Assembly: GCA_022821965.1 (NCBI GenBank)
Contig: JAJECN010000020.1
Span: 1 to 64,000 of the forward strand
Reading direction: 5' to 3'
DNA from: Candidatus Poribacteria bacterium
Lineage (GTDB): Bacteria; Poribacteria; WGA-4E; WGA-3G
DNA: 64,000 nucleotides
The notes beneath the pieces were generated by a model. That model did no database searches. It was given only the letters and a program-made list of their open reading frames with translations, and was not told the DNA's origin. Every line of letters starts with the position of its first letter. Within the stretch, counting starts at the first letter, position 1. Below, piece by piece: positions 1-64,000 of this stretch. The position numbers were made by a program, and so were the translations under genes.

Positions 1-1
1 G

Positions 2-121
2 TGGCAAGATACCTATCGAAAACTCGCACTCAGCTACGATAAACTCAAAGAGACGCGTTTAGGGTTTCGATATCTCGCATATTCTATGATTAACTTTCGT
101 ATAACTTTCAACCATTCTTAG
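2..121 (+). CDS. C-terminal end of a transposase (partial, runs off the window)
   Basis: The frame is open from the window edge and stops at 119-121. The 39 residues end in a run containing KLALSYDKLKETRLGFRYLA and then MINFRIT. This resembles the last helix of IS4/IS5-type DDE transposases, where a conserved Y-x-x-L-A-x-x-x-[ND] stretch precedes a short tail. The catalytic residues lie outside the window, so neither the family nor whether the gene is intact can be decided. A hairpin terminator follows 22 bases later. It could also be the tail of an unrelated helical protein. Confidence 0.5.
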   Translation, partial: WQDTYRKLALSYDKLKETRLGFRYLAYSMINFRITFNHS

Positions 122-141
122 ACCGTACTCGCTATGAGTTC

Positions 142-240
142 GATAGTAGAGCACATCATCAGGAAGGTCTACTATTTTTTCGTTAGCCTCTGACCATGGT
201 AGGCGCGGTTTCATGAAGTTTCAATAAATATTTCGGTAAT
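142..240. repeat. Dispersed repeat A, copy 1 (pairs with 7110-7209)
   Basis: About 99 bases are nearly identical to 7110-7209, including the hairpin, GTTAGCCTCT, and the end TTCATGAAGTTTCAAT...ATTTCGGTAAT. Scattered substitutions only. Apart from this repeat the 1-310 stretch holds only the transposase tail. Confidence 0.85.
143..180 (+). terminator. Rho-independent terminator behind the transposase tail
   Basis: ATAGTAGA at 143-150 pairs with TCTACTAT at 168-175, and the T-run at 175-180 follows. It sits 22 bases after the partial transposase stop codon. It lies inside a 99-base repeat that recurs near 7110. Confidence 0.6.
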
Positions 241-310
241 GTGGTTTTAACCGATAAAAACGATTCCGAATCGCGAACCTCGGAACCGTAATACCGGCTA
301 AAACACCAAC

Positions 311-1012
311 TTAGTAAGAACGTTTAACTTCCGCCCACTGCGTCGCCAGTTTGCCAGCGGGTTCAACAGGAAAGCCAGCAAGGCCTTTGAACTTCAGGTT
401 ATAGTTTAAAGGCGCGTCGATACCGGCGAACATGCTCCAACCGCCGCCGCGTTCACAGACCTTAACCATAAAAACGTTATTGCCTTTTTTCAGGTCTACC
501 TTAAATGTGTCCTGAAAATCACCAGCACCGCGGTTGACAGCGTTTTTCCAGACCTCTTTGCCATTCATCCAGACCTTGACGGAATCATCACTGCCGACAC
601 GGGCTTCAACGCCTTTCTTGGTAACCTTTGATACAGCGTTGATCACGGCGTAGGAGCAGTGGTCGTTGATATCGCCCCCGGGACCCAACTTAATCTTTAG
701 GAGCGTGTCATTGATGTTGTTCCCACCGACTGCGGCGATTTTCCCCCCGGTCCATTTGTAATTTTCGGCAAATTTGACCTTCAGGATTTTATCAGTAATC
801 CCCTCTTTGGCGACATCTTTCTCGGTCAGTTTACCCTTTGTTGCATCCTTGATACCGTCAACATCCGTCACAGCGGCACCACCGCCGTTAACAGGGCTCT
901 CGGTGATCATCCACATCCAAGGTCCTTCAATTTTATCTATGGCAGTAGCAAATTGTGCCATAACCAAAAATCCGATTGCACACACTGCCAAGCATATAAA
1001 TCTGCTGTTCAT
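311..1012 (-). CDS. Secreted beta-sandwich protein with C-terminal KLATxW tail
   Basis: The 233-residue product starts with a clear signal peptide (MNSRFICLAVCAIGFLVMAQ, cleavage after ATA near residue 24). A strong AAAGGAGG site precedes the start. Residues about 130-200 contain GSDDSVKVWMNGKEVW and a later KKGNNVFMVKVCERGGGWSMF, typical of PA14-like or carbohydrate-binding jelly-roll modules. The same module is in the larger protein at 50390-52033, where 'GSDDSVKVWLNGK' and 'NWGMFFDIYLAP' align with it. The protein ends in PAGKLATQWAEVKRSY, the short tail shared by most secreted proteins of this window. It is probably exported and held at the surface. The ligand is unknown. Confidence 0.75.
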   Translation of the reverse strand: MNSRFICLAVCAIGFLVMAQFATAIDKIEGPWMWMITESPVNGGGAAVTDVDGIKDATKGKLTEKDVAKEGITDKILKVKFAENYKWTGGKIAAVGGNNINDTLLKIKLGPGGDINDHCSYAVINAVSKVTKKGVEARVGSDDSVKVWMNGKEVWKNAVNRGAGDFQDTFKVDLKKGNNVFMVKVCERGGGWSMFAGIDAPLNYNLKFKGLAGFPVEPAGKLATQWAEVKRSY

Positions 1013-1033
1013 TTTTTCGTTTAACCTCCTTTC

Positions 1034-1123
1034 TTGTAAAATTAAGCAATGCGATACGTTTTACGCCTTCTATTATTAAAGACGAATTTTGAGGCTGAAA
1101 AGATGCATTATGGAAAAAAATCG
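1034..1123. repeat. Dispersed repeat B, copy 1 (pairs with 7346-7436)
   Basis: About 90 bases just upstream of the gene at 311-1012 match 7346-7436 with few changes (shared TTGTAAAATTAAGCAATGCG and TATTATTAAAGACGAATTTT). The second copy has no such gene beside it. Repeats A and B flank the secreted-protein gene here, but lie only about 140 bases apart near 7.2 kb. Confidence 0.85.
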
Positions 1124-1143
1124 AATTCCAATTAAAAATGAAA

Positions 1144-1181
1144 GGACGCAATACTACGTCTCACATGAGACGGTTGCGTCC
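1144..1181. other. Strong nested hairpin in the 1013-1368 intergenic region
   Basis: GGACGCAA at 1144-1151 pairs with TTGCGTCC at 1174-1181. Inside it GTCTC at 1158-1162 pairs with GAGAC at 1167-1171 around an ACAT loop. There is no T-run directly after it. It may be a small RNA fold, an IS end or a protein-binding palindrome. I see no gene in the 356-base gap. Confidence 0.6.
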
Positions 1182-1368
1182 CTGTCCGTTATGTGCATTG
1201 ATGACCTATTGAAAGCCTTAATTGATTTCGGGGTTACATTGCGGGTGATATTTTCTCTGTGGTCTTCTACGACGCGGTCGTAAATTCAACATTGGCATTT
1301 CCGATCATTAAACAATATATGCCCCTCTTTGTCAGATGAAGTGCCGACTGACTCAAACGAGAACCGTT

Positions 1369-2223
1369 TTATTTTTTAAGTCGCCCCCATATCGTCGCAA
1401 GTTTTCCTTCTGCTTCAACTGCTGCGAATTCGCCATCGGTCTCTGCACCATTTCTACCCATTAGATGATAGGCGTTGCCGGATGTATCTAAGAACTTCTG
1501 TGCGCCCCTCGATTCATCGAGATGCCATAAGGCAACCGTCTTTGCGTCATTCTTGAACTTTTTCTGCGGCGTGAAACTGCGTTTGGCAATATTGTAACGC
1601 GCAACCTTTGAGATGCGGACTTCATCAATATATCCGGCAAAATGACCCCAAAGATGATCGCCGTGTATATCAGACTTAATTTTCTCTCCAAACCCTCCGA
1701 TTGTGAAATCCTGTGGATGCTCGGCATGTGAGAGATCGCCTACAAGAGTTGTTCCTCCGTGTGAGATGCGCACGGAATCGTTAACGATGAGTATCGTCTG
1801 TATCCCGTTTGACTGAAAGGCGATGTGATTCCATTGATTCGGGGAAAGCTTTAGCATACCGAACGCCATTGGCGCGTTCACTGGGCCAAGATCAAGGTGT
1901 GCTCCACCCATTAGTCTTAGACCTGCGTTGGGACCACGGTTCCAAGCATACATCCGCACCTGTTGGCTGAGAACTGTTGCGATTATATCCTGGTCAGGCA
2001 GTGTGGTTGGATATATCCACGCTTCAAAGGTCCATTCATCTGTGCCTTTTGGCAAGAGAAGACCGAAGGTTTCAAAGTCCAAAATGGCGTGGTCGTCTAC
2101 TCCATCAAGTGCTAAATAGTTCCCACCCGCAGGTGAAGGCGGTGGAATCGCTTCAGCACGCATCGGAATTAAAATCAGCAGAAAAAGGCAACCAAAAATT
2201 GACTGATTTCGTAGATTTTTCAT
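1369..2223 (-). CDS. Secreted LamG-domain protein with KLATxWG tail
   Basis: I start at the ATG encoding MKNLRNQSIFGC, because an AAGGAGA site lies about 12 bases upstream and a signal peptide (hydrophobic core then MRAEA) begins there. The longer open frame has no such site. The 284-residue product has a concanavalin-like LamG domain: GGNYLALDGVDDHAILDFE near residue 36, WTFEAWIYP, then GYIDEVRISKVARYN near the end. LamG domains usually bind glycans or other proteins outside the cell. It ends in AEGKLATIWGRLKK. A close paralog is at 3567-4472, with a Kelch gene between them on the same strand. Confidence 0.85.
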   Translation of the reverse strand: MKNLRNQSIFGCLFLLILIPMRAEAIPPPSPAGGNYLALDGVDDHAILDFETFGLLLPKGTDEWTFEAWIYPTTLPDQDIIATVLSQQVRMYAWNRGPNAGLRLMGGAHLDLGPVNAPMAFGMLKLSPNQWNHIAFQSNGIQTILIVNDSVRISHGGTTLVGDLSHAEHPQDFTIGGFGEKIKSDIHGDHLWGHFAGYIDEVRISKVARYNIAKRSFTPQKKFKNDAKTVALWHLDESRGAQKFLDTSGNAYHLMGRNGAETDGEFAAVEAEGKLATIWGRLKK

Positions 2224-2253
2224 CTTCGTAGGTCTCCTTAGTTTTAATTTAAC

Positions 2254-2407
2254 AGGACTTACGCAAATCAAGTAAATATTGGACATTTAGAAGCAAAAAA
2301 GTGGTATTTTCCATGTTTTTAACCCCCTAAAGAATCAACGGTATGAATGCCTTATGGCATTCCCCGCCCCTTATCAGGGGGACATTAAGAAGCAATGCGT
2401 AAGTCCT
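2254..2407. mobile_element. MITE-like 154-bp element with 12-bp terminal inverted repeats
   Basis: AGGACTTACGCA (2254-2265) and its exact reverse complement TGCGTAAGTCCT (2396-2407) bound the element. The match extends imperfectly outward (TAA-x-x-AGGACTTACGCA). The interior has no coding frame but contains CCCCCT and AGGGGG segments. A solitary AGGACTTACGCA occurs at 40011-40022. The element lies between the LamG and Kelch genes, in the promoter region of the LamG gene. Confidence 0.65.
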
Positions 2408-2450
2408 ATTTAATAAGATTTACGCGTTTCCTCTTTCATAATTCCTGAGG

Positions 2451-3521
2451 TTATTTCTGGTGTTGTGCTTTGAGTGTACCCCAACTTGTGTAGAGTTTGC
2501 CGTATGCTGTAACGGCACGAAAGCCGGTATCATAAGCTTCAACGATTGGCGAAAATTTGGGACCTGCTTGGAAACCACCTAAAACATAGATTGTACCATT
2601 AACAACAACTGGTGTTGTCGTTCTTAGGGACGTCATTGGCTCTACTTTGCGCCATGTGTTGGTTATTGGATTATAAACATCGACATCGCTGATGTATTTA
2701 TGCCCATTTTCCAACTTCAGACCTCCAAGTGTATAAATCTCATTATCAAGGGCAACGGTTGAAAACTCACCTTTGAATATTGACATCTCAGGGAGTTGTT
2801 GCCACTTGTCGGTTTTCGGATTGTATTCTTCAATACTTCTAACAAAAAGTCCAGGAACATCGAGTGCTACCCATGTCTTTTGACCGCCGAGAACATAAAC
2901 TTTATCGTCTACAACAACAGCATCGGTCAACGCTCGTGCTGTCGGCATATCTGCCCGTTTTTCCCATGTATTGGTTAATGGATCGTAGACCTCAACCAGA
3001 TTTGTCGACTTAGCGTTGAAAGGGTTGTCCACAATCTTCCCACCGATGACGTATATCTTGCCATCAACGACCGCGGTGGCAAAGTGTATACGGAATCTGG
3101 GCATATCTTGTTTCTTGACCCATGTGTCGGTTTGCGTGTCATACATCTCGACGATTTTTTTGTTTCTCCTCGTACCCCGAAATCCCTTTCGATCATAGCC
3201 TCCAAATACGTAGATTTCGTTGGAAAAAACCGCAGTTTGCACAGCAACCCGTGGTGTCGGCATATTTGCGACTGTATGCCACGTGTTCGTCTGTGTGTCG
3301 TAGACATCTACTATTGAAAGTGCGGGGGCACGTCCGCCTAAATTTTTATGGCGATCATAACCGCCGATAATATAGATTTTACCATCTACAGCAGCGGCGG
3401 CATTACCAAATCTCGATATTGGTAGTTCAGTTACCTGTTCCCAACCGCCAGCAAAACTGCTGGAAGCAATAAGAAATAAAAAAGTAAAGACCCATTGCAA
3501 ACATCTATATTTTGCGAGCAT
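2451..3521 (-). CDS. Secreted six-repeat Kelch propeller protein with KLxTxWG tail
   Basis: The start is the ATG of MLAKYRCLQWVF, with GAGGAG about 10 bases upstream; an upstream in-frame start would spoil the signal peptide. The mature part begins at GGWEQVTELP. Six Kelch repeats follow (VDGKIYIIGGY, NEIYVFGGY, VDGKIYVIGGK, DKVYVLGGQ, NEIYTLGGL, GTIYVLGGF), each with a Y-[ND]-x-x-x-[ND]-x-W strand. That is enough for one closed beta-propeller. The 356-residue protein ends in AYGKLYTSWGTLKAQHQK, a variant of the shared tail. It is probably extracellular and may bind protein or glycan. The propeller resembles the one fused to the sigma factor at 5043-6995. Confidence 0.85.
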   Translation of the reverse strand: MLAKYRCLQWVFTFLFLIASSSFAGGWEQVTELPISRFGNAAAAVDGKIYIIGGYDRHKNLGGRAPALSIVDVYDTQTNTWHTVANMPTPRVAVQTAVFSNEIYVFGGYDRKGFRGTRRNKKIVEMYDTQTDTWVKKQDMPRFRIHFATAVVDGKIYVIGGKIVDNPFNAKSTNLVEVYDPLTNTWEKRADMPTARALTDAVVVDDKVYVLGGQKTWVALDVPGLFVRSIEEYNPKTDKWQQLPEMSIFKGEFSTVALDNEIYTLGGLKLENGHKYISDVDVYNPITNTWRKVEPMTSLRTTTPVVVNGTIYVLGGFQAGPKFSPIVEAYDTGFRAVTAYGKLYTSWGTLKAQHQK

Positions 3522-3566
3522 AACTTTCTTCTCCTCTTTTAACAATTTCAGAGAAATGCCATTCTT

Positions 3567-4472
3567 TCATCGCTTAAGTCGTCCCCATGTGATGGCGAGT
3601 TTTCCTTCTGCTTCAACTGCGAGTGTGCCTCCGGTCTGTGCGCCATTTTTCCCCACCAGATGGTAGGCGTTGCCGGATGTATCTAAGAACTTCCGGATTC
3701 CCCTTGACTCATCGAAATGCCACAAGGCAACCGTTTTTGCGTCATTCTTGAACTTTTTCTGCGGCGTGAAACCGCGTTTGGTGGTATTGTAACGCACAGT
3801 CTTTGAGATGCGGACCTCATCAATATAGCCCGCAAAATAACCCCAAGAATGCCGTTTGTGAAACGGAATTTTTGCGTCACATCCTCCAAGTGTAAAATCC
3901 TGTGGATGCCCTCCGAATGAGGTGATCTTGTCTGCGTCGTGTGCGAGAATTATTCCTTTCTCTCCCCCTGTGCTGCGAAAGAAATCATTAACAATGACTG
4001 TCGTCTTCTGTCCCTTTCCGCCCTGAAAGGCAATGTGATTCCATTGATTCGCGGGAAGCTTTAACGGGGCAGGCGACATTATAGTGTGCCCTACGTCACG
4101 AGCAAGGTGCGCTAAAAATCTTATCATGAAATCTTCCTTGGACACATTTAGGAGCACCTTTAGTCCCTGGAATTCCCCGTGATTATGGCTCACGATATCT
4201 ATCATCACCTGCTGGCTGAGAACCATTGCATGTATATCCGTGTTAGGCAGCGGGATTGGGTATACCCACGCTTCAAAGGTGAATTCATCTGTATCTTTTG
4301 GCAAGAGAAGACCGAAGGTTTCAAAGTCCAAAATGGCATGGTCGTTCTCCCCATCAAGCACTAAATAGTTGCCACCCGCAGGTGATGGCGGTGGAACCGC
4401 CTCAGCACGCATAGGGATGAAAACGAGCAGAAAAAGGCACGTAAAAATTGGTAGATTTCGTAGATTTTTCAT
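3567..4472 (-). CDS. Secreted LamG-domain protein with KLAxTWG tail (paralog of 1369-2223)
   Basis: The start is the ATG of MKNLRNLPIFTC, with AAGGAGA upstream, as in its paralog. The 301-residue product has the same signal peptide end (MRAEAVPPPSPAGGNYL) and the same LamG framework (VLDGENDHAILDFETFG, FTFEAWVYP, GYIDEVRISKTVRYN). It also carries a longer middle insertion around residues 95-140. It ends in AEGKLAITWGRLKR. The two paralogs are alike over their whole length, which indicates a tandem duplication around the Kelch gene. Likely surface exposed; ligand unknown. Confidence 0.85.
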   Translation of the reverse strand: MKNLRNLPIFTCLFLLVFIPMRAEAVPPPSPAGGNYLVLDGENDHAILDFETFGLLLPKDTDEFTFEAWVYPIPLPNTDIHAMVLSQQVMIDIVSHNHGEFQGLKVLLNVSKEDFMIRFLAHLARDVGHTIMSPAPLKLPANQWNHIAFQGGKGQKTTVIVNDFFRSTGGEKGIILAHDADKITSFGGHPQDFTLGGCDAKIPFHKRHSWGYFAGYIDEVRISKTVRYNTTKRGFTPQKKFKNDAKTVALWHFDESRGIRKFLDTSGNAYHLVGKNGAQTGGTLAVEAEGKLAITWGRLKR

Positions 4473-4669
4473 CTTTGTAAGTCTCCTTGATTTTATAGTG
4501 ACGTGAGTTTGATATATGGATGTAGTTCTTGTAGGTTGGGTTGAACGGATAGCAAAGGGAAACTTTATTATTCCCATACCTCCTCATTTTTCCAATAGAC
4601 GTGTTTCCGAAAGATGACCAGTGAAACCCAACGCATTCGCATAGCCATATCGGCTAATGAGTCTCAAAT

Positions 4670-4969
4670 TCAAAACGATTCTGATTTGACTTGTCCCCAT
4701 GTGGTCGCTAAAGAATTGTCCGGATGAATTTCAAGATTACCAACACCTCCGCCACCCATCACAGCGGCACCATTCATGCCGATTAGCGTTTTCCCATTTC
4801 CATCGGTGTTTCTTGGGAAAATATAGCCGTGTTCGGCAAGTGGGAGGATCGCATAGTCGTCCTCGCCATCCAGTACCAAAACACCACCGGAAGGCTCGAA
4901 AGAAAAAATAGGCATAACGAAACTCAGTAATAACACAGCACTTAGTAGGGGCTTAAAGTGAATATACAT
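4670..4969 (-). CDS. Miniature LamG-derived secreted protein (internal deletion), tail kept
   Basis: The ATG at the upper coordinate follows a GAGG site and gives 99 residues with a signal peptide (LLSAVLLLSFVMPIFS). The next stretch, GGVLVLDGEDDYAILPLAEH, matches the first strand of the neighbouring LamG proteins. It then jumps from PRNTD to GNGKTLIGMNG, which in the paralogs is the segment near the C-terminus (TSGNAYHLMGRNG). The central LamG core of roughly 190 residues is missing in frame. The end PDNSLATTWGQVKSESF keeps the shared tail. It is probably a decayed or minimal derivative. Confidence 0.65.
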   Translation of the reverse strand: MYIHFKPLLSAVLLLSFVMPIFSFEPSGGVLVLDGEDDYAILPLAEHGYIFPRNTDGNGKTLIGMNGAAVMGGGGVGNLEIHPDNSLATTWGQVKSESF

Positions 4970-5042
4970 CAAAAATCCTCTTTCTTAGGTTAGACATTTT
5001 TCGCACGTTAAGTAAAAATCTAAAATAAAACATATTGAAGAT

Positions 5043-6995
5043 TCAATGATTGCTGTTTTTAATCGTTTCCGACATTTGCACAAGTTTCCCTATTGGATCA
5101 ACGCTCCGAGAAACCTTGCCTGTGCCGTATACTTCAATCATTGTAAGGTGTCTAAAAACAGCACTACTGCCCCCAAAGATATAGATATTCTCGTTTATTA
5201 CCTCAGCCCTATGCCCCCATTTGCCAATCGGCATGTCTGGTTCTTGGGTCCAACGGTCAGTTTCAGGGTCGTAAACTTCAACTGTTGAGAGATACTCGAA
5301 CTGATCATTGCCCCGAAAACCGCCCCCTATTACGTAAATTTTCCCGTCGATTACACTTGCCGTGTGAAATCCTTTTGGGGTAGGCATCTCTGCTATTTCC
5401 TTCCAATGATTTGTTTCTGGATCGAAAACTTCAACACTGGAAAGAAAGGGACCTGGATGATTTGGAATCTGGGGCCATCCCACTCCACCCATCACATAAA
5501 TCTTTCCATTTACAACACTCACTGACGCACCAGCACGAGCATGATTCATACTTTTCGCTTCTGTCCACGTATCAGTGGCTGGATCATAGACGTCCACGCT
5601 ATCTAAGCGCCCCTGTTTTCTGTTGGCTGCCACGCCACCAATGATATAGATCTTTCCATCCACGATACAGGTACTGTTACTACTACACCTCGGCACAGGC
5701 AGGTCCGCTTTCTGGGTCCATGTGTCGGTAACTGGATCATACATTTCTATAGTTGGGAGAAGTTTACCACTGTGCACCCAACCGGCACCAACCTGAGATT
5801 TCTTTCCCTTTCCTCCACCAATGGCATAGATTTTCCCATCTACAACCAAGGTAGACACGCCAGCTCGCGCTGTCGGCATATCTGCCTTTCGTTCCCATGT
5901 ATCGGTTTTCGGGTCGTACATTTCTACCGTTGCAATGGCTGTGTCACCAAACTTGTCAACCTCGCCGCCTATTGCGAATACTTTTCCGTCTACAACACAC
6001 GTGCCAAAGGAAAATCGAGCTGTTGGCATCTCTGTTCTCGGCATCCACTGTTTGGCAGCATTTTCCAGCGCGACAGATACTGAGGTTACATTAGAGACTT
6101 GGGTGCCAACACGACTGTTTTTGCCCGGGGTGGTATCCCGTCCGACCTGATTTCGCAGAGCGGGTTTCGTTGCGATATCAAGGATGATAGGCGCATCAAC
6201 GATTTCGATCCTCGGTTCAGATTGTGCTTCAAAGCTATACGGCTTTTGGAAACGGGTAAGGTATCGGTTGCTCGCACCGAGGAGTAAGGCAACCAAAACC
6301 GCAGCTGTCCCTAAAGCCATCCATGGGAGGAACGGTTTAGAGGCTGGAGTGGGTGTGGGTGCCATGTCAGCGACTTGGCGCATGACGTTCTCGCCTAAAC
6401 TCACCGGTATTTGCACGCCACCGAATACTTCTTGAATCATCAGTTCCTCGTCCTCTTGCAAACGTTTCCGTCCGCGACGAAGTCTACTTTTAATTGTATC
6501 CACCGACACGCCTAAGAATTTCCCAATCTCTCTGGTCGTCATTTCGCCGAGATAGTAGAGTGTAACCACCGTGCGTTCACTCTCTGGGAGTTTCGCGAGC
6601 AGCTTTTTGACGAGGTCATGGCGACGCTCAGTACACTCTGTTTCTCGCTCTTCTGATACGTGATGTGTATAAGAGATTCTCTCGATTTCTTCCACAGATG
6701 TGTCCTCCAGCGATTGCGTTGTGAGTCTTCTCTTCCGACTCCAATCAATGCAAAGCCGATCTGCGATGACATACAGCCATCCTGCAAACTGATTGTGATT
6801 CTTGAGCGTTGAGAGTTTTTTGTATGCTTGAAGGAAGGTGTCTTGGGTAATATCTTCAGCAGTGTGAAAATCCCCGATCTTTCGCCATACGAGCGCGTGC
6901 ACGCTTTTCTGGTATCTTTGGAGTAAGATACCAAATGCCGTATCGTCCCCCGATAGGGTTCTGTGAATCAGTTGAACATCGTCGTCTCTCTCCAC
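5043..6995 (-). CDS. ECF sigma factor fused to a membrane segment and a Kelch propeller
   Basis: A GTG start with AGGAGG about 8 bases upstream gives 650 residues. Residues 1-185 are an ECF-type sigma-70 factor: region 2 around 20-90 (AEDITQDTFLQAYKKL, WLYVIADRLCIDW) and region 4 around 130-185 (LPESERTVVTLYYLGEMTTR, then VSVDTIKSRLRRGRKRL). Residues about 222-241 form one membrane helix (PFLPWMALGTAAVLVALLLG). Six Kelch repeats fill about 330-625. The predicted topology puts the sigma domain inside and the propeller outside the inner membrane. The end, PIGKLVQMSETIKNSNH, looks like a worn version of the tail on the secreted neighbours. The sigma part is clearly paralogous to 45238-47103. The ligand, the release mechanism and the target promoters are unknown. 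Confidence 0.88.
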   Translation of the reverse strand: MERDDDVQLIHRTLSGDDTAFGILLQRYQKSVHALVWRKIGDFHTAEDITQDTFLQAYKKLSTLKNHNQFAGWLYVIADRLCIDWSRKRRLTTQSLEDTSVEEIERISYTHHVSEERETECTERRHDLVKKLLAKLPESERTVVTLYYLGEMTTREIGKFLGVSVDTIKSRLRRGRKRLQEDEELMIQEVFGGVQIPVSLGENVMRQVADMAPTPTPASKPFLPWMALGTAAVLVALLLGASNRYLTRFQKPYSFEAQSEPRIEIVDAPIILDIATKPALRNQVGRDTTPGKNSRVGTQVSNVTSVSVALENAAKQWMPRTEMPTARFSFGTCVVDGKVFAIGGEVDKFGDTAIATVEMYDPKTDTWERKADMPTARAGVSTLVVDGKIYAIGGGKGKKSQVGAGWVHSGKLLPTIEMYDPVTDTWTQKADLPVPRCSSNSTCIVDGKIYIIGGVAANRKQGRLDSVDVYDPATDTWTEAKSMNHARAGASVSVVNGKIYVMGGVGWPQIPNHPGPFLSSVEVFDPETNHWKEIAEMPTPKGFHTASVIDGKIYVIGGGFRGNDQFEYLSTVEVYDPETDRWTQEPDMPIGKWGHRAEVINENIYIFGGSSAVFRHLTMIEVYGTGKVSRSVDPIGKLVQMSETIKNSNH

Positions 6996-7109
6996 GAGAT
7001 TTCCTCCTGATGAAAAGATGGTGTTGCGTTCTATTTATTACGGTAAAACCTATAATGGACTTCTTTTCATCTGATAAGTAATATTGAACATTTCCCCTTC
7101 AGTTTAAAG

Positions 7110-7209
7110 GATAGTAGAGCACATCATCAGGAAAGTCTACCATTTTTTTCGTTAGCCTCTAACTATGATAGGTGTGATTTCATGAAGTTTCAATGAATAT
7201 TTCGGTAAT
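7110..7209. repeat. Dispersed repeat A, copy 2
   Basis: Near-identical to 142-240, including the hairpin arms ATAGTAGA and TCTACCAT followed by a T-run at about 7142-7149. It lies in the 6996-7587 intergenic region, which holds no gene, only repeats A and B. Confidence 0.85.
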
Positions 7210-7345
7210 TCTATAAAACAGCGCGTCTCATAAATAGTTTGAAGATATTTTCCAATAAGAATGTCTCATGGGAGAAACCCCTAAATTCCCTTTATCAAGA
7301 GGATTTACAACATATCTTCTCAAAGACTGAATCTGATGTCGAGTT

Positions 7346-7436
7346 TTGTAAAATTAAGCAATGCGATCCGCTTTACGCCCTCTATTATTAAAGACGAATT
7401 TTGAGGTTGAAAAGGTGCAGCATGGGGAAAAAATCG
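7346..7436. repeat. Dispersed repeat B, copy 2
   Basis: Matches 1034-1123. It contains TATTAAAGACGAATTTT at 7386-7402, a 16-base core that is also present at 1074-1090 and upstream of the second sigma fusion at 47212-47227. Confidence 0.85.
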
Positions 7437-7551
7437 CGAAATTTCCACCGGTGTAATATTTTTTATGGTGAATTATGGAAACAATACCATTTCTGATTGA
7501 AATTGTAGCATAAACATTTAGTTTGTGCCCGCGCAACATTCCCATGTTTGT

Positions 7552-7581
7552 TTGACATTTTTCCACTTTTTGAAGTATACT
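7552..7581 (+). promoter_or_regulatory. Sigma-70-type promoter for the Rpn-like gene
   Basis: TTGACA at 7552-7557 and TATACT at 7576-7581 with 18 bases between. The ATG at 7588 lies only six bases after the -10 box, so the transcript would be leaderless or nearly so. Confidence 0.6.
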
Positions 7582-7587
7582 ATATCC

Positions 7588-8439
7588 ATGGCACAAGACT
7601 ACGACAATATAGGAAAAAAATTATGGGCGGACCACGCCGAAGATCTTTAGCGATTCGTACTGGACGTAGATGATATTGAAGTGCTGGCAGACCTCGGCAC
7701 CGAGCAGCAGATTATCGAGCGGGAAACTGACATCGTAAAGCGGATTCGCATCAACGGTCACAAAGCCATTCTCCACGTTGAATTGCAACTTCGCGATAGC
7801 ACAGACAAACCGATGTGGGCAAGAAACGCCCAATATCAGGGATACCTCGTCGGTGAACACCAGATGCCGGTCTATTCTAACGTCATCTATTTCCATCCAA
7901 GAGCTGGCAGGAATGATCCAGGGGGTTACACCTACACGTGGAACGACTATGAACACAGCAATCGCTATAAGGTGATACGGCTTATTGAGATAGAAGGACA
8001 ATCGGTTTTGGAGATGCAGGCACCGGGCCCCCTACCCTTCACGCCGCTCATGAAGCCGCCCGCGGGAATGGATCCTGAACGGTGGTTACAAGAGTGCATT
8101 GATGCAACACGTGCTGTGTCTGTCGATCAGAGGACACAGGCAGATTTACTTTACGCAATTTCCCTTTTCGGAAGTGTAGTGTATGACCCGCAAATTTTCA
8201 AACAACGCATACCGGAGGAACTCATGCAAGAATCTAAATTTTATCAACTTATGCTGAAAGAGAATACTATCGAGCACATAATCGCCCTGCTTGAACTACA
8301 ATTTCACACAGAGGCGGTGCGTGCCTTAACGCCTATGCTCCAAAACATTGATGATTTGGAGCGACTTAAATATCTCCACCTCGCCGCAGCTCGGGTACCT
8401 AACATCGAAGCCTTCACACAAGAACTGATTGCCGAATAA
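7588..8439 (+). pseudogene. Rpn/PD-(D/E)XK transposase-like nuclease, early in-frame stop
   Basis: Reading from the ATG at 7588 gives MAQDYDNIGKKLWADHAEDL, then a TAG at 7648-7650. The same frame continues without another stop for about 260 codons. The continuation starts RFVLDVDDIEVLADLG and contains the nuclease core ILHVELQLRDSTDKP. E-x-Q after the hydrophobic strand is the family's usual E-x-[QK] motif. The family is Rpn-like recombination-promoting nucleases, which are dispersed in many genomes. A GTG at 7681 could restart translation as a 252-residue protein but would lack the N-terminal helix. A single nonsense change in an otherwise clean gene suggests recent loss, or a sequencing error. 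Confidence 0.75.
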
Positions 8440-8453
8440 ATAGTGAGACACTC

Positions 8454-8678
8454 ATGCGAGAATCTAAGGGTTATCAACTTCTGACTGAAAGAATTACCAA
8501 AGAAATAACTATCGAACACATTTTAGTGGTTCTTAAAACGAAGTTCCCGACAGAACTTGTGGATGCCTTAGTGCCTGCGCTTCAGAAGATAGAAGATTTG
8601 GAACGACTCAAGGATCTTTATCGCCAAACAATTCATGCACGTAGCATCCATGCCTTCGCGCAAAAACTGATTGACTGA
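8454..8678 (+). pseudogene. Partial tandem copy of the Rpn-like C-terminus
   Basis: The 74 codons (MRESKGYQLLTERI ... EDLERLKDLYRQT ... FAQKLID) align with the last 70 codons of the preceding gene (MQESKFYQLMLKEN ... DDLERLKYLHLAA ... FTQELIAE). No catalytic core is present. It begins 14 bases after the preceding stop. It may be an orphan fragment from tandem duplication or could be translated as a small regulator of the nuclease. I favour a fragment. Confidence 0.6.
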
Positions 8679-9510
8679 TGCATACCCAAGGAACGGACGT
8701 AAAAATCTAAGACTTACCAACACCAAACGGGAAAAAATTGCTAACGAAACACTATGTCTACTTACCGAAAAAAACTCATTGAAGTCAATATCCCCTCCAA
8801 GCCATTAACGTAGAATCCGCAAAGGACGCTTCACTCACACACGGACATCCCTCAAAACTTTGAATGTTTAGACCGATCATCCAATTTTCAGTAGAATTCA
8901 CAGAGGACGCGGAAGAGACGGTGTTATTAGAGACCGAACTCATCCGCGAGTCGAAACCCAAGACTAACCTGAAAATGAATCCCCGAGAATCTTAATTTTG
9001 CATTGAAAGATGCCTTGTAATATCATATCTAATTGAATAATTTTTATAACTTTAAGTATTTTAGAAATTAACAAATAGTATATATAATTCACATCTTCAG
9101 CTTATTTGCCTTTCAAAGTTGCTAACACCTTCGACTTCTATCACCTTGACGAACGCGATGACCTATCAAATTCACCACAGAAATTTGACCGATATGGAAC
9201 TTTATGAAATTCTTCAAAATCGCTTCTCAGCCCTTTGGCAGCTTGGGTTTTCGGTCAATTTTGACAGATCCGAAAATTCTGTGATTTTCTGTGGTAGCTG
9301 ATGTTTCGTTGTTTTTCACCACGAAGTTCATAAAGCGGATTAAACGTTTTCGGTGTTGTGTCCGAAACGTCCTAAATCTCCCTTACCAATAGACTGCTAA
9401 AGACGACCTATTATGACAACCATCGAAATAGAAATGGTATAAAGATAATTGCCATCGGCGTTGAAAACCCCTCCTACTCCTGCAAATCCTGATTCTGACA
9501 GATAATTGCC
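8679..9510. other. Gene-poor stretch with further degraded Rpn-like fragments
   Basis: Around 8698-8760 the bases AAAATCTAAGACTTACCAAC resemble the start of the fragment at 8454 (AGAATCTAAGGGTTATCAAC), which makes a third, ruined copy. Around 8890-8995 one frame reads ETELIRESKPKTNLK, again like the family's C-terminal start. From 9000 to 9110 the sequence is AT-rich. A 60-codon frame at 9119-9301 shows no family and no good start site. I see no intact gene here. Confidence 0.5.
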
Positions 9511-9539
9511 TTGACAGCAAAATCTAAACGGGTTAATAT
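9511..9539 (+). promoter_or_regulatory. Consensus sigma-70 promoter for the 9695 gene group
   Basis: TTGACA at 9511-9516, a 17-base spacer, and TAATAT at 9534-9539. Transcription would begin near 9546 and leave a leader of about 150 bases containing the hairpin at 9618-9671. Confidence 0.7.
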
Positions 9540-9617
9540 TATCATATCACTACCGGAACCAGCACGAAATTTTGAAGAAACTTAATTGTTATGAGGACGG
9601 TTGAGGTTCATCGTCCG

Positions 9618-9694
9618 TCGGCTTCTGACAGGGGCCCCATAGCGATCAGTGTGGGGGGCTGAAAAAGCCGAGCAGGAACCCAATTGTTAAAAAT
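9618..9694 (+). promoter_or_regulatory. Structured leader upstream of the oxidoreductase gene
   Basis: TCGGCTT (9618-9624) pairs with AAGCCGA (9665-9671), and inside it GCCCC (9634-9638) pairs with GGGGC (9655-9659). The hairpin is followed by AGCAGGAACCCAATTGTTAAAAAT and then the ATG. The tail resembles those behind the hairpins at 11835-11859 and 61782-61806, but the loop is larger and its membership in that family is less certain. Confidence 0.5.
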
Positions 9695-10852
9695 ATGAAA
9701 ACTTATCGCGTTGCCATATTAGGGTGTCGGAGCCGCGGCACCTCGGCAGCAAAAGCGTATTACGCGCATCCGCGTACAGAAATCGTGGCACTCTGCGACC
9801 TCGTCCAAGAGCGGTTAGAGACACTTGGCGATATCGTGAACGTCTCAACACATTTCACCGATTTAGACGAGATGATTCGGCAGACAACCCCCGATATCGT
9901 CGCGATCCCCACAGCAACAGAGGCGCACTATCCGCTCTGTATGCGTGTCCTTGAACACGGCGTGAATATCGAGGTAGAGAAACCGCTCTGTATTGACCTC
10001 GTTGAAGCGGACGAGGTGTTGGCGAAAGCAAAAGAGAAAAACGCTCGCGTCGCCGTGCATCATCAACGCCGCACGAGTCCATCGATGCACGCAGTCGCGA
10101 AAGCCTTAGACGAAGGAAAAATTGGCGACCTCCGTTACATCTATGCCAGCGGAAAAGGCTATTACGCAGGTTACGGGCTAATGAACATCGGAACGCACGT
10201 CGTTAACAACATGCTCCGGTTCGGTGGACACTGCCGAAGCGTCGTGACACAAGCGACGACAGGTGGACGTGCTATTATACATGACGATGTCCTCCCCTCA
10301 CCGGCTGGCATGGGTACAGTCGCAGGCGAATACGCCACGGCGACACTCCAATTCGACGGAAATGTCACCGGCACGCTCATTCAGCACCGATTTCCCAAGG
10401 TAGATACCGATGCTTACGTCATGGAACTCTACGGCACCGAAGGCAGACTGCTCTGGTCGGAATTGAAAGGTTCGTGGTGGTTACCTACGCCGCATTTCGT
10501 CCCAGACGGCACGCACGACCAGTGGGAAGTAATCCCATCTATCTATCCGGAACATTTCGACCCAGACAAAGGCGCGAACGCTGACGATTACTGCTTCGTT
10601 GACGAGTATGTGAAAGCACTCGACGAAGACCGAGAACACGAATCTAACGGCGAAGAGGGTCGCCATGTTATTGAAATCCTAATGGCGATTTTTGAGTCTG
10701 CTGTCTACGGCACACGGGTTGAGTTACCACAGAAAAATCGAGAACATCCGTTATTGCGGTGGCGTACCGAAGCCGGTTTAGGCGCGATCAAGGATATGCC
10801 TCGTGATTACGGCAATTGGCTGTCATTGGAAGACGAACGTTTGTATGAATAG
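9695..10852 (+). CDS. Gfo/Idh/MocA family NAD(P)-dependent oxidoreductase
   Basis: The 385-residue protein opens with a Rossmann dinucleotide site (VAILGCRSRGTSAAKAYY, residues 5-22). Next come an acidic loop (LCDLVQERL), a TPDIVAIPTATEAHY strand and the family's EKPLCIDLVEAD motif near residue 95. The second catalytic-side motif is HHQRR at about 121. Members oxidise or epimerise sugars, inositols or related polyols. The start is the ATG after the structured leader. PhyH and enolase-family genes follow on the same strand, which suggests a pathway for a sugar-like or hydroxylated carbon source. The substrate cannot be read from the sequence. Confidence 0.85.
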   Translation: MKTYRVAILGCRSRGTSAAKAYYAHPRTEIVALCDLVQERLETLGDIVNVSTHFTDLDEMIRQTTPDIVAIPTATEAHYPLCMRVLEHGVNIEVEKPLCIDLVEADEVLAKAKEKNARVAVHHQRRTSPSMHAVAKALDEGKIGDLRYIYASGKGYYAGYGLMNIGTHVVNNMLRFGGHCRSVVTQATTGGRAIIHDDVLPSPAGMGTVAGEYATATLQFDGNVTGTLIQHRFPKVDTDAYVMELYGTEGRLLWSELKGSWWLPTPHFVPDGTHDQWEVIPSIYPEHFDPDKGANADDYCFVDEYVKALDEDREHESNGEEGRHVIEILMAIFESAVYGTRVELPQKNREHPLLRWRTEAGLGAIKDMPRDYGNWLSLEDERLYE

Positions 10853-10908
10853 TTATCAGTTAAGAGAGATATGGTGTGTCAAATCTTCTTTAATTGACAA
10901 CTGATAAC
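10852..10908. repeat. Palindromic intergenic repeat, short form
   Basis: GTTATCAGTT (10852-10861) and AACTGATAAC (10899-10908) are exact inverted copies. The left arm overlaps the last base of the preceding stop codon. A related, larger palindrome is at about 26408-26542. Confidence 0.6.
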
Positions 10909-10931
10909 CATTCCTAATAAGGAAAAAAACT

Positions 10932-11738
10932 ATGCCGAACCCAACGACAAATGCTGACAATCTACCACCGATCCCGCTCACGGAAGAACAACGTTTTCTC
11001 TTTGATACCCGTGGATGGCTTCTGTTTCCGGGTGTACTCAGGGAAACAGAAGTCAAAGAGATGCGCGAGTACTGCTATCAGCTCAAGCAGGATCCCGAGT
11101 CACTCCCCGCACACCACCGTTCCTCCATCGGTGGTCCCCTTGAGAGACTCACCGATCATCCGGTTGTACTCGGATTCATGGACGAATTTCTGACATCGGG
11201 TTATGCCAACGAAAATTGCTATGGCTTCCGATTGGAAAGCACATTCCTAACTATCCGAGCAAATGGACATGACAACTTCCAACCGCACGGTGGGCGCGGG
11301 CTGCTCAACTTTCCCGGCAACTCGCATACGTACCATTTGCACCATGACAAAGCACACAGCGGTTTGACACGCGTCGTCTGGGAACTCAATCCAGTCAAAG
11401 AAGGTGGCGGCGGAACGATGTTCCTTACCGGTAGCCATAAAGGCGCATTTCCTGCGCCCAAGTCAACAGCGGATCGCAACTCATCGCTGTGGGAGGATTA
11501 CACCTGTCCTGCTGGCTCCATGCTGGTTTTCACAGAGGCAATCACACACACAGGAGCGAAGTGGACCGATGAAGAAGTTGATCGGATCGCGATTTTCCAA
11601 TGCTACAATACTGTTGGCAACAAGTGGCATAAGTGGGACCCACACCCGAAGCATCTTGAAGAGATGCCGTTCAAACGTCAAACGCTCTTCCGTCCCGTTC
11701 ACTGTCAGGACAATACGCCAACCTTGGATGCCGTGTAA
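10932..11738 (+). CDS. Phytanoyl-CoA dioxygenase-like protein (PhyH), HGG subtype
   Basis: The 268-residue protein has the PhyH double-stranded beta-helix: FDTRGWLLFPGVL at the N-terminus, GGGTMFLTGSHKGAFPAP in the middle, and ITHTGAKW followed by RIAIFQ near the end. PhyH enzymes are Fe(II)/2-oxoglutarate oxygenases that hydroxylate varied small molecules. The usual H-x-D metal motif aligns here with PHGGRG, so the carboxylate ligand is not obvious; an alternative HHD lies nearby at LHHDKAH. The gene has its own spacing from the oxidoreductase (79 bases) and is followed by an enolase-family gene. Confidence 0.8.
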   Translation: MPNPTTNADNLPPIPLTEEQRFLFDTRGWLLFPGVLRETEVKEMREYCYQLKQDPESLPAHHRSSIGGPLERLTDHPVVLGFMDEFLTSGYANENCYGFRLESTFLTIRANGHDNFQPHGGRGLLNFPGNSHTYHLHHDKAHSGLTRVVWELNPVKEGGGGTMFLTGSHKGAFPAPKSTADRNSSLWEDYTCPAGSMLVFTEAITHTGAKWTDEEVDRIAIFQCYNTVGNKWHKWDPHPKHLEEMPFKRQTLFRPVHCQDNTPTLDAV

Positions 11739-11834
11739 GAACCTGTTGCGTTCCACTTCGTTCAATCTACCTACAATTTCTTTGGCTCTTAAACAACTTA
11801 ATCACAACCAATGTTGTTGAAACTGGGCGAAAAC

Positions 11835-11883
11835 CCGTTTTTGACAACGGAAAAAACGGAGTAAAACCTAATTATTTAAAAAA
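11835..11883 (+). promoter_or_regulatory. Hairpin leader with GACAACGGA loop
   Basis: CCGTTTTT (11835-11842) pairs with AAAAACGG (11852-11859) around the loop GACAACGGA. AGTAAAACCTAATTATTT and the start codon follow. The element at 61782-61806 has the identical loop and a stem with a compensated base change. Confidence 0.65.
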
Positions 11884-13020
11884 ATGAAAATTACCAAAGT
11901 CAAATCTTTTGCTTCAGCGGACGGCTATTTTTTTGTGAAGGTCGAAACAGATGCGGGTATCTACGGTGTCGGTGAGGGTGGACTCCGTCGCCGCGCGCTC
12001 GCCTTAGCGGAAGTCGTCCGCTCATTTGAACCGTTCCTCATCGGTGAAGATCCCTTCCGAATCGAACATCTGTGGCAAGTAATGTTCCGTGGCGGTTTTT
12101 TCCCCGGAGGGGTCGTTCAATCCGCGGCAGTAAGTGCCGTAGACATCGCACTCTGGGACATCAAAGGAAAAGCACTGAATGTCCCTGTCTATGAACTTTT
12201 AGGCGGACGCACGAGAGATAAAGTCGTCTGTTATCCGCATAACGGCGGTGGCTCGCTTGACGCAATCGTCGAGAGTTGTCGGCAAACCTACGAAGCCGGT
12301 TGGAAGTTCGTCCGCTGGAGTGTGGTTGATCATTCTGACAGTGGGGGGACGTTTGAACCCAGACGTGCGGTCCGAAACTGCCTTAAGCAGGTGGAAGCCG
12401 TTCGCCATGCATTAGGCGACGATCTTGAAATACTGATTGACGTGCATACCCGCCTTGATCCAGCGGATAGCCTTGATTTCTGTAACAAGGTCGCACAGTA
12501 CAATCCATTTTTCATTGAGGACCCGCTTCGGGCAGAAAACCCAGCGAGTCTCAGACGGCTTCGGCAGCAAACCTCGGTCCCGATTGCAGTCGGTGAACAA
12601 TTTGACAGCAAGTGGACATTCCGAGAAGTCATCGAAGATGATCTCATGGATTACTGCCGTGTGGATCTCTGTATCGCTGGTGGGTTAACGGAAGCACGTA
12701 AAATCGCAGGATGGTGCGAAACGCACTATATCTACATAGCACCCCATAATCCGTTAGGACCTGTATCCGCTGCAGCGTGTCTCCATCTCTCTTTGTCATC
12801 TGCACTTCTCGGTGTGCAGGAACTTCCGCGTGCACCGATGTCCTCACTGACTGATGTTTTCCCGGTGCAGATGCCGTTTGAAGCAGGGTATCTCCTACCG
12901 CCTGAAGGTCCGGGGCTTGGCATTGAATTCAACGAGGACGCGCTTGCCGATGTCTCAAACCAAGAATATGGACCCCCGCACGGCTATCAACGCGACGACG
13001 GTGCCTACACGAATTGGTAA
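11884..13020 (+). CDS. Enolase-superfamily sugar-acid dehydratase (mandelate racemase/MLE type)
   Basis: The 378-residue protein has the family capping domain, then the barrel with metal ligands in order: D and H in DVHTRLD (about residue 183), E in FIEDPL, E in VGEQFDS, and a catalytic H in APHNPLGPVS near residue 282. The D-x-H, E, E, H pattern is that of the galactonate/mannonate dehydratase branch. The reaction would be dehydration of an acid sugar, with substrate undetermined. A hairpin leader precedes it. It follows a PhyH gene and an oxidoreductase and has a relative at 35922-37049. Confidence 0.85.
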   Translation: MKITKVKSFASADGYFFVKVETDAGIYGVGEGGLRRRALALAEVVRSFEPFLIGEDPFRIEHLWQVMFRGGFFPGGVVQSAAVSAVDIALWDIKGKALNVPVYELLGGRTRDKVVCYPHNGGGSLDAIVESCRQTYEAGWKFVRWSVVDHSDSGGTFEPRRAVRNCLKQVEAVRHALGDDLEILIDVHTRLDPADSLDFCNKVAQYNPFFIEDPLRAENPASLRRLRQQTSVPIAVGEQFDSKWTFREVIEDDLMDYCRVDLCIAGGLTEARKIAGWCETHYIYIAPHNPLGPVSAAACLHLSLSSALLGVQELPRAPMSSLTDVFPVQMPFEAGYLLPPEGPGLGIEFNEDALADVSNQEYGPPHGYQRDDGAYTNW

Positions 13021-13158
13021 AAGGTAGTATAATGGCTATCGGCTTTCAGACTTCGGCTGTCAGTAGAGGATATTGTAGCAGTATTGTTTTCGGTTTCTGC
13101 CACAAATCCCTGATTGCTGATTGCTGACAACTGATAAGCAATAAAAGGAGAAAATTGA

Positions 13159-14349
13159 ATGACAACCGCTGAAATTAAAGCGATGGCGACTGAATACATT
13201 ATTAATACTTACGGGGACAGAAGTCTCGCGTTCGTCAAAGGTGAAGGTCCCTACCTGTGGGATGCCGACGGTAAAAAGTACCTTGATTTCCTCGGCGGAC
13301 TCGCTGTTAATGGCTTGGGACATTGCCACCCGAAGGTCGTCGCCGCTATCCGTGAGCAGGCAGGTAAACTCCTGCACACGTCCAACCTTTATTACATTCA
13401 ACCGCAGGCAGAACTCGCGAAACTGCTCATTGATAATTCTGACATGGATCAGTGCTTCTTCTGTAATAGCGGTGCTGAAGCAAACGAAGCCGCAATTAAA
13501 CTGGCGCGAAAATATGCCAAAGACAGCGGCAGGACGGATGCGTACGAAATCATCACGATGGATAATTCTTTCCACGGACGGACGATGGCGACTATTACTG
13601 CCACCGCACAGACAAAATACCACGTCGGATTTGAACCGATGCTTGAGGGTTTCAAGTATGTGCCGTTCGATGATTTGGAAGCAACCGAAGCTGCGATCAG
13701 TGCAAAGACCTGTGCTATTTTAGTTGAGCCGATTCAGTCCGAGGGCGGTGTTAATATGCCCAGTGATGGGTACCTCCAAGGCTTACGAGAAATGTGTGAC
13801 AAACACAACTTACTGCTTATCTTCGACGAAGTCCAGACCGCAATGGGAAGATTGGGTACCTTTTTCGGTTACCAAAGCTACGGTGTCGTGCCAGATGTAA
13901 TCACGATGGCGAAGGCACTCGGGAGCGGTGTGCCCATCGGGACGATGTTGGCGAAACGACACGTAGCGGAGAGTTTTGTCCCCGGCACCCATGCAGCGAC
14001 ATTCGGTGGAAACCCATTGGTCACCGCGGCGGCATCGACAACCGTCAGAACCATTCTGGAAGAGAATCTCGCCGTGAACGCCGTCAAAATGGGGAATTAC
14101 CTCGCTGGTGGACTGATGGAACTGAAGGACAAGTATCCAGTTAAAGAGGTACGTGGCAAAGGCTTGCTCCGCGGCTTAGTTATGGATGTTGATGCGAAAC
14201 CACTCGCTGCCCAGTGCATTGAGAACGGATTGGTCACCATCTGCACCAACGATTATGTGCTCCGATTCTTACCACCGCTCAACATCAATGCGGGTCATGT
14301 TGAGGAAGCCGTTAACATCGTTGAAAAATCGATGTCGGAAGTCCTTTAG
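13159..14349 (+). CDS. argD: Acetylornithine aminotransferase-like class III aminotransferase
   Basis: The 396-residue protein matches the usual ArgD length. Signature stretches are DADGKKYLDFLGGLAVNGLG (about 35-54), FFCNSGAEANEAAIKLARK, FHGRTMATI, ILVEPIQSEGG, FDEVQTAMGRLG, and the PLP lysine in TMAKALGSGVP near residue 250. It converts N-acetylglutamate semialdehyde to N-acetylornithine, or acts on related omega-amino groups. GGAG lies nine bases before the start. It is followed with no gap by a lipoprotein gene. No other arginine gene is seen here, so a catabolic aminotransferase role remains possible. Confidence 0.8.
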   Translation: MTTAEIKAMATEYIINTYGDRSLAFVKGEGPYLWDADGKKYLDFLGGLAVNGLGHCHPKVVAAIREQAGKLLHTSNLYYIQPQAELAKLLIDNSDMDQCFFCNSGAEANEAAIKLARKYAKDSGRTDAYEIITMDNSFHGRTMATITATAQTKYHVGFEPMLEGFKYVPFDDLEATEAAISAKTCAILVEPIQSEGGVNMPSDGYLQGLREMCDKHNLLLIFDEVQTAMGRLGTFFGYQSYGVVPDVITMAKALGSGVPIGTMLAKRHVAESFVPGTHAATFGGNPLVTAAASTTVRTILEENLAVNAVKMGNYLAGGLMELKDKYPVKEVRGKGLLRGLVMDVDAKPLAAQCIENGLVTICTNDYVLRFLPPLNINAGHVEEAVNIVEKSMSEVL

Positions 14350-15315
14350 ATGCGATACAAATCCCGTTCAATCCGAGTAGGTAGAAGTGTGATTTATTTA
14401 CAACGTCACCTCCGGTTGACAAACCTCAGTTATATCCAGAAGCCAAATTTCGCTGTGTGGGCAAAGATCCACGCGTTTTGCCTCCTTTTTGTAGTCATCG
14501 CTGGGTGTATCAGTAGCACGACCACGACGGTTCAATTGTCCCCTGAGGTTCGTGCGGAAGTAGATAGTATCCTCAACGCACTGCAAGTGAGATATGCGTT
14601 GACTGGCTCTTTGCAGATTACCCGGATGATGGTAAAGATTGAGGAAGGCGATCGGAGTGAGGAACTCCGGGAATTGTTGTGGTATAAAAAATCGGAGAAC
14701 GGCGGGGAATTGCTGCATATCCAAGTGCTCGGACCGATGAATGAGACGCGCGGTATCGCAATTGCCAATCAAGATAAAAACCAATTCGTCCTCTTGCTTG
14801 TGAATGAGCAGAAAGCGTACCCTGGTCCATTGTCCGACGGTGTATTACGGGAGATTTTCGGCGTAGATCTACGTGTGTCAGATGTGTTGAGTGCAATTTT
14901 TGCCAATCCGTTTCTTGACGGACGCACTGATGACTTGAAACCTATTGAAAGTTTCCACCCAGTATCGAGTGGGATTCCCACAAGATTTATTATGACTCGT
15001 CCAGGGGTTCAAAAGGGGCACGTCGAAAAGATCACGATCCTTATCCGAGAGGATGAACCGCGGGTGATGGAATGGCTCATCCATGACGAGAACGGCACCC
15101 TTCAACAGCGCGCTTCTTTTTCCGATTATCGTTCGGTGAGCGGTATCCTCCGACCCCACAAGGTTGAAATCGAACGTCCGCTTGAACAGACGCGGGTCGC
15201 TGTGAAAATCGCCAAAGTCGAACTGAACGTCGAGATTAAAGACAGCAAGTTTGATCCCGAACGGTATCTAACGGAGGATATCGAAATTGTTCCGTTGTCG
15301 GAGTTAGCGGAATGA
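14350..15315 (+). CDS. Lipoprotein, DUF4292/LolB-like outer-membrane carrier fold (tentative)
   Basis: The open frame begins directly after the argD-like stop. The first 45 residues are not a good signal, but FCLLFVVIAGC near residues 46-56 is a proper lipobox, so translation may begin later than 14350 (for example at a GTG just before WAKIHAF). The mature part has alternating short strands (YALTGSLQITRMMVKI, ELLHIQVLGPMNETRGIAI) and ends in DPERYLT. That is the layout of lipid-binding half-barrels such as LolA/LolB or DUF4292. The family call is inference. The next gene, ispE, begins 12 bases after its stop, which suggests co-transcription. Confidence 0.6.
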   Translation: MRYKSRSIRVGRSVIYLQRHLRLTNLSYIQKPNFAVWAKIHAFCLLFVVIAGCISSTTTTVQLSPEVRAEVDSILNALQVRYALTGSLQITRMMVKIEEGDRSEELRELLWYKKSENGGELLHIQVLGPMNETRGIAIANQDKNQFVLLLVNEQKAYPGPLSDGVLREIFGVDLRVSDVLSAIFANPFLDGRTDDLKPIESFHPVSSGIPTRFIMTRPGVQKGHVEKITILIREDEPRVMEWLIHDENGTLQQRASFSDYRSVSGILRPHKVEIERPLEQTRVAVKIAKVELNVEIKDSKFDPERYLTEDIEIVPLSELAE

Positions 15316-15327
15316 TGGACAAAAATC

Positions 15328-16206
15328 GTGCAAAAAATACGGGTTCGTGCCCACGCGAAAATCAACCTCTATCTGGATGTCATAGGCAAACGCGAGGACG
15401 GCTATCACAACCTCGAAACGATCTTCCACTCAATTGGATTGCACGACGATGTCATCATTTGTAAACAGGCAACGAAGGACATAACAGTCCACTGCGAACA
15501 TCCAAAGGTTCCGTGCGATTCGCGGAATCTGGCATATCGAGCGGCGCAGCTTCTCAGTGATACAGTAGGTGGTATCGGTGGAATTGCGATTGACATCCAT
15601 AAGCGGATCCCAGTCGCCGCTGGACTGGCAGGTGGAAGTGCGAATGCAGCGGCTGTTCTTCACGGCGTGAACGAACTCTTTGATCTGGATTTCACGCAAG
15701 AAACCCTGATGCGTTTCGGGGCACAGTTGGGGGCGGATGTCCCGTTTTGCTTGTACGGTGGTGCAGCGTTAGGACTTGGCATCGGCGATCAGTTAACGCT
15801 TCTTCCCGCCCTCGGCGATGTACCTCTCCTCCTGCTAAATCTCGGCATCGAAATTTCGACAGCAGCTGCTTTTAAGAAATTGAACTTTTCCTTGACAACA
15901 CGCGAAAAAGAAGGTATAATTATAGAAACCTACATAAAGAAGGGTGATGTCGTCGGCATCGGGAAAAATCTTTACAATCTGCTTGAGGTGCCAGTTTTTT
16001 CCGAATATCCTGAAATCGCCGCGTTAAAAACCGAGTTGTCTATGCAGGCTGGATGTTACGGCGCGCTGATGTCAGGGAGCGGTGCTACGCTGTTCGCGGT
16101 GATGCAAGATAGCGACGCAGCAGATAGGAGTGAATCACACTTCAAAAACAGAGTTAGTTTTTGCACAACGGCGGTAACCAGTCCTGTCGGTGTATTTGTA
16201 TATTGA
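15328..16206 (+). CDS. ispE: 4-diphosphocytidyl-2-C-methyl-D-erythritol kinase
   Basis: A GTG start gives 292 residues, the family's normal size. GHMP-kinase motifs are complete: RVRAHAKINLYLDVIGKRED at the N-terminus, the ATP loop PVAAGLAGGSANAAAV near residue 95, FGAQLGADVPFCLYGG, and ALMSGSGATLFAV near the C-terminus. It phosphorylates CDP-ME in the non-mevalonate isoprenoid pathway. A tRNA-Gln gene follows eight bases after the stop. Confidence 0.93.
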   Translation: MQKIRVRAHAKINLYLDVIGKREDGYHNLETIFHSIGLHDDVIICKQATKDITVHCEHPKVPCDSRNLAYRAAQLLSDTVGGIGGIAIDIHKRIPVAAGLAGGSANAAAVLHGVNELFDLDFTQETLMRFGAQLGADVPFCLYGGAALGLGIGDQLTLLPALGDVPLLLLNLGIEISTAAAFKKLNFSLTTREKEGIIIETYIKKGDVVGIGKNLYNLLEVPVFSEYPEIAALKTELSMQAGCYGALMSGSGATLFAVMQDSDAADRSESHFKNRVSFCTTAVTSPVGVFVY

Positions 16207-16213
16207 CAATTGA

Positions 16214-16285
16214 AGGGCGGTGGCCAAGCGGTAAGGCACAGGTCTTTGGAATCTGTATGCGTAGGTTCGAATCCTACCCGCCCTG
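16214..16285 (+). tRNA. tRNA-Gln (anticodon TTG)
   Basis: Acceptor arms AGGGCGG (16214-16220) and CCGCCCT (16278-16284) pair fully, with discriminator G. The anticodon arm is CAGGT-CTTTGGA-ATCTG, giving TTG for CAA. The T arm is GTAGG-TTCGAAT-CCTAC. The 3' CCA is not encoded. In the same short transcript region it lies between ispE and rplY. Confidence 0.95.
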
Positions 16286-16486
16286 TCTTCTTTTTCATAC
16301 ATTGCTTAAATCTACGAATAAAAAGTTTTTTTTTACGATTGGGTTTTCGCCCTTCACTTCATTACGCGCAGGTTTCGATAACATCAAAAGCAGTAGCACG
16401 GAATGAAATGGAGTGCGGATTTAAGAAACGTACTCAGGAAGTCTAAACGCACAAATTTTAACCGCAAGGAAAATTAAAAAAATAAA
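16286..16486. other. Intergenic region with recurrent CCGCAAGG leader
   Basis: No gene is seen. The end holds ACCGCAAGGAAAATTAAAAA at 16461-16480, the leader motif that also precedes genes at 28174, 29942, 38088, 52235 and 61225. A CGCAGGTTTCGATAA stretch near 16369 resembles one near 38017. Confidence 0.55.
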
Positions 16487-17176
16487 ATGCTACAAGCAAA
16501 ATTAGAGGTTCAACAACGCAATACTTTCGGGAAGCAAAGTGCGCGTGATCTCCGCAAAGAAGGTGGCGTTCCCGCGGTTCTATACGGTCGCGCCCAAGAC
16601 ACCGTGTCAATCCAAATTGACGCTCGAAGCTTCAGACAATTCCTACGAACGTATGGTGAAAACGTTATCATTAACATGGAAATCGGCAACGGTGACACCG
16701 AGACTGTGATTATCAAAGAGATTCAACGCCATCCGGTGGAAAAGCAGAAACTGATCCACGCAGATTTCATACGGATTTCTTTAGATGAACCTGTAACATC
16801 AGCCGTGCCAGTGGTTCTGGAAGGCACCCCCCAAGGCATTCAGGAGGGTGGTGTCCTTGAATTCCCGCTCCGCCAGATAACGATTTACTGTCTGCCAATG
16901 CGAATGCCGACTGACATCTCCATTGATGTCAGTGGATTGGACATCGGTGACTCAATCCATGTGAGTGACTTAAGCTTCGACGAGGATATTGAGATTTTAG
17001 ACGACTTGGAACGGACGATTGCGACGGTGAGCCAGCCGCGCGTCCAACTTGAAGAAGAAACAACAGAGGCTGAAGATGGCGAAGGAGAAGAAGCCGAAGC
17101 AGACGCTGAAGAACAACCTACAGAACCAGAAATTATTTCCCGTAGGCGCGATGATGACGATGAGGACGACGAATAG
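16487..17176 (+). CDS. rplY: 50S ribosomal protein L25, general stress protein Ctc type
   Basis: The 229 residues follow the CTC/TL5 plan: an N-terminal 5S-rRNA-binding domain (RNTFGKQSARDLRKEGGVPAV, then VLYGR), the linking HPVEKQKLIHADF, and a C-terminal beta domain (VPVVLEGTPQGIQEGGVLE). A strongly acidic tail follows from residue 190 onward (EEE, AEADAEE, DDDDEDDE). It binds 5S rRNA in the large subunit. The ATG follows the CCGCAAGG leader. The 3' end overlaps the start of the next gene in another frame. Confidence 0.92.
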   Translation: MLQAKLEVQQRNTFGKQSARDLRKEGGVPAVLYGRAQDTVSIQIDARSFRQFLRTYGENVIINMEIGNGDTETVIIKEIQRHPVEKQKLIHADFIRISLDEPVTSAVPVVLEGTPQGIQEGGVLEFPLRQITIYCLPMRMPTDISIDVSGLDIGDSIHVSDLSFDEDIEILDDLERTIATVSQPRVQLEEETTEAEDGEGEEAEADAEEQPTEPEIISRRRDDDDEDDE

Positions 17177-18365
17177 CGTTGTCCATACGGAAAAGCCACA
17201 GGAAGCGCGCACCAACAAGTACTTTATAGTACGTGTTCCGGTTCGCGCGTTTTTCTTAGGTATTCTCGCATGGATTGTCGTACTCAATAGCATCGCACAG
17301 GAAACCTTTGTCCGCTTTGTTGACGTTGATGGAGAACTCATTGCGGAGGTCCCAGCGCAACATCAAGGAGAACAAATTTACCTTCCCGTTGATGCTGTGA
17401 AAGAGGTTTTTGATCCGGATATGACGGACCAATACAACCATCCGCGAAAACGGCTCACCCTGAAAACGAAAGGCAAGCAGATCCGCGTACAAATTGGCAA
17501 TGCAGTCGTCAACATCGATCCCGGTGGACAGACCCACACCCTTCCTACACCGCCAATAATTATCGCGCAGCAACCGGTGTTACCTATCACTTTCTTCACG
17601 CAAGTCCTGCCGGAGCTTAATAACCTTGAAGCCATCTATAACCCAAGTTTGCAAAGAGTGCAGCTGAGACCTAAGGGCACATGGACACCCACAGTAACGG
17701 ATGATTCCGCGAATTGGGCAATCATCATTGATCCTGGGCATGGCGGTGCGGACGATCGCGGGTGCGAAAGTAATACGGGTCTCCTTGAGAAAGATATTGT
17801 ACTCACCCTCGCGAAACAACTCCAACGGATTAGTAAACAGCAAGGCATGCAGATCTACCTCACACGTCAGACAGATGTGAAAAAGACGCACCTTGAACGT
17901 ATTCAGGTTGCAAAACGGAACCAAGGACAACTCTTCCTCAGTTTACACTGCAACGCCTCTTTTTCACCATACGAAACAGGTATCAAGATTTACCTCAACA
18001 ATCCGAAGGGACAGCTTCGATTCCCAAGTAATGTCCAATCAGAACCTATAGGACAACGGTTAAATATCCTCGCCCAAGCCAATTTTTTAAAGCAGAGCCG
18101 AGACTTCGCACATGCGCTGCAAACGGAACTGAATTTCCTCACAGAAACACCAATTCAAATCGCTGAACTACCGCTCTTAGCGTTATCTGAAGTCTATATG
18201 CCAGCTGTCGTTTTAGAACTCGGCTATCTCTCTAACGTAGAGGACTTAGAGAAACTGTCTAACGCTGAATATATCACAAGCGTTGCCCAAGCAATCGCCC
18301 GCGCTTTCCAGCGATACATTTCTTCTACGAACCCATCTGTCCGCGCAACAGTAACGGAACAGTAA
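17151..18365 (+). CDS. N-acetylmuramoyl-L-alanine amidase (Amidase_3)
   Basis: Open frame reaches back to 17049 inside rplY, but that part mirrors the acidic tail of L25. I prefer one of the ATGs at 17151 or 17160 near the rplY end. A membrane or signal segment follows (VRAFFLGILAWIVVLNS). Then a copper-amine-oxidase-like N-terminal beta domain (about residues 45-175), and the catalytic domain: IIIDPGHGGADDRG with zinc H, ETGLLEKDIVLT-like region with E, FLSLHCNAS with H, and VVLELGYLSNVEDLEKL with the last E. It cleaves peptidoglycan between muramic acid and L-alanine in the periplasm. A GerMN gene follows, a pairing common in bacteria. Confidence 0.88.
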   Translation: MMTMRTTNSVVHTEKPQEARTNKYFIVRVPVRAFFLGILAWIVVLNSIAQETFVRFVDVDGELIAEVPAQHQGEQIYLPVDAVKEVFDPDMTDQYNHPRKRLTLKTKGKQIRVQIGNAVVNIDPGGQTHTLPTPPIIIAQQPVLPITFFTQVLPELNNLEAIYNPSLQRVQLRPKGTWTPTVTDDSANWAIIIDPGHGGADDRGCESNTGLLEKDIVLTLAKQLQRISKQQGMQIYLTRQTDVKKTHLERIQVAKRNQGQLFLSLHCNASFSPYETGIKIYLNNPKGQLRFPSNVQSEPIGQRLNILAQANFLKQSRDFAHALQTELNFLTETPIQIAELPLLALSEVYMPAVVLELGYLSNVEDLEKLSNAEYITSVAQAIARAFQRYISSTNPSVRATVTEQ

Positions 18366-18380
18366 TACCTCAAGCAGTCA

Positions 18381-18402
18381 ACCGAGGCATAGAGACCTCG
18401 GT
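18381..18402 (+). promoter_or_regulatory. Hairpin abutting the GerMN start codon
   Basis: ACCGAGG (18381-18387) and CCTCGGT (18396-18402) pair perfectly around CATAGAGA. The ATG begins at 18403 directly after the second arm. The only purine-rich pieces upstream are inside this hairpin, so it may limit initiation, or bring the amidase stop region close to the start. Confidence 0.45.
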
Positions 18403-19020
18403 ATGGAAGATAGGAAGAAAAAGGTGAAACATAACAGCAGTGCTGGGTTTTCAAGACTCTTAGTGATATGGGGAACAACCTTGATGGTTATCGCCGTTGG
18501 TCTCGCTGTGACGCTATTTCTGATTGAGCGGTCAAAAAAATCGGTGATCCCAACTGCGCCCCCACCACTGCCTACAGCCGCTAATCCGTCAGATACACCA
18601 CCGCCACCACAAGAGATCAATCTATTTCTTCTTGATCCGACTTCATTAGCACTTGTTCCAGTTAAAACTGAACGACGCCTTCATAGAACAGAACTCACCA
18701 AACGCTTGAGCCAGGTCGTTACTGCACTTATCCAAGAGACACCGCCTAACTTTAGAAACACAATTCCGCGTGGAACACTCCTGAACGAATCTTACATTGA
18801 TACTCAACAAACTGCTTACTTGGACTTTTCAAGCCATCTCTCGGAAGGGCATATTGGTGGTACAACGGCAGAACTCTTGACGATTACGGCAATTCTCAAA
18901 ACCGTCTTTGACGCGTTTCCTGATGACATAAAACAGGTTCAGATTTTAATTGATGGCGAGGAAGTAAAAACGCTCGTGGGGCATCTCAATCTTTCGCAGC
19001 CCCTACATTTGTTCCAATAG
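18403..19020 (+). CDS. Membrane-anchored GerMN-domain protein
   Basis: The 205 residues have a short basic N-terminus, one membrane helix (LLVIWGTTLMVIAVGLAVTL, about 18-40), a proline-rich linker (TAPPPLPTAA, TPPPPQE) and a GerMN-like fold. This fold has LFLLDPTSLALVPVKTERRL, then AYLDFSSHLSEGHIGGTTAE near residue 140 and VQILIDGEEVKTLVGHLNLS at the end. GerMN proteins often stand next to amidases and are thought to act in the cell envelope; no sporulation role is implied. The gene lies 37 bases behind the amidase gene. Confidence 0.8.
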   Translation: MEDRKKKVKHNSSAGFSRLLVIWGTTLMVIAVGLAVTLFLIERSKKSVIPTAPPPLPTAANPSDTPPPPQEINLFLLDPTSLALVPVKTERRLHRTELTKRLSQVVTALIQETPPNFRNTIPRGTLLNESYIDTQQTAYLDFSSHLSEGHIGGTTAELLTITAILKTVFDAFPDDIKQVQILIDGEEVKTLVGHLNLSQPLHLFQ

Positions 19021-19079
19021 AATTTCTCGCTTTGCCGGTGAGGTTTGAAATCGAACCTCCATTTATATGACACAACATA

Positions 19080-19670
19080 ATGCATGGACAAGAAAGTAAA
19101 CTCATCGTTGGACTCGGCAATCCAGGAATGCGCTACGAACACACAAAACATAACGTCGGCTTCCGTGTGGTTGACGCGCTCTACGAAGTATTCTGTCAGC
19201 GAGACTCACAACCGCGCCCCACGCACACATCAATTTGCAATTCACTCGTTATCCAGACGACATGGCATGACACACCTATTATTCTCGCCAAACCAATGAC
19301 CTATATGAATAACAGCGGTGCGGCTGTTGCCGCGCTCATCAGACGATTTGAGATTCCACTCCCGGACCTCTGTATTGTTTACGACGATATTCACTTAGAT
19401 GTCGGTGTGCTTCGGATGCGGCAGAAGGGAAGCGACGGGGGTCAGAAGGGAATGAAGTCAATTATCCATCACTTAGACACTACAGAATTTACGCGCTTAC
19501 GCATCGGGATCGGCGAACCTGTTGGTGATTTAACCGATTATGTTCTCACCGAATTTTCCGAGGACGAAGAAATTGAGATAGCACACACTATTGATCGCGC
19601 TGTAGATGCTATTGGAACCTTCGTCAAAGATGATATTCTTACGGCAATGAATCACTTCAACAGACGCTGA
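19080..19670 (+). CDS. pth: Peptidyl-tRNA hydrolase
   Basis: The 196-residue protein has KLIVGLGNPGMRYEHTKHNV with the catalytic His, then PMTYMNNSGAAVAALIRRF, IVYDDIHLDVGVLRMRQKGS and GGQKGMKSIIHHLDTTEFTR. These are the family's diagnostic blocks in the right order. It recycles peptidyl-tRNA released from stalled ribosomes. The stop is followed by a short CTGTCAG-type intergenic stretch before the next gene. Confidence 0.95.
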   Translation: MHGQESKLIVGLGNPGMRYEHTKHNVGFRVVDALYEVFCQRDSQPRPTHTSICNSLVIQTTWHDTPIILAKPMTYMNNSGAAVAALIRRFEIPLPDLCIVYDDIHLDVGVLRMRQKGSDGGQKGMKSIIHHLDTTEFTRLRIGIGEPVGDLTDYVLTEFSEDEEIEIAHTIDRAVDAIGTFVKDDILTAMNHFNRR

Positions 19671-19744
19671 AATAGCAGTCAGCCTTCGGCTGTCAGCGAA
19701 CTCTTTGTCAGTTTTTGAAAACTTTCAAACCAAATAGGAAACAG

Positions 19745-20755
19745 ATGTCAAATCAGAAATCCTCTTTGCTGATGGCTGAAAGCCGAAAGCCGAGAGCCAA
19801 AGTACAAACCGCCATTGACGCTGTGCTAAAAGCCATGCGACTCTGCGAAGAGGTACAAGCTGAGATGGTGCCAACAGATGCAATCCAAAAGACAGACCGA
19901 AGCCCTGTGACCGTTGCCGATTTCGGGTCACAGGCACTGATATGCAAGGCAATCGGTGACGCTTTCCCTGACGACCCTATTGTCGCTGAAGAGAGTGCAC
20001 AAGCTCTTAGAGAGAACGCCTCGCTTTTGGCGCGCGTTACGGGTTATGTGAACCGATTTTGCGAGGATGCATCCGCCTCGACAGAAAATGTCTGCGAATG
20101 GATTGATCGGGGAAGTGGTGAGGTCGGACCGAGTTTCTGGACGCTTGACCCAATTGACGGTACGAAAGGTTTTCTGCGCCGCGATCAGTACGCTGTCGCT
20201 TTGGCTTATATTGTCAATGGCACTGTTCAACTCGGCGTTTTAGGGTGTCCGAATTTACCACACCGATTGAACGATGGCGATGTGCAACGCGGATCCCTTT
20301 TCGTTGCTACCCGTGGCGAAGGCACGCGGCTCTACACAAAAACAGGCGATTTTATAGAGCACGTACACGTCTCAGAGGCAGTACATCGCTTTGCAGAGAG
20401 TGTCGAGTCCACACACGGGGACAGCGATGCACACGGCAACATTGCAAATGCGCTCGGTATTACAGAATCACCCGTCCGCATGGACAGCCAAGCGAAGTAC
20501 GGCATCGTTTCCCGTGGCGAAGCATCGCTCTATATCCGTCTCCCGAATCCAGCATTCCCGGATTACCGCGAATGCATTTGGGATCACGCCGCGGGGCTTA
20601 TCGTCGTCGAAGAAGCAGGAGGAACGGTAACAGACGCGAACGGTACGCCTCTCAATTTTTTGACAGGAAAACGGATGCATGAGAATCGCGGAATCGTCGC
20701 AACTAACGGAAAACTCCATCAACACGTTTTGAAAGCGTTATCCGATTTATACTAA
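19745..20755 (+). CDS. 3'(2'),5'-bisphosphate nucleotidase / inositol monophosphatase family
   Basis: An AGGAAA site precedes the ATG at 19745. The 336 residues have SPVTVADFGSQALI, PIVAEESAQAL and FWTLDPIDGTKGFLRRDQYA, the metal-binding E-E and D-P-I-D-G-T motifs of the HAL2/CysQ branch. The C-terminal WDHAAGLIVVEEAGGTVTD closes the site. It probably removes the 3' phosphate of PAP from sulfate metabolism. Residues about 5-18 (KSSLLMAESRKPRAK) are encoded by a CTGA/AAGCCGA-type repeat like those between genes nearby, so the native start may be later. Confidence 0.85.
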   Translation: MSNQKSSLLMAESRKPRAKVQTAIDAVLKAMRLCEEVQAEMVPTDAIQKTDRSPVTVADFGSQALICKAIGDAFPDDPIVAEESAQALRENASLLARVTGYVNRFCEDASASTENVCEWIDRGSGEVGPSFWTLDPIDGTKGFLRRDQYAVALAYIVNGTVQLGVLGCPNLPHRLNDGDVQRGSLFVATRGEGTRLYTKTGDFIEHVHVSEAVHRFAESVESTHGDSDAHGNIANALGITESPVRMDSQAKYGIVSRGEASLYIRLPNPAFPDYRECIWDHAAGLIVVEEAGGTVTDANGTPLNFLTGKRMHENRGIVATNGKLHQHVLKALSDLY

Positions 20756-20982
20756 AGTTTAGACAATTTTAAAAATGGGCAAAGGGTTCCGATGAGAGAC
20801 CTTCTCCGGTAGTATAGACTGTCAGTCTGTGCCTCTTTACCGTAAAATACTAAGAAACTTCAAAACGCAACTTGAAACACAAACGAATTGTCCAAAGTTT
20901 AGCAATTTATAACCAAGTATTAGGTAAAGCGAATAGTCCCTAAACGCCCAACAACAGTTAGAATTATTTTAAGAGGTTTTAA

Positions 20983-21501
20983 GTGGATAAACAGCGGTTA
21001 TTTAAAACTTTAGAGAACCAGGAAGGTAGAAAACCTGAACCTTATCTTGACAGCCGTAAAATCCCGACAGTTGGGATCGGCCTCAACCTCAGAGATGTCG
21101 GCTACAAAGGCAAGAAATACCCATCTGTTGAGGCATTCGAGGCGGACTACCCTGACGGTTTGACGGATGCTGAAATGGAAGCGGCATTTGAGGAGGAATT
21201 AGAGCATATCATCGGTAAGGTAATTGAATTCTGTGAAGACAAAGGTGTGGATTACAACGAACTCAGCGACCTGCGTCAAGAGATCATCGTCAATATGATC
21301 TTCAATATGGGGTTTGGCGGGATCAGCGAATTTTCGTTGATGTGGCAACATCTTGCGGCGGGCAATTATATCGGTGCAGCATTAGAGATGTTGCATAGCA
21401 AGCGTGGTAATCTTTCATCTTATGTACGTCAAGTCAAGATGCGCGCCGTCCGTTTAGCAATTGCGATGGCGACGGATGACGAAACCGCACTGGGGTTGTG
21501 A
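20983..21501 (+). CDS. Phage-type lysozyme (GH24)
   Basis: A GTG start gives 172 residues. LENQEGRKPEPYLDS followed by PTVGIGLNL matches the T4-type lysozyme active site: E14, D about 23, T about 29. The middle EIIVNMIFNMGFGGISEF matches the conserved substrate-binding helix. There is no signal peptide. No other phage gene lies near, so it may be a domesticated endolysin or leftover cargo. It hydrolyses peptidoglycan glycosidic bonds. The 20756-20982 gap holds no recognisable feature. Confidence 0.8.
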   Translation: MDKQRLFKTLENQEGRKPEPYLDSRKIPTVGIGLNLRDVGYKGKKYPSVEAFEADYPDGLTDAEMEAAFEEELEHIIGKVIEFCEDKGVDYNELSDLRQEIIVNMIFNMGFGGISEFSLMWQHLAAGNYIGAALEMLHSKRGNLSSYVRQVKMRAVRLAIAMATDDETALGL

Positions 21502-21637
21502 TGAAGGTTTATCTCCATCTCACAATCGCTACTGTTCAACGTCCGATAGGACATGAGAAAGGGGAGAATCCTCTCATTTATTCAATATGTTAAACGAAGT
21601 ATTGACCGTAGGTTCGCTAACACCTTTCTACGGGTGA

Positions 21638-21681
21638 GGACAGGATCCAACGCTGGATGCGTTGGGGTAGAAATCCTGTCC
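21638..21681. other. Long bulged hairpin in the 21502-21858 intergenic region
   Basis: GGACAGGAT (21638-21646) pairs with ATCCTGTCC (21673-21681), and directly inside it CCAACGC (21647-21653) pairs with GCGTTGG (21659-21665) around TGGAT. A seven-base bulge (GGTAGAA) breaks the 3' side. A second, smaller palindrome, CGTGCGAT/ATCGCACG, is at 21705-21722. No gene is seen in this gap. The fold fits a small structured RNA or a palindromic intergenic repeat. Confidence 0.6.
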
Positions 21682-21858
21682 ACGAATTTGAGGGCATTTG
21701 TAGTCGTGCGATTCATCGCACGTCATGCTAAAAAGTGCCCTGGTGTTTTTCGACTTCACTATAAGAAGCCTGTACTCTGACGCGATAACGTACAAGTTTC
21801 ATCACAAAACTATGATCTACCTATCGGACAGATCATATCAAGAGGTGATAAATAAAAA

Positions 21859-22824
21859 ATGAAAGTTGGGCAAATTGTTGCACCTCGTCAGATTGAAATT
21901 ATTGACATAGAACAACCGAATCTCGCCGATCATCCGGACGGAACGGTGATGATAAAAACGCTCCACAGTGCCATCTGTGGAACCGATATGCCATCGTTCG
22001 TCCTTGAACATCCAGCGGAAAGTTACCCGCTCGGACCGGGACTGTCGATCCACGAGGCAATTGGCGTTGTTACGGAAAGTAGATCGGACAAATTCAAGGT
22101 GGGGGACGAGGTTCTCGCCCTGCCACGCCACGTCGGTGGACTTTCAGAATACTTTCTATCGGCCGAAAACGCCACGTTGCCGTTGACGGATTTCCCAAGA
22201 AAGGACTGCATCTTAATGTCCCAACCGCTTGGAACCGTCGTTTGGGCATGTCGGAAACTACCAAACCTACTTAACCTCGACACTGTTGTTGTTGGACAGG
22301 GACCGATGGGACTCCTTTTTACGCATATATTGAGCAACCTTGGCGCGCGAACGGTGATTACGACCGATCTGGTCGATTTCCGACTCGCAGTTTCCAAGAA
22401 GATGCGTGCCACACACACGATTAACGCTGCGGAGGAAAACCCTGTCGCTGTCGTCGAGGAAATTACAGAAGGCAGAATGGCGGATCTGGTTGTCGAAGTC
22501 GTCGGTCACCAAACAGAGACTATCAATCAGTGTCTCGAACTGCTAAAACGCGAAGGGACGCTCCTCGCCTTCGGTGTACCGGACGACCATATTTACGATT
22601 TCCACTTCGCAGATTTTTTCCGAAAAAATATTAAATTCATCGGCTCGGTTGGACCGGATGTACCTAACGATTTCCCGCTGGCGATGGATATGATTTCCCA
22701 AGGACGCTTGGATGTGTCGCCGATTATTACACATCATCTGCCTTTTACAGAGGCACAACTCGGATTTGAGATGGCACTGAACAAGAAAGACGAGGCGATT
22801 AAGATAATCTTTGATTACGAATAG
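21859..22824 (+). CDS. Zinc-type medium-chain dehydrogenase/reductase
   Basis: The 321-residue protein has the MDR N-terminal catalytic fold with the zinc ligand C in SAICGTDMPS (about residue 40) and HEAIGVVTES near 65. It also has DKFKVGDEVLALP. The Rossmann site is VVVGQGPMGLLFTHIL near 145. It lacks the four-cysteine structural zinc loop of classic alcohol dehydrogenases. An AAGAGGTGA site precedes the ATG. It probably oxidises an alcohol or polyol with NAD(P). The next gene, on the opposite strand, is another oxidoreductase, which suggests linked sugar or polyol metabolism. Confidence 0.82.
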   Translation: MKVGQIVAPRQIEIIDIEQPNLADHPDGTVMIKTLHSAICGTDMPSFVLEHPAESYPLGPGLSIHEAIGVVTESRSDKFKVGDEVLALPRHVGGLSEYFLSAENATLPLTDFPRKDCILMSQPLGTVVWACRKLPNLLNLDTVVVGQGPMGLLFTHILSNLGARTVITTDLVDFRLAVSKKMRATHTINAAEENPVAVVEEITEGRMADLVVEVVGHQTETINQCLELLKREGTLLAFGVPDDHIYDFHFADFFRKNIKFIGSVGPDVPNDFPLAMDMISQGRLDVSPIITHHLPFTEAQLGFEMALNKKDEAIKIIFDYE

Positions 22825-22836
22825 TGGTAGCCTCCG

Positions 22837-23886
22837 CTACAACGGCAATTCAACGGGACGACCTTCACGACTGGATTGGTAGATAGCGAGGATAATCTCA
22901 ACGGCTTTGCGTCCCTCACGTCCATCAACGAGATGCGAAGCATCGCTCTCGAGTCCGTTAATGAGGTTTTCCATCTGCCGTCTGTGATTTGCATGGTTAA
23001 TCGCACGCGGATCGGATGCGCCGCCACCGGTATCTGTCTTTTGGGCGAATTTCTCTCGGATTTCCGCATCTTCAGGAAGTTGAGGATCGAATTCCCATGT
23101 AACGATGTCCTCTTCCGCCAAGACGACAGTCCCGTGTGTACCGGAGATTTCAGTTTTCTTAAGCATGCCGGGGTAAGCAGCGGTTGTGCCTTCGATGACA
23201 CCAAGTGCCCCATTTTCAAATCGGAGGGCGGCGACAGCGGCATCTTCAACCTCTATCCGCTCGTGTGCTAAAGTATCGGTAAACGCTTGCACGGATTTGA
23301 CAGGTCCCATAAAATACTGGAGCAGATCGATGGCATGGATGGATTGGTTCATGAGTGCACCACCACCATCAAGATCCCATGTGCCTCGCCAGCCGCCACT
23401 GTCGTAATACTCTTGGGAACGGTACCATTTGATGTAGGCATCGCCCAAAGTTAACTTACCGAAGCGTCCGCTCTCAATCGTGGATTTAACGAGTTGTGTA
23501 CTTTCAGTGAAGCGGGAATTAAAGATCGCACAGAGTCGAACACCGGCTGCATCGCACGCTTCAATAATCTGATCGCACCGTTGTAGGGTAATCTCCAACG
23601 GTTTTTCAACGATGACGTGTTTACCGGCTTGTGCTGCGGCGACGGCGGGTTCCAAGTGTGCACCGCTTGGCGTACAGACGCAGACAATATCCAAGTCGTC
23701 CCGCTTGAGCATCTCCGTATAATCGGTGTAACTGTCAACATCGTATCGATCGGTGAGTCGTTTGGCGTTTTCAGTTTTTCGCGAGCTGACTGCAACCAGT
23801 TGACCGTGTTCTAATTCAGAAATTGCGGCGGAGTGGAAATCGGAAATCATTCCGCATCCAATAATACCAAATCCGTAAGTTTTCAT
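22837..23886 (-). CDS. Gfo/Idh/MocA family oxidoreductase
   Basis: The 349 residues begin with FGIIGCGMISDFHSAAI, the NAD(P) site. Then come DIVCVCTPSGAHLEPAVAAA and VIVEKPLEITLQRC, the family's E-K-P motif near residue 95. GGALMNQSIHAIDLLQYFMG gives the conserved D-x-x-x-[DH] catalytic region near residue 170-180. It converges on the MDR gene with 12 bases between the stops, and diverges from the TPR gene. The substrate is unknown, likely a cyclic polyol or sugar. Confidence 0.88.
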   Translation of the reverse strand: MKTYGFGIIGCGMISDFHSAAISELEHGQLVAVSSRKTENAKRLTDRYDVDSYTDYTEMLKRDDLDIVCVCTPSGAHLEPAVAAAQAGKHVIVEKPLEITLQRCDQIIEACDAAGVRLCAIFNSRFTESTQLVKSTIESGRFGKLTLGDAYIKWYRSQEYYDSGGWRGTWDLDGGGALMNQSIHAIDLLQYFMGPVKSVQAFTDTLAHERIEVEDAAVAALRFENGALGVIEGTTAAYPGMLKKTEISGTHGTVVLAEEDIVTWEFDPQLPEDAEIREKFAQKTDTGGGASDPRAINHANHRRQMENLINGLESDASHLVDGREGRKAVEIILAIYQSSREGRPVELPL

Positions 23887-23943
23887 ATTTGTGTATTCCT
23901 TTTGTGAAAGCGAGTGTTTACTACAGCGAGTTTACAAAAAATT

Positions 23944-24582
23944 ATGACTTCCAACGAGAATCAAGTTTCAGAGCACGAGTCTACAGAAGAGCAGGAATCC
24001 GAGCAGACCCCTGCCAATAAAGTTTTTAGAATTGTCTGTATGACGTTCTGCCTTGCAGTAACGGTGTTGTTTATCTGGGTCTGGCATCACCAAACGCAGT
24101 TCAACGACCACTATCGGAAGGCTACTTTCCTGATGCGCAACGGCGATGCCAAGCAAGCGATTGAAGCGTATCAAAAGGCAATCAAAAATAAAAGACGTAC
24201 GCTTTTCTTCACGCAAGAGCCTTCGGCTTATAACAATCTTGGACAAGCTTATCTATATGCTGAAGAATACACCCCTGCTATTGAGAACTTCAAAAAAGTG
24301 ATTGAGATGGCACCCAATATTGCCGAAGGCTATGTCAATCTGACGACCGCTTATCTCCGACAGAACTTAGCAGCTGAAGCGCGTGAGGCGTGTTTACATG
24401 CCCTGCAAACATTTCCAAAGACAGCACTGCTCCATTACAACCTCGCGTGTGCCTATGCATTGGAGGACGAATCACAAAAAGCGGTAGCCTCGCTCACACA
24501 AGCGGTAAATCTCAATCCAGAACTCAAAACACTTGCGCAGGAAGAGGGTGCCCTTAAAGGAGTTGTATCTGAACTGCCGTAA
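23944..24582 (+). CDS. Membrane-anchored TPR protein
   Basis: I prefer the ATG of MTSNENQVSEHE; an in-frame start at 23914 adds ten residues, and neither has a strong ribosome site. An acidic N-terminus (ESTEEQESEQ) precedes one membrane helix (IVCMTFCLAVTVLFIWVWHH). Three to four tetratricopeptide repeats follow: DAKQAIEAYQKAIKN, AYNNLGQAYLYAEEYTPAIE and NFKKVIEMAPNIAEGYVNLT. TPR segments bind partner proteins in the periplasm or at the membrane. Function unknown. Confidence 0.75.
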   Translation: MTSNENQVSEHESTEEQESEQTPANKVFRIVCMTFCLAVTVLFIWVWHHQTQFNDHYRKATFLMRNGDAKQAIEAYQKAIKNKRRTLFFTQEPSAYNNLGQAYLYAEEYTPAIENFKKVIEMAPNIAEGYVNLTTAYLRQNLAAEAREACLHALQTFPKTALLHYNLACAYALEDESQKAVASLTQAVNLNPELKTLAQEEGALKGVVSELP

Positions 24583-24634
24583 TGTACGTTTTGTCCAAGC
24601 CAATTATACACGTTATTCCCTCTACTTGCAACGA

Positions 24635-24661
24635 AATGGGCGAGAATAAATCTCACCCATT
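24635..24661. terminator. Bidirectional hairpin between convergent genes
   Basis: AATGGGCGAGA (24635-24645) and TCTCACCCATT (24651-24661) pair at 10 of 11 positions around ATAAA. It lies between the TPR gene stop and the LamG gene stop on the other strand. Confidence 0.5.
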
Positions 24662-24692
24662 CTGGTTACAATAATCAGCAGATAGATGTAAT

Positions 24693-25487
24693 CTACCTCT
24701 GCCTTTTCAAATTACCCCACATCGTTGCCAATTTACCACGGGCAGAAACATCAAGAGTGTCATTGACAATCTTTTGGAGTTCGGCTTCAGAAAGCGCATA
24801 GTTGGCTAACATCAATTCATCAATACGCCCTTGAAAGAAACGTGGGCAACACCCGTTATTCTCACCACCGAACCGTAAGGGTTTATCCGCCCGACTCAGA
24901 CCCGGTCCCTTCTGTGCGATAGCGGTGCCGTCAGATTCCCCGTTGATATAGAAACCGGCTTCCTTCCCATCCCACACAACGGCAACATGGCTCCACTCTT
25001 TCGCTTTGATCTTGCCATCAGAAATATGGTAGCCTGGGCTACTGGTCTCGTAGAAATAGTAAGCGAGTTTCCCTTCTCCCGGTTCAATTTGCAGATAATA
25101 GGTGTTCTTGTAGAAGATAGTGAATTTGTTCTCCTGTCCACCCGCTGGCAGTTCGTCAGGATAGACCCACGCCATCATTGTAATGGCTTCATCTATATCA
25201 ATCTCATCGGAGTGTGCTACCTCTACGAAATCGGCTTTCCCAGCCGATCCGCCCATTTGCACGGCTTTACCGAGGATACCTTCAGCCCACTTGATATTTC
25301 CCGTAAATTCACCGACTAAACCAGCAGTATCCTCTTTACTCTGTTTCCCGTTACCTTCGTCGAAATGCCAGACATACAGTTGCTCACCGAGTTGTTTCAC
25401 GTTCCCTTTTCCACCCGCGGTGTACCCCGCAAAGCAGAGAGATAGACTTAGAAAAGCACATAGTATCACAAGCATCTGGGTTCTCAT
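24693..25487 (-). CDS. Secreted LamG-domain protein with KLATxWG tail
   Basis: The start is the ATG of MRTQMLVILCAFLSLSL, preceded by AGGAGG at eight bases; the longer upstream frame is not used. After a signal peptide, the LamG domain covers about residues 35-235 with LYVWHFDEGNG, VEVAHSDEIDIDEAITMMAW, EWSHVAVVWDGKEAGFYING and GRIDELMLANYALS. These are the normal LamG_3 landmarks. The end is ARGKLATMWGNLKRQR. It forms a leftward pair with the LamG gene at 25603-26382, separated by a hairpin terminator. Role and ligand are unknown. Confidence 0.85.
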   Translation of the reverse strand: MRTQMLVILCAFLSLSLCFAGYTAGGKGNVKQLGEQLYVWHFDEGNGKQSKEDTAGLVGEFTGNIKWAEGILGKAVQMGGSAGKADFVEVAHSDEIDIDEAITMMAWVYPDELPAGGQENKFTIFYKNTYYLQIEPGEGKLAYYFYETSSPGYHISDGKIKAKEWSHVAVVWDGKEAGFYINGESDGTAIAQKGPGLSRADKPLRFGGENNGCCPRFFQGRIDELMLANYALSEAELQKIVNDTLDVSARGKLATMWGNLKRQR

Positions 25488-25504
25488 CTGTGATTCCTCC
25501 TCAT

Positions 25505-25540
25505 AGAATGAAAAGAAGGACGGGTGCAAAACCCGCCCTT
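25505..25540 (-). terminator. Terminator between the two LamG genes
   Basis: On the minus strand AAGGGCGGGT and ACCCGTCCTT form a hairpin (25516-25540, one mismatch) followed by TCTTTTCATT. It would end transcription of the upstream LamG gene before the second one. Confidence 0.65.
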
Positions 25541-25602
25541 CGGTAGAAAACTTAGAAACAGGCAGGCGTTGTGGCACTGCTGCTACGATAGACAAAAGTT
25601 AT

Positions 25603-26382
25603 CTATTTTACATCTTTCTTTAACTTACCCCAGGTCGTGGCAAGTTTGTCTTTGGGAGATACAGCAAAGTAAACACCGTTTTCCATATCTTGGTTAATCT
25701 CCTCAACAGTGAGGGCGCGGTCATAAATCGCCACCTCATCAACTAAGCCGACCATACCCTTTAGTCCCGTTTGCGCTTTACCGATACGAAAAACAACTTC
25801 AATGCTGTTAATTTTACCCTTCGGTGGCTCGAATTCGACATCCAACTTACCGTCAATGTATTGGCGAATCATATCACCATCGTAGGTAGAAGAGACGTGG
25901 TGCCATTCCTCTAATTCCGGCTTAATGGTCTGTTTATTCCGTGAACCTTGCCATCCACCGATATTAATCCACGTCTCAATTTGTGGCGCACCGGTAAACT
26001 GCGCACTCCACTGGAGACAGTAGCCACCAACGTTCGCCCCGCTCCTACGTCCCATCAGGTTAGAGTCACCTTGGGATTCTTCAGGGAAAAACCACGCTTG
26101 AATCGTGAGTTCATCAGTAATGTCAAGTTCAGGGACTGCGTCAACCTCTACAAATTTTTCGGTGTCTTCAAGGTAGACAGCACCTCCAAATTTGCCATCT
26201 TTCGACCAGACTGCACCTTCAAAAGTGCCTTCAATGTTATTCCCGCTCACGTCTGTAACTTTACCACCTTCGTCTTCGTCAAAGGTGAAGTACAACATAA
26301 GCGCATCATCATCGTTTAATGCCCATGCACTGACACTGAAGCATAAAGCAACGATGGAAAGGACTGTGATAATCGGTTTCAT
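25603..26382 (-). CDS. Secreted LamG-domain protein with KLATTWG tail
   Basis: The 259 residues have a signal peptide (MKPIITVLSIVALCFSVSAW, cleavage after WA). The LamG domain starts with LMLYFTFDEDEGGKVTDVSG and has LTIQAWFFPEE, EWHHVSSTYDGDMIRQYIDG and GLVDEVAIYDRALTVEEINQ. That is the usual order for LamG_3. The tail is PKDKLATTWGKLKKDVK, one of the most regular copies. AAGGAG lies about eight bases before the start. It is probably exported to the surface and may bind polysaccharide. Confidence 0.87.
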   Translation of the reverse strand: MKPIITVLSIVALCFSVSAWALNDDDALMLYFTFDEDEGGKVTDVSGNNIEGTFEGAVWSKDGKFGGAVYLEDTEKFVEVDAVPELDITDELTIQAWFFPEESQGDSNLMGRRSGANVGGYCLQWSAQFTGAPQIETWINIGGWQGSRNKQTIKPELEEWHHVSSTYDGDMIRQYIDGKLDVEFEPPKGKINSIEVVFRIGKAQTGLKGMVGLVDEVAIYDRALTVEEINQDMENGVYFAVSPKDKLATTWGKLKKDVK

Positions 26383-26407
26383 AACAGCAACTCCTTTTTT
26401 ATAGTTC

Positions 26408-26542
26408 CCAGTTATCGGTTACCAGTTTTCAGTTAAGGAGGAAATTAGAACAATTTACCGTTTTCTGGAGCACACCAACTTTGGGTAAATTTTAAAAACT
26501 GCTCTTAACCGACAACTGACAACCGAAAACCGATAACTATTA
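26408..26542. repeat. Palindromic intergenic repeat, long form
   Basis: The left arm contains AGTTATCGGTTACCAGTTTTC and the right arm CAACCGAAAACCGATAACT, imperfect inverted copies made of GTTATCGGTT/AACCGATAAC-like units. The right arm overlaps the stop region of the TPP-enzyme gene. It lies between that gene and the LamG gene. The short version is at 10852-10908. Confidence 0.6.
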
Positions 26543-28174
26543 GAACGTAGAAATCTGAATTTCCTTCGCCGTAATAAACTCAAGGAGGGCGGGAACGCCT
26601 TCCTGTGTTTTTTGGATACCGCGCTGAATAGCCGGAATAATCTGGTCAGGCGTTTCGACCCGTTCGCCATAACCACCGAACGCCTTCGCCATGTCAGCGT
26701 AGTGGCCAGAGATGTCTGTGGATCTAAATTTTTCGGTGGAAACAGGCATAATAGGAATCTCAATCGCCATAGAGAAATTGTTGAATAACACAGAGAGAAT
26801 CGGTATCCTCTCACGTACAGCGGTCTCAAAGTCCATACCGGTAAAACCGATGGCAGCATCACCCCAAACGTTGACACAGAGTGCATCTGGTCTGGCGAGT
26901 TTCGCGCCCATTGCGAGTCCAAGACCGTAGCCGAGCTGCGTCGTTTTGCCCCAACCAATATAGGTGAGCGGTGCGACAGACTGCCAGAACGGAGACATTT
27001 GGTCGCGCGGACTCCCCGCATCGTGCGTGATAATCGTATTTTTGACATCAACAGTATGTAGCAGGTCCCAAATAACGCGATACGGTGTCATCGGCACCTC
27101 ATCAGAAGTGAGTTTCGGTTTCCATTCTTCGAGCCATTCCGATTTAACTGCACTAATTTCTCCAGTGACAGCAGCCGTGCGATCTTCAGATGCCCCATTG
27201 GAACGGTCGCGGATGGCTTCCACTAAGCCCTCTAAAATTAAACCTGCGTCGCCAACGAGGGCGGTTTCAACCGGAACGTCCTTGTTGATGTCCGCTGGAT
27301 CTAAGGTTGCGTGAATAACTCGTTTTCCGTCGGGAATCCTAACACCGAAGCCTGTTCGTGTGAAGCTGCATCCGATACCGAAAATCAGGTCCGCTTTTTG
27401 GAGGTAGTGATGCACCGGTTTCGGGATCGCACGCCCACCAGAACCGAGGGCTAATGGATGATCTTCTGGAAAAGCACTTTTACCACCCAAACTCGTTGTT
27501 ACGGGTGCAGCAAGCAGCTCCGCCAATTCTTTCAAAGAATCCCATGCTTGGGCGTAATGCACGCCTTGTCCTGCGTAGATGACGGGACATTCGGCATCAA
27601 GCAGTGCCTCTGCAGCGGCTTCAATTGACGCACTATCAGGTCCATAACGCACGGTAGGGACAGGTGTCGGATCAAAATCGTCGGAAATCTCCTCATTAAA
27701 CAGATCCGACGGGAATTCAACGAGCGCAGGGCGCGGTCTACCGTTCCGGACCTGGGTAAAGGCACGTCGCATCGCTTCCGGGACAGCTTCAGGCATTGTG
27801 ACCTGTTCACACGACTTTGTTACGTGCCGATAGTTCAAGGCAGAGTTGAAGTTCGGTTGGATTTGTGTTATGTTTCGGGAGTAGCCACCGGGCAAAACCA
27901 CAATAGGTGCGGAATCGCCATACGCTTGGGCGACACCACCGAACGCGTTTTCGGAACCGGGGCCGCTCTGCATACAGAACACACCGATCTTTTCTCCGGA
28001 GGTGATTCGGCTCATCGCATCCGCCATGTGAAGTCCAATCCGCTCCTGTCTGACGATAATCGGACGGATGTCTAATTTCGCCGCTGCCTCAATTATATGA
28101 TTAACGGGATACGCAAATAGGTATTCTACGCCTTCCGCTTTAAGGACTTTTGCAACTGCATCAACAACTTTCAT
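26540..28174 (-). CDS. Thiamine-diphosphate-dependent enzyme, acetolactate-synthase-like
   Basis: The 544 residues have three TPP-enzyme domains. The N-terminal PYR domain has the catalytic glutamate in IVRQERIGLHMADAMSR (about residue 42). The middle domain runs about 185-330, with CPVIYAGQGVHYAQAW. The C-terminal PP domain has the TPP motif VWGDAAIGFTGMDFETAV followed by VLFNNFSM. Such enzymes join or cleave 2-keto acids. Close relatives include acetolactate synthase large subunit, oxalyl-CoA decarboxylase and sulfopyruvate-type enzymes. No small subunit gene is adjacent. The start follows the CCGCAAGG leader on the minus strand. The partner PhyH genes lie upstream. Confidence 0.83.
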   Translation of the reverse strand: MKVVDAVAKVLKAEGVEYLFAYPVNHIIEAAAKLDIRPIIVRQERIGLHMADAMSRITSGEKIGVFCMQSGPGSENAFGGVAQAYGDSAPIVVLPGGYSRNITQIQPNFNSALNYRHVTKSCEQVTMPEAVPEAMRRAFTQVRNGRPRPALVEFPSDLFNEEISDDFDPTPVPTVRYGPDSASIEAAAEALLDAECPVIYAGQGVHYAQAWDSLKELAELLAAPVTTSLGGKSAFPEDHPLALGSGGRAIPKPVHHYLQKADLIFGIGCSFTRTGFGVRIPDGKRVIHATLDPADINKDVPVETALVGDAGLILEGLVEAIRDRSNGASEDRTAAVTGEISAVKSEWLEEWKPKLTSDEVPMTPYRVIWDLLHTVDVKNTIITHDAGSPRDQMSPFWQSVAPLTYIGWGKTTQLGYGLGLAMGAKLARPDALCVNVWGDAAIGFTGMDFETAVRERIPILSVLFNNFSMAIEIPIMPVSTEKFRSTDISGHYADMAKAFGGYGERVETPDQIIPAIQRGIQKTQEGVPALLEFITAKEIQISTF

Positions 28175-28186
28175 ATTTTTAATGTT

Positions 28187-28258
28187 CCTTGCGGTTCGGT
28201 GAGGCAGGTTGATGTTTTCAAGTGCCTCTCCGTATATCCGTCCTCCATTACATTACGG
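28187..28258. repeat. Intergenic CCTTGCGGTTCGGT repeat, copy 1
   Basis: The stretch begins CCTTGCGGTTCGGTGAGGC and ends CCTCCATTACATTACGG. It matches 61679-61752 at both ends and in the middle (TCTCCGTA, ATCCG). Its reverse complement supplies the CCGCAAGG leader of the TPP-enzyme gene. Confidence 0.65.
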
Positions 28259-28290
28259 ACTATGTTTTTGGTTTTTCATGTAATAAAAAC

Positions 28291-29103
28291 TTATACACTG
28301 GGGCTCGTTGGTTTCCCCGCATCCATCACGAGTGGAAAACTATTGCCTTCCAATTTATCGCCATCATTGACAGTGACAAAGGGTTTCATAACATGGTTCC
28401 CGCTGGCATCGTAAAGGGTTTCACTTGTCATGTAATGCACCGCAATCGCCCGACGGGGTCCATCACTGGCGTTGTCATGCGACCCGTGCCACGTTAAGGA
28501 ATGATGATAATGGACATATCCCTTCGGGACAGGGCAAAACTCCACCTCCAATTCATGCTCTTCAAAGCGATCCGGCATAGAATGAATGTCTTTGATGGAA
28601 TGCAGGAATGGAATCTGATTGCCCCAATGATGAGAACCGCGGACCATACGCATACACCCATTACTTTCATCAACATCATCCAACGCGACCCAAGCACTTA
28701 CCTGACTCGTTTTTGGGGTAAGAATGGGCCAATAGGGTGAATCCTGATGCCACATGTTGACACCACCAACTTGTGGCGGTTTATACTGAATCTGGTCGTG
28801 CCAAACGCGCAATTCCGTCGCTGACATCAGTTGTCCAATTTCTTCAACAATAATCGGGTTGTGAACGAGTCGGTGGTAGGCAGAACTTGCCTCCCAAATA
28901 TTAACGACTTGCCAGACTGGACTCTCCTCTCTGCCACCGAGGTTGACGATGTGGACCGGCTGCGGAACATCGGTTTTTTCGTAGTCATCAATCACGCGTG
29001 CCAATTCCGAACGCAACTCCTCAACCTGTTCATCACTTAAAACATGGCTTCCGAGGAGAAAACCTTTCTCACGAAATGTGTCAACCTGGGTTTGGTTGAG
29101 CAT
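28291..29103 (-). CDS. Phytanoyl-CoA dioxygenase-like protein (tandem copy A)
   Basis: The 270 residues start MLNQTQVDTFREKGFLLGSH. The Fe(II) site is complete: H-x-D in MWHQDSPYWP (about residue 118) and the distal His in the TWHGSHDN region, followed by the 2-oxoglutarate arginine in GPRRAIAVHY. NGCMRMVRGSHHWG is the family's middle strand. It is highly similar to the next gene at 29130-29942, a tandem duplication. It probably hydroxylates a small molecule shared with neighbouring pathway genes. Confidence 0.88.
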   Translation of the reverse strand: MLNQTQVDTFREKGFLLGSHVLSDEQVEELRSELARVIDDYEKTDVPQPVHIVNLGGREESPVWQVVNIWEASSAYHRLVHNPIIVEEIGQLMSATELRVWHDQIQYKPPQVGGVNMWHQDSPYWPILTPKTSQVSAWVALDDVDESNGCMRMVRGSHHWGNQIPFLHSIKDIHSMPDRFEEHELEVEFCPVPKGYVHYHHSLTWHGSHDNASDGPRRAIAVHYMTSETLYDASGNHVMKPFVTVNDGDKLEGNSFPLVMDAGKPTSPSV

Positions 29104-29129
29104 ATCTGTCTCCTATAGAGTAAAAAGAT

Positions 29130-29942
29130 TTATATATTGGGCTTCGTCGGCTTTCCCTCATCCATCACAAGCGGGAAATGGTGACCTGCCAATTTATCAC
29201 CGCCATTGACGGTAACAAAGCGTTTCATGATGTGATTGCCACTTTCATCATAGATGGTTTCGCTCGTCATATAATGCACCGCAATCGCTCGCCGAGGATC
29301 ACTGCTTGTATTATCATGCGATCCGTGCCACGTTAAAGCATGATGGTAATGGACATGACCTTTCGGAACAGGGCAGAGTTCCACCTCTAATTCGTTATCT
29401 TCAAAGTGATCCGGCATTGTATGGATGTCTGGGATATCGCGCAGAAACGGCATCTGGCTGCCCCAATGATAGGAGCCGCGAACCATGCGCATACACCCGT
29501 TGCTCTCATCAACATCGTCTAATGCGACCCAGGCACTTACCTGACTCGTTTTCGGCATGAGAATCCCCCACAACGGCGAATCCTGATGCCAGCGATTGAC
29601 ACCACCGACTTTTGGTGGTTTGTATTGGATCTGGTCGTGCCAGACGCGCAACTCTGTCGCTGACATAAGCTGTCCAATCTCTTCTACAATGACCGGGTTG
29701 TGAACCAGTCGATGGTAGGCGGAACTCGCTTCCCAAATATTAACGATCTGCCAGACCGGACTTTCTTCTTTACCACCGAGGTTGGCGATACGCACCGGCT
29801 GCGGAACCTCAGGTTTCTCGTAATTATCAATGACGCGTGCCAATTCTGACCGCAATTCGTCAACCTGTTTATCGCTTAGGACCCGGTTTCCGAGGAGAAA
29901 GCCTTTTTCACGAAATGTGTCAACCTGCGTTTGATTGAGCAT
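29130..29942 (-). CDS. Phytanoyl-CoA dioxygenase-like protein (tandem copy B)
   Basis: The frame is open up to 30038, but the extra residues (LNEPQGTLKN) are the translated CCGCAAGG leader. The true start is the ATG of MLNQTQVDTF, exactly as in copy A, giving 270 residues. The metal site is RWHQDSPLWG and the TWHGSHDN region, with PRRAIAVHY. The two copies differ mainly in scattered residues and keep every ligand. Iron and 2-oxoglutarate dependence is inferred from the family. The oxidoreductase gene lies upstream. Confidence 0.88.
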   Translation of the reverse strand: MLNQTQVDTFREKGFLLGNRVLSDKQVDELRSELARVIDNYEKPEVPQPVRIANLGGKEESPVWQIVNIWEASSAYHRLVHNPVIVEEIGQLMSATELRVWHDQIQYKPPKVGGVNRWHQDSPLWGILMPKTSQVSAWVALDDVDESNGCMRMVRGSYHWGSQMPFLRDIPDIHTMPDHFEDNELEVELCPVPKGHVHYHHALTWHGSHDNTSSDPRRAIAVHYMTSETIYDESGNHIMKRFVTVNGGDKLAGHHFPLVMDEGKPTKPNI

Positions 29943-30090
29943 GTTTTTTAATGTTCCTTGCGGTTCGTTCAGGCGAGTTGTATAAGGAAAAATCCCTTGC
30001 GTATATCCAGCCCGCCCGTTGGTTGGGCTTACACCCATTATTAGATAAGATAGTAAGACCTTGTGATTCCTTACGCTATCATGTTTTACA

Positions 30091-31125
30091 TTAGGTGTTG
30101 GTTACCCTGTTTTTGAGTTCCACCCACTCAGCATCGCTGAGTTTGGGGGGCCACGCAATCCGTTCACCGATGAGTGCGGAGCGATACGCCGCCATAATTA
30201 GATCAAAACCGAGTAGCGCGTATTCCAGCCTGTTTCGATGCGGTTGATTCTCGTCATCCAGCCATGTAGCAATCGCTTGCGTAAAGTCGCGCTGTCCGAA
30301 TTTATCATCTTCACCGAAGTGCGTATTCTCAACAAAATGCTCTGCCATACCGTCAAACTGGTAGCCCCATGAGCCGTTCTCTCGCCACCACATTCTGCCT
30401 TTCGTCCCCCAAAAATCGAGGTTGCATCGCGGGTTACTGCCGGGGAAATCAATAGTTCCAAATGCTGTCCGTGCGGATTCAAAAAAGACACGCGCCCCGT
30501 TCTCGAACGTATAAATCGCCATCAAATCTTCGGGACATTGTCGGTGCGGAACGTCATAGATTTCTGCGCCCTGAACGGCACCCCACACGTGTGTAATCGG
30601 AATGTCTTTAAGCGCAAATAACACGACATCCATCAGGTGAGTATCCATATCGGTAATGTCGCCTTCGGTGCAGGCACGAATGAAGTGTATATCTCCGAGG
30701 CTATCGTCGGCAAAGAACTCCAGAAGCTTCTCAGCGAAGGGCAGATAACGCCGTTGATGATTGACAATAATTTTCAGTCCAGTTTTCTCGTATGCGGCGG
30801 CGAGTGCATCTGCTTCGCTGGGTCTGAGCGCGAGCGGTTTCTCTATGACTAACGCCTTAACACCCGCTTCAGCGGCAGGTTCTACCCAGATGTGTCGTGG
30901 CACTGTCGGTTCTGTTACGGCGTGGACAATATCAGGTTTTTCCTTTTCCAACATCTCGACGTAATCTGTATACCCTGGGATGTTGAGTTCTTCCACTGCT
31001 GCTTTTAGACGTTCCTCGTCAATTTCGCAGATGGCAATCACCTTCATATTTTCGATGCCTTCATAACGTCGGGCGTGGTGTACACCGCGCCTTCCACCAA
31101 CGATCCCAGTTCGATACATCCTCAT
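30091..31125 (-). CDS. Gfo/Idh/MocA family oxidoreductase
   Basis: AGGAGG sits seven bases before the ATG, giving 344 residues. The NAD(P) site is GIVGGRRGVHHARRYEG, a variant with R in the glycine-rich loop. VIEKPLALRPSEADAL is the E-K-P motif and VNHQRRYLPF the substrate-side block. DMDTHLMDVVLFAL matches the family's catalytic D/H region. The gene is probably transcribed with or near the PhyH pair. Substrate unknown. Confidence 0.85.
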   Translation of the reverse strand: MRMYRTGIVGGRRGVHHARRYEGIENMKVIAICEIDEERLKAAVEELNIPGYTDYVEMLEKEKPDIVHAVTEPTVPRHIWVEPAAEAGVKALVIEKPLALRPSEADALAAAYEKTGLKIIVNHQRRYLPFAEKLLEFFADDSLGDIHFIRACTEGDITDMDTHLMDVVLFALKDIPITHVWGAVQGAEIYDVPHRQCPEDLMAIYTFENGARVFFESARTAFGTIDFPGSNPRCNLDFWGTKGRMWWRENGSWGYQFDGMAEHFVENTHFGEDDKFGQRDFTQAIATWLDDENQPHRNRLEYALLGFDLIMAAYRSALIGERIAWPPKLSDAEWVELKNRVTNT

Positions 31126-31416
31126 AATGTGCCTCCTCGTTGAAGCGTGCAGCTTGCAGATTCCCGAAATTTGCCATTATATTAGCATGCTCGCGAATTT
31201 GTGTCAACCGTTTGATTTGGAAGCCCAAAAACATTTTTGTGTTTTTACTTGATTTCCTATTCTCTGTATGCTACATTGATTATATAAACTCTATAATAGG
31301 CACTTGCTAGTTATCCATTAGGTGTTTATCCCGTTACAGGCTCTAGGGGAGCCTATAACAACAGATTGAGATACAACAATCCAATGTGCCAATTTTTATC
31401 ACACGAGGTAATAATT

Positions 31417-32058
31417 ATGAATAACAAACCGTATAGATTTCGGGGATATCCCCTTACGAAAGGTATTGCTAAGCAACTCATTTGCGAATTATACGCAGGA
31501 AAGGGACCATATCCTCTATCAGAAATCAGAGAAACCGTACGGCAGCACCACGAGGAGCATGGTGGATCTCAAGCACGAGGTAAACTGTCAACGCTCATCT
31601 CTAGAGCAATTACTGATTTGAGAGGTGCCGGACAGGCAAACAGTGAGACCACAGGCTTTTGGGAAATCTATACAGATTCCGAAGTTGACAATGGAGAAGA
31701 CATTCATTATCGAAAGACTATCGGATCGGGAAATAGTTCCGTCTACCTCTATTATTTCCCTATTTTTCGGCAACAGGCAAAAAGCCAAGGGGAATCTGTT
31801 TGGAAGTGCAAAATTGGCAAAGCTCAGGGTGAGCCTCAGGAACGAGTTGACCAACAAAACAACCCTCGTACAGGAATTCCAGAGGAACCAGTAATTGCTC
31901 TTGTTATTAAAACAGACAATCCAGATTCGTTAGAGAGGGCAATACATACAATCCTAACTGCACGTGGCAAACACATAGAGGAGGCTCCGGGAACCGAATG
32001 GTTTCTCACTAATCCAAACGAGGTGGAAGAAATCTGTCAATTTATAGACAATCAATAA
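31417..32058 (+). CDS. GIY-YIG/T5orf172-like nuclease-fold protein (tentative)
   Basis: The start is the ATG of MNNKPYRFRGYP with GAGGT seven bases upstream; an in-frame start at 31366 lacks one. The 213-residue product has an N-terminal wHTH-like region (residues 10-75) and a C-terminal stretch: SVYLYYFPIFRQQA, VWKCKIGKAQGEP, PVIALVIKTDNPDSLERAIH, APGTEWFL. The order Y-x-YYFP, K-I-G, R, E, E matches T5orf172/MUG113 members of the GIY-YIG superfamily. These act as DNA-cutting or DNA-binding proteins in mobile elements and defence loci. It faces away from the methyltransferase operon, from which it is 156 bases distant. Confidence 0.65.
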   Translation: MNNKPYRFRGYPLTKGIAKQLICELYAGKGPYPLSEIRETVRQHHEEHGGSQARGKLSTLISRAITDLRGAGQANSETTGFWEIYTDSEVDNGEDIHYRKTIGSGNSSVYLYYFPIFRQQAKSQGESVWKCKIGKAQGEPQERVDQQNNPRTGIPEEPVIALVIKTDNPDSLERAIHTILTARGKHIEEAPGTEWFLTNPNEVEEICQFIDNQ

Positions 32059-32214
32059 GAATTCATTGCTCTTGAGGCGAAAAGATTATTCTTATAGTAA
32101 AATCCGCAATTACTTATACACTGTGGACTGGCCGGATTGCAAATCTTGCCAATGAAAGGAGGCGTTTTCGGAATTACTGTTCACCGAAAAATAACTATAT
32201 TTACTGATTTCATC

Positions 32215-33690
32215 TTACAATAGCTGCCTATCTCCAAAGGGCAGTTTCGGGAGAATACCGGTAAAATAATCCTGTATCTGATAAATCTGTAGGCACGGCA
32301 TTGAGACTGTAAAACCTCCTGCATCTATCTGATAAGTGCCAGCCCGCCGGACCTCGTCTAACATCCCGCGTGTCGGTTTCCGAGTAACGACAAATACGCC
32401 TAAATCCGCCTTCGCATTCTGCATCGCTGTCCGAAAATCGCGAATCTGACTCAGTGTATAACCGCCGCCTTTGACCTGGGCGACCATTTTGCCGTACGCT
32501 TGTCTACCTTTTATCTTGCCGATCGGAAATGTGTACAAACCATCAATCCCACCATCTGCGACCTTCTTGGCATTTGATTTGAACTTCAACACGTGCGTGA
32601 CACACCACTCTTCAAAGCCGGCAGGATCCCTACGAGCAAGTGCTAACGCTGTGTCCGTATCCTCGGGCGTGCCGCTAACAATAACGCTGTCCCGTAGTTG
32701 TGGAAAAAACTTTTCAATTTGGTGTTTAACTGCCCCCGTCGCGAGATAGGTTAAATCTATCCCTATCCATTGCCTTCCTAATTCCTCTGCTGCCATTAAC
32801 GTTGTACCACAGCCACAGAATGGATCTAAAACAAGATCCCCCTCGTTTGACGAGGCTGCAACGATTCGCTTATACAAAGCAACAGGCTTTTGCGTAGGAT
32901 AACCGGTGCGTTCTTTTGCTTGTGAGTTTAGAAATTGAATATCGCTCCAAACCTGTCCCATAGCAGGATCTAACTTTTTTGTTGTTACAACTTTATCATA
33001 TCGCTCAAAATCAATTCCTGCCTGCTGCACCTTTTCCATATCATAGATCAGTAACTTTTTCACGCCTTTATCCACAACAGTATCCCATCCTTTTTCCTCT
33101 ACACTTGACTTTCTCCTCTCGGCATACTGAAAATTAAAGGTGTTCTTATTACCCTTTGAATAAAAGAAAATAATATCGTTCATACGTGCAAAACGTCGTC
33201 CTGAATTTCGAGAAAAGCGATGATAGTTCCAAATAATTTCGTTTTGAAATTGGGAAATTCCGAAAATAGCATCAAGAACAATTTTGAGATAATGACTCGC
33301 AGAAGGATCACAGTGGAGGTAAAGGGAGCCTGTGTCTTTGAGGAGCCGGTGCATCTCAACGATTCTGGCAGCCATCATCACGAGGTATGCCATCATCGGC
33401 GTTTCATTCAAGAATTGCTGTAGACCTTGAATCGTCGCGCCGATTTGCCCGCCTTCTTCAACAATCAGTGACTTGCAAGTATCTTCTGCGGCATCGCCCC
33501 ATGCCCAAGTATCGGTAAACGCCTTGACAAGGGCATCTGGTTGTTTTCCGTGTTCATCGCGGTAGGGTACGAAATAATCGCGTTTGGAATTGAATGGTGG
33601 GTCCGTGGCGATGAGATCGATGCATGCGTCTGGGAATTTCCGCATCTCTTCTAAGTTATCGCCCCGGATGAGAGTTCGGTTTTCGTGCAT
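32215..33690 (-). CDS. DNA methyltransferase (N4/N6, beta-type order) fused to an Mrr-like nuclease domain
   Basis: I choose the ATG of MHENRTLIRGDN, with AAGGA upstream, just after the previous gene's stop; the longer frame overlaps that gene. The 491 residues begin with motif IV (ATDPPFNSKRDYF, about residue 30). Motif I is downstream (LDPFCGCGTTLMAAEELG, then GIDL), the order of beta-class amino methyltransferases. After residue 370 the segment has GGIDGLYTF and later MVAQVKGGGYT, which fits the D...Q-x-K core of Mrr-like restriction folds. This suggests restriction and modification in one chain. The nuclease activity is inference; a specificity-binding role is possible. Confidence 0.82.
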   Translation of the reverse strand: MHENRTLIRGDNLEEMRKFPDACIDLIATDPPFNSKRDYFVPYRDEHGKQPDALVKAFTDTWAWGDAAEDTCKSLIVEEGGQIGATIQGLQQFLNETPMMAYLVMMAARIVEMHRLLKDTGSLYLHCDPSASHYLKIVLDAIFGISQFQNEIIWNYHRFSRNSGRRFARMNDIIFFYSKGNKNTFNFQYAERRKSSVEEKGWDTVVDKGVKKLLIYDMEKVQQAGIDFERYDKVVTTKKLDPAMGQVWSDIQFLNSQAKERTGYPTQKPVALYKRIVAASSNEGDLVLDPFCGCGTTLMAAEELGRQWIGIDLTYLATGAVKHQIEKFFPQLRDSVIVSGTPEDTDTALALARRDPAGFEEWCVTHVLKFKSNAKKVADGGIDGLYTFPIGKIKGRQAYGKMVAQVKGGGYTLSQIRDFRTAMQNAKADLGVFVVTRKPTRGMLDEVRRAGTYQIDAGGFTVSMPCLQIYQIQDYFTGILPKLPFGDRQLL

Positions 33691-33700
33691 AGAGGGTTCC

Positions 33701-34003
33701 TTATAGATACTTGAATCTCCCTGCTTGGACATCTTCAAGTGCTTCTTTGCACAGGTGATCCAACTTCCCGGCTTTCACATCTTCTTCAAACTGCTTCTCC
33801 CACGCTTTTTCCTCGGCAACTAAGGCTGTATGAAGTCTCTTTGCAAGAGTTTGCAGGAGTATTTTCTCTGTAGATTCCTCACACTTGACTTTTGGAACCT
33901 CAGGAATCCATCCCAGCCAACTTGTGCCCTTTTTTTGGATGTGTGCGGTATAAGTCTCCTCAAAGACCTTGTCCTGAATCTCGACCATTTTTATTTGTTC
34001 CAT
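33701..34003 (-). CDS. Small protein of unknown function, HicB-like N-terminus
   Basis: The start chosen is the ATG of MEQIKMVEIQ because GGGGAG lies eight bases upstream; a start at 34036 would overlap the previous gene by four bases. The 100 residues contain YTAHIQKKGTSWLGWIPEVP, a strand pattern like the antitoxin HicB or a small RNase H-like partner domain. It lies between the 34033-34458 gene and the methyltransferase in one operon. I do not recognise a definite family. Confidence 0.6.
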   Translation of the reverse strand: MEQIKMVEIQDKVFEETYTAHIQKKGTSWLGWIPEVPKVKCEESTEKILLQTLAKRLHTALVAEEKAWEKQFEEDVKAGKLDHLCKEALEDVQAGRFKYL

Positions 34004-34032
34004 GGTTTTCTCCCCAAGTAAGCCAAATTTTT

Positions 34033-34458
34033 TCATTGCTGTGCCCGTAACTTATGTTCCCAAGTTTTGGCGTTTCGGAAAAAATCAGGGTTCTCTGCCC
34101 ATGAGAGGGTCAATAACCATTTAGGGATATAAGCGATATCCATGCGTTTTTCTCGGTTCTGTAGATACCAACTTTCCAAACTTTGATGGATATCGGGGGC
34201 GAATTCCCGATTACTGCGGTATGCCCGGAGATCGCTAATGAGCTTTCTGCGGGTTTCTTTTTGTTGTTTCTTGAAACGCCAGCGAGCGGCATCACTCCGA
34301 AGATACTGTTGGCTATAGCGACGTTCTAAATTATAACGATGATTCCAAGAACGTCGTAAATCCTGAACAAGCCTGTCTTCAAAAGTTACCTTCTCGGGTA
34401 TCCACTCACCATCTTCAATACAGTTGAATTCGTAGAAAAATTCGTTATTCATTTTCAC
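34033..34458 (-). CDS. Hypothetical protein, first gene of the methyltransferase operon
   Basis: A GTG start with AGGAGA eight bases upstream gives 141 residues (MKMNNEFFYEFN...). It is basic in the middle (RRSWNHRYNLERRYSQQYL, FKKQQKETRRKL) and mostly helical. No known motif is visible. It overlaps the following small gene's open frame by four bases. Operon context suggests a role with the methyltransferase, perhaps DNA binding or toxin-antitoxin. Confidence 0.55.
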   Translation of the reverse strand: MKMNNEFFYEFNCIEDGEWIPEKVTFEDRLVQDLRRSWNHRYNLERRYSQQYLRSDAARWRFKKQQKETRRKLISDLRAYRSNREFAPDIHQSLESWYLQNREKRMDIAYIPKWLLTLSWAENPDFFRNAKTWEHKLRAQQ

Positions 34459-34639
34459 AATGGAATTCTCCTTTCTGAACTAAAGGGAAACGATTCAGTA
34501 ATTTGCTGTTGAAAAACTTAAGTTAATCATATCATAGATACTTCGAGAACGCAACCTTTTCCATGGGCATTTTTCAGTTATATGTTGTTAAATTCCGGCG
34601 CTTGTGATACAATGCAACGCAGCAAGATAAATCTTTCTC

Positions 34640-34866
34640 GCAGGAGCGTTATGTCAACTACCTCACCCTAAAGGGTGAGGCTTGTGCAAAGCGTAGCCAA
34701 ACGTTCCCTGCACAGGACGAAACAGTTTTCTACAGTAAAATATCGCGGTATCTTGGTGTGGTAGCCAGAGCAATGTTTCGGATGCTCCCCAAGTCTGATT
34801 CCTCTTGGATACTGTGATCTGGATGGGGCAACACACACCTTACATTTGTAAGAGGATTAGAAACTT
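34640..34866 (+). ncRNA. Candidate omega RNA of the IsrB locus
   Basis: The region just before the IsrB gene holds CCTCACCC (34661-34668) pairing with GGGTGAGG (34673-34680) around TAAA. It also holds TGTGCA (34683-34688) pairing with TGCACA (34709-34714), the layout expected for omega RNA scaffolds encoded upstream of IscB/IsrB. By family precedent the guide would be at the 5' end, near or before 34660. The exact ends are not visible. Confidence 0.5.
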
Positions 34867-35892
34867 ATGTTTGTTCCCACAAAAACTAAAGACACTCAAA
34901 CACTCATGCCAATGCACGCTGCCCGCGCTCGTAAACTCATAAAGCGAGGTGAGGCGACCCCGTACTGGGATAATGGCATCTATTGTATCAGACTCAATAA
35001 AGAACCTTCTAATAGAGAGACCCAAGCTATTGCGATTGGTGTAGACCCCGGCAGTAAAAAAGAAGGATTTACCGTCAAAAGTCAAGCACATACCTATCTC
35101 AATGTGCAAGCAGATGCCCACACAAAAGTAGGTAAGAAAGTTGAAAAACGCCGTGAGTTACGCAGAAGCAGGCGTTCTCGGAAGTGTCCGAACCGGAAAA
35201 ATCGCACCAACCGTCTTGCTAATAGAGAACGAGTGCCTGCTGGGACACGTGCGAGATGGGAATGGAAGCTCCGTATCCTTCAGTGGCTCTCGAAAATGTT
35301 TCCCGCCACACATATCTGTGTTGAGGATATTAAGGCAGAAACAAAAGAACGTGCGAAAAAGTGGAATCAATCCTTTAGTCCCTTAGAAGTGGGTAAGCAA
35401 TGGTTCTATACGCAGCTTCAGAAGCGATGGGAGGTGTTGACCCTCCAAGGGTGGCAGACCAAAGAGATTCGTGATAGACTCGATTTGAAGAAGTCTTCAA
35501 AGAAACTTTCTGAAACCTTCGATGCCCATTGTGTAGACAGTTGGTGTCTGGCATATCACACTGTCGGCGGTGAACCGACAGTAGAGAACACAGATTTGCT
35601 CTGCCTCTCGCCGATCCCAATCGTCAGACGTCAACTCCATCGTCAGAACTCACAGAAAGGTGGAAAAAGGCCCCGCTATGGTGGGACGACTTGCGAGGAT
35701 TTGGTGAAAAACACGCTCGTTAGACATGTCAAATATGGTTTGACGCGTATCAGTGGATTTGGCAAGGCAGGTATTTCGTTGTATTCATTGGGAGGAAACC
35801 ACCGGCTTTGCCAAAATGCGAAACCCTCAGATTTTAAGGTGCTAACACGTCTGAATTTCAACTATAGGAGCGGGATTTCCTCCTCGCGCTGA
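34867..35892 (+). CDS. isrB: IsrB-type RNA-guided nickase (RuvC without HNH)
   Basis: The 341 residues start with a PLMP-like segment (TLMPMHAARARKLIKRGEA). RuvC-I is AIGVDPGSKKEG with D60. An arginine-rich bridge runs about 95-130 (RRELRRSRRSRKCPNRKNR). RuvC-II is HICVEDIKAE with E153, and RuvC-III is DAHCVDSWCLA with H221 and D224. Only 67 residues separate E153 from H221, so there is no room for the HNH domain of IscB. The C-terminal RRQLHRQNSQKGGKRPRYGG matches the basic tail known in IscB/IsrB. Known IsrB proteins are about 350 residues and nick one strand guided by RNA. All RuvC residues are intact. TnpB is the main alternative, but the PLMP start argues against it. Confidence 0.8.
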   Translation: MFVPTKTKDTQTLMPMHAARARKLIKRGEATPYWDNGIYCIRLNKEPSNRETQAIAIGVDPGSKKEGFTVKSQAHTYLNVQADAHTKVGKKVEKRRELRRSRRSRKCPNRKNRTNRLANRERVPAGTRARWEWKLRILQWLSKMFPATHICVEDIKAETKERAKKWNQSFSPLEVGKQWFYTQLQKRWEVLTLQGWQTKEIRDRLDLKKSSKKLSETFDAHCVDSWCLAYHTVGGEPTVENTDLLCLSPIPIVRRQLHRQNSQKGGKRPRYGGTTCEDLVKNTLVRHVKYGLTRISGFGKAGISLYSLGGNHRLCQNAKPSDFKVLTRLNFNYRSGISSSR

Positions 35893-35901
35893 AGCGCGAG
35901 G
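35882..35901 (+). repeat. 3' terminal hairpin of the IsrB element
   Basis: CCTCGCGC (35882-35889) and GCGCGAGG (35894-35901) pair perfectly around TGAA. It overlaps the last codons of the IsrB gene and ends 20 bases before the dehydratase start codon, as expected for the right end of an IS605-family element. Confidence 0.7.
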
Positions 35902-35921
35902 TTTCCATCCCGAAGATTTTG

Positions 35922-37049
35922 ATGAAAATTGATAAAATTGAGTCGTTTTTTATTCGGAACGGCTATGTGATTCGGATTCATACGGACACAGGTATCAGCG
36001 GTGTGGGACAGACCGCGTGCTGGGGCTACCCAGAAGCCGTTGATAGTATCATCAACACGTTTAAGAAATACCTCATTGGGCAGAACCCGTTGCGGATTGA
36101 GCATCACTGGCAATATCTCTACCGCATGGGGCCGTTTCGTGGGACTGCGCTGAGCGGTGCTATTAGTGCGGTGGACATCGCATTGTGGGACATCAAAGGT
36201 AAATACTTCGGTGTTCCGATTTGGGAACTGTTAGGCGGGAACTGCCGTGATAAAATCCGTTTGCATCTTCTCGGCGGCGGGAGCACCCCAGAAACGATGT
36301 ATGAAGCGGCAAAAGCTGCCGTCGAAGAAGGCTTCACAGCACTCAAATTTGATCCGGTGGTCGGAAACTTCCAAGACATGGCAGTTGATCGACTCGTCAA
36401 GACTGCCCGTGATATTGTCGCTGCGGCGCGAGAAGGTGGCGGACCCGATCTCGATCTGATTGTAGAGGTGCACCGGAAACTGACACCTATGAACAGCATT
36501 GTGCTGGAATCTGCTTTGGCACCCTTTAATCTCTATTTCATTGAAGACCCGATTCAGATAGATACCATCACAACGCAAGGGGAATTAGCAAAACGGATGA
36601 CAACCCCTCTCGCCATCGGGGAACGCAATGTAAGCATCTGGGAATTTCGTGAAATCCTTGAAGCGGGCGGACCGCAATATGTGCGTCCGGATGTCGGTCT
36701 CGCGGGTGGTATAACGCACTGCAAGAAAATCGCGGCACTTGCCGAAGCGTATCACAGCGCGGTCATCACACATAATTTCCTCGGACCGCTGATTACTGCT
36801 GCATCACTCCACTTAGATACGAGTATCCCGAACTTCATTACACAGGAATATACGAAAGGCGATGAATCCGAAGACTTCGCCGTATATAAAGTCGCGTATC
36901 AACGAGAGGGGGGTTATATTCCGATCCCCGAAGTTCCGGGCTTAGGCATTGAACTTGACGATAGTTTAATCGAGCAGAACCCTTTCCAACCGATGAACAC
37001 TGGTACGACACCGCTGCGTGAAGACGGCTCCGTCGCTTACGCGGTATAA
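35922..37049 (+). CDS. Enolase-superfamily dehydratase (mandelate racemase/MLE type)
   Basis: The start is the ATG at 35922; the TTG just before it also fits. The 375 residues share the cap and barrel of the 11884-13020 protein: GAISAVDIALWDIKGK, FIEDPIQIDT, AIGERNVSIWEF and THNFLGPLITAAS with the catalytic His. The first metal ligand is glutamate, not aspartate, in IVEVHRKL (about residue 188), an unusual but tolerable change. There is no clear ribosome site because the IsrB element ends directly upstream, so expression may be altered. It starts a rightward group with two PhyH genes. Confidence 0.83.
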   Translation: MKIDKIESFFIRNGYVIRIHTDTGISGVGQTACWGYPEAVDSIINTFKKYLIGQNPLRIEHHWQYLYRMGPFRGTALSGAISAVDIALWDIKGKYFGVPIWELLGGNCRDKIRLHLLGGGSTPETMYEAAKAAVEEGFTALKFDPVVGNFQDMAVDRLVKTARDIVAAAREGGGPDLDLIVEVHRKLTPMNSIVLESALAPFNLYFIEDPIQIDTITTQGELAKRMTTPLAIGERNVSIWEFREILEAGGPQYVRPDVGLAGGITHCKKIAALAEAYHSAVITHNFLGPLITAASLHLDTSIPNFITQEYTKGDESEDFAVYKVAYQREGGYIPIPEVPGLGIELDDSLIEQNPFQPMNTGTTPLREDGSVAYAV

Positions 37050-37171
37050 CAGCAGTCAGCCATCAGCCAGAGAGCGTTGTGACCATCACAAACGATTACA
37101 ACTGCCACATGAGTGACTGACGACCGACAGCCGACAGCTGACAACTATTTATGAGGTGGAGGAAATCGAAC

Positions 37172-37972
37172 ATGAATGCTGACGAAAAATATCTATTTGA
37201 TCTGAACGGTTACCTCGTTGTCAAGAACGTGTTAACACCTGAAGAGGTGGCAATAGCGAATGAAGCGATTGATAAACATAGTGAGCAAGGACGCATCCGT
37301 CCACGCGAACAGGCACTTGATGGCGGCTCCCCGGAATTAAAAGGTGACCAGGGGAGAGGGGAACTCGGCGGTATGCTCAGCTGGGAAGAACCGTGGTGTA
37401 CTCCGTTTCGGCACATGCTCGCGCATCCGACACTTGTTCCATATCTCAACGAGATACTCGGAAAAGGCTTCCGAATGGATCATCAGATGTTCCTGCTTTC
37501 AATGGACAAGGGTGCAGAGGGGCATACGTTCCATGGCTCCTCCGGTCCTGGCTTCGATCCGAACCAATACTATATTTTCCGTGACGGACGCATGCACAAC
37601 GGCTTGACTGTCGTCACATTCCAATTGACGGATGTGCCACCCGGAGTCGGTGGATTAATCGTTATACCCGGAAGCCACAAGAGCAACTACCCGTGCCCGA
37701 AGAAGATGCGGCTCTACCAGGAACACCAAGAGCATATTCGACAGGTCGTCTGCAACGCTGGGGATGTGGCAATCTTCACGGAGGCGGTGACGCACGGAAC
37801 GCTTCCGTGGACAGCCGACCATCCGAGACGCTCCATTCTAACCCGTTATACCGCAGGCAATATGGCGTATGTCCCTGCCTATGAAATACCGGAATGGGCG
37901 AATGAGCGCCAGCGTGCTGTCATGGAACCACCTTATCATTCGCGATTAAATCGTCCCACCTTGGAAACGTAG
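37172..37972 (+). CDS. Phytanoyl-CoA dioxygenase-like protein, HGS subtype (tandem copy A)
   Basis: The ATG of MNADEKYLFDLNGY has GGAGG nine bases upstream; the ORF start at 37151 adds an unlikely leader. The 266 residues have GGLIVIPGSHKSNYPCPK and, near the end, AVTHGTLPWTADHPRRSILT with the distal His and the 2-oxoglutarate Arg. The expected H-x-D site aligns with FHGSSGPG, so the carboxylate ligand is replaced by Ser/Gly. That pattern recalls chloride-using halogenases in the same superfamily but is also the norm in a PhyH subgroup. It sits in a dehydratase cluster and is almost the same as the next gene. Confidence 0.82.
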   Translation: MNADEKYLFDLNGYLVVKNVLTPEEVAIANEAIDKHSEQGRIRPREQALDGGSPELKGDQGRGELGGMLSWEEPWCTPFRHMLAHPTLVPYLNEILGKGFRMDHQMFLLSMDKGAEGHTFHGSSGPGFDPNQYYIFRDGRMHNGLTVVTFQLTDVPPGVGGLIVIPGSHKSNYPCPKKMRLYQEHQEHIRQVVCNAGDVAIFTEAVTHGTLPWTADHPRRSILTRYTAGNMAYVPAYEIPEWANERQRAVMEPPYHSRLNRPTLET

Positions 37973-38087
37973 GAAGGTTTTTAAGTTATGGGATCCTGGA
38001 CTGCGCTCCGCTTACGCGCAGGTTTCTGGTGAGGTCGCAACTGAAATAAGGATCTGTACGGTGTTTAACCGTAAGGAAAGTTAAAAA

Positions 38088-38888
38088 ATGAATGCTGACG
38101 AAAAATATCTATTCGATTTGAACGGTTACCTTATTATCAAGAACGTGCTAACGCCCGAAGAGGTAGCCCTCGCCAACGAAGCGATTGACAAACATAGTGA
38201 CCAAGCACGTCTCCGTCCACGCGAGCAGACACTTGACGGCGGTTCTGAAGAGCTGAGAGGCAAACAAGGTAGAGGTGAGCTCGGCGGTATGCTTGGCTGG
38301 GAAGAGCCGTGGTGTAATCCGTTCCGACACATGCTCGCGCATCCGACACTTGTTCCATATCTCAATGAAATACTCGGCATGGGCTTTCGTATGGACCATC
38401 ACATGTTCCTGCTTTCAATGGATAAAGGCGCGGAAGGTTTCATCTTTCATGGATCTTCTGGTCCTGGCTTCGATCCGAACCAGTATTATATCTTCCGTGA
38501 CGGACGTATGCACAACGGGTTGACTGTTGTCACTTTCCAGTTGACGGATGTCCCCGAAGGAGCTGGTGGATTAATCGTTATTCCGGGAAGCCATAAGAGC
38601 AACTACCCGTGTCCGCAAGAGATGCGACTTTACCAGGAACACCAAGAGCACATCCGTCCGCTCGTCTGCGATGCGGGGGATGTAATAATTTTCACGGAGG
38701 CGGTGACGCACGGCACCCTCCCATGGACAGCCGACCATCCGCGCCGTTCCATCTTAACGCGCTATACCGCAGGCAATATGGCGTATGTTCCTGCCTATGA
38801 AATACCGGAATGGGCAAACGAACGACAGCGTGCTGTTATGGAGCCTCCTTATCACTCTCGATTAAATCGTCCCGTATTGGAGACGTAG
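38088..38888 (+). CDS. Phytanoyl-CoA dioxygenase-like protein, HGS subtype (tandem copy B)
   Basis: The 266-residue product differs from copy A in scattered positions (e.g. QMFLLSM versus HMFLLSM; GHTFHG versus GFIFHG). It keeps FHGSSGPGFDPNQ, GGLIVIPGSHKSNY and AVTHGTLPW. The start follows ACCGTAAGGAAAG, a variant of the CCGCAAGG leader. Both copies end in the same SRLNRP-x-LET tail. The duplication is recent in appearance. The next gene, a diheme cytochrome membrane protein, begins 15 bases after its stop. Confidence 0.82.
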   Translation: MNADEKYLFDLNGYLIIKNVLTPEEVALANEAIDKHSDQARLRPREQTLDGGSEELRGKQGRGELGGMLGWEEPWCNPFRHMLAHPTLVPYLNEILGMGFRMDHHMFLLSMDKGAEGFIFHGSSGPGFDPNQYYIFRDGRMHNGLTVVTFQLTDVPEGAGGLIVIPGSHKSNYPCPQEMRLYQEHQEHIRPLVCDAGDVIIFTEAVTHGTLPWTADHPRRSILTRYTAGNMAYVPAYEIPEWANERQRAVMEPPYHSRLNRPVLET

Positions 38889-38903
38889 GAAGAAATAGCT
38901 AAC

Positions 38904-39980
38904 ATGTCTACTTCAACGAGCGCGATTCTTGGGTTAATCTTCTTAGGGCTTGCGAACGCCTCTGTTTTCTTGATGTTTAAGTTATGGGGTTACCCATTTG
39001 ACAAGGAGACACATAAGAGTGAAGCACCGCCTTCTTTGATGCTGCTCCATCGGCTCATCGGTTATGCGTATACGATCCTCTATGTCTTCATGATGTGGCA
39101 CATGGTGCCGCGCCTGTGGAACTACCAAGTCGAGTTGCCCCCGCGCACCGTAGCACATCTAATGCTCGGGATCACCATCGGTGTGTTGATTCTCGTTAAG
39201 ATCGTCATCCTTCGGTTTTTCCGGCATTTTGAGGAAGCAATGCCGTATATTGGTACAACGCTGCTGATTTGTACCTATCTGTTGATCGGGTTGTCGGTGC
39301 CGTTCACATTCCGCGAAGCGGCGTTGCGAACACAGACAATGGCATTCAGCGAGGAGGGGATCGCCCGAACACGCAGGTTACTTGAAAACGCTGGATTCCC
39401 GGAGGAAGCACCGCTTGATCAACTCGCGTCGAAGCGAAAATTGCGGGATGGACAGCACGTTTTACAACGTAAGTGCGTCGTCTGTCACGACTTACGCACC
39501 ATTCTCGCGAAGCCGCGTACGCCGACTGACTGGGTACGTCTCGTCAATCGGATGGCGATAAAGCCTATGATCGGTGAACCGATTTACCAAGAAGAAGAGT
39601 GGAGCGTCTCAGCGTATCTCATCGCGATTACACCCGACATTCAAACCTCGGTTCGGCAACAACGGCAAGCACAGATGCGCGCGGATGAAGCGAAGGCGGC
39701 TGCCCAAATCGTGACTTTCGTTATGGAAGCAGAGATGGAAGGTGACATTGAAACTGACACAACAACAGTCCCCTACGATGAAGTAGAAGCGAAAGCACTC
39801 TTTGAGGATAAATGTTCGCAATGCCATCCGCTCACCGATGTTGAAGACTATCCACCGCGTTCCAAAGCGGAGACAACCGAGGTCATAGCTCGAATGATAG
39901 AAACTGGGCTTTATCTTGAAGAGGAAGAGATAGAGATAATTACGCGCTATATCAACGAAAACTATCTGGAGAGTGAGTAG
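38904..39980 (+). CDS. Membrane protein with C-terminal diheme cytochrome c
   Basis: The 358 residues start with four to five membrane helices (ILGLIFLGLANASVFLMF; LIGYAYTILYVFMMWHMV; LMLGITIGVLILVKIVIL; IGTTLLICTYLLIGLSV). Several of their histidines could bind heme b (LHRLIGYAY, MWHMV). The C-terminal half has two heme-c sites, CVVCH (about 190) and CSQCH (about 308), in a periplasmic domain. It may pass electrons between a quinone pool and a periplasmic acceptor. It lies 15 bases behind a PhyH gene, so it may serve the same pathway. I cannot name the family. Confidence 0.75.
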   Translation: MSTSTSAILGLIFLGLANASVFLMFKLWGYPFDKETHKSEAPPSLMLLHRLIGYAYTILYVFMMWHMVPRLWNYQVELPPRTVAHLMLGITIGVLILVKIVILRFFRHFEEAMPYIGTTLLICTYLLIGLSVPFTFREAALRTQTMAFSEEGIARTRRLLENAGFPEEAPLDQLASKRKLRDGQHVLQRKCVVCHDLRTILAKPRTPTDWVRLVNRMAIKPMIGEPIYQEEEWSVSAYLIAITPDIQTSVRQQRQAQMRADEAKAAAQIVTFVMEAEMEGDIETDTTTVPYDEVEAKALFEDKCSQCHPLTDVEDYPPRSKAETTEVIARMIETGLYLEEEEIEIITRYINENYLESE

Positions 39981-40010
39981 AAGTATTTCCTAAGAGTCCT
40001 CAAATTATAT

Positions 40011-40022
40011 AGGACTTACGCA
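40011..40022. repeat. Solitary copy of the MITE terminal repeat
   Basis: AGGACTTACGCA is identical to the left end of the element at 2254-2407. No matching inverted end is seen in the next 200 bases. The 39981-40223 gap holds no gene. Confidence 0.5.
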
Positions 40023-40223
40023 ATAATGTTGATATTACCTCAGAGAACGGGTAATACGTTCTACAAGGAAGTATCTAAATATTGTGATGCGTCGAGCGGC
40101 AGGTTTTCCAGTTTTGTATCATCCATCAGAGGTGGCTGATTGAGTGTGAGACATTCGCACCGCCTGTTAACAATTAATAACGCACGAATAGCTACAAACA
40201 GATGAACAAAACAGGAAACATGT

Positions 40224-42191
40224 ATGATGGTGATACGCATAACAGTATTGTTTATGTTAATCACAAACTTACAAACCTGGGCGCAAGAAAATACACAGAC
40301 TGTTCTGAAAGAACTGCCTGCTCTCAAAACAGATCAACCGCCTACTATTGACGGTGTTCTTAATGATACTTGCTGGCAAGATGCCCCGCAAGCGACTGGC
40401 TTCACCGATGAACGCACCGAAAAACCAGCGAAGAACCAATCGGTCGGTCGGGTCGTTTACACGGACACAGCCATCTACGTCGGACTTCACCTCTACGATG
40501 ATATGCCCGATAAAATTGTGGCGCGCCAAACTAAAGATCAGACGCGAATTCGGGGCGAAGATTGGGTTTCGTTTAGCCTTGATCCGTTTCATACACACCA
40601 ATTTTCCGACAGAAACTTCTTTATCGTAAATCCGCTCGGCACGAAATTCGCACATCTCGCTACGGGACGCGCGGAGAAAAGCGAATGGATCGGACTCTGG
40701 AAAGCTGCGGCACAGATTGTAGAAGACGGCTGGGTTGTAGAGATGGAAATTCCGTGGCAGATGCTCGATTATCCCGATACGACTAAACCTATTCGGATGG
40801 GTATCAACATTGACAGACTGCAGCAACATACCGGCGAACGTTCGTGGTGGTGTAATTTGGGGGTGAATGAGTTTCGCGAGAACGATGGGCACTGGATTGA
40901 TGTGCTACCACCGCCTCGGAAGCGAGAACTCAAGTTGTTACCCTATCTGATTGGCGGCATCAGTGAAACAGAAACTGATGACAGAGAGTATACTGCCCGC
41001 ACTGGGGCAGACATCCGCTATGAGGTTACCCCGCAGTTACGGCTCATCGGCACAGCAAACCCTGATTTTGATAACATTGAACAAGCCGTAGAGGGCATCG
41101 ATTTCTCCTACGGTGAACGCTTCGTGCCTGATCGCCGTCCGTTCTTTTCGGAAGGCAGCAACGTCTATCGCCTCGGTCGCCTGTTCCATTCACGGCGAAT
41201 AACAGATATGGACGGAGGGCTTAAACTCTTTGGTAAACTCGGAAAAAACACCTCTGTCGGCACCTTAGGCACCTATCACCGGAACAACCAGAACGTTATA
41301 CTTCAAGCCTCACAATCATTCACAGCGACATCGAATATCCGCGCGGCATTCCTTTCGCATCATCACCGTGATATTGGATTGAACAATGTGGGTTATCTGT
41401 CTGGAGATGTGCGCCACGGTAAATTTTCGGTGGGTTCTAACCTCATCCAAACTTGGGCAGGTGAATCGGATGGGAGGAATGGGTTCGTCAGTGTAGGCTA
41501 CAACGGGTCGCTCTTCCAACACTACCTGTCCTCATTTTTTGTGGATTCAGATTTCGTCAATAGACTCGGTTACCTTCCGTTCACCGGTTACCGTGGTATC
41601 GGTTTGGGTAGCTTCATCAAAAACGAATGGCGTGAAGGATTCTTCCGCAGAGTCTCCGCTTCTGTTCAAAGTCAGATCTCTAATACTTATGAAGGTGAGG
41701 TTTTCCGACGGGACCTGTTCATATCTTCACTTATCCTAACGCATAGTGATTATGCACTTGCCGCTGGCTGGAGAGGCGGGCAATTTGAAGAATTCAACGA
41801 TAGTGTTTTCAGCATTGGATTCCGTGCGCGTGCTTCTGACAGGTTCAATAATGTTGGTATTACCTACAATTGGGGTGAACAGGCAGGTGAACGGATTCAT
41901 CGCATCAGCGGAAATCTAAATCTCCGCGCTTATGGCTTCACCGCAGGGTTTTCCTCACAAATCCAGTGGCACTTTGAGAGACGTTATCAACAGATTCTAA
42001 CGCTCACCTACGACTTCAGCCCCGCCTTAAGCCTCGGCAGTCGGTTAATCTGGCAAGTTGAGGGTATCAACATCTACTTCGCATTACGCCGATCAGGTTA
42101 TGCTGGCACAGATTTCTTCATCATTCTTGGAGAACCAAATGCCTCGGAGTTCAAACAACGTTTGATAGCAAAGGTCATTCGGTCATTTTAG
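40224..42191 (+). CDS. Outer-membrane protein with CBM9-like and DUF5916 beta-barrel domains
   Basis: A signal peptide (ITVLFMLITNLQTWAQ) is followed by a CBM9/DOMON-like domain (residues 35-215) with PTIDGVLNDTCWQDAPQA, VGRVVYTDTAIYVGLHLYDD and GWVVEMEIPWQMLDY. The rest, to residue 655, has the FVPDRRPFFSEGSNVYRLG block and repeated alternating strands ending in an aromatic residue, as in DUF5916 outer-membrane proteins. AGGAAAC precedes the start. It probably binds and admits a ligand at the outer membrane. The function is inferred from domain architecture. Confidence 0.83.
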   Translation: MMVIRITVLFMLITNLQTWAQENTQTVLKELPALKTDQPPTIDGVLNDTCWQDAPQATGFTDERTEKPAKNQSVGRVVYTDTAIYVGLHLYDDMPDKIVARQTKDQTRIRGEDWVSFSLDPFHTHQFSDRNFFIVNPLGTKFAHLATGRAEKSEWIGLWKAAAQIVEDGWVVEMEIPWQMLDYPDTTKPIRMGINIDRLQQHTGERSWWCNLGVNEFRENDGHWIDVLPPPRKRELKLLPYLIGGISETETDDREYTARTGADIRYEVTPQLRLIGTANPDFDNIEQAVEGIDFSYGERFVPDRRPFFSEGSNVYRLGRLFHSRRITDMDGGLKLFGKLGKNTSVGTLGTYHRNNQNVILQASQSFTATSNIRAAFLSHHHRDIGLNNVGYLSGDVRHGKFSVGSNLIQTWAGESDGRNGFVSVGYNGSLFQHYLSSFFVDSDFVNRLGYLPFTGYRGIGLGSFIKNEWREGFFRRVSASVQSQISNTYEGEVFRRDLFISSLILTHSDYALAAGWRGGQFEEFNDSVFSIGFRARASDRFNNVGITYNWGEQAGERIHRISGNLNLRAYGFTAGFSSQIQWHFERRYQQILTLTYDFSPALSLGSRLIWQVEGINIYFALRRSGYAGTDFFIILGEPNASEFKQRLIAKVIRSF

Positions 42192-42288
42192 GATTTTTTC
42201 TATGTTCGTGCGCTTGTGCAAGTGAGACAATAGAGCCAATATGCAGAGCATATTTGGAGATGAAGCCTTCCACGCCAGCAATGGAAGT

Positions 42289-43656
42289 TTAAACATCATA
42301 GCGCGTGAAGGCGAGGAACGCACCCATGAAGAAGACCATATTGAAGAGAAACAGCAGGAGGATGTCCAAACTCGCTTCGGTGAACGTGGTGGAGAAATCG
42401 GAAAGGGTGTCGTCAAATTTGGGGATCTTAGCCAAGGTTATTTGCGTCTCCCGTAATTGCTGCCTGTCTGCATCTTTGAGAAAGAGGTTGGGATTGAACG
42501 GGTATTCCTCATAAGTAAACTGCAGGAGACTACGCCGATATTCGATCGCCTTCTTGAAAAACCGCTCGTAGTGTTTGATACCGGTGCCGACCAACGCCTC
42601 ACAGCCGATCTGATAGATCGCCGTTGGGGAGATACGGGATATGTTCTGCGCAAGCTTTACTTGATGGAGTTGTTGTTGGCGGTATTCATTGTAGATCGCT
42701 TGCTGGGCATCGGCGATTCTGGCGGCACGGGTCAGCGGTTCGCCCGGCGACCAGTGTGCGCTAAATCTATCCCTCCCGTATCGATTAAGGATCTCGTGCG
42801 TCGCATGGTTTGCCTGTCTGGTGACTGTTTTCTCATCGGGGAGTTCCGCCAAGCGACTTGCGAGTAATCCGCCTGTCCGCGGGATAAACACCGCAAAACA
42901 CACCCACACCAGAAGGAGTAGGACGAGGCTGACGGATGAGGTTCTCGTGAGGCAGGAGATGAACAATCCAAGTGTGGCGAACACAGAGATATAGAGGACT
43001 GAAAACAGAACGACTCCGCCAATCTGTAGCCAGTAAGTCGGTTCAAAAGGCAGCACTCCGAAAAGCGAGATGATAAGGGTGTTCAGGCAAATACCCATGA
43101 TCAACGGAATCGAGAGGCTGATGAGTGTGCCGATGTGTTTCCCGAAAAGCAGGGTTGCGCGCGGGAGCGAATTCGAGAGACAGAGGCGGAGCGTGCCTGT
43201 TTCCGCTTCGCCTGAGATGCTATCGTAAGTCATCGCGAACGCCGCAAAACTCAGGATAACGCCGACAGTAAACATCCAATCCAATGCGTCAAATTTTTGG
43301 AGTGTGTAGTTTCTGCGCAGGATCGTTTGGGGACCAACCATTTCAAACGCATCCACTGAAAAGGCGTTCGGCAGGTCTTTTTCGTGCCCTTCAGCGATGA
43401 ATCCCAATGGACTCGGCGCACGATATATCAGCAAATAGCGACTGACCACACTGTGTAAACCTCTCTTCGCTTTATCTTCCAGAAGTCGCAAGTTTTCGCT
43501 GACATTTTCACTGTAATCCGCGACTTGTTGGCGGTAGTCGTGGATATATAGCACGCTTCCGGTCAACATTAAGACGATGACCAGAAGCAACGTCAGGACG
43601 AAACGGAGACTCTGTAGATGATCTAAAAGTTCTCGCCAGATAATTTCACGTAGCAT
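42289..43656 (-). CDS. ABC-2 type permease, DUF3526-like
   Basis: The 455-residue protein has a first helix (SLRFVLTLLLVIVLMLTGSV), a large outside loop (about 40-165), then five to six helices (FTVGVILSFAAFAMTY, TLISLSIPLIMGICLNTLII, VLFSVLYISVFATLGLF, SLVLLLLVWVCFAVF) and a last one near the end (ILLLFLFNMVFFMGAFLAFT). EAETGTLRLCLSNSLPRATLLFG is the ABC-2 motif after helix 2. It is coupled to the next gene upstream by four bases. No ATPase gene is adjacent. The substrate is unknown. Confidence 0.82.
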   Translation of the reverse strand: MLREIIWRELLDHLQSLRFVLTLLLVIVLMLTGSVLYIHDYRQQVADYSENVSENLRLLEDKAKRGLHSVVSRYLLIYRAPSPLGFIAEGHEKDLPNAFSVDAFEMVGPQTILRRNYTLQKFDALDWMFTVGVILSFAAFAMTYDSISGEAETGTLRLCLSNSLPRATLLFGKHIGTLISLSIPLIMGICLNTLIISLFGVLPFEPTYWLQIGGVVLFSVLYISVFATLGLFISCLTRTSSVSLVLLLLVWVCFAVFIPRTGGLLASRLAELPDEKTVTRQANHATHEILNRYGRDRFSAHWSPGEPLTRAARIADAQQAIYNEYRQQQLHQVKLAQNISRISPTAIYQIGCEALVGTGIKHYERFFKKAIEYRRSLLQFTYEEYPFNPNLFLKDADRQQLRETQITLAKIPKFDDTLSDFSTTFTEASLDILLLFLFNMVFFMGAFLAFTRYDV

Positions 43657-43660
43657 CTTC

Positions 43661-45199
43661 TTACCTCATCTCGCTTTTCAGGAACATCGCGCCGGTGATC
43701 AGAAATAGCGGAATGTTTAGGATCATCAGGTAGACCAAATCGGGGAGAGCACCGCCGAGCGCGACGTTTCCCCACGCCGGTCCGCCGCTAAAGACAGGCA
43801 TGCCGCTTAAGTCAAGCCGTTCCACGTCATCCCAGCTTTTCGGTGTGACGTTTGCGAAAAACGCGTCTTCGTCCGATTCTGCGAGACCCGCTTGTGAGGG
43901 CATATCATTGAGATTAACGGACGTGAACCAGTTGATAGTTGAGAAAGCACCCTGTTCCTGCATGTATGCCATCAGTGCCTTTCGGTAATCCTGTGCTTGC
44001 TGGATGAATCGCTCATGTCGCCGCAAATCCGTGCCGGACAGACCCGCAGAGATATTGTAGTAGACCCATGCCGGAGAAAGTCTGGAAAGGTTTTCAGCCA
44101 AAGTGGTCTGTCTTTTCAGCGAGTGGTAGTATTCCTGATGGAGGTTTCCTATCTGCTCTGCGTATTCAATGCGGTGTGGGATGTAAAATTTGGCACCGTC
44201 AAGATACCAGCGCATCGCTTCTCTGGATCCTGTTAGTACGTGGAATGCAAATGGTAGATTGCCACTGATAACACTGCGTTCCGATGTAAAGTAGGATCCA
44301 CTTCGATGCTTTGCACCATAATCTCTGATTTTCTCCCGAAACGCTGTCCTGAGTGCTGCGCTTTCTATGTTGACCACAGATTTGGAAGGGATCGGTCGCA
44401 CCTGTTTTGCGATATATACCGCTCCGTTTGGGATGATGAACACAATCACAATCCATAGGAATAGCAACCAGACGAGTGCCCTCGCCGAGCGACCGGTGAT
44501 TGCTGAAACCAGCATGGAGAGTAGGAAAAAGACGGAAAGATATAACGCCAAAGCCGCGAACAGTAGCACAAATCGGTTCCATTCAGCAGGGTCGAATTCT
44601 ATCATTGGATTTAGGTTTATCAATAGTGCCGCGGCTATCCAACCGATCGCGAGTGGCACGAGGAGGCTTGCCATCCCGCCGAGGTATTTCCCAATCAGGA
44701 TATGGTATTTTGAGACTGGGTTTGATGCGACAAGTGCGAGCGTTCCCCTTTCACGCTCACCGCAGATGACATCGTAAGCGATGGAAATCACGAATAGGCT
44801 GAACGCAATCTGCACCATGAGTACCGCATCAACAGCGGAAAAAACGTTCAAAAGTGGGTTGCCACCACCGAGTATTTTCGTTTCCGTGGGGACATCTTCG
44901 TAGGAAACCTTTACCGTGCTTCCGAGCTGCCGCTCCATCCCTAAGCAGATAACGCTTAAGGGTTCAGGTGGTTTTGTTACCTCCACCCGCAGGTACGAAT
45001 ACACCTTCACTGCCTCAAGCGCGTTCCGGTGTCCGATTTCTGCCGCATTGTGGGCGTTAAGTCGCTTCTCGTAGTCCTCCATCAATACATAAGTGCTGGC
45101 GACGAAAAGTGCAAGGCAGACGACTAACCCGATGAGTAGGCGGAGGGAGAAGATGTTTTCTGTGAATTCTCTTCTGGCAATTATCCAGATGGAGGACAT
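43661..45199 (-). CDS. ABC-2 type permease, DUF3526-like (second of pair)
   Basis: The 512 residues match the neighbouring permease in plan: N-terminal helix (RLLIGLVVCLALFVASTYVL), a long outside loop, then VLMVQIAFSLFVISIAYDVI with GERERGTLALVASNPVSKYH. Further helices include LLVPLAIGWIAAALLI and LVWLLFLWIVIVFIIP. The long insertion between about 270 and 440 is rich in charged residues. The pair likely forms a heterodimer that needs a separate ATPase. It starts 38 bases behind the sigma-thioredoxin fusion gene, so the three genes are likely one transcript. Confidence 0.82.
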   Translation of the reverse strand: MSSIWIIARREFTENIFSLRLLIGLVVCLALFVASTYVLMEDYEKRLNAHNAAEIGHRNALEAVKVYSYLRVEVTKPPEPLSVICLGMERQLGSTVKVSYEDVPTETKILGGGNPLLNVFSAVDAVLMVQIAFSLFVISIAYDVICGERERGTLALVASNPVSKYHILIGKYLGGMASLLVPLAIGWIAAALLINLNPMIEFDPAEWNRFVLLFAALALYLSVFFLLSMLVSAITGRSARALVWLLFLWIVIVFIIPNGAVYIAKQVRPIPSKSVVNIESAALRTAFREKIRDYGAKHRSGSYFTSERSVISGNLPFAFHVLTGSREAMRWYLDGAKFYIPHRIEYAEQIGNLHQEYYHSLKRQTTLAENLSRLSPAWVYYNISAGLSGTDLRRHERFIQQAQDYRKALMAYMQEQGAFSTINWFTSVNLNDMPSQAGLAESDEDAFFANVTPKSWDDVERLDLSGMPVFSGGPAWGNVALGGALPDLVYLMILNIPLFLITGAMFLKSEMR

Positions 45200-45237
45200 C
45201 TAAAAGTCTCCAGTTGATGGTGAGAAAAGCAAGCGGT

Positions 45238-47103
45238 TTAGTCTTGGGATTCTGCCTTCACTGCTTCAGCGACGAGCATCTCTAAATTCTCCACTCTCGC
45301 TTCATGTGTAATTAATTTGCCGTTCCTATCAATAAGCCACATTTCAGGAGTGCCGCTAATATCATATTGTTGTAAAAGTGAGTCCGCTGCCGCGTCGAAA
45401 ATTTGTCGCCACTGAAGGTCATTTACTTTAGTGTAGTTACGCAAACTACGCATTATCGCTTCTTCACTATCAAGGCAGACCCCAATAATATCGAATCCTG
45501 TATCTTTATAAGTATCGTAAACTTTCTTGATATCTGACGTTTCCGCGGTGCCAAAATCCCTCCAGACCTTCCAAAAGTGAAGCAAGACAACTTTCCCACG
45601 ATACTCCCGAAGCGAAATCGGATTCCCATCAAGGGCGATCACAGAAAAGTCAGGGGCAGGTTTTCCAACGAATTCGTATCTCGGATTAGACTTACGCTCA
45701 TACGCTTCAGCGAGTTCAGTATTGCTTAACCTCCTATGAATGTCGGCAAGTTTCCAGAGGATGAATTTATTGTCTGGATACTGCTGCTGAGCTACCTGAA
45801 AAAACGCAAGCAGATCCTCATATCGCTCCACCGTCTTGAGTATATCGAACAGCGTCTGATATCCTTGAAGGTCTTGTATCATTCCCGACTTGAGACGTTC
45901 AATAAGAGCAGCTGCTGATTGTTCGTTTCCTAATAGGGTGTGGAGTCTGACAAGCTGCGGGTAGAGATGAAAAAAACGCTTATTATCAGGAAAACGCTTA
46001 TCATCAGGGGGACGCGCAAGTATTTCTTCAATAGCAGTAAGAGCCGCTTCGTGGTTACCATACATATCCTCCGGCGTGTGTTCCCAAATCTTGGAAGACC
46101 TATAAATCTGAGAAGCAAAGCTTAAGTTCAAAACCCCATAATCTTCATTCACGTGATGCCAACAACGGACAAGTGGTATGACATCACCGAATACCAAACG
46201 TTGTTCACTCTTCTTATCTTGATATTCCGGAGCAAGTTCATACCCGTAACTCACTGGCATTCTCGGATCTATGTCCTGGAGAAAACCTATCCTTCCAATT
46301 ATCTTGCTGATTGCAACCAAATCTGTGTTCGGAAGAAAACCTGCCTTCCCTTCTTCGTCATCGGCGGGACAGATGAAGACCGATGCATCTGGCAAGTATT
46401 TCGGATGAAGATCTGAGAGCCATTCAGGAAAATCTCCGTGTTCCTTCTGGTAGGTCTGAATCGCCTTGCCGATTGCAATCAAATTTTGTGTGCAAAGGTC
46501 TATGTTCCGCTCGTGCATTTCGGAATTCCCTCCTGCAGTAGATGTCAAAAACATTTCAGATTCCTGTAAACGCTTTCGCGCCCGATGCAGACGCGTGTTA
46601 ATCGTGCTTACAGAGATGTCTAAAAACTTACTAATCTCTTTGACCTTCATTTCACCGAGATAGTAGAGTGTCACGACGGTGCGTTCACTCTCTGGCAGTT
46701 TTGCCAAAAGTTTTTTGACGGTCTCACGGCGACGCTCAGAGGTCGCTATCTGCCGTTGTTCCGACAGGTAACGTGTGTAAGCGGATTTCTCGATTTCTGC
46801 CGTAGGTGTGTCTTCTATCGATTGCACCGTAAGTTTTTTCTTCCGCATCCAATCGATGCAAAGCCGGTTTGCGATAACGTACAACCATCCAGCAAATTGA
46901 TGGGGATTCTTGAGAGTCGGAAGTTTTTTGTGTGCCTGTAGGAAGGTGTCCTGCGTAATCTCTTCGGCGTGGTGAAAATCGCCGATTTTCCGCCACACAA
47001 ACGCGTGGACACTCTGTTGGTATTTTTGGACTAAGACGCTGAATGCCTCGTCATCGCCGGATAAAATATTGTAAATGAGTTGAACATCGTCTTCTCTTTC
47101 CAT
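45238..47103 (-). CDS. ECF sigma factor fused to a thioredoxin-like domain with lost cysteines
   Basis: The start is the ATG of MEREDDVQLIYN, matching the paralog at 5043-6995; AGGGAT lies upstream. The 621 residues have an ECF sigma module (about 1-185: AEEITQDTFLQAHKKL, WLYVIANRLCIDWMRKKKL, LYYLGEMKVKEISKFL). Then a prepilin-like middle (about 200-320: NLIAIGKAIQTYQKEHGDFP, SVFICPADDE), a helical repeat region (340-470) and a thioredoxin/ResA-like fold from 480 (FVGKPAPDFSVIALDGNPIS, VVLLHFWKVWRDFGTAE, SGTPEMWLIDRNGKLI). The catalytic W-C-x-x-C is replaced by W-R-D-F-G, so it cannot act as a redox enzyme by the usual route. No membrane helix is evident. It precedes two permease genes. Confidence 0.85.
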   Translation of the reverse strand: MEREDDVQLIYNILSGDDEAFSVLVQKYQQSVHAFVWRKIGDFHHAEEITQDTFLQAHKKLPTLKNPHQFAGWLYVIANRLCIDWMRKKKLTVQSIEDTPTAEIEKSAYTRYLSEQRQIATSERRRETVKKLLAKLPESERTVVTLYYLGEMKVKEISKFLDISVSTINTRLHRARKRLQESEMFLTSTAGGNSEMHERNIDLCTQNLIAIGKAIQTYQKEHGDFPEWLSDLHPKYLPDASVFICPADDEEGKAGFLPNTDLVAISKIIGRIGFLQDIDPRMPVSYGYELAPEYQDKKSEQRLVFGDVIPLVRCWHHVNEDYGVLNLSFASQIYRSSKIWEHTPEDMYGNHEAALTAIEEILARPPDDKRFPDNKRFFHLYPQLVRLHTLLGNEQSAAALIERLKSGMIQDLQGYQTLFDILKTVERYEDLLAFFQVAQQQYPDNKFILWKLADIHRRLSNTELAEAYERKSNPRYEFVGKPAPDFSVIALDGNPISLREYRGKVVLLHFWKVWRDFGTAETSDIKKVYDTYKDTGFDIIGVCLDSEEAIMRSLRNYTKVNDLQWRQIFDAAADSLLQQYDISGTPEMWLIDRNGKLITHEARVENLEMLVAEAVKAESQD

Positions 47104-47118
47104 GAGGATCCCTTTCAA

Positions 47119-47459
47119 TGAATAGATGTGGTCGTGTTACATCTGCTAAACGGCTGCATCGAATACGAAGTCTTATGAGCTAACCATCGCGGTACGGTTT
47201 ATCCGTCTGTATATTAAAGACGAATTTATGTACAGAAATCTTACATAATCTGAAAAAAATGGAAAGAATATGGGATTTTTTTAGGCGTTGTTGTGCGGAT
47301 ATCGGGTTTCGTAGGGGAGGATGCTCGGTGCGGTTAAGAATGCAGATCGCAAATGTAAAGCATTCTCACTGCGAAGCAAAATTTGGTTTCCGCGTGTGGG
47401 AGACCAAATTTGGGTGAGTCCACCGCAAAACCGCACCTACTGCCTGAAGAGACGTGGCA
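47119..47459. other. Intergenic region with shared 16-base motif (47212-47227)
   Basis: No gene is seen. TATTAAAGACGAATTT at 47212-47227 lies about 110 bases upstream of the sigma-fusion start. It is identical to the core of repeat B at 1074 and 7386. It may be a promoter or operator shared by the sigma genes and the secreted-protein gene. Confidence 0.5.
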
Positions 47460-48287
47460 TTACAACCGAATTTTCTTGAATTCCTCAATTTGTGCGGTAA
47501 TCGCGCGTTCCGTCGGGAGACGTTCTGCACTTGACGCACCGTAGAAACCGACAACGCCTTCGGTATTTTCCAGAACGTACGTTGCGTCTTCGGGTTCAGC
47601 GATGGGACCGCCGTGACAAATAACGAGAATCTCCGGATTGACCCCTTTCGCAGCGTCATGGATGGCTTGTACGCGTTTGGCGGCATCCTCAAGTGTGAAG
47701 GCAGTTTGTGCGCCAATAGAGCCTTTCGTTGTCAATCCCATGTGTGCGACGAGGATATCCGCACCCGCATCTGCCATCTGTTCTGCCTCGGTTTCGTTGA
47801 ACGCATACGGCGTGGTAAGCATGCCCATCTGATGCGCTGTCCGAATCATCTCCACCTCAGGTCCGTATCCCATATCGGTCTCCTCAAGCAGTTGACGGAA
47901 TGTGCCGTCAATCAGCCCCACCGTCGGGAAGTTCTGAACGCCAGAAAACCCTATTGCATCTATTTGGCTTAAGAAAACATCCATCAAGCGAAACGGATCG
48001 GTGCCGCAGACCCCTGCAAGGACAGGCGTATCTGGAACGACTGGCAGCACCTCACTCGCCATCTCAACGACAATCTGGTTTGCATCGCCATAAGGCATCA
48101 TCCCAGCGAGTGAACCTCTACCCGCCATTCTAAATCTGCCGGAGTTGTAGATAATAATCAGGTCAATGCCGCCAGCCGCCTCACATTTGGCAGAGATACC
48201 CGTGCCAGCACCTGCACCGATGATGGGTTTACCCGCGTCAATGTTGCTGCGTAAGTGCGCTAAAATTTCTTCACGTTTGAATTTCAT
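47460..48287 (-). CDS. Phosphoenolpyruvate hydrolase-like TIM-barrel protein
   Basis: The 275 residues have a TIM-barrel pattern with [20 protein letters not shown] near the start, [19 protein letters not shown] at about 47, [17 protein letters not shown] at about 90 and [18 protein letters not shown] near 178. This matches proteins annotated as PEP-hydrolase or TIM-barrel signal-transduction family. Many are coupled to enolase-like or sugar metabolism. Whether it hydrolyses PEP is not known. It shows no partner gene in the same operon here. Confidence 0.82.
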
Positions 48288-48430
48288 TTTTTCGTATCCT
48301 TTGGAGGGTTATAGGTATGCTTCGTTATGCCGTACCAAATGAGAAAGTAATACGGTATAACCAAATTATATCAAAAATCAGACTTCGTGTCATCTAATTT
48401 TTACATATTAAGTCCTATTTACCGTAGTGT

Positions 48431-48458
48431 GAGGCACCTATGCCTCGCTTCGTTTTTT
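48431..48458 (+). terminator. Hairpin with T-run upstream of the secreted protease gene
   Basis: GAGGCA (48431-48436) pairs with TGCCTC (48441-48446) around CCTA and is followed by a T-run at 48453-48458. It may end transcripts entering from the left. Confidence 0.45.
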
Positions 48459-48502
48459 CGGCAGTCCTAACCGTATGAAGAAAGTTTGTAAATCCGAATT
48501 AT

Positions 48503-48531
48503 TTGACAGTGCTTCAACACTTTGGTATACT
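48503..48531 (+). promoter_or_regulatory. Sigma-70 promoter for the secreted protease gene
   Basis: TTGACA (48503-48508), 17 bases, TATACT (48526-48531). The gene starts 46 bases later. Confidence 0.65.
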
Positions 48532-48577
48532 GCTTACAGATGAAACCGGACGTAGACCCTAAATCAGCAAGGAAAAA

Positions 48578-50380
48578 ATGTTGTATAAGAAACTTTTTTA
48601 TGTCTTCGTTTTTGTAACGACGACACTCACTTTAACGCAGTTCACAACAGCGGATTATCGTATTACCAATGGCAATGCGACAGAACCTGCATGGGCAGTG
48701 TATTCGATATGGAGATCCGCTGACAACAATTGGCCGAAAGGTTGGCGCACCCAAGGTTGGTATAAAATCGAACCCAATGCTACCATCAACCTGCCGGTTC
48801 CGCAGTCTAATACGTGGGTGTATATTCGATTAATAGGCAGTGATGGAAAAGAAATCAGACCAGCCGACCATGCAACAAGAGACAGTTTTCCATTTTGGAT
48901 ACATTCTTCAGAGATATTTACAGCCGTAGAGACGAATGCGGGTGATCTTTTAAAGAGTGATCTGGGTAGTAAAAGTTTAAAACAGGAGACGCTTTATGAA
49001 TATCGTAATGGCGGTTCACACACTATTGCTGGTAAAACGCGTCTTCCAAACCAGCTAGCACAGGAAATCTACGATGAGGCAATTGATTCTGTCGTGTGGA
49101 TAGAGACCAATCAAGGGAATGGAGTCGGAAGCAAAGGGAGCGGCGTCTTGATTGACAAAGAACGCCTCCTTGTCGTTACAAATGAACATGTGATACACAA
49201 TGCAGAGCAGATAGTTGTGTTCTTTCCATGGCGGGATGAGAACGGATACCTCAATAAGGATAGCGACTTTTATGTGACAAATAAGGGATGGCTTGAGAGG
49301 CAAGGGTATGTTAATAGGGGGCGCGTCATTGTAAAAAATGTTAGAGACGATCTTGCCATTATTCAGCTCGCTTTAATTCCAACTACTGCCCGCGAGATTA
49401 AGCACGACTTTAGTAAAAATATTGAAGATAGTATGCGGGAAGGCGATAAGGTTCACATCTTGGGGAATCCCGGGGACCGTTTGTGGAATTGGACTGAGGG
49501 AACCTTCCTAACACCGCGGGAGATTTGTTTGCCAAGCGATGGAGCTTGTTTAGTGATGAACAGTGATGCGGAGGGCGGCAATAGCGGTGGACCCGTACTC
49601 AACGATCAGGGGACGCTTATCGGAATTCTTACTGCTGCGACAGATGAAACTCTGGCAGCAGCCGTTCCTGCGAGCAACGTAAAGGCGTTGCTGGATACTG
49701 TTCCCGTTAATTTGGTCGCCCTACCGCCCCCACGGACCTACCCTAAACGGATATTCAGAATTAGAAACAACACCGGCGTTCCTGTCCCTTACCAAATCAG
49801 GTGGTCGAATAGCCACGATTGGCAACCCTATTTTCTGGAGACAGGTTTTGTCAGCACTCACTGGTCGAATGGACAGAATGTTCCATCAAGTTACCCAAGG
49901 ATCCGATTTGATTACATCGCGGACGATCAATTGGTTACTTACCGCTCTCATACCCTGGAAACAGCGCAATTTCACGAGAACAACGACAATGCTCCCACTT
50001 ATTTTTTTCAGTATAATCGACAAGAGAATAGATTGGATCTGTTCCAGAATGCAGCCGCAGCACCTGCCTTGTCAAAAACAATTCCGAAAGAAACAGTCTT
50101 GTTATCCAACTACCCGAATCCCTTTAATCCAGAGACTTGGATACCGTATAAATTGTCCAAACCTGCGGCGGTTACAGTGCGTATCTATGCAGCGGACGGC
50201 GGCTTAATTCGGAAGTTAGCATTAGGGCATCAACCTGCGGGAGTGTATCGAAGCAAAAGTCGTGCGGTGTATTGGGATGGCAGAAATGCACAAGGTGAAC
50301 CCGTCGCGAGTGGTGTCTATTTCTATACGCTCAAAGCCGGTGATTTCACTGCCACGCGTAAAATGTTGATAAGGAAGTAG
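48578..50380 (+). CDS. Secreted trypsin-like serine protease with FlgD/T9SS-like C-terminus
   Basis: The signal peptide is LFYVFVFVTTTLTLTQF, then TTAD. The 600-residue protein has a protease domain (about 155-385) with catalytic H in VTNEHVIHN, D in RDDLAIIQLA and S in GGNSGGPVLN. Two small beta domains flank it; the N-terminal one (residues 28-110, RITNGNATEPAWAVYSIW) and the one at 390-490 resemble each other in motif spacing. The end carries SNYPNPFNPETWIPYKLS and GVYFYTLKAGDFTATRKMLI, a FlgD-like fold used as a T9SS-type sorting tail. The gene is seven bases from the next, which has the same tail. Confidence 0.88.
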   Translation: MLYKKLFYVFVFVTTTLTLTQFTTADYRITNGNATEPAWAVYSIWRSADNNWPKGWRTQGWYKIEPNATINLPVPQSNTWVYIRLIGSDGKEIRPADHATRDSFPFWIHSSEIFTAVETNAGDLLKSDLGSKSLKQETLYEYRNGGSHTIAGKTRLPNQLAQEIYDEAIDSVVWIETNQGNGVGSKGSGVLIDKERLLVVTNEHVIHNAEQIVVFFPWRDENGYLNKDSDFYVTNKGWLERQGYVNRGRVIVKNVRDDLAIIQLALIPTTAREIKHDFSKNIEDSMREGDKVHILGNPGDRLWNWTEGTFLTPREICLPSDGACLVMNSDAEGGNSGGPVLNDQGTLIGILTAATDETLAAAVPASNVKALLDTVPVNLVALPPPRTYPKRIFRIRNNTGVPVPYQIRWSNSHDWQPYFLETGFVSTHWSNGQNVPSSYPRIRFDYIADDQLVTYRSHTLETAQFHENNDNAPTYFFQYNRQENRLDLFQNAAAAPALSKTIPKETVLLSNYPNPFNPETWIPYKLSKPAAVTVRIYAADGGLIRKLALGHQPAGVYRSKSRAVYWDGRNAQGEPVASGVYFYTLKAGDFTATRKMLIRK

Positions 50381-50389
50381 AAGATTTTG

Positions 50390-52033
50390 ATGAGAATAAA
50401 AAGACTATGTTCTGCTGTTTCACAATATAGGAACCCTGCGCGGTGCATTTTGATAAGCCTATTTACGCTGTTCATAAGTATCTTGTGTCTTTCTGCGGAT
50501 GCTTATATAGACGGTCCTTGGCTGTGGATGATTGCCAGTGGTGCTGATATAGATAGCGATCAGTTAGCTATTGCGAGTGAGGGAATAGTTACTGAGAACC
50601 TTGTTGCTACGTATGGTGTAAATGAAGGAGATGCCGTAGGGCGGTTGCAATGGACACGCGGACGGATCCTTCCAGAAGTCGATTGCTTGTTATGGCGTTG
50701 GGGCTGCTACTCAGACAATGTCAATCGTGTTATCAATAGGATAGGGTTAAGCAATGACCGCGGGCTGAATTATCATGCCGCATACGCTTTAATTAATATC
50801 TTCTCGCCGAAAGCACGAAAAAACGTTGCGATGGGTGTCGGAAGTGACGACTCTGTTAAAGTGTGGCTCAACGGTAAAGTGGTTCACATAAACAGTGTGA
50901 ATAGACGCACAACCGACATTCAAGACCTCTTCCGCGTCAACCTAAACGCTGGGGATAACCTCCTACTCGTTAAGGTGAGTGATAATCTATGGAATTGGGG
51001 GATGTTTTTCGACATCTATCTTGCGCCTGGTGATTTTAGGACTTCCCTGCCTACTGCGACTTTAGATATTTCGCTCGCTACACACCTGTTTCAAAAATAT
51101 CGTCCTACACTCCAAGATCCAGAGATTCAAGAGGTGCTTCCGACCGTCCTGTCGCAGCTTCAGAAACCGGAGATACAAGCACTTTTGACCCCTTTCACAA
51201 TAAATATCGCTGCTGAAAATCCAGACCTCCTGGCGCAGTTTGGTTTGCGTGATGATGCGATAACATTCATTAAAGGAAATCCTGGTGTCAGAGCGATGAT
51301 CGGCGATCCGGACTTCCAGATCCTCTTGCAAAACCCCAATGCTTTATCTGAATTCGTGGCACTCGTTACGGGAGATGAACCCATTATACCTCCGGAACAA
51401 AGAGCACTACCTGCGGATGTTGATGGTAACGGCACAGTGAATATCTTGGATCTTCTACACATCGCAAAGCACTTTGGACGAGGCGGAAATGATCCCGCGG
51501 ATGTTAACGGTGACGGGACTGTTGATATTCGTGATATTGTCTTGGCTGCAGCCTTAATGGGCGAGGAGGCAGCTGCGCCATCCCGATATGCCTTTGGCGG
51601 ATTGCATCGCGAAGATCTGCGATTACAAACTGGAAACATCCACGCCTGGATCGCCCAAGCGCAATGGCTTGACCTTCGTGATCCAACCCTCGAAAAAGGC
51701 GTGGCAGTCTTAAAACACCTTATCGAAGTGCTAACCCCAAACGAGACAGACCTTTTACCGAACTACCCCAACCCATCCAATCCTGAAACATGGATACCCT
51801 ATCAACTCGCAATCCCCGCTGATGTTAGCATCTCCATCTATGCTGCAGATGGAAAGTTGGTTCGGATGCTTAACTTAGGGTATCAACTTGTCGGCATCTA
51901 TCACCAACGTAGCCGTGCGGCATATTGGGATGGCAGGAATACGCAAGGCGAACCTGTGGCAAGCGGTGTCTATTTCTACACGCTTACAGCGGGGGAATTC
52001 ACTGCAACTCGGAAGATGTTGATAAAAAAATAG
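50390..52033 (+). CDS. Secreted protein with jelly-roll domain, dockerin-like repeats and T9SS-like tail
   Basis: The ATG at 50390 follows a TTG that may also start. The 547 residues have a signal helix (CILISLFTLFISILCLSA), an N-terminal domain very like the protein at 311-1012 (IDGPWLWMIASGADIDSDQL; GSDDSVKVWLNGKVVHINSV), a helical middle (about 225-340) and two dockerin-type calcium repeats (DVDGNGTVNILDLLHIAKHF and DVNGDGTVDIRDIVLAAALM). The end is a FlgD/T9SS-like fold (LPNYPNPSNPETWIPYQL). So the same N-terminal module is exported with two different tail types in this genome. It is likely co-transcribed with the protease. Confidence 0.86.
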   Translation: MRIKRLCSAVSQYRNPARCILISLFTLFISILCLSADAYIDGPWLWMIASGADIDSDQLAIASEGIVTENLVATYGVNEGDAVGRLQWTRGRILPEVDCLLWRWGCYSDNVNRVINRIGLSNDRGLNYHAAYALINIFSPKARKNVAMGVGSDDSVKVWLNGKVVHINSVNRRTTDIQDLFRVNLNAGDNLLLVKVSDNLWNWGMFFDIYLAPGDFRTSLPTATLDISLATHLFQKYRPTLQDPEIQEVLPTVLSQLQKPEIQALLTPFTINIAAENPDLLAQFGLRDDAITFIKGNPGVRAMIGDPDFQILLQNPNALSEFVALVTGDEPIIPPEQRALPADVDGNGTVNILDLLHIAKHFGRGGNDPADVNGDGTVDIRDIVLAAALMGEEAAAPSRYAFGGLHREDLRLQTGNIHAWIAQAQWLDLRDPTLEKGVAVLKHLIEVLTPNETDLLPNYPNPSNPETWIPYQLAIPADVSISIYAADGKLVRMLNLGYQLVGIYHQRSRAAYWDGRNTQGEPVASGVYFYTLTAGEFTATRKMLIKK

Positions 52034-52118
52034 GTTCACCTCTTACATTATAAGACCGCTCCGGCTCGTCTAAACAAAGTGCGAAATCCGATAATTCCTT
52101 AAAACTAATGTTTTCGCG

Positions 52119-52147
52119 TTGCTGCAAACCATTTTTAAGTGTATAAT
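52119..52147 (+). promoter_or_regulatory. Sigma-70 promoter for hisB
   Basis: TTGCTG (52119-52124), a 17-base spacer, and TATAAT (52142-52147). hisB starts about 88 bases later, behind a CCGCAAGG leader at about 52215. Confidence 0.6.
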
Positions 52148-52234
52148 TAAGAGTACGCAAGTAGAAAGCGAATATACGGGAAGGGACGTGAGTTCTTCAA
52201 CCGACCTGACCGAACCGCAAGGGACAATTAAAAC

Positions 52235-52822
52235 ATGGACAGAACAGTAGAAATTAACCGCGAAACAGCAGAAACCCGTATCCGACTCCGCCTCGACCTT
52301 GACGGGACTGGGACCTCTGATATCAATACCGGGGTCGGATTCTTAGATCACATGTTAGAACTCTTTGCCAAACACGGTTTCTTTGATTTGAAGGTCGAAG
52401 CGAAAGGCGATTTACATGTGGACGCGCACCATACCACCGAAGATGTCGGCATTTGTTTAGGACAAGCCCTTCAAAAAGCAGTACTCGACAAAGCAGGGAT
52501 GCGCCGGTTCGGCAGTTTCAGCGTTCCAATGTATGAATCCCTCGCTAAGGTTGACTTGGATGTCTGCGGACGTCCGTATCTCCACTTTGAAACACCACTT
52601 CATCACGGAAAAGTCGGTGATTTTGATAGCGAACTCGCAGAAGAATTTTTTCACGGGTTTGTCAACCATAGCGGTACAACTTTGCACATCAACGTCCCTT
52701 ACGGCACAAATCAACACCATATCATTGAATCAATCTTTAAGGCAGTGGCGAAAGCATTGCATGTTGCTACACGCCTTGATGAACACATCACCGGTGTTCT
52801 GTCCACCAAAGGGAGTTTGTAA
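52235..52822 (+). CDS. hisB: Imidazoleglycerol-phosphate dehydratase
   Basis: The 195 residues match the monofunctional HisB. GVGFLDHMLELFAKHGFFDL and DLHVDAHHTTEDVGICLGQA give the two manganese-binding histidine motifs, and FFHGFVNHSGTTLHINVPYG closes the second half. It dehydrates imidazole-glycerol phosphate in histidine synthesis. No other his gene is in the window. glgC follows after 14 bases. Confidence 0.95.
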   Translation: MDRTVEINRETAETRIRLRLDLDGTGTSDINTGVGFLDHMLELFAKHGFFDLKVEAKGDLHVDAHHTTEDVGICLGQALQKAVLDKAGMRRFGSFSVPMYESLAKVDLDVCGRPYLHFETPLHHGKVGDFDSELAEEFFHGFVNHSGTTLHINVPYGTNQHHIIESIFKAVAKALHVATRLDEHITGVLSTKGSL

Positions 52823-52836
52823 TTAGGAGAACGTTT

Positions 52837-54120
52837 ATGAGTAACGGAAACGTTATCGCAGTTATTCTTGGAGGCGGCCGCGGCACACGCTTATTTCCGT
52901 TGACACGCGACCGAGCGAAGCCGAGTGTCCCAATCGCAGGCAAATTTCGACTCGTGGACATACCGATTAGCAATTGCCTACATTCAGGACTGGAGAAAAT
53001 CTATGTCTTGACACAGTTCAACTCCGTTTCCTTGAATCGACATATTGCACAGACATACCGCTTTGATACATACCGCCGCGGATTCGTCCAAATCCTCGCA
53101 GCGCAACAGACGCTGATGGGCGAAGAGTGGTATCAAGGAACAGCGGATGCCATCAAGCACAATGAACCGTACATTCTGAATCCACGGTTCAAAGACGACT
53201 ATGTTCTGATTCTTGCCGGTGACCACCTCTATCGGATGGATTACCGAAAAATGCTGCAGGTTCACACCGAATCCAATGCGGCTATCACTGTGTCTGTCAT
53301 TCCGGTCAAAAAAGAAGACACCAGTGGACTCGGCATTCTTCAGGCGGATGCGAATGGGCGTATTACTGACTTTGTTGAAAAACCGCAGACCGAAGAGGAA
53401 CTCCATCGTTTACGTGTCGAACCCGAAGTTTTCACCTCGCGTGGGATTGAACCGCATGGTAGGGAATACATTGCCTCAATGGGAATTTATATCTTTAACC
53501 GCGAAGTCCTCCAAGAGGTACTTCAAGATGACTCAAACGTAGACTTTGGCAAGGATATTATCCCAAAAAGTATTCAGACGCGTCCGGTCTCAGCGTACTT
53601 TTTCGATGGCTATTGGGAGGATATTGGTACGATACGTTCTTTCTATTCAGCAAATATCGCACTCACAGATACCGCACCGGCGTTCAATTTCTACGATGAG
53701 CAGGCACCCATTTATACCAATCGGCGACATCTACCGAGCACAAAAGTCAATAGCAGTAGTGTTCGCTCCTCCATCCTTGCTGAAGGATCTATTATTGATG
53801 ATTCCGAGATTGATAGAACAATCGTCGGTATCCGAAGTGTTATTTCTAACGGTAGTCGAATTTACCAGTCTGTACTCATGGGAGCGGACTACTATGAATC
53901 ACGGACGGAGAACGAACGGGTGGGCATACCTAACATCGGCATAGGTCAAAAGTGTCTGATTCAGAATGCAATCATTGACAAAAATGCGCGTATCGGTGAT
54001 AATTCGGTACTTGTCAATCGAGAAGGAATTGATAATTACGATGGTGCGAACTACTACATTCGGGACGGGATTGTTATTGTGCCAAAGGATGCAACGATAC
54101 TTCCCGAAACCGTCGTTTAA
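52837..54120 (+). CDS. glgC: Glucose-1-phosphate adenylyltransferase
   Basis: The 427-residue protein begins VIAVILGGGRGTRLFPLTRD, the nucleotide-binding loop with its catalytic Arg. KPSVPIAGKFRLVDIPISNC, YVLILAGDHLYRMDYRKM and GRITDFVEKPQTEEELHRL follow. GREYIASMGIYIFNREVL and SYWEDIGT-like blocks complete the family signature. A left-handed beta-helix fills the C-terminus (IIDDSEIDRTIVGIRSVI). It makes ADP-glucose for glycogen synthesis. AGGAGA precedes the start. Confidence 0.94.
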   Translation: MSNGNVIAVILGGGRGTRLFPLTRDRAKPSVPIAGKFRLVDIPISNCLHSGLEKIYVLTQFNSVSLNRHIAQTYRFDTYRRGFVQILAAQQTLMGEEWYQGTADAIKHNEPYILNPRFKDDYVLILAGDHLYRMDYRKMLQVHTESNAAITVSVIPVKKEDTSGLGILQADANGRITDFVEKPQTEEELHRLRVEPEVFTSRGIEPHGREYIASMGIYIFNREVLQEVLQDDSNVDFGKDIIPKSIQTRPVSAYFFDGYWEDIGTIRSFYSANIALTDTAPAFNFYDEQAPIYTNRRHLPSTKVNSSSVRSSILAEGSIIDDSEIDRTIVGIRSVISNGSRIYQSVLMGADYYESRTENERVGIPNIGIGQKCLIQNAIIDKNARIGDNSVLVNREGIDNYDGANYYIRDGIVIVPKDATILPETVV

Positions 54121-54172
54121 CCTATAATCTTGAATTTCATCGTCTAAGGTTATTTAACATGGAGAATTTCTG

Positions 54173-54958
54173 ATGGGCAGAGTACTAACATTTCTGGTCT
54201 TGGGGCTTTTCGCGCTAACACATTTTATGGCAACTCCTGTCATGGCATTGGATACGGACGGTCTTGTCGGTGTATGGTTGTTGGATGAAGGCAAAGGGGA
54301 AGCCGTTAAGGATTCCTCCGGTAACGGATTGGATGGAAAAATCGCACAAGGCAAACCGAAGTGGGTTAAAGGCAAGTTTGATGGCGCAATGGAATTCGGA
54401 GGGTCGGATATGGTGACGGTCGATGATGATGACGCACTTGACTTAGAGGAATTCACAATTGCCGCATGGATAAATATTCCAAAAGTCTCTGGCGCGTGGC
54501 AAATCATCGCTTCCAAAGAGAACCGCAATCCGACCGGTAGAAACTATGGACTCTTCGGTCACATTAACACCGGGGTTATCCATTACTCTTTCACGACAAA
54601 CTCTGGGTGGAAATCCTTTGATGCCAAAACCGTTGCAACGGATGGTGAATGGCATCATGTGGCAGGCACTTATGACGGTTCTGACTTCAAATTCTATCTT
54701 GATGGTGGCATCGATGCACAAGTGTCGCCAGGGACAAAACCCGACAACCACGATAATTTTCTTTTTATCGGTGGGTGCAACATCGGTAATTACTGGATGA
54801 CCGGCACTATTGACGAGGTCGTGCTTTATGACAGAGCCCTCAGTGAGAAGGAAATCAGCGAGTTAATAGCGGATGGGATGCTGGTTACGTTAGACGTTCA
54901 ACCCGGCGGGAAACTGGTGACAACTTGGAGTCAAATTAAAGCGCAGGCAACTCGGTAG
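54173..54958 (+). CDS. Secreted LamG-domain protein with KLVTTWS tail
   Basis: The 261 residues start with a signal peptide (VLTFLVLGLFALTHFMATPV). The LamG domain includes VGVWLLDEGKGEAVKDSSGN, FTIAAWINIPKVSGAWQII, EWHHVAGTYDGSDFKFYLDG and GTIDEVVLYDRALSEKEISE. It ends in PGGKLVTTWSQIKAQATR, a slightly divergent copy of the shared tail. It is alone in a rightward group with the next two genes. Confidence 0.86.
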   Translation: MGRVLTFLVLGLFALTHFMATPVMALDTDGLVGVWLLDEGKGEAVKDSSGNGLDGKIAQGKPKWVKGKFDGAMEFGGSDMVTVDDDDALDLEEFTIAAWINIPKVSGAWQIIASKENRNPTGRNYGLFGHINTGVIHYSFTTNSGWKSFDAKTVATDGEWHHVAGTYDGSDFKFYLDGGIDAQVSPGTKPDNHDNFLFIGGCNIGNYWMTGTIDEVVLYDRALSEKEISELIADGMLVTLDVQPGGKLVTTWSQIKAQATR

Positions 54959-54990
54959 ATACCAAGAGATAAGGAGAATCTGCTCACACT

Positions 54991-55275
54991 ATGTCTGAAT
55001 TGAGACAACAACTACTCGTACTCCATCTGCATACACCTGACTTAAATAGTGGGGTTGTTGCTTGGGCAATGTACGATGGTACAAGTGAAAAACGTTATAC
55101 GACAGGTGACAGCGAGGCACCGCCCTATAGTTCGGTTGTGGAAGCTATGCAAGACGGTTGGCGGGTGATTCAGTTTCCACAACAATTCCCTGCCTATCCC
55201 GGTATGGAATATCATACTTCATATCTCAGGTTTGAGTATATCCTTGAAAAACTCGTGAAGTTAACTGAATCTTGA
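54991..55275 (+). CDS. Small hypothetical protein
   Basis: An AAGGAGA site precedes the ATG and the 94 residues have no signal peptide, so it is likely cytoplasmic. MSELRQQLLVLHLHTPDLNS and EAMQDGWRVIQFPQQFPAYP are the only notable stretches. I do not recognise the family. It lies between two tagged secreted proteins, at 32 and 48 bases, so co-transcription is likely. Confidence 0.65.
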   Translation: MSELRQQLLVLHLHTPDLNSGVVAWAMYDGTSEKRYTTGDSEAPPYSSVVEAMQDGWRVIQFPQQFPAYPGMEYHTSYLRFEYILEKLVKLTES

Positions 55276-55323
55276 AACCGCTTCGGATCGAGAAAATCGG
55301 CATCGGCAAAGGGAAGGAGCATC

Positions 55324-56067
55324 ATGAAATCATTCATCACTGGACTATCCATGTTTCTTTTAACTTTCTCTGCTTTGGCAGGGACGTTTGTGGAAACATT
55401 TAATGGGAGAAATCTTGATGGATGGGAGCAACTCATCCAGAGTGATTTTGAAGCTAACCCCGATTCTTGGGAAATTATTGATGGAGAACTTCAGGGAACA
55501 AACCGTGGTGGATTGTTGCGTTTCCTAACGATGGGGGATGAAAAATGGCGCAATTACACTGTGGAATTTGATGTCAAGCCACTCCACAAACACGGTCCCG
55601 GAAGTATTGGCGTTGCTGCGCGGGTCCAGGGAGTTGGTGGTGTAGTTGGTATGGTTGGGGATGCGCCTTTCCCTTTGCATAAAGATAGATCACATGTGGT
55701 CTGTTTTGGCGGCGATTTTCACGGCAATAAATTTTGGGTCTTCGGCTCTGAAGTCAACTTGTCATTGAGATTAAAAAAATGGTCTACCATGAAATTACAA
55801 GTGGATGAAAACGTGTTCACCTTCTGGATTAATGGTAAGCAGGTTCTAAAAGCCGAAGATCAGTGGGTTAATAATGAGAACGCGCTAAAAGCCAGAGGTG
55901 AGGCTTTTCAATTCCGGACAGGTGGTGTAGGTGTGGTTATCTCGAGTTATACAGCAAGATTCGATAATATGGTGATTACTGGCAGGGACATCTCAAACCA
56001 AGGACAGTTCTCGGTAACACCGCAGGCGAAGCTCGCAACGACTTGGGGAACTTTAAAAGGGTTTTAA
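55324..56067 (+). CDS. Secreted DUF1080-like beta-sandwich protein with KLATTWG tail
   Basis: The signal peptide is MKSFITGLSMFLLTFSALAG. The body resembles the DUF1080/3-keto-disaccharide hydrolase fold: FVETFNGRNLDGWEQ, DSWEIIDGELQGTNRGG and YTVEFDVKPLHK, then NVFTFWINGKQVLKAED and GGVGVVISSYTARFDNMVI. The tail is PQAKLATTWGTLKGF, close to consensus. Length is 247. It may bind or cleave a glycan outside the cell; no catalytic residue can be named. Confidence 0.82.
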   Translation: MKSFITGLSMFLLTFSALAGTFVETFNGRNLDGWEQLIQSDFEANPDSWEIIDGELQGTNRGGLLRFLTMGDEKWRNYTVEFDVKPLHKHGPGSIGVAARVQGVGGVVGMVGDAPFPLHKDRSHVVCFGGDFHGNKFWVFGSEVNLSLRLKKWSTMKLQVDENVFTFWINGKQVLKAEDQWVNNENALKARGEAFQFRTGGVGVVISSYTARFDNMVITGRDISNQGQFSVTPQAKLATTWGTLKGF

Positions 56068-56149
56068 AAGTATCCATTGGGGTTGTAGTTTACACAAAAA
56101 TTTTGTGGAAAAATAAATTTACCCTTAATGGGCAAACTTGGAGGCGTTT

Positions 56150-56968
56150 ATGATTGACAAAAAGTATTTACTCGATACGGAACAGATGGCGAACTTTGTC
56201 ACGGACGGTTACCTTCGCTTCGACGAATTAATCCCCCGCGAATTAAATGAAGCTGCGCATGCGGAGATGGAAGAGGGGATTATTGTGCGAGGTCGCGGCG
56301 GCACGGTTTTAAACGAAGTCTGGGATGATGATTCCGCTGTCGGCAAAGTCTTCGGGCTCCCTGAAGTACAGGGCATTATCCACAGTTTGGTTGGTGAAAA
56401 ATCACTCTACGATCATCATGCAGTTCATATTGTGCGCCCTCAAAACGAAATAGGGCAAATTTGGCATGCCGATGCGATCATTGACTTACGCATGCATTTC
56501 GACATCCAATTCTTCTATTTCTCGCACGACACACCGCGCGAAATGGGCGGAACCATGATTCTACCGGGGAGCCACTATCGCCGTGTCTGTGAGACAGACA
56601 TCGCGCGTTATCAAAACTTCCTCGGGCAGCTGCCGATCGCGTGTGAGGCGGGAACGCTTTTTGTGGTGCATCACGGGATGTGGCATTGCGCGCAACCCAA
56701 TCTCACGGATCAAACGCGCTACATGTTCAAACTCCGTCTCAACCCGACGGTACGTCAATGTCAACTCTGGAATACAGACGATCTTGACACAGCGGGGGTT
56801 CACGGCATTTTGGGTAGGAATCACAGGTGGTATGGAAACGATGTACGGCTTGAGATCGTCAACCGCATCAAGCAGTGGCGTTTCCTTATCGGTGATGATT
56901 CGTTTGATGTCGGATACTGGCTCTCTCGACTCGAGAACATGCCAGAGAATGCCCAAGAAGCAGCATAG
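56150..56968 (+). CDS. Phytanoyl-CoA dioxygenase-like protein
   Basis: The ATG of MIDKKYLLDTEQ has a GGAGG site six bases upstream; the TTG start at 56138 is less likely. The 272 residues have the canonical metal site IWHADAIIDL (H-x-D), MGGTMILPGSHYRRVC and the distal His in VVHHGMWHCAQPN. TRYMFKLRLNP supplies the 2-oxoglutarate Arg. It differs from the other PhyH proteins in the window outside these blocks. A bidirectional terminator follows. Confidence 0.87.
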   Translation: MIDKKYLLDTEQMANFVTDGYLRFDELIPRELNEAAHAEMEEGIIVRGRGGTVLNEVWDDDSAVGKVFGLPEVQGIIHSLVGEKSLYDHHAVHIVRPQNEIGQIWHADAIIDLRMHFDIQFFYFSHDTPREMGGTMILPGSHYRRVCETDIARYQNFLGQLPIACEAGTLFVVHHGMWHCAQPNLTDQTRYMFKLRLNPTVRQCQLWNTDDLDTAGVHGILGRNHRWYGNDVRLEIVNRIKQWRFLIGDDSFDVGYWLSRLENMPENAQEAA

Positions 56969-56987
56969 TTATTCGGTTAAAACAAAA

Positions 56988-57012
56988 AAGGCGCGGTTTC
57001 GAATCGCGCCTT
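56988..57012. terminator. Bidirectional terminator
   Basis: AAGGCGCG (56988-56995) pairs with CGCGCCTT (57005-57012). A-runs and T-runs lie on both sides, so it works for the PhyH gene on the plus strand and the GspC-like gene on the minus strand. Confidence 0.75.
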
Positions 57013-57051
57013 CTTATTTCCGTCTGCATAAATCTTGGCGTAACCGAGCGT

Positions 57052-57894
57052 CTATCTATCGCGCCCGCGTCCGCGTCTGTTTTCACCGCGTCGTCTACGG
57101 AACTGCTCCACCATCTCTCGCCGTTCGTCGTCTGAAGCTTCCTTCATTTTTTCCATCATTTCCCGTCTCCATTGCTGTTGAGCAGCTTGCTCTTTCATCG
57201 CCATTTCCTTACGCTTTGCGGCGTTCATCTGATTAGCTCGGTTTTGTCCATCATTATTGCCCTCGTTTTCGGAGCTGCCGTCATTGCGCCCGCCTTCTCT
57301 ACCGCCCTCACGTCCCCGACTCGTCGTGAGAAATTGTAGGGGACCTTCTTTCAGTGTGACTGGCTTTCCTGCTTTGTCTAAGATTACCTGTTCAGCTTGG
57401 ATGTCCTTTACTGTCATATCACCGAGTTTTGTGCCTATCGTCACAAAGTAGTATCGGTTGGATCTCTTTTCAAGTAGTGTCGCTTGTGATATTCTACCGT
57501 TTGCGTCAACAGCGGTCCCGATTAAACTGTATGCGGGTTCGTTGTTTGGTGGGGTCCACCCCAGAGGTCGGAAGAGATTGTTGTCAATAATTGTTTTGTA
57601 AAATGTCTCGTTCTCTCCAAAGTCTACTTCCGCCCTGCCACGGTTTTGCCGTCCCCAGGTTCTATTGCCTCGTCCCGCAGCTTGTTCCTTTGCGGTAGCC
57701 ATTGCTTGCATTTTAGCAGCGTTCATCTCTTTCATTTTAGCAGCGTTCATTTCCGGTTTTGTACCGATAAACTCTGCTTTTGTTTTATCTTGCGCGTAGA
57801 GCAGTATCCCAAAACCGAGGAAAAGGCATATAACGCAACCGATCCCAAGTTTTGTAATCAGACCTGCCCGGTTATTAACACTTCTTAATTTCAT
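57052..57894 (-). CDS. Membrane-anchored GspC/PilP-like protein with charged repeats
   Basis: The 280 residues have one N-terminal membrane helix (LGIGCVICLFLGFGILLYAQ), a linker with short MNAAKMKE repeats (MNAAKMKEMNAAKMQAMATA), and a beta domain at about 95-185. That domain has YKTIIDNNLFRPLGWTPP, YSLIGTAVDANGRISQATLL, YYFVTIGTKLGDMTVKDIQA, like the homology region of GspC/PilP. The C-terminus is Arg-, Glu- and Gly-rich (RRRRGENRRGRGRDR). It could link a type II secretion or pilus complex to a partner, but no other gsp gene is near. Confidence 0.68.
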   Translation of the reverse strand: MKLRSVNNRAGLITKLGIGCVICLFLGFGILLYAQDKTKAEFIGTKPEMNAAKMKEMNAAKMQAMATAKEQAAGRGNRTWGRQNRGRAEVDFGENETFYKTIIDNNLFRPLGWTPPNNEPAYSLIGTAVDANGRISQATLLEKRSNRYYFVTIGTKLGDMTVKDIQAEQVILDKAGKPVTLKEGPLQFLTTSRGREGGREGGRNDGSSENEGNNDGQNRANQMNAAKRKEMAMKEQAAQQQWRREMMEKMKEASDDERREMVEQFRRRRGENRRGRGRDR

Positions 57895-58152
57895 TTGCTT
57901 TTCCCCCGTTGTTTCTATTTTCGAGGTACACTTCTTAGACGCACTACTTCATAAGAAGCACATTTATGGATCACGTATGAGCATCTATTTGCATGTAAGA
58001 CAATCTCTATTGTAAAAAGGTTCACGTTAATTTTACTCTATAATTTGTCGAATGTCAATAGAAATCGTTATTAATGCGGGTTAGCCCGAAAACGCCCTGC
58101 TAACCGCTAATTGCTGAAAACGCAATGCCTCTGCGTTATATAGCAAAAAGCG
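57895..58152. other. Intergenic region with no clear gene
   Basis: Between divergent genes. It is AT-rich. Apart from the promoter at 58153 I see only short hairpin pieces. Confidence 0.6.
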
Positions 58153-58181
58153 TTGACTTTCCAGAAAAGATAAGGTAAACT
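58153..58181 (+). promoter_or_regulatory. Sigma-70 promoter for the 58241 gene
   Basis: TTGACT (58153-58158), 17 bases, TAAACT (58176-58181). The ATG lies 59 bases later, with AAAGGA before it. Confidence 0.55.
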
Positions 58182-58240
58182 TTATAGACACAGAATCGTT
58201 ACGAAAAGCAGAATCTTCTCATAAAAGGAACAGACTCAAC

Positions 58241-58774
58241 ATGAAACGTTATAGCTCTCTTCAAAAATACGTTGCATTTGTGTGCAGTTGTGTCTTCATC
58301 TTCATCTTAACGAGTCAGCATGCGGACGCTGCACGTCGCTCACGTGTGCTATCAATCGCACTCTTCGCCTCTGGTATGAGTTTCCAACTTGGTGGCACGC
58401 TTCTCAAATCTTCCGCGCAAGAACATTACGACACTTATCTTAACGCCGCAATCCAAGCAGACATCCAGACACATAAGGATGCCTACCTCGCCAGAAAAAA
58501 TGCCAGCACTATTGTGTCGCGTGTTGGTTTTGGATGTATAGGACTTGCTCTGCTTTTCTCGATTTATAGTCAGTTGGATACACCAGAACCTGTAGATGAG
58601 TCGCTCTCTTCAGTATATGACTTACGCGTCCCACAAACACGCCTCAGCAGGGTCGCAAATCATCTCTCTGGAAATACTACAAATCTGCTACTTCCGCGTA
58701 CCTCGTTCCAGTTGCGTCCGCACTATGATTTTCAAACTCGACGTGCCAGTCTAAGCCTTCTACGCTTTTTTTAA
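58241..58774 (+). CDS. Hypothetical membrane protein of an envelope cluster
   Basis: An N-terminal signal or membrane helix (FVCSCVFIFILTSQHADAAR) leads into a helix (SIALFASGMSFQLGGTL) and a third (GFGCIGLALLFSIYSQLD) about residues 95-115. The rest is polar, 177 residues in all. No family recognised. The downstream lipoprotein and beta-barrel genes on the same strand suggest a surface complex. Confidence 0.65.
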   Translation: MKRYSSLQKYVAFVCSCVFIFILTSQHADAARRSRVLSIALFASGMSFQLGGTLLKSSAQEHYDTYLNAAIQADIQTHKDAYLARKNASTIVSRVGFGCIGLALLFSIYSQLDTPEPVDESLSSVYDLRVPQTRLSRVANHLSGNTTNLLLPRTSFQLRPHYDFQTRRASLSLLRFF

Positions 58775-58841
58775 ATATCCGATTTTCGTTCCGTCTGAAG
58801 AACGTTGGTTACGGTTGAATTGTTTTTGAGGAGGAAACATT

Positions 58842-59957
58842 ATGCGTCCATTCGGTGGATTCTTCAACAGCGAGATTGCTGTCCTAACCCTTTTTCTATT
58901 CTTTGTGTCTATTCTGTTGAGTGCCTGCACAGGTAGCGAAGATTTCGCAAACCCCCTTGACCCCGAGAATCTACGAACCTCCGGTGCCCCAGACGGGCTT
59001 ACACTTTATGCAGGGGATAAGCAAGTACGGGTCACCTGGGACGACACCGGACAGGAAGGCATCAAAGCATACCGTATCTACAGACGTTCCATAGGCGGCA
59101 CAGACACAACGTTCAATCAGGTCGGTGCTATTGATGCACCTGCAAATGAATTTATTGACACGCAAGGATTGGAAAATGATCGGCGCGATGCCTCTGGACG
59201 CATCCTTGCTTACGAATATCGTATCACTTATGTTGATGTCAACGGTGTTGAAACACCCGATCCAGAAAATCCGCCTGCTGAAAATGCGGAACCGCTCCGC
59301 GTTTGGAAAACTGCTTTCGCGACCCCGAGTGTGCCACCGCCTGCTCCAACTGTAACCCTCGGTGATCCGACAGATCTCACCATTAAACTCTTTTGGGAAG
59401 GCTATGAGTTCCCTTACGATTTTTCTATTTTTCGTGTCTACGCTGCACTTGACACCGAAGACGACAAACCGCTACGTTTTAGGTTAGTTGCCGAACCGAA
59501 GCGAGATAGACTCTATTATTTTGACAACGACTTCAAGGTCGATGGCACCCGAAAAGTCTATCGTGTGGCTGGCGTTGATGAATTTGGCGCGGAGGCAATC
59601 ACGACGATTACTGCAGCAGTTCCGAATGTACCACCGGCTCCCCCGAAAAATGTTCGGGTACGTTACTTAGCGCGTTCCCTCTTTAACACGAAATACGATG
59701 CAGTCATCTCATGGACACCGAACACCGAACCGGATCTCGCTGGGTATCAACTGTATACCGAGGATGCAGATGGGAAATCGCTCCCTCGCCCCGCAGTCGG
59801 ACCTAAAGATCGCTCCTTCACTATCCCCGGTGAAGACCCGATTCTTGTCGGGCAGTCACTCGAATTTAGGCGATACTACATAACCGCTTTTGACAATACA
59901 CCTGGACCTGATGGACGACGGGACGAAAGCGCACGCGTACAAGCGCGATCTCAATAG
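58842..59957 (+). CDS. Lipoprotein with fibronectin type III-like domains
   Basis: The signal segment ends in a lipobox (SILLSACTGSED, cysteine at about 30). It follows with FANPLDPENLRTSGAPDGLT. Three Fn3-like domains follow at about 50-155, 165-265 and 270-370, each with a tryptophan and tyrosine pattern (VRVTWDDTGQEGIKAYRIYR; IKLFWEGYEFPYDFSIF; AVISWTPNTEPDLAGYQLY). 371 residues. Probably anchored in the outer membrane. AGGAGG precedes the start. Confidence 0.78.
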   Translation: MRPFGGFFNSEIAVLTLFLFFVSILLSACTGSEDFANPLDPENLRTSGAPDGLTLYAGDKQVRVTWDDTGQEGIKAYRIYRRSIGGTDTTFNQVGAIDAPANEFIDTQGLENDRRDASGRILAYEYRITYVDVNGVETPDPENPPAENAEPLRVWKTAFATPSVPPPAPTVTLGDPTDLTIKLFWEGYEFPYDFSIFRVYAALDTEDDKPLRFRLVAEPKRDRLYYFDNDFKVDGTRKVYRVAGVDEFGAEAITTITAAVPNVPPAPPKNVRVRYLARSLFNTKYDAVISWTPNTEPDLAGYQLYTEDADGKSLPRPAVGPKDRSFTIPGEDPILVGQSLEFRRYYITAFDNTPGPDGRRDESARVQARSQ

Positions 59958-60017
59958 GAGTTAGACGACTTCGGCAAAGCACTTGAAAATAATAACATAA
60001 CGCTAAAGGATAAACCT

Positions 60018-61046
60018 ATGTACCCTAATTTTTCTGGAGCAAGTTTTGGGCGCACAAGTCACGCTCGAAAAAACAAACCGCACCGCACACAAGTCTTCTT
60101 TCGCATTATCTTTACCTTGGTTCTTTTCATTGGTATATCAGCCACACCGCTCTGGGCACAGTTGCCAGCCATTTCACATCTCAGTACGATCCAGACCGCA
60201 GAACCGATGGGTAAGGGCGGCTATAGCACTTCGTTTGGGATACTTCAGTACAGTAAGGTAGACCTACTACCTGATCTAAAACAAAAGGTCGATATCGGTG
60301 GGTTTGAGGAATCCCATCGCGTGACACTTGAGATTGAGACTTTCCTTGTCCCCGTCAGATTCACTTACGGCTTAAGCGACGAACTTGATCTCCTGCTCGG
60401 AGGCACCTTTTCGACAGGTGGTGCTGGCGTGAGGAAAGTTGTCCACGATTTCTACAATACCGCTACTGAAACCGCTGACAACCCAAACATCAATCGCCGC
60501 GTCTACGACCAACCCTTGTTTGACGGTGTCATCGGACTTAAGTATAATATCAAACCCGATCGGAATGATAATCTCCCCAGCATTTCGATTGGTGGAGATG
60601 CACAGTTCGGTTTCACTGCTGATGATCGTCTCAATTCGGACAATGAATTCCTCGACCATAGTCCCGCCGATGGGTTTCCATTTCTGGGTATCAATACCTA
60701 TTTAGTAGGCACCCAAAGGATTGGCAGTCTTTTTAAAGTCCATGCGGGTGTTGGGGTTTTCTTAACGTCAAAGGCACTCAAAACGACGGATTCTTTTACC
60801 CTTAACTGGCAAGTCGGTGGTGAAATTGCTGTTTCAGATAACATGTGGTTGGTCGCTGATTTCTCGCGTGAACTCCCTTATGCAGGTGTACACGTGACCA
60901 ACCTCATTGGGTTCGCGTTCCGCTATGAAATCTCAAATACACTTGCGTTTCAACTCGGATTCAACAGCCAACCCGGGTTCCTGTTTAACTTAACCTTCGG
61001 CGGCGAGAAAGCACAGTCGATTGATGAGGGAAACCTGCTCTTTTAA
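60018..61046 (+). CDS. Exported beta-barrel-like protein
   Basis: The signal segment is IIFTLVLFIGISATPLWAQ near residues 30-50 after a long N-terminus. The rest has alternating strands with aromatic ends, many Gly and Thr (VTLEIETFLVPVRFTYGLSD, DLLLGGTFSTGGAGVR, TNLIGFAFRYEISNTLAFQL), and ends in GLGFNLTFGG-like strands. Such a pattern is seen in outer-membrane barrels. 342 residues. Function unknown. It ends the 58241-61046 group. Confidence 0.68.
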   Translation: MYPNFSGASFGRTSHARKNKPHRTQVFFRIIFTLVLFIGISATPLWAQLPAISHLSTIQTAEPMGKGGYSTSFGILQYSKVDLLPDLKQKVDIGGFEESHRVTLEIETFLVPVRFTYGLSDELDLLLGGTFSTGGAGVRKVVHDFYNTATETADNPNINRRVYDQPLFDGVIGLKYNIKPDRNDNLPSISIGGDAQFGFTADDRLNSDNEFLDHSPADGFPFLGINTYLVGTQRIGSLFKVHAGVGVFLTSKALKTTDSFTLNWQVGGEIAVSDNMWLVADFSRELPYAGVHVTNLIGFAFRYEISNTLAFQLGFNSQPGFLFNLTFGGEKAQSIDEGNLLF

Positions 61047-61049
61047 ACC

Positions 61050-61092
61050 CCATTACTTACCCGCAAGGAAAAATAATAAAAAAGCAAGCGGT
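61050..61092. repeat. Duplicate of the dtd leader region
   Basis: TTACTTACCCGCAAGGAAAAA and following bases match the dtd leader (TTACTTATCCGCAAGGAAAAT) near 61197, including the first bases after the start. In this copy the start codon is lost. Confidence 0.6.
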
Positions 61093-61224
61093 ATGCCATA
61101 ATCAGAGTCCATCCCTATCCGATAGCAACTAATCAGTAGTCCGTAACGTAGTGGAGGACGGCTCGAACACAAAAAACGTCAACGCCTTAAATCCCGTTAC
61201 TTATCCGCAAGGAAAATTAAAAAA

Positions 61225-61674
61225 ATGCGAGCAGTTGTACAGCGCGTCAAATCAGCGAGTGTTAAGGTTGAAGGTAAACTCGTCTCTGAAATCGGGGCGG
61301 GGGTGCTTGTCTTCCTCGGTATTGCCCATGACGATACCGCAACAGCGTTAGAATATATCGCTAACAAGGTCGCTAACCTGCGCATCTTTGAAGACGAAGA
61401 GGGTAAAATGAATTGCTCACTTCTCGAAACCGGAGGGGCTGCCCTTGTCGTTTCGCAGTTTACACTTTATGGTGATTGCCGAAAAGGTCGGCGACCGAGT
61501 TTTATCAACGCTGCCCGTCCCGAAGTAGCGAACACACTTTATGAGCAGTTCATCACTATCCTAAAACAGCAGAATATCCCAACACAGGGTGGCACTTTTC
61601 AGGCGATGATGGATGTCGAACTCATTAATGACGGTCCCGTCACCATTTTATTGGATAGCGACAAACAATTTTAA
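61225..61674 (+). CDS. dtd: D-aminoacyl-tRNA deacylase
   Basis: The 149 residues match the full DTD length. [20 protein letters not shown] opens, [20 protein letters not shown] has the S-Q-F-T active site, and [14 protein letters not shown] has the G-P motif. It removes D-amino acids from mischarged tRNA. The start follows the CCGCAAGG leader. Confidence 0.95.
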
Positions 61675-61678
61675 TTTT

Positions 61679-61752
61679 CCTTGCGGTTCGGTCAGGTGGA
61701 TTTGATAGGTTGACGTTCCACTCCGTAGATCCGCCTTCCATTACATTACAGG
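61679..61752. repeat. Intergenic CCTTGCGGTTCGGT repeat, copy 2
   Basis: Begins CCTTGCGGTTCGGTCAGGT five bases after the dtd stop and ends CTTCCATTACATTACAGG. Compare 28187-28258. Here no minus-strand gene uses the leader. Confidence 0.65.
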
Positions 61753-61781
61753 CTACAGTTGCTTGATATTTTATCGGAACC

Positions 61782-61806
61782 CCGATTTTGACAACGGAAA
61801 AATCGG
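61782..61806 (+). promoter_or_regulatory. Hairpin leader with GACAACGGA loop
   Basis: CCGATTTT (61782-61789) and AAAATCGG (61799-61806) pair around GACAACGGA. The same loop occurs in the element at 11835-11859, whose stem has one compensated base change. The mannonate-dehydratase-like gene starts 48 bases later behind an AGGAGA site. Confidence 0.65.
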
Positions 61807-61854
61807 AGAAGAAACCCAATATTTACAAAAGTGCTATGTCTATAGGAGAGAACC

Positions 61855-62820
61855 ATGGCTCGGAAAATGCGTCTCGGTTTAGGTCAATTCAGTGAACTCA
61901 GCGAAGAGCGATTGAAATTTATCAAACAACTCGGGGTTGAAGATGTCCTGCTCAACACGGCACAACTTCCCGGCACAGAGCGATGGGAGTTTATGGACAT
62001 CCTTCAACTTCGGACAGAGGTAGAAAATACTGGGTTGCGATTAGCAGCACTTGAGAATGTGCCTGTCTCATTTTACGACAAAGCGATGCTCGGTCTGCCC
62101 GGTCGTGATGAACAGATTGAGAACATGGCAACGACGATTCGTAACATCGGTAAGGCGGGTGTTGAGATTTTCGGATACCATTGGATGCCCAACGAAGTCT
62201 GGCGAACCTCCCGAACTACGCCGGGGAGAGGCGGTGCTGCCGTTACCAGTTTCGATATGGAGCAGGTTAAAGACGCGCCTTTAACGCACGGTCGTGTTTA
62301 CAGTGAAGCCGAAATGTGGGAGAATTACGAGTACTACATGAACGCCATCCTACCCGTCGCAGAAGAGGCAGGCGTTAAACTTGCACTCCATCCCGACGAT
62401 CCGCCCGTGGAATCCCTTGCCGGGGTGCCGCGTCTGTTCCGTAACTTTGAAGGCTTCAAACGTGGAATGGAAATCGCCGATAGTCCGATACATGGACTTG
62501 ACTTCTGTGTCGGTTCTTGGTCTGAAATGGGACCGGGTGTCACGGATGCTATCCGTTACTTCGGCGAGCGTGATAAAATCTTCTATGTTCACTTCCGTGA
62601 TGTGCAAGGGCATGTCCCCAAATTCGCCGAATCCTTCGTTAACAACGGCAATTGCGATATGTTTGATGTGATGCGGACACTCAAAGAGGTCGGCTTCACA
62701 GGTTTCATGATTACTGACCACGTGCCGCATATCGTAGATGACACAGGTTGGGGACACCGGGGTCGCGCCTACGCCATCGGATACATGACAGCCTTTCTTG
62801 AAATTTTGACAGCAACGTAG
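61855..62820 (+). CDS. Mannonate dehydratase-like TIM-barrel enzyme (UxuA family)
   Basis: The 321 residues fold as a TIM barrel with metal-type residues: IFGYHWMPNEVW near 122, LALHPDDPPVESLAGVPRLF near 180, FCVGSWSEMG near 220, IFYVHFRDVQGHVPKFAESF near 243 and FMITDHVPHI near 285. These are the UxuA landmarks. UxuA dehydrates D-mannonate to 2-keto-3-deoxygluconate. The protein is shorter than E. coli UxuA (about 394), so its substrate may differ. The next gene is a P-loop kinase. Confidence 0.85.
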   Translation: MARKMRLGLGQFSELSEERLKFIKQLGVEDVLLNTAQLPGTERWEFMDILQLRTEVENTGLRLAALENVPVSFYDKAMLGLPGRDEQIENMATTIRNIGKAGVEIFGYHWMPNEVWRTSRTTPGRGGAAVTSFDMEQVKDAPLTHGRVYSEAEMWENYEYYMNAILPVAEEAGVKLALHPDDPPVESLAGVPRLFRNFEGFKRGMEIADSPIHGLDFCVGSWSEMGPGVTDAIRYFGERDKIFYVHFRDVQGHVPKFAESFVNNGNCDMFDVMRTLKEVGFTGFMITDHVPHIVDDTGWGHRGRAYAIGYMTAFLEILTAT

Positions 62821-62843
62821 AGGTGGAATGATCATAAATACGG

Positions 62844-63506
62844 ATGGCAGATCAGCAGATGTCCCAAGATGAGTTCGCAGCGTACATCGCCCAGAAAATC
62901 CAAACCTGCTCTTTACAATCTCGTGCTCCACAATTGGTTGCACTAAGCGGTCCTGATTGTGCCGGAAAGTCAACCCTCGCTGTTGATGTGTGCAAGCAAC
63001 TGGATCGTCTTGATTTGACCATGCGCGTAAAATTGTTGTCAATGGATACTTTCTTAATTCCTCGACATCTTCGGACACCAAAAACGCCCGAATTCAAGGA
63101 GTATTTTGAGTGTGCTTTTGACTATCCTATGCTTGTGGAGACGCTTAAAACTGTGAGGTATCCTATGCCTTCAGTCGATCCAAACAGTGTAGCCAGGAAC
63201 ACACCTGACATTGTTCTGGTTGAAGGAGTCTTTTTGCTACGGAAAGAACTTTATCAATGGTGGGATCTTACGGTCTGGTTAGAGGTGGATGCCTCTGTGA
63301 TTATGAATCGAGCCATCAAGCGTGATAAGGAATACTTTGGTGATGAACGGACCGTGCGACGCGTTTATGAAAATAGGTGTCTGCCAGCCCAGGATTACCA
63401 TATACGTCGAGATTTACCAAAGCAAAACGCTGACATCACCGCTACGTTTGAGGAGGGGTTGTGGACAGTACAGACATCGTTAGCAGCCGATTGGTGCTGC
63501 CCTTGA
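62844..63506 (+). CDS. P-loop kinase, uridine-kinase-like
   Basis: The 220 residues have the Walker A site SGPDCAGKSTLAVDVCKQ near residue 35, MRVKLLSMDTFLIPRHL with the substrate Asp, DIVLVEGVFLLRKE as a Walker B-like strand and RAIKRDKEYFG as lid. The order fits uridine or phosphoribulokinase-like enzymes. The acceptor is unknown. It follows the dehydratase gene by 23 bases. Confidence 0.78.
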   Translation: MADQQMSQDEFAAYIAQKIQTCSLQSRAPQLVALSGPDCAGKSTLAVDVCKQLDRLDLTMRVKLLSMDTFLIPRHLRTPKTPEFKEYFECAFDYPMLVETLKTVRYPMPSVDPNSVARNTPDIVLVEGVFLLRKELYQWWDLTVWLEVDASVIMNRAIKRDKEYFGDERTVRRVYENRCLPAQDYHIRRDLPKQNADITATFEEGLWTVQTSLAADWCCP

Positions 63507-63678
63507 AAGGTATTATCCTGATCGGGTATTAAAAAATGACACATGCTTTTAAGCCTTACTTTTTCAGCGGCGACTTCACTCTTGACACCTAATCATATGA
63601 ATCGACTCATCTAATCTAACACAATTGGTGCAATGAATTAAAAATTAAAACAATAATTACACACAGCGAGGTGCCTCC

Positions 63679-64000
63679 ATGTTCAACAGACCCCCAACAA
63701 TCGGCGAATATCTAATCAGAAAACTGGAGAGCTATGACATTGAACATATCTTCGGCATCCCCGGCGATTATGTGCTGCGGTTCTATAACCTTATTGAACA
63801 GAGTTCAATTCAGCACATCGGCATGACCCGCGAGGACGCAGCAGGCTATGCAGCGGATGCCTACGCGCGGATAAAAGGCATGGGCGCGGCTTGTGTTACC
63901 TATTGTGTCGGAGGGCTGTCGATGGTGAACGCCGTTGCAGGTGCCTACGCCGAGAAATCGCCCGTTGTTGTTATTAGCGGTGCGCCGGGCATTAGAGAAC
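63679..64000 (+). CDS. TPP-dependent decarboxylase-like enzyme (runs off the window)
   Basis: The ATG after GAGGTGCC begins [39 protein letters not shown] and [16 protein letters not shown] with the catalytic Glu match the PYR domain of pyruvate or indolepyruvate decarboxylases and their relatives. 107 codons are visible and the frame is open to the window end. It differs from the TPP enzyme at 26540-28174. The product could be any 2-keto-acid decarboxylase. Confidence 0.8.

What the first reader, a model, noticed from the sequence alone, without database searches (positions are those of the whole stretch)
34625..35905. Intact IsrB-type RNA-guided nickase with a likely omega RNA
RuvC residues D60, E153, H221 and D224 are all present, the PLMP start is present, and there is no space for HNH. 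A structured region with two paired stems lies directly upstream, where omega RNA is expected. No tnpA is present, so the element depends on helper transposition or has been kept for another use. IsrB systems are less sampled than IscB or TnpB.
Basis: partly seen in the sequence, partly recalled or inferred. Interest (0 to 1): 0.75.

Follow-up and report, generated by a model that had tools for sequence, protein, structure and literature searches.

The report
IsrB nickase element at gene start
This is an intact, small mobile element from a sponge-associated bacterium that carries an RNA-guided DNA-nicking enzyme (IsrB, a cousin of the ancestor of Cas9) and its guide RNA; it sits exactly between a gene's ribosome-binding site and its start codon, and its many relatives show how the enzyme's DNA-landing motif changes in step with two of its amino acids.

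Summary
The 341-aa ORF (34867-35892) has all four RuvC residues and no HNH. Its best matches by sequence and by fold are DtIsrB (8dmb), not TnpB. The 214 nt upstream are a structured RNA homologous to HEARO/omegaRNA: 30 of 45 pairs have two-sided compensatory changes across 53 relatives.

Empty sites in at least 16 sister species fix the element at 34653-35921 (1,269 bp, no target duplication), directly 5' of the ATGA start of a mandelate-racemase-like gene. So the TAM is ATGA (IsrB NTGA is known), and the guide is the gene's 5' leader, downstream of the gene's own promoter.

53% of copies sit at gene starts, against 6-7% of background ATGA sites. Natural flanks follow a two-residue TAM code: R/Q gives NTGA, R/R NTGG, Q/L or Q/F NTAA, Q/R NTAG. 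A right-end dinucleotide covaries with it, as expected for IS200/IS605 end-to-target pairing. TnpA elements in the genus share ends with one IsrB class, supporting mobilisation in trans.

The locus is a new member of a known kind. Start-codon placement and the NTAA/NTAG classes are the interesting part. Nothing was tested for activity.

The parts
34585..34613 (+). promoter-like sequence of the host gene (TTGTTA, 17 nt spacer, extended -10 TGATACAAT); a transcript from here would start about 34620 and carry the guide
   Evidence: read directly; the TACAAT is kept at most empty sites of sister species. Promoter function is inferred.
34633..34652 (+). predicted 20-nt guide = host 5' leader including the ribosome-binding site (CTTTCTCGCAGGAGCGTTAT)
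   Evidence: immediately 5' of the left end; the same sequence plus ATGA is the intact empty site in sister species, identical over 30 nt in L133; no second guide+TAM site in the own genome. The guide length of 20 nt is taken from the DtIsrB structure (PMC9581776).
34653..35921 (+). complete IsrB element, 1,269 bp, no target-site duplication
   Evidence: empty sites in at least 16 sister species; alignment of element ends
34653..34866 (+). omegaRNA (HEARO-like) scaffold; its second helix is also the left-end hairpin CCTCACCCTAAAGGGTGAGG
   Evidence: covariation on 53 sequences; Rfam RF02033 HEARO model 1-211 at 34653-34862, 17.1 bits, below gathering; relatives up to 38.5 bits, E 2e-4
34867..35892 (+). 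isrB gene, 341 aa: PLMP, RuvC-I D60, bridge helix (RRSRR), RuvC-II E153, RuvC-III H221/D224, TAM-interacting domain with R313 and Q316; no HNH
35882..35901 (+). right-end hairpin CCTCGCGCTGAAGCGCGAGG; the isrB stop codon (35890-35892) lies in its loop, 29 nt before the host start codon
   Evidence: the loop sequence CTAAAG/CTGAAG is shared with the left-end hairpin and with hairpins of tnpA elements
35904..35905 (+). right-end dinucleotide TC beside the hairpin foot, complementary to nt 4 and 3 of the ATGA flank (IS200/IS605-type end guide)
   Evidence: covaries with the flank across the family; role inferred from IS200/IS605 biology
35922..35925 (+). TAM / insertion site ATGA; its ATG is the start codon of the interrupted gene
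   Evidence: present once in empty sites; flank tally
35922..37049 (+). host gene: mandelate racemase/muconate lactonizing enzyme family, ORF intact after the insertion
   Evidence: Pfam PF13378, PF02746; ORF 375 codons from the ATG

Best explanation
Window 34653-35921 is a complete, probably functional IsrB (OMEGA nickase) insertion element of an IS200/IS605-like, TnpA-dependent family in Candidatus Poribacteria. It landed directly 5' of an ATGA tetranucleotide that is the start codon of a mandelate-racemase-like gene, leaving the gene intact. The most likely working is as follows. (1) Transcription from the host gene's promoter runs through the host 5' leader (guide), the omegaRNA and isrB; this step is inferred. 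(2) IsrB binds the omegaRNA and nicks the non-target strand of DNA that matches the leader next to NTGA, that is, the empty site left after excision or present on an allele without the element. This favours restoration of the element; it is inferred from biochemistry of other IsrBs. (3) A Y1 transposase supplied in trans moves the single-stranded element. The right end chooses the same tetranucleotide by base pairing, so transposase target and nickase TAM stay matched; this is inferred from covariation. (4) The isrB stop codon sits 29 nt before the host ATG, so the host gene can be translated by reinitiation and the insertion is tolerated; this is inferred.
For: IsrB identity. OmegaRNA. Exact ends and empty sites. 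TAM ATGA, as for DtIsrB NTGA (PMC9581776). R313/Q316 have the same spacing as DtIsrB R323/Q326, which read nt 3 and 4 of the TAM. Natural changes at these residues follow the flank: pos1 R with G3 in 105/106, Q with A3 in 10/10; pos2 not R with A4 in 103/104, R with G4 in 11/12. The right-end dinucleotide follows the flank too. Shared ends with tnpA elements. Recent movement: identical copies at different sites. Gene-start enrichment.
Against: No RNA, nicking or transposition data. In the window copy two of the seven outermost omegaRNA pairs are mismatched, as in about 15 relatives. The HEARO match in the window is below threshold. No tnpA with NTGA-class ends was found in the own genome; its one canonical tnpA fragment has TTAC/AAAG-type ends. 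The AlphaFold model is of moderate confidence (mean pLDDT 66). Gene-start enrichment may partly reflect selection against other insertions.
Confidence: 0.88

Rival explanations
1. The element is a domesticated, RNA-guided regulator (like the TnpB-derived TldR proteins): the guide, which matches a ribosome-binding-site region, lets IsrB bind and repress the host gene or other gene starts.
For: Guides are gene leaders in about half the copies; insertion next to dnaN is shared by two species (L074/L079).
Against: The RuvC residues are invariant, whereas TldRs are nuclease-dead (own knowledge). Copy number is high and sites are variable, with identical copies at different sites. In the window genome the guide has no second target, and the own site is interrupted by the element.
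Confidence: 0.06
2. The element is a passive relic: IsrB no longer works, and the copies are moved only by a helper transposase.
For: Truncated and internally deleted copies exist (L004-L006); no tnpA with matching ends in the own genome.
Against: 341-aa ORF intact with all catalytic residues; protein and RNA structure conserved over 62-100% identity; TAM-reading residues track the flanks, which is not expected if the protein is idle.
Confidence: 0.08
3. Gene-start placement is only the outcome of selection: the TAM ATGA happens to contain ATG, and insertions elsewhere are lost.
For: About 86% of the window is coding; insertions inside genes would be harmful; the TAM contains the commonest start codon.
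Against: Even against permissive sites only, gene starts make up 49/84 observed versus 17-25% expected.
Confidence: 0.45
4. The protein is a TnpB or an IscB that lost HNH recently.
For: NCBIfam IscB model matches weakly (85 bits against a cut-off of 175).
Against: Best matches by sequence, profile and fold are DtIsrB; no HNH in any of 49 relatives; omegaRNA at the 5' side with the TAM at the 3' flank, opposite to TnpB.
Confidence: 0.02

Closest known systems
DtIsrB (Desulfovirgula thermocuniculi IsrB, PDB 8dmb; PMC9581776)
   Same: PLMP-RuvC-bridge helix-TI architecture without HNH, length about 350 aa, omegaRNA 5' of the gene, TAM NTGA read by R323 and Q326 (here R313 and Q316)
   Different: 28% identity in the structural alignment; omegaRNA about 214 nt here against about 300 nt; here the TAM is the start codon of a host gene
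BbIsrB (NTGG TAM; PMC9581776)
   Same: parallels the R/R class of this family with ATGG flanks
   Different: the window copy is R/Q with ATGA; NTAA and NTAG classes found here were not among the orthologues in that paper
HEARO RNA, Rfam RF02033
   Same: full-length match in register with the left end of the element
   Different: scores are below the gathering threshold (17-38 bits against 83); protein without HNH
IS200/IS605 (IS608-type) insertion sequences
   Same: subterminal hairpins, no target duplication, tetranucleotide target matched by an end-borne guide, Y1 transposase
   Different: no tnpA in the element; orientation of isrB relative to the target-recognising end is reversed compared with TnpB elements

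Membership tests
IsrB (OMEGA nickase) | RuvC with all catalytic residues, bridge helix, PLMP, no HNH, about 350 aa | tested here: met
IsrB (OMEGA nickase) | closer to IsrB than to IscB or TnpB | tested here: met
IsrB (OMEGA nickase) | omegaRNA scaffold directly 5' of the gene | tested here: met
   covariation; HEARO homology
IsrB (OMEGA nickase) | NTG(A) TAM on the 3' side of the guide-matching sequence | tested here: met
   empty sites and flank tally
IsrB (OMEGA nickase) | RNA-guided nicking of the non-target strand | not testable with these tools
   needs biochemistry
HEARO RNA (RF02033) | covariance-model score above the gathering threshold | tested here: not met
   17.1 bits against 83 in the window; up to 38.5 bits in relatives; homology is clear but the curated cut-off is not reached
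IS200/IS605-type element | hairpin ends, precise insertion without target duplication, target matched by an end guide | tested here: met
IS200/IS605-type element | own Y1 transposase | tested here: not met
   none in the element; tnpA elements elsewhere in the genus share ends with the ATAA class
TnpB | guide on the 3' side, TAM on the 5' side, TnpB profile | tested here: not met
TldR-like regulator | loss of RuvC residues | tested here: not met

The most novel reading that the evidence does not exclude
Poribacterial IsrB elements are a start-codon-addressed family. They insert between ribosome-binding site and start codon, borrow the host promoter so that the guide is the host's own 5' leader, and leave the gene translatable. 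Their TAM has switched naturally between NTGA, NTGG, NTAA and NTAG through two residues (R/Q at position 313, Q/T/L/F/R at position 316, window numbering), in step with a dinucleotide in the right end that sets the transposase target. If so, transposase targeting and RNA-guided nicking coevolve as one address, and NTAA/NTAG IsrBs exist that could be tested directly.
Probability: 0.55. Interest if true: 0.68.

Novelty: new member of a known kind. Interest (0 to 1): 0.56.

Why it matters
Few IsrB systems have been characterised. This genus offers more than 100 natural insertions with exact ends and many empty sites, so TAMs can be read from genomes instead of from libraries. The flanks reveal a simple residue-to-base code for the TAM, extending the Q326R experiment on DtIsrB to a second position. 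They also suggest that the transposon end and the nickase domain are kept matched. Gene-start insertion would explain how a nickase element with no promoter of its own is expressed, and why it is tolerated.

Tried and rejected
TnpB/IscB assignment: rejected by profile and fold. Domesticated regulator: no sign (invariant catalytic residues, variable sites, no second guide target). 'ATGA belongs to the element end': rejected by empty sites, where it is present once. Using the dnaN insertion as proof that an essential gene tolerates the element: dropped, because the genus has tandem dnaN copies. Automatic right-end detection by pattern failed for variable spacing; curated boundaries were used instead. 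Some ATGA copies scored 'CC' only through a one-base register shift; they were left as exceptions. L081, L043 and L077 are true exceptions to the flank/residue rule; in L043 and L077 protein and end agree with each other and only the flank differs. L050 (AGGA) and L072 (ACGA) were left out of the Fisher tests. Papers held here do not discuss IsrB and start codons; the 2009 HEARO paper is not held, and from memory it already noted ATGA/GTGA at insertion sites, so priority on the motif itself is not claimed.

Full report
IDENTITY. The ORF 34867-35892 (+) encodes 341 aa. Pfam gives RRXRR (1.5e-28). The NCBIfam IscB model matches only its N-terminal half and falls below its cut-off. The best solved relative is DtIsrB, 8dmb: E 8e-30 by single sequence, 9e-44 by profile, 1.7e-18 by fold. 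D60, E153, H221 and D224 are present and invariant in 49 relatives. Between RuvC-II and RuvC-III there is only a short linker. This is IsrB, not TnpB and not IscB.

HOST AND FAMILY. All 80 best relatives in named genomes are Candidatus Poribacteria assemblies. The own genome holds three full copies (100, 86 and 73% identity) and several remnants. In relatives, 37 of 60 genomes have matches, with up to 22 matches each. I fetched and oriented about 110 copies. Copies that are 99-100% identical occupy different sites in one genome (L097/L098/L099; L106/L108/L109), which indicates recent movement.

EXACT ENDS. Alignment of copies gives a left end GTCAAC... and a right end ...GAAGATTTTG. I joined the two flanks of seven insertions and searched the genus for empty sites. 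The window site is found empty in at least 16 sister species. In the closest (94% over 263 nt) the junction reads GCAGGAGCGTTAC|ATGAAGATTGAT, against GCAGGAGCGTTAT|[element]|ATGAAAATTGAT in the window. In all, 14 distinct insertions have junction-spanning empty sites, covering ATGA, ATGG, GTGA and ATAA flanks. The element is therefore 34653-35921, 1,269 bp, without target duplication. The 3' tetranucleotide belongs to the target.

THE RNA. On 53 sequences covering the left end to the ATG, RNAalifold predicts 38 pairs, 25 with two-sided changes. With the outer helix added by hand there are 45 pairs. Of the cells, 94.3% pair (slid controls 31-43%), 30 pairs show two-sided changes, and the covariation score is 0.430 against 0.170 shuffled (0/500). 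Rfam HEARO aligns full length from the first element base (34653-34862) at 17.1 bits, below the curated 83; relatives reach 38.5 bits, E 2e-4. In the window copy two of the seven outer pairs are mismatched, as in about 15 others. The left-end hairpin CCTCACCCTAAAGGGTGAGG is helix 2 of this RNA, so it may serve both transposase and nickase (inference).

GENE-START INSERTION. The flank is ATGA in 81 of 103 copies, GTGA 9, ATGG 6, ATAA 5, others 2. The first codon of the flank opens a reading frame of at least 80 codons, with an upstream in-frame stop close by, in 53% of copies, against 6-7% of background ATGA sites. With a Shine-Dalgarno-like sequence as well it is 36% against 2-3%. Counting only starts and intergenic sites, 49/84 are starts against 17-25% expected, so avoidance of coding sequence is not the whole reason. 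The interrupted gene in the window is a mandelate racemase/MLE-family gene, intact for 375 codons. The left flank holds TTGTTA-17-TACAAT and GGAG, so a transcript from the host promoter would carry the host leader as guide, then the omegaRNA, then isrB. The isrB stop codon lies in the loop of the right-end hairpin, 29 nt before the host start codon, which is also the family median. Expression and reinitiation are inferences.

A NATURAL TAM CODE. DtIsrB prefers NTGA (TTGA at 60 C); R323 reads G3 and Q326 reads A4; Q326R accepts G4; BbIsrB uses NTGG (PMC9581776). The same R-x-x-Q spacing occurs here as R313 and Q316, in a strand of the C-terminal domain in the model. Copies with R/R have ATGG flanks, and copies with Q/L or Q/F have ATAA. 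I then expected Q/R to give ATAG before reading those flanks; the three Q/R copies all have ATAG, three new R/R copies all have ATGG, and one new Q/L copy has ATAA. Totals: position 1 R with G3 105/106, Q with A3 10/10; position 2 non-R with A4 103/104, R with G4 11/12. On a tree built without the motif columns, position 1 changes four times and A3 five times, but position 2 R only once, so the second association has little independence. These counts are not phylogenetically corrected.

TRANSPOSITION. The two bases beside the foot of the right-end hairpin are TC, CC, TT or CT where the flank is NTGA, ATGG, ATAA or ATAG. They are the complements of flank bases 4 and 3 (Fisher 6e-8 and 1e-11, with some register uncertainty). 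This is what IS200/IS605 end-to-target pairing would give (own knowledge). IS200-like tnpA elements in the genus (L246, L248, L253) begin TTAT|C(T/A)AATCTTCCGCTAC..., with the same hairpin as the reverse complement of the ATAA-class IsrB right end. That is direct evidence of shared ends for that class. For the NTGA class no tnpA with matching ends was identified; the only canonical tnpA fragment in the own genome has TTAC/AAAG-type ends.

VERDICT. The locus is a new IsrB member of a known kind. What goes beyond the known is the gene-start address, the natural TAM classes NTAA and NTAG, and the coupling of end guide and TAM-reading residues. All functional steps remain untested.

Noticed in passing
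window 38874-38908: Empty site of a relative's IsrB insertion (L084, ATAA class): GGAAGAA|ATAGCTAACATGTC, just upstream of the ORF that starts at 38904.
   Followed up: yes
window 25476-25507 (- strand): Empty site of another relative's insertion (L121): GAGGAGGAATCACAG|ATGAGAACC.
   Followed up: partly
L243 (G017:C2), next to L099: An IsrB element sits directly before the start codon of an IS200-like tnpA gene, inside an element with its own TTAT-flanked left end: a possible composite that could move isrB and tnpA together.
   Followed up: partly
L007 (G000:C47): The own genome has one IS605-like tnpA fragment beside a TnpB-like ORF, with a left end flanked by TTAC and an AAAG guide, as in IS608.
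   Followed up: partly
L127, L074, L079, L130: Tandem dnaN-like copies occur in this genus; one copy carries an IsrB insertion at its start codon that is shared by two species.
   Followed up: no
window 32215-33738 (-) and 31366-32058 (+): DNA methylase fused to an Mrr-like domain, facing a T5orf172 (GIY-YIG type) ORF, with two small unknown ORFs at 33701-34458: possibly a defence island.
   Followed up: no
window 37151-37972 and 38088-38888: Two adjacent, nearly identical ORFs (273 and 266 aa), a recent tandem duplication.
   Followed up: no
L004 (G000:C9:49901-49993): Internally deleted derivative of the element that keeps part of the isrB gene and the right end.
   Followed up: no
omegaRNA outer helix, alignment A2 columns 2-3 with 96-97: About 16 of 53 copies, the window included, have TTTTC instead of TTGAC on the 3' strand, breaking two pairs without other decay; reason unknown.
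   Followed up: no
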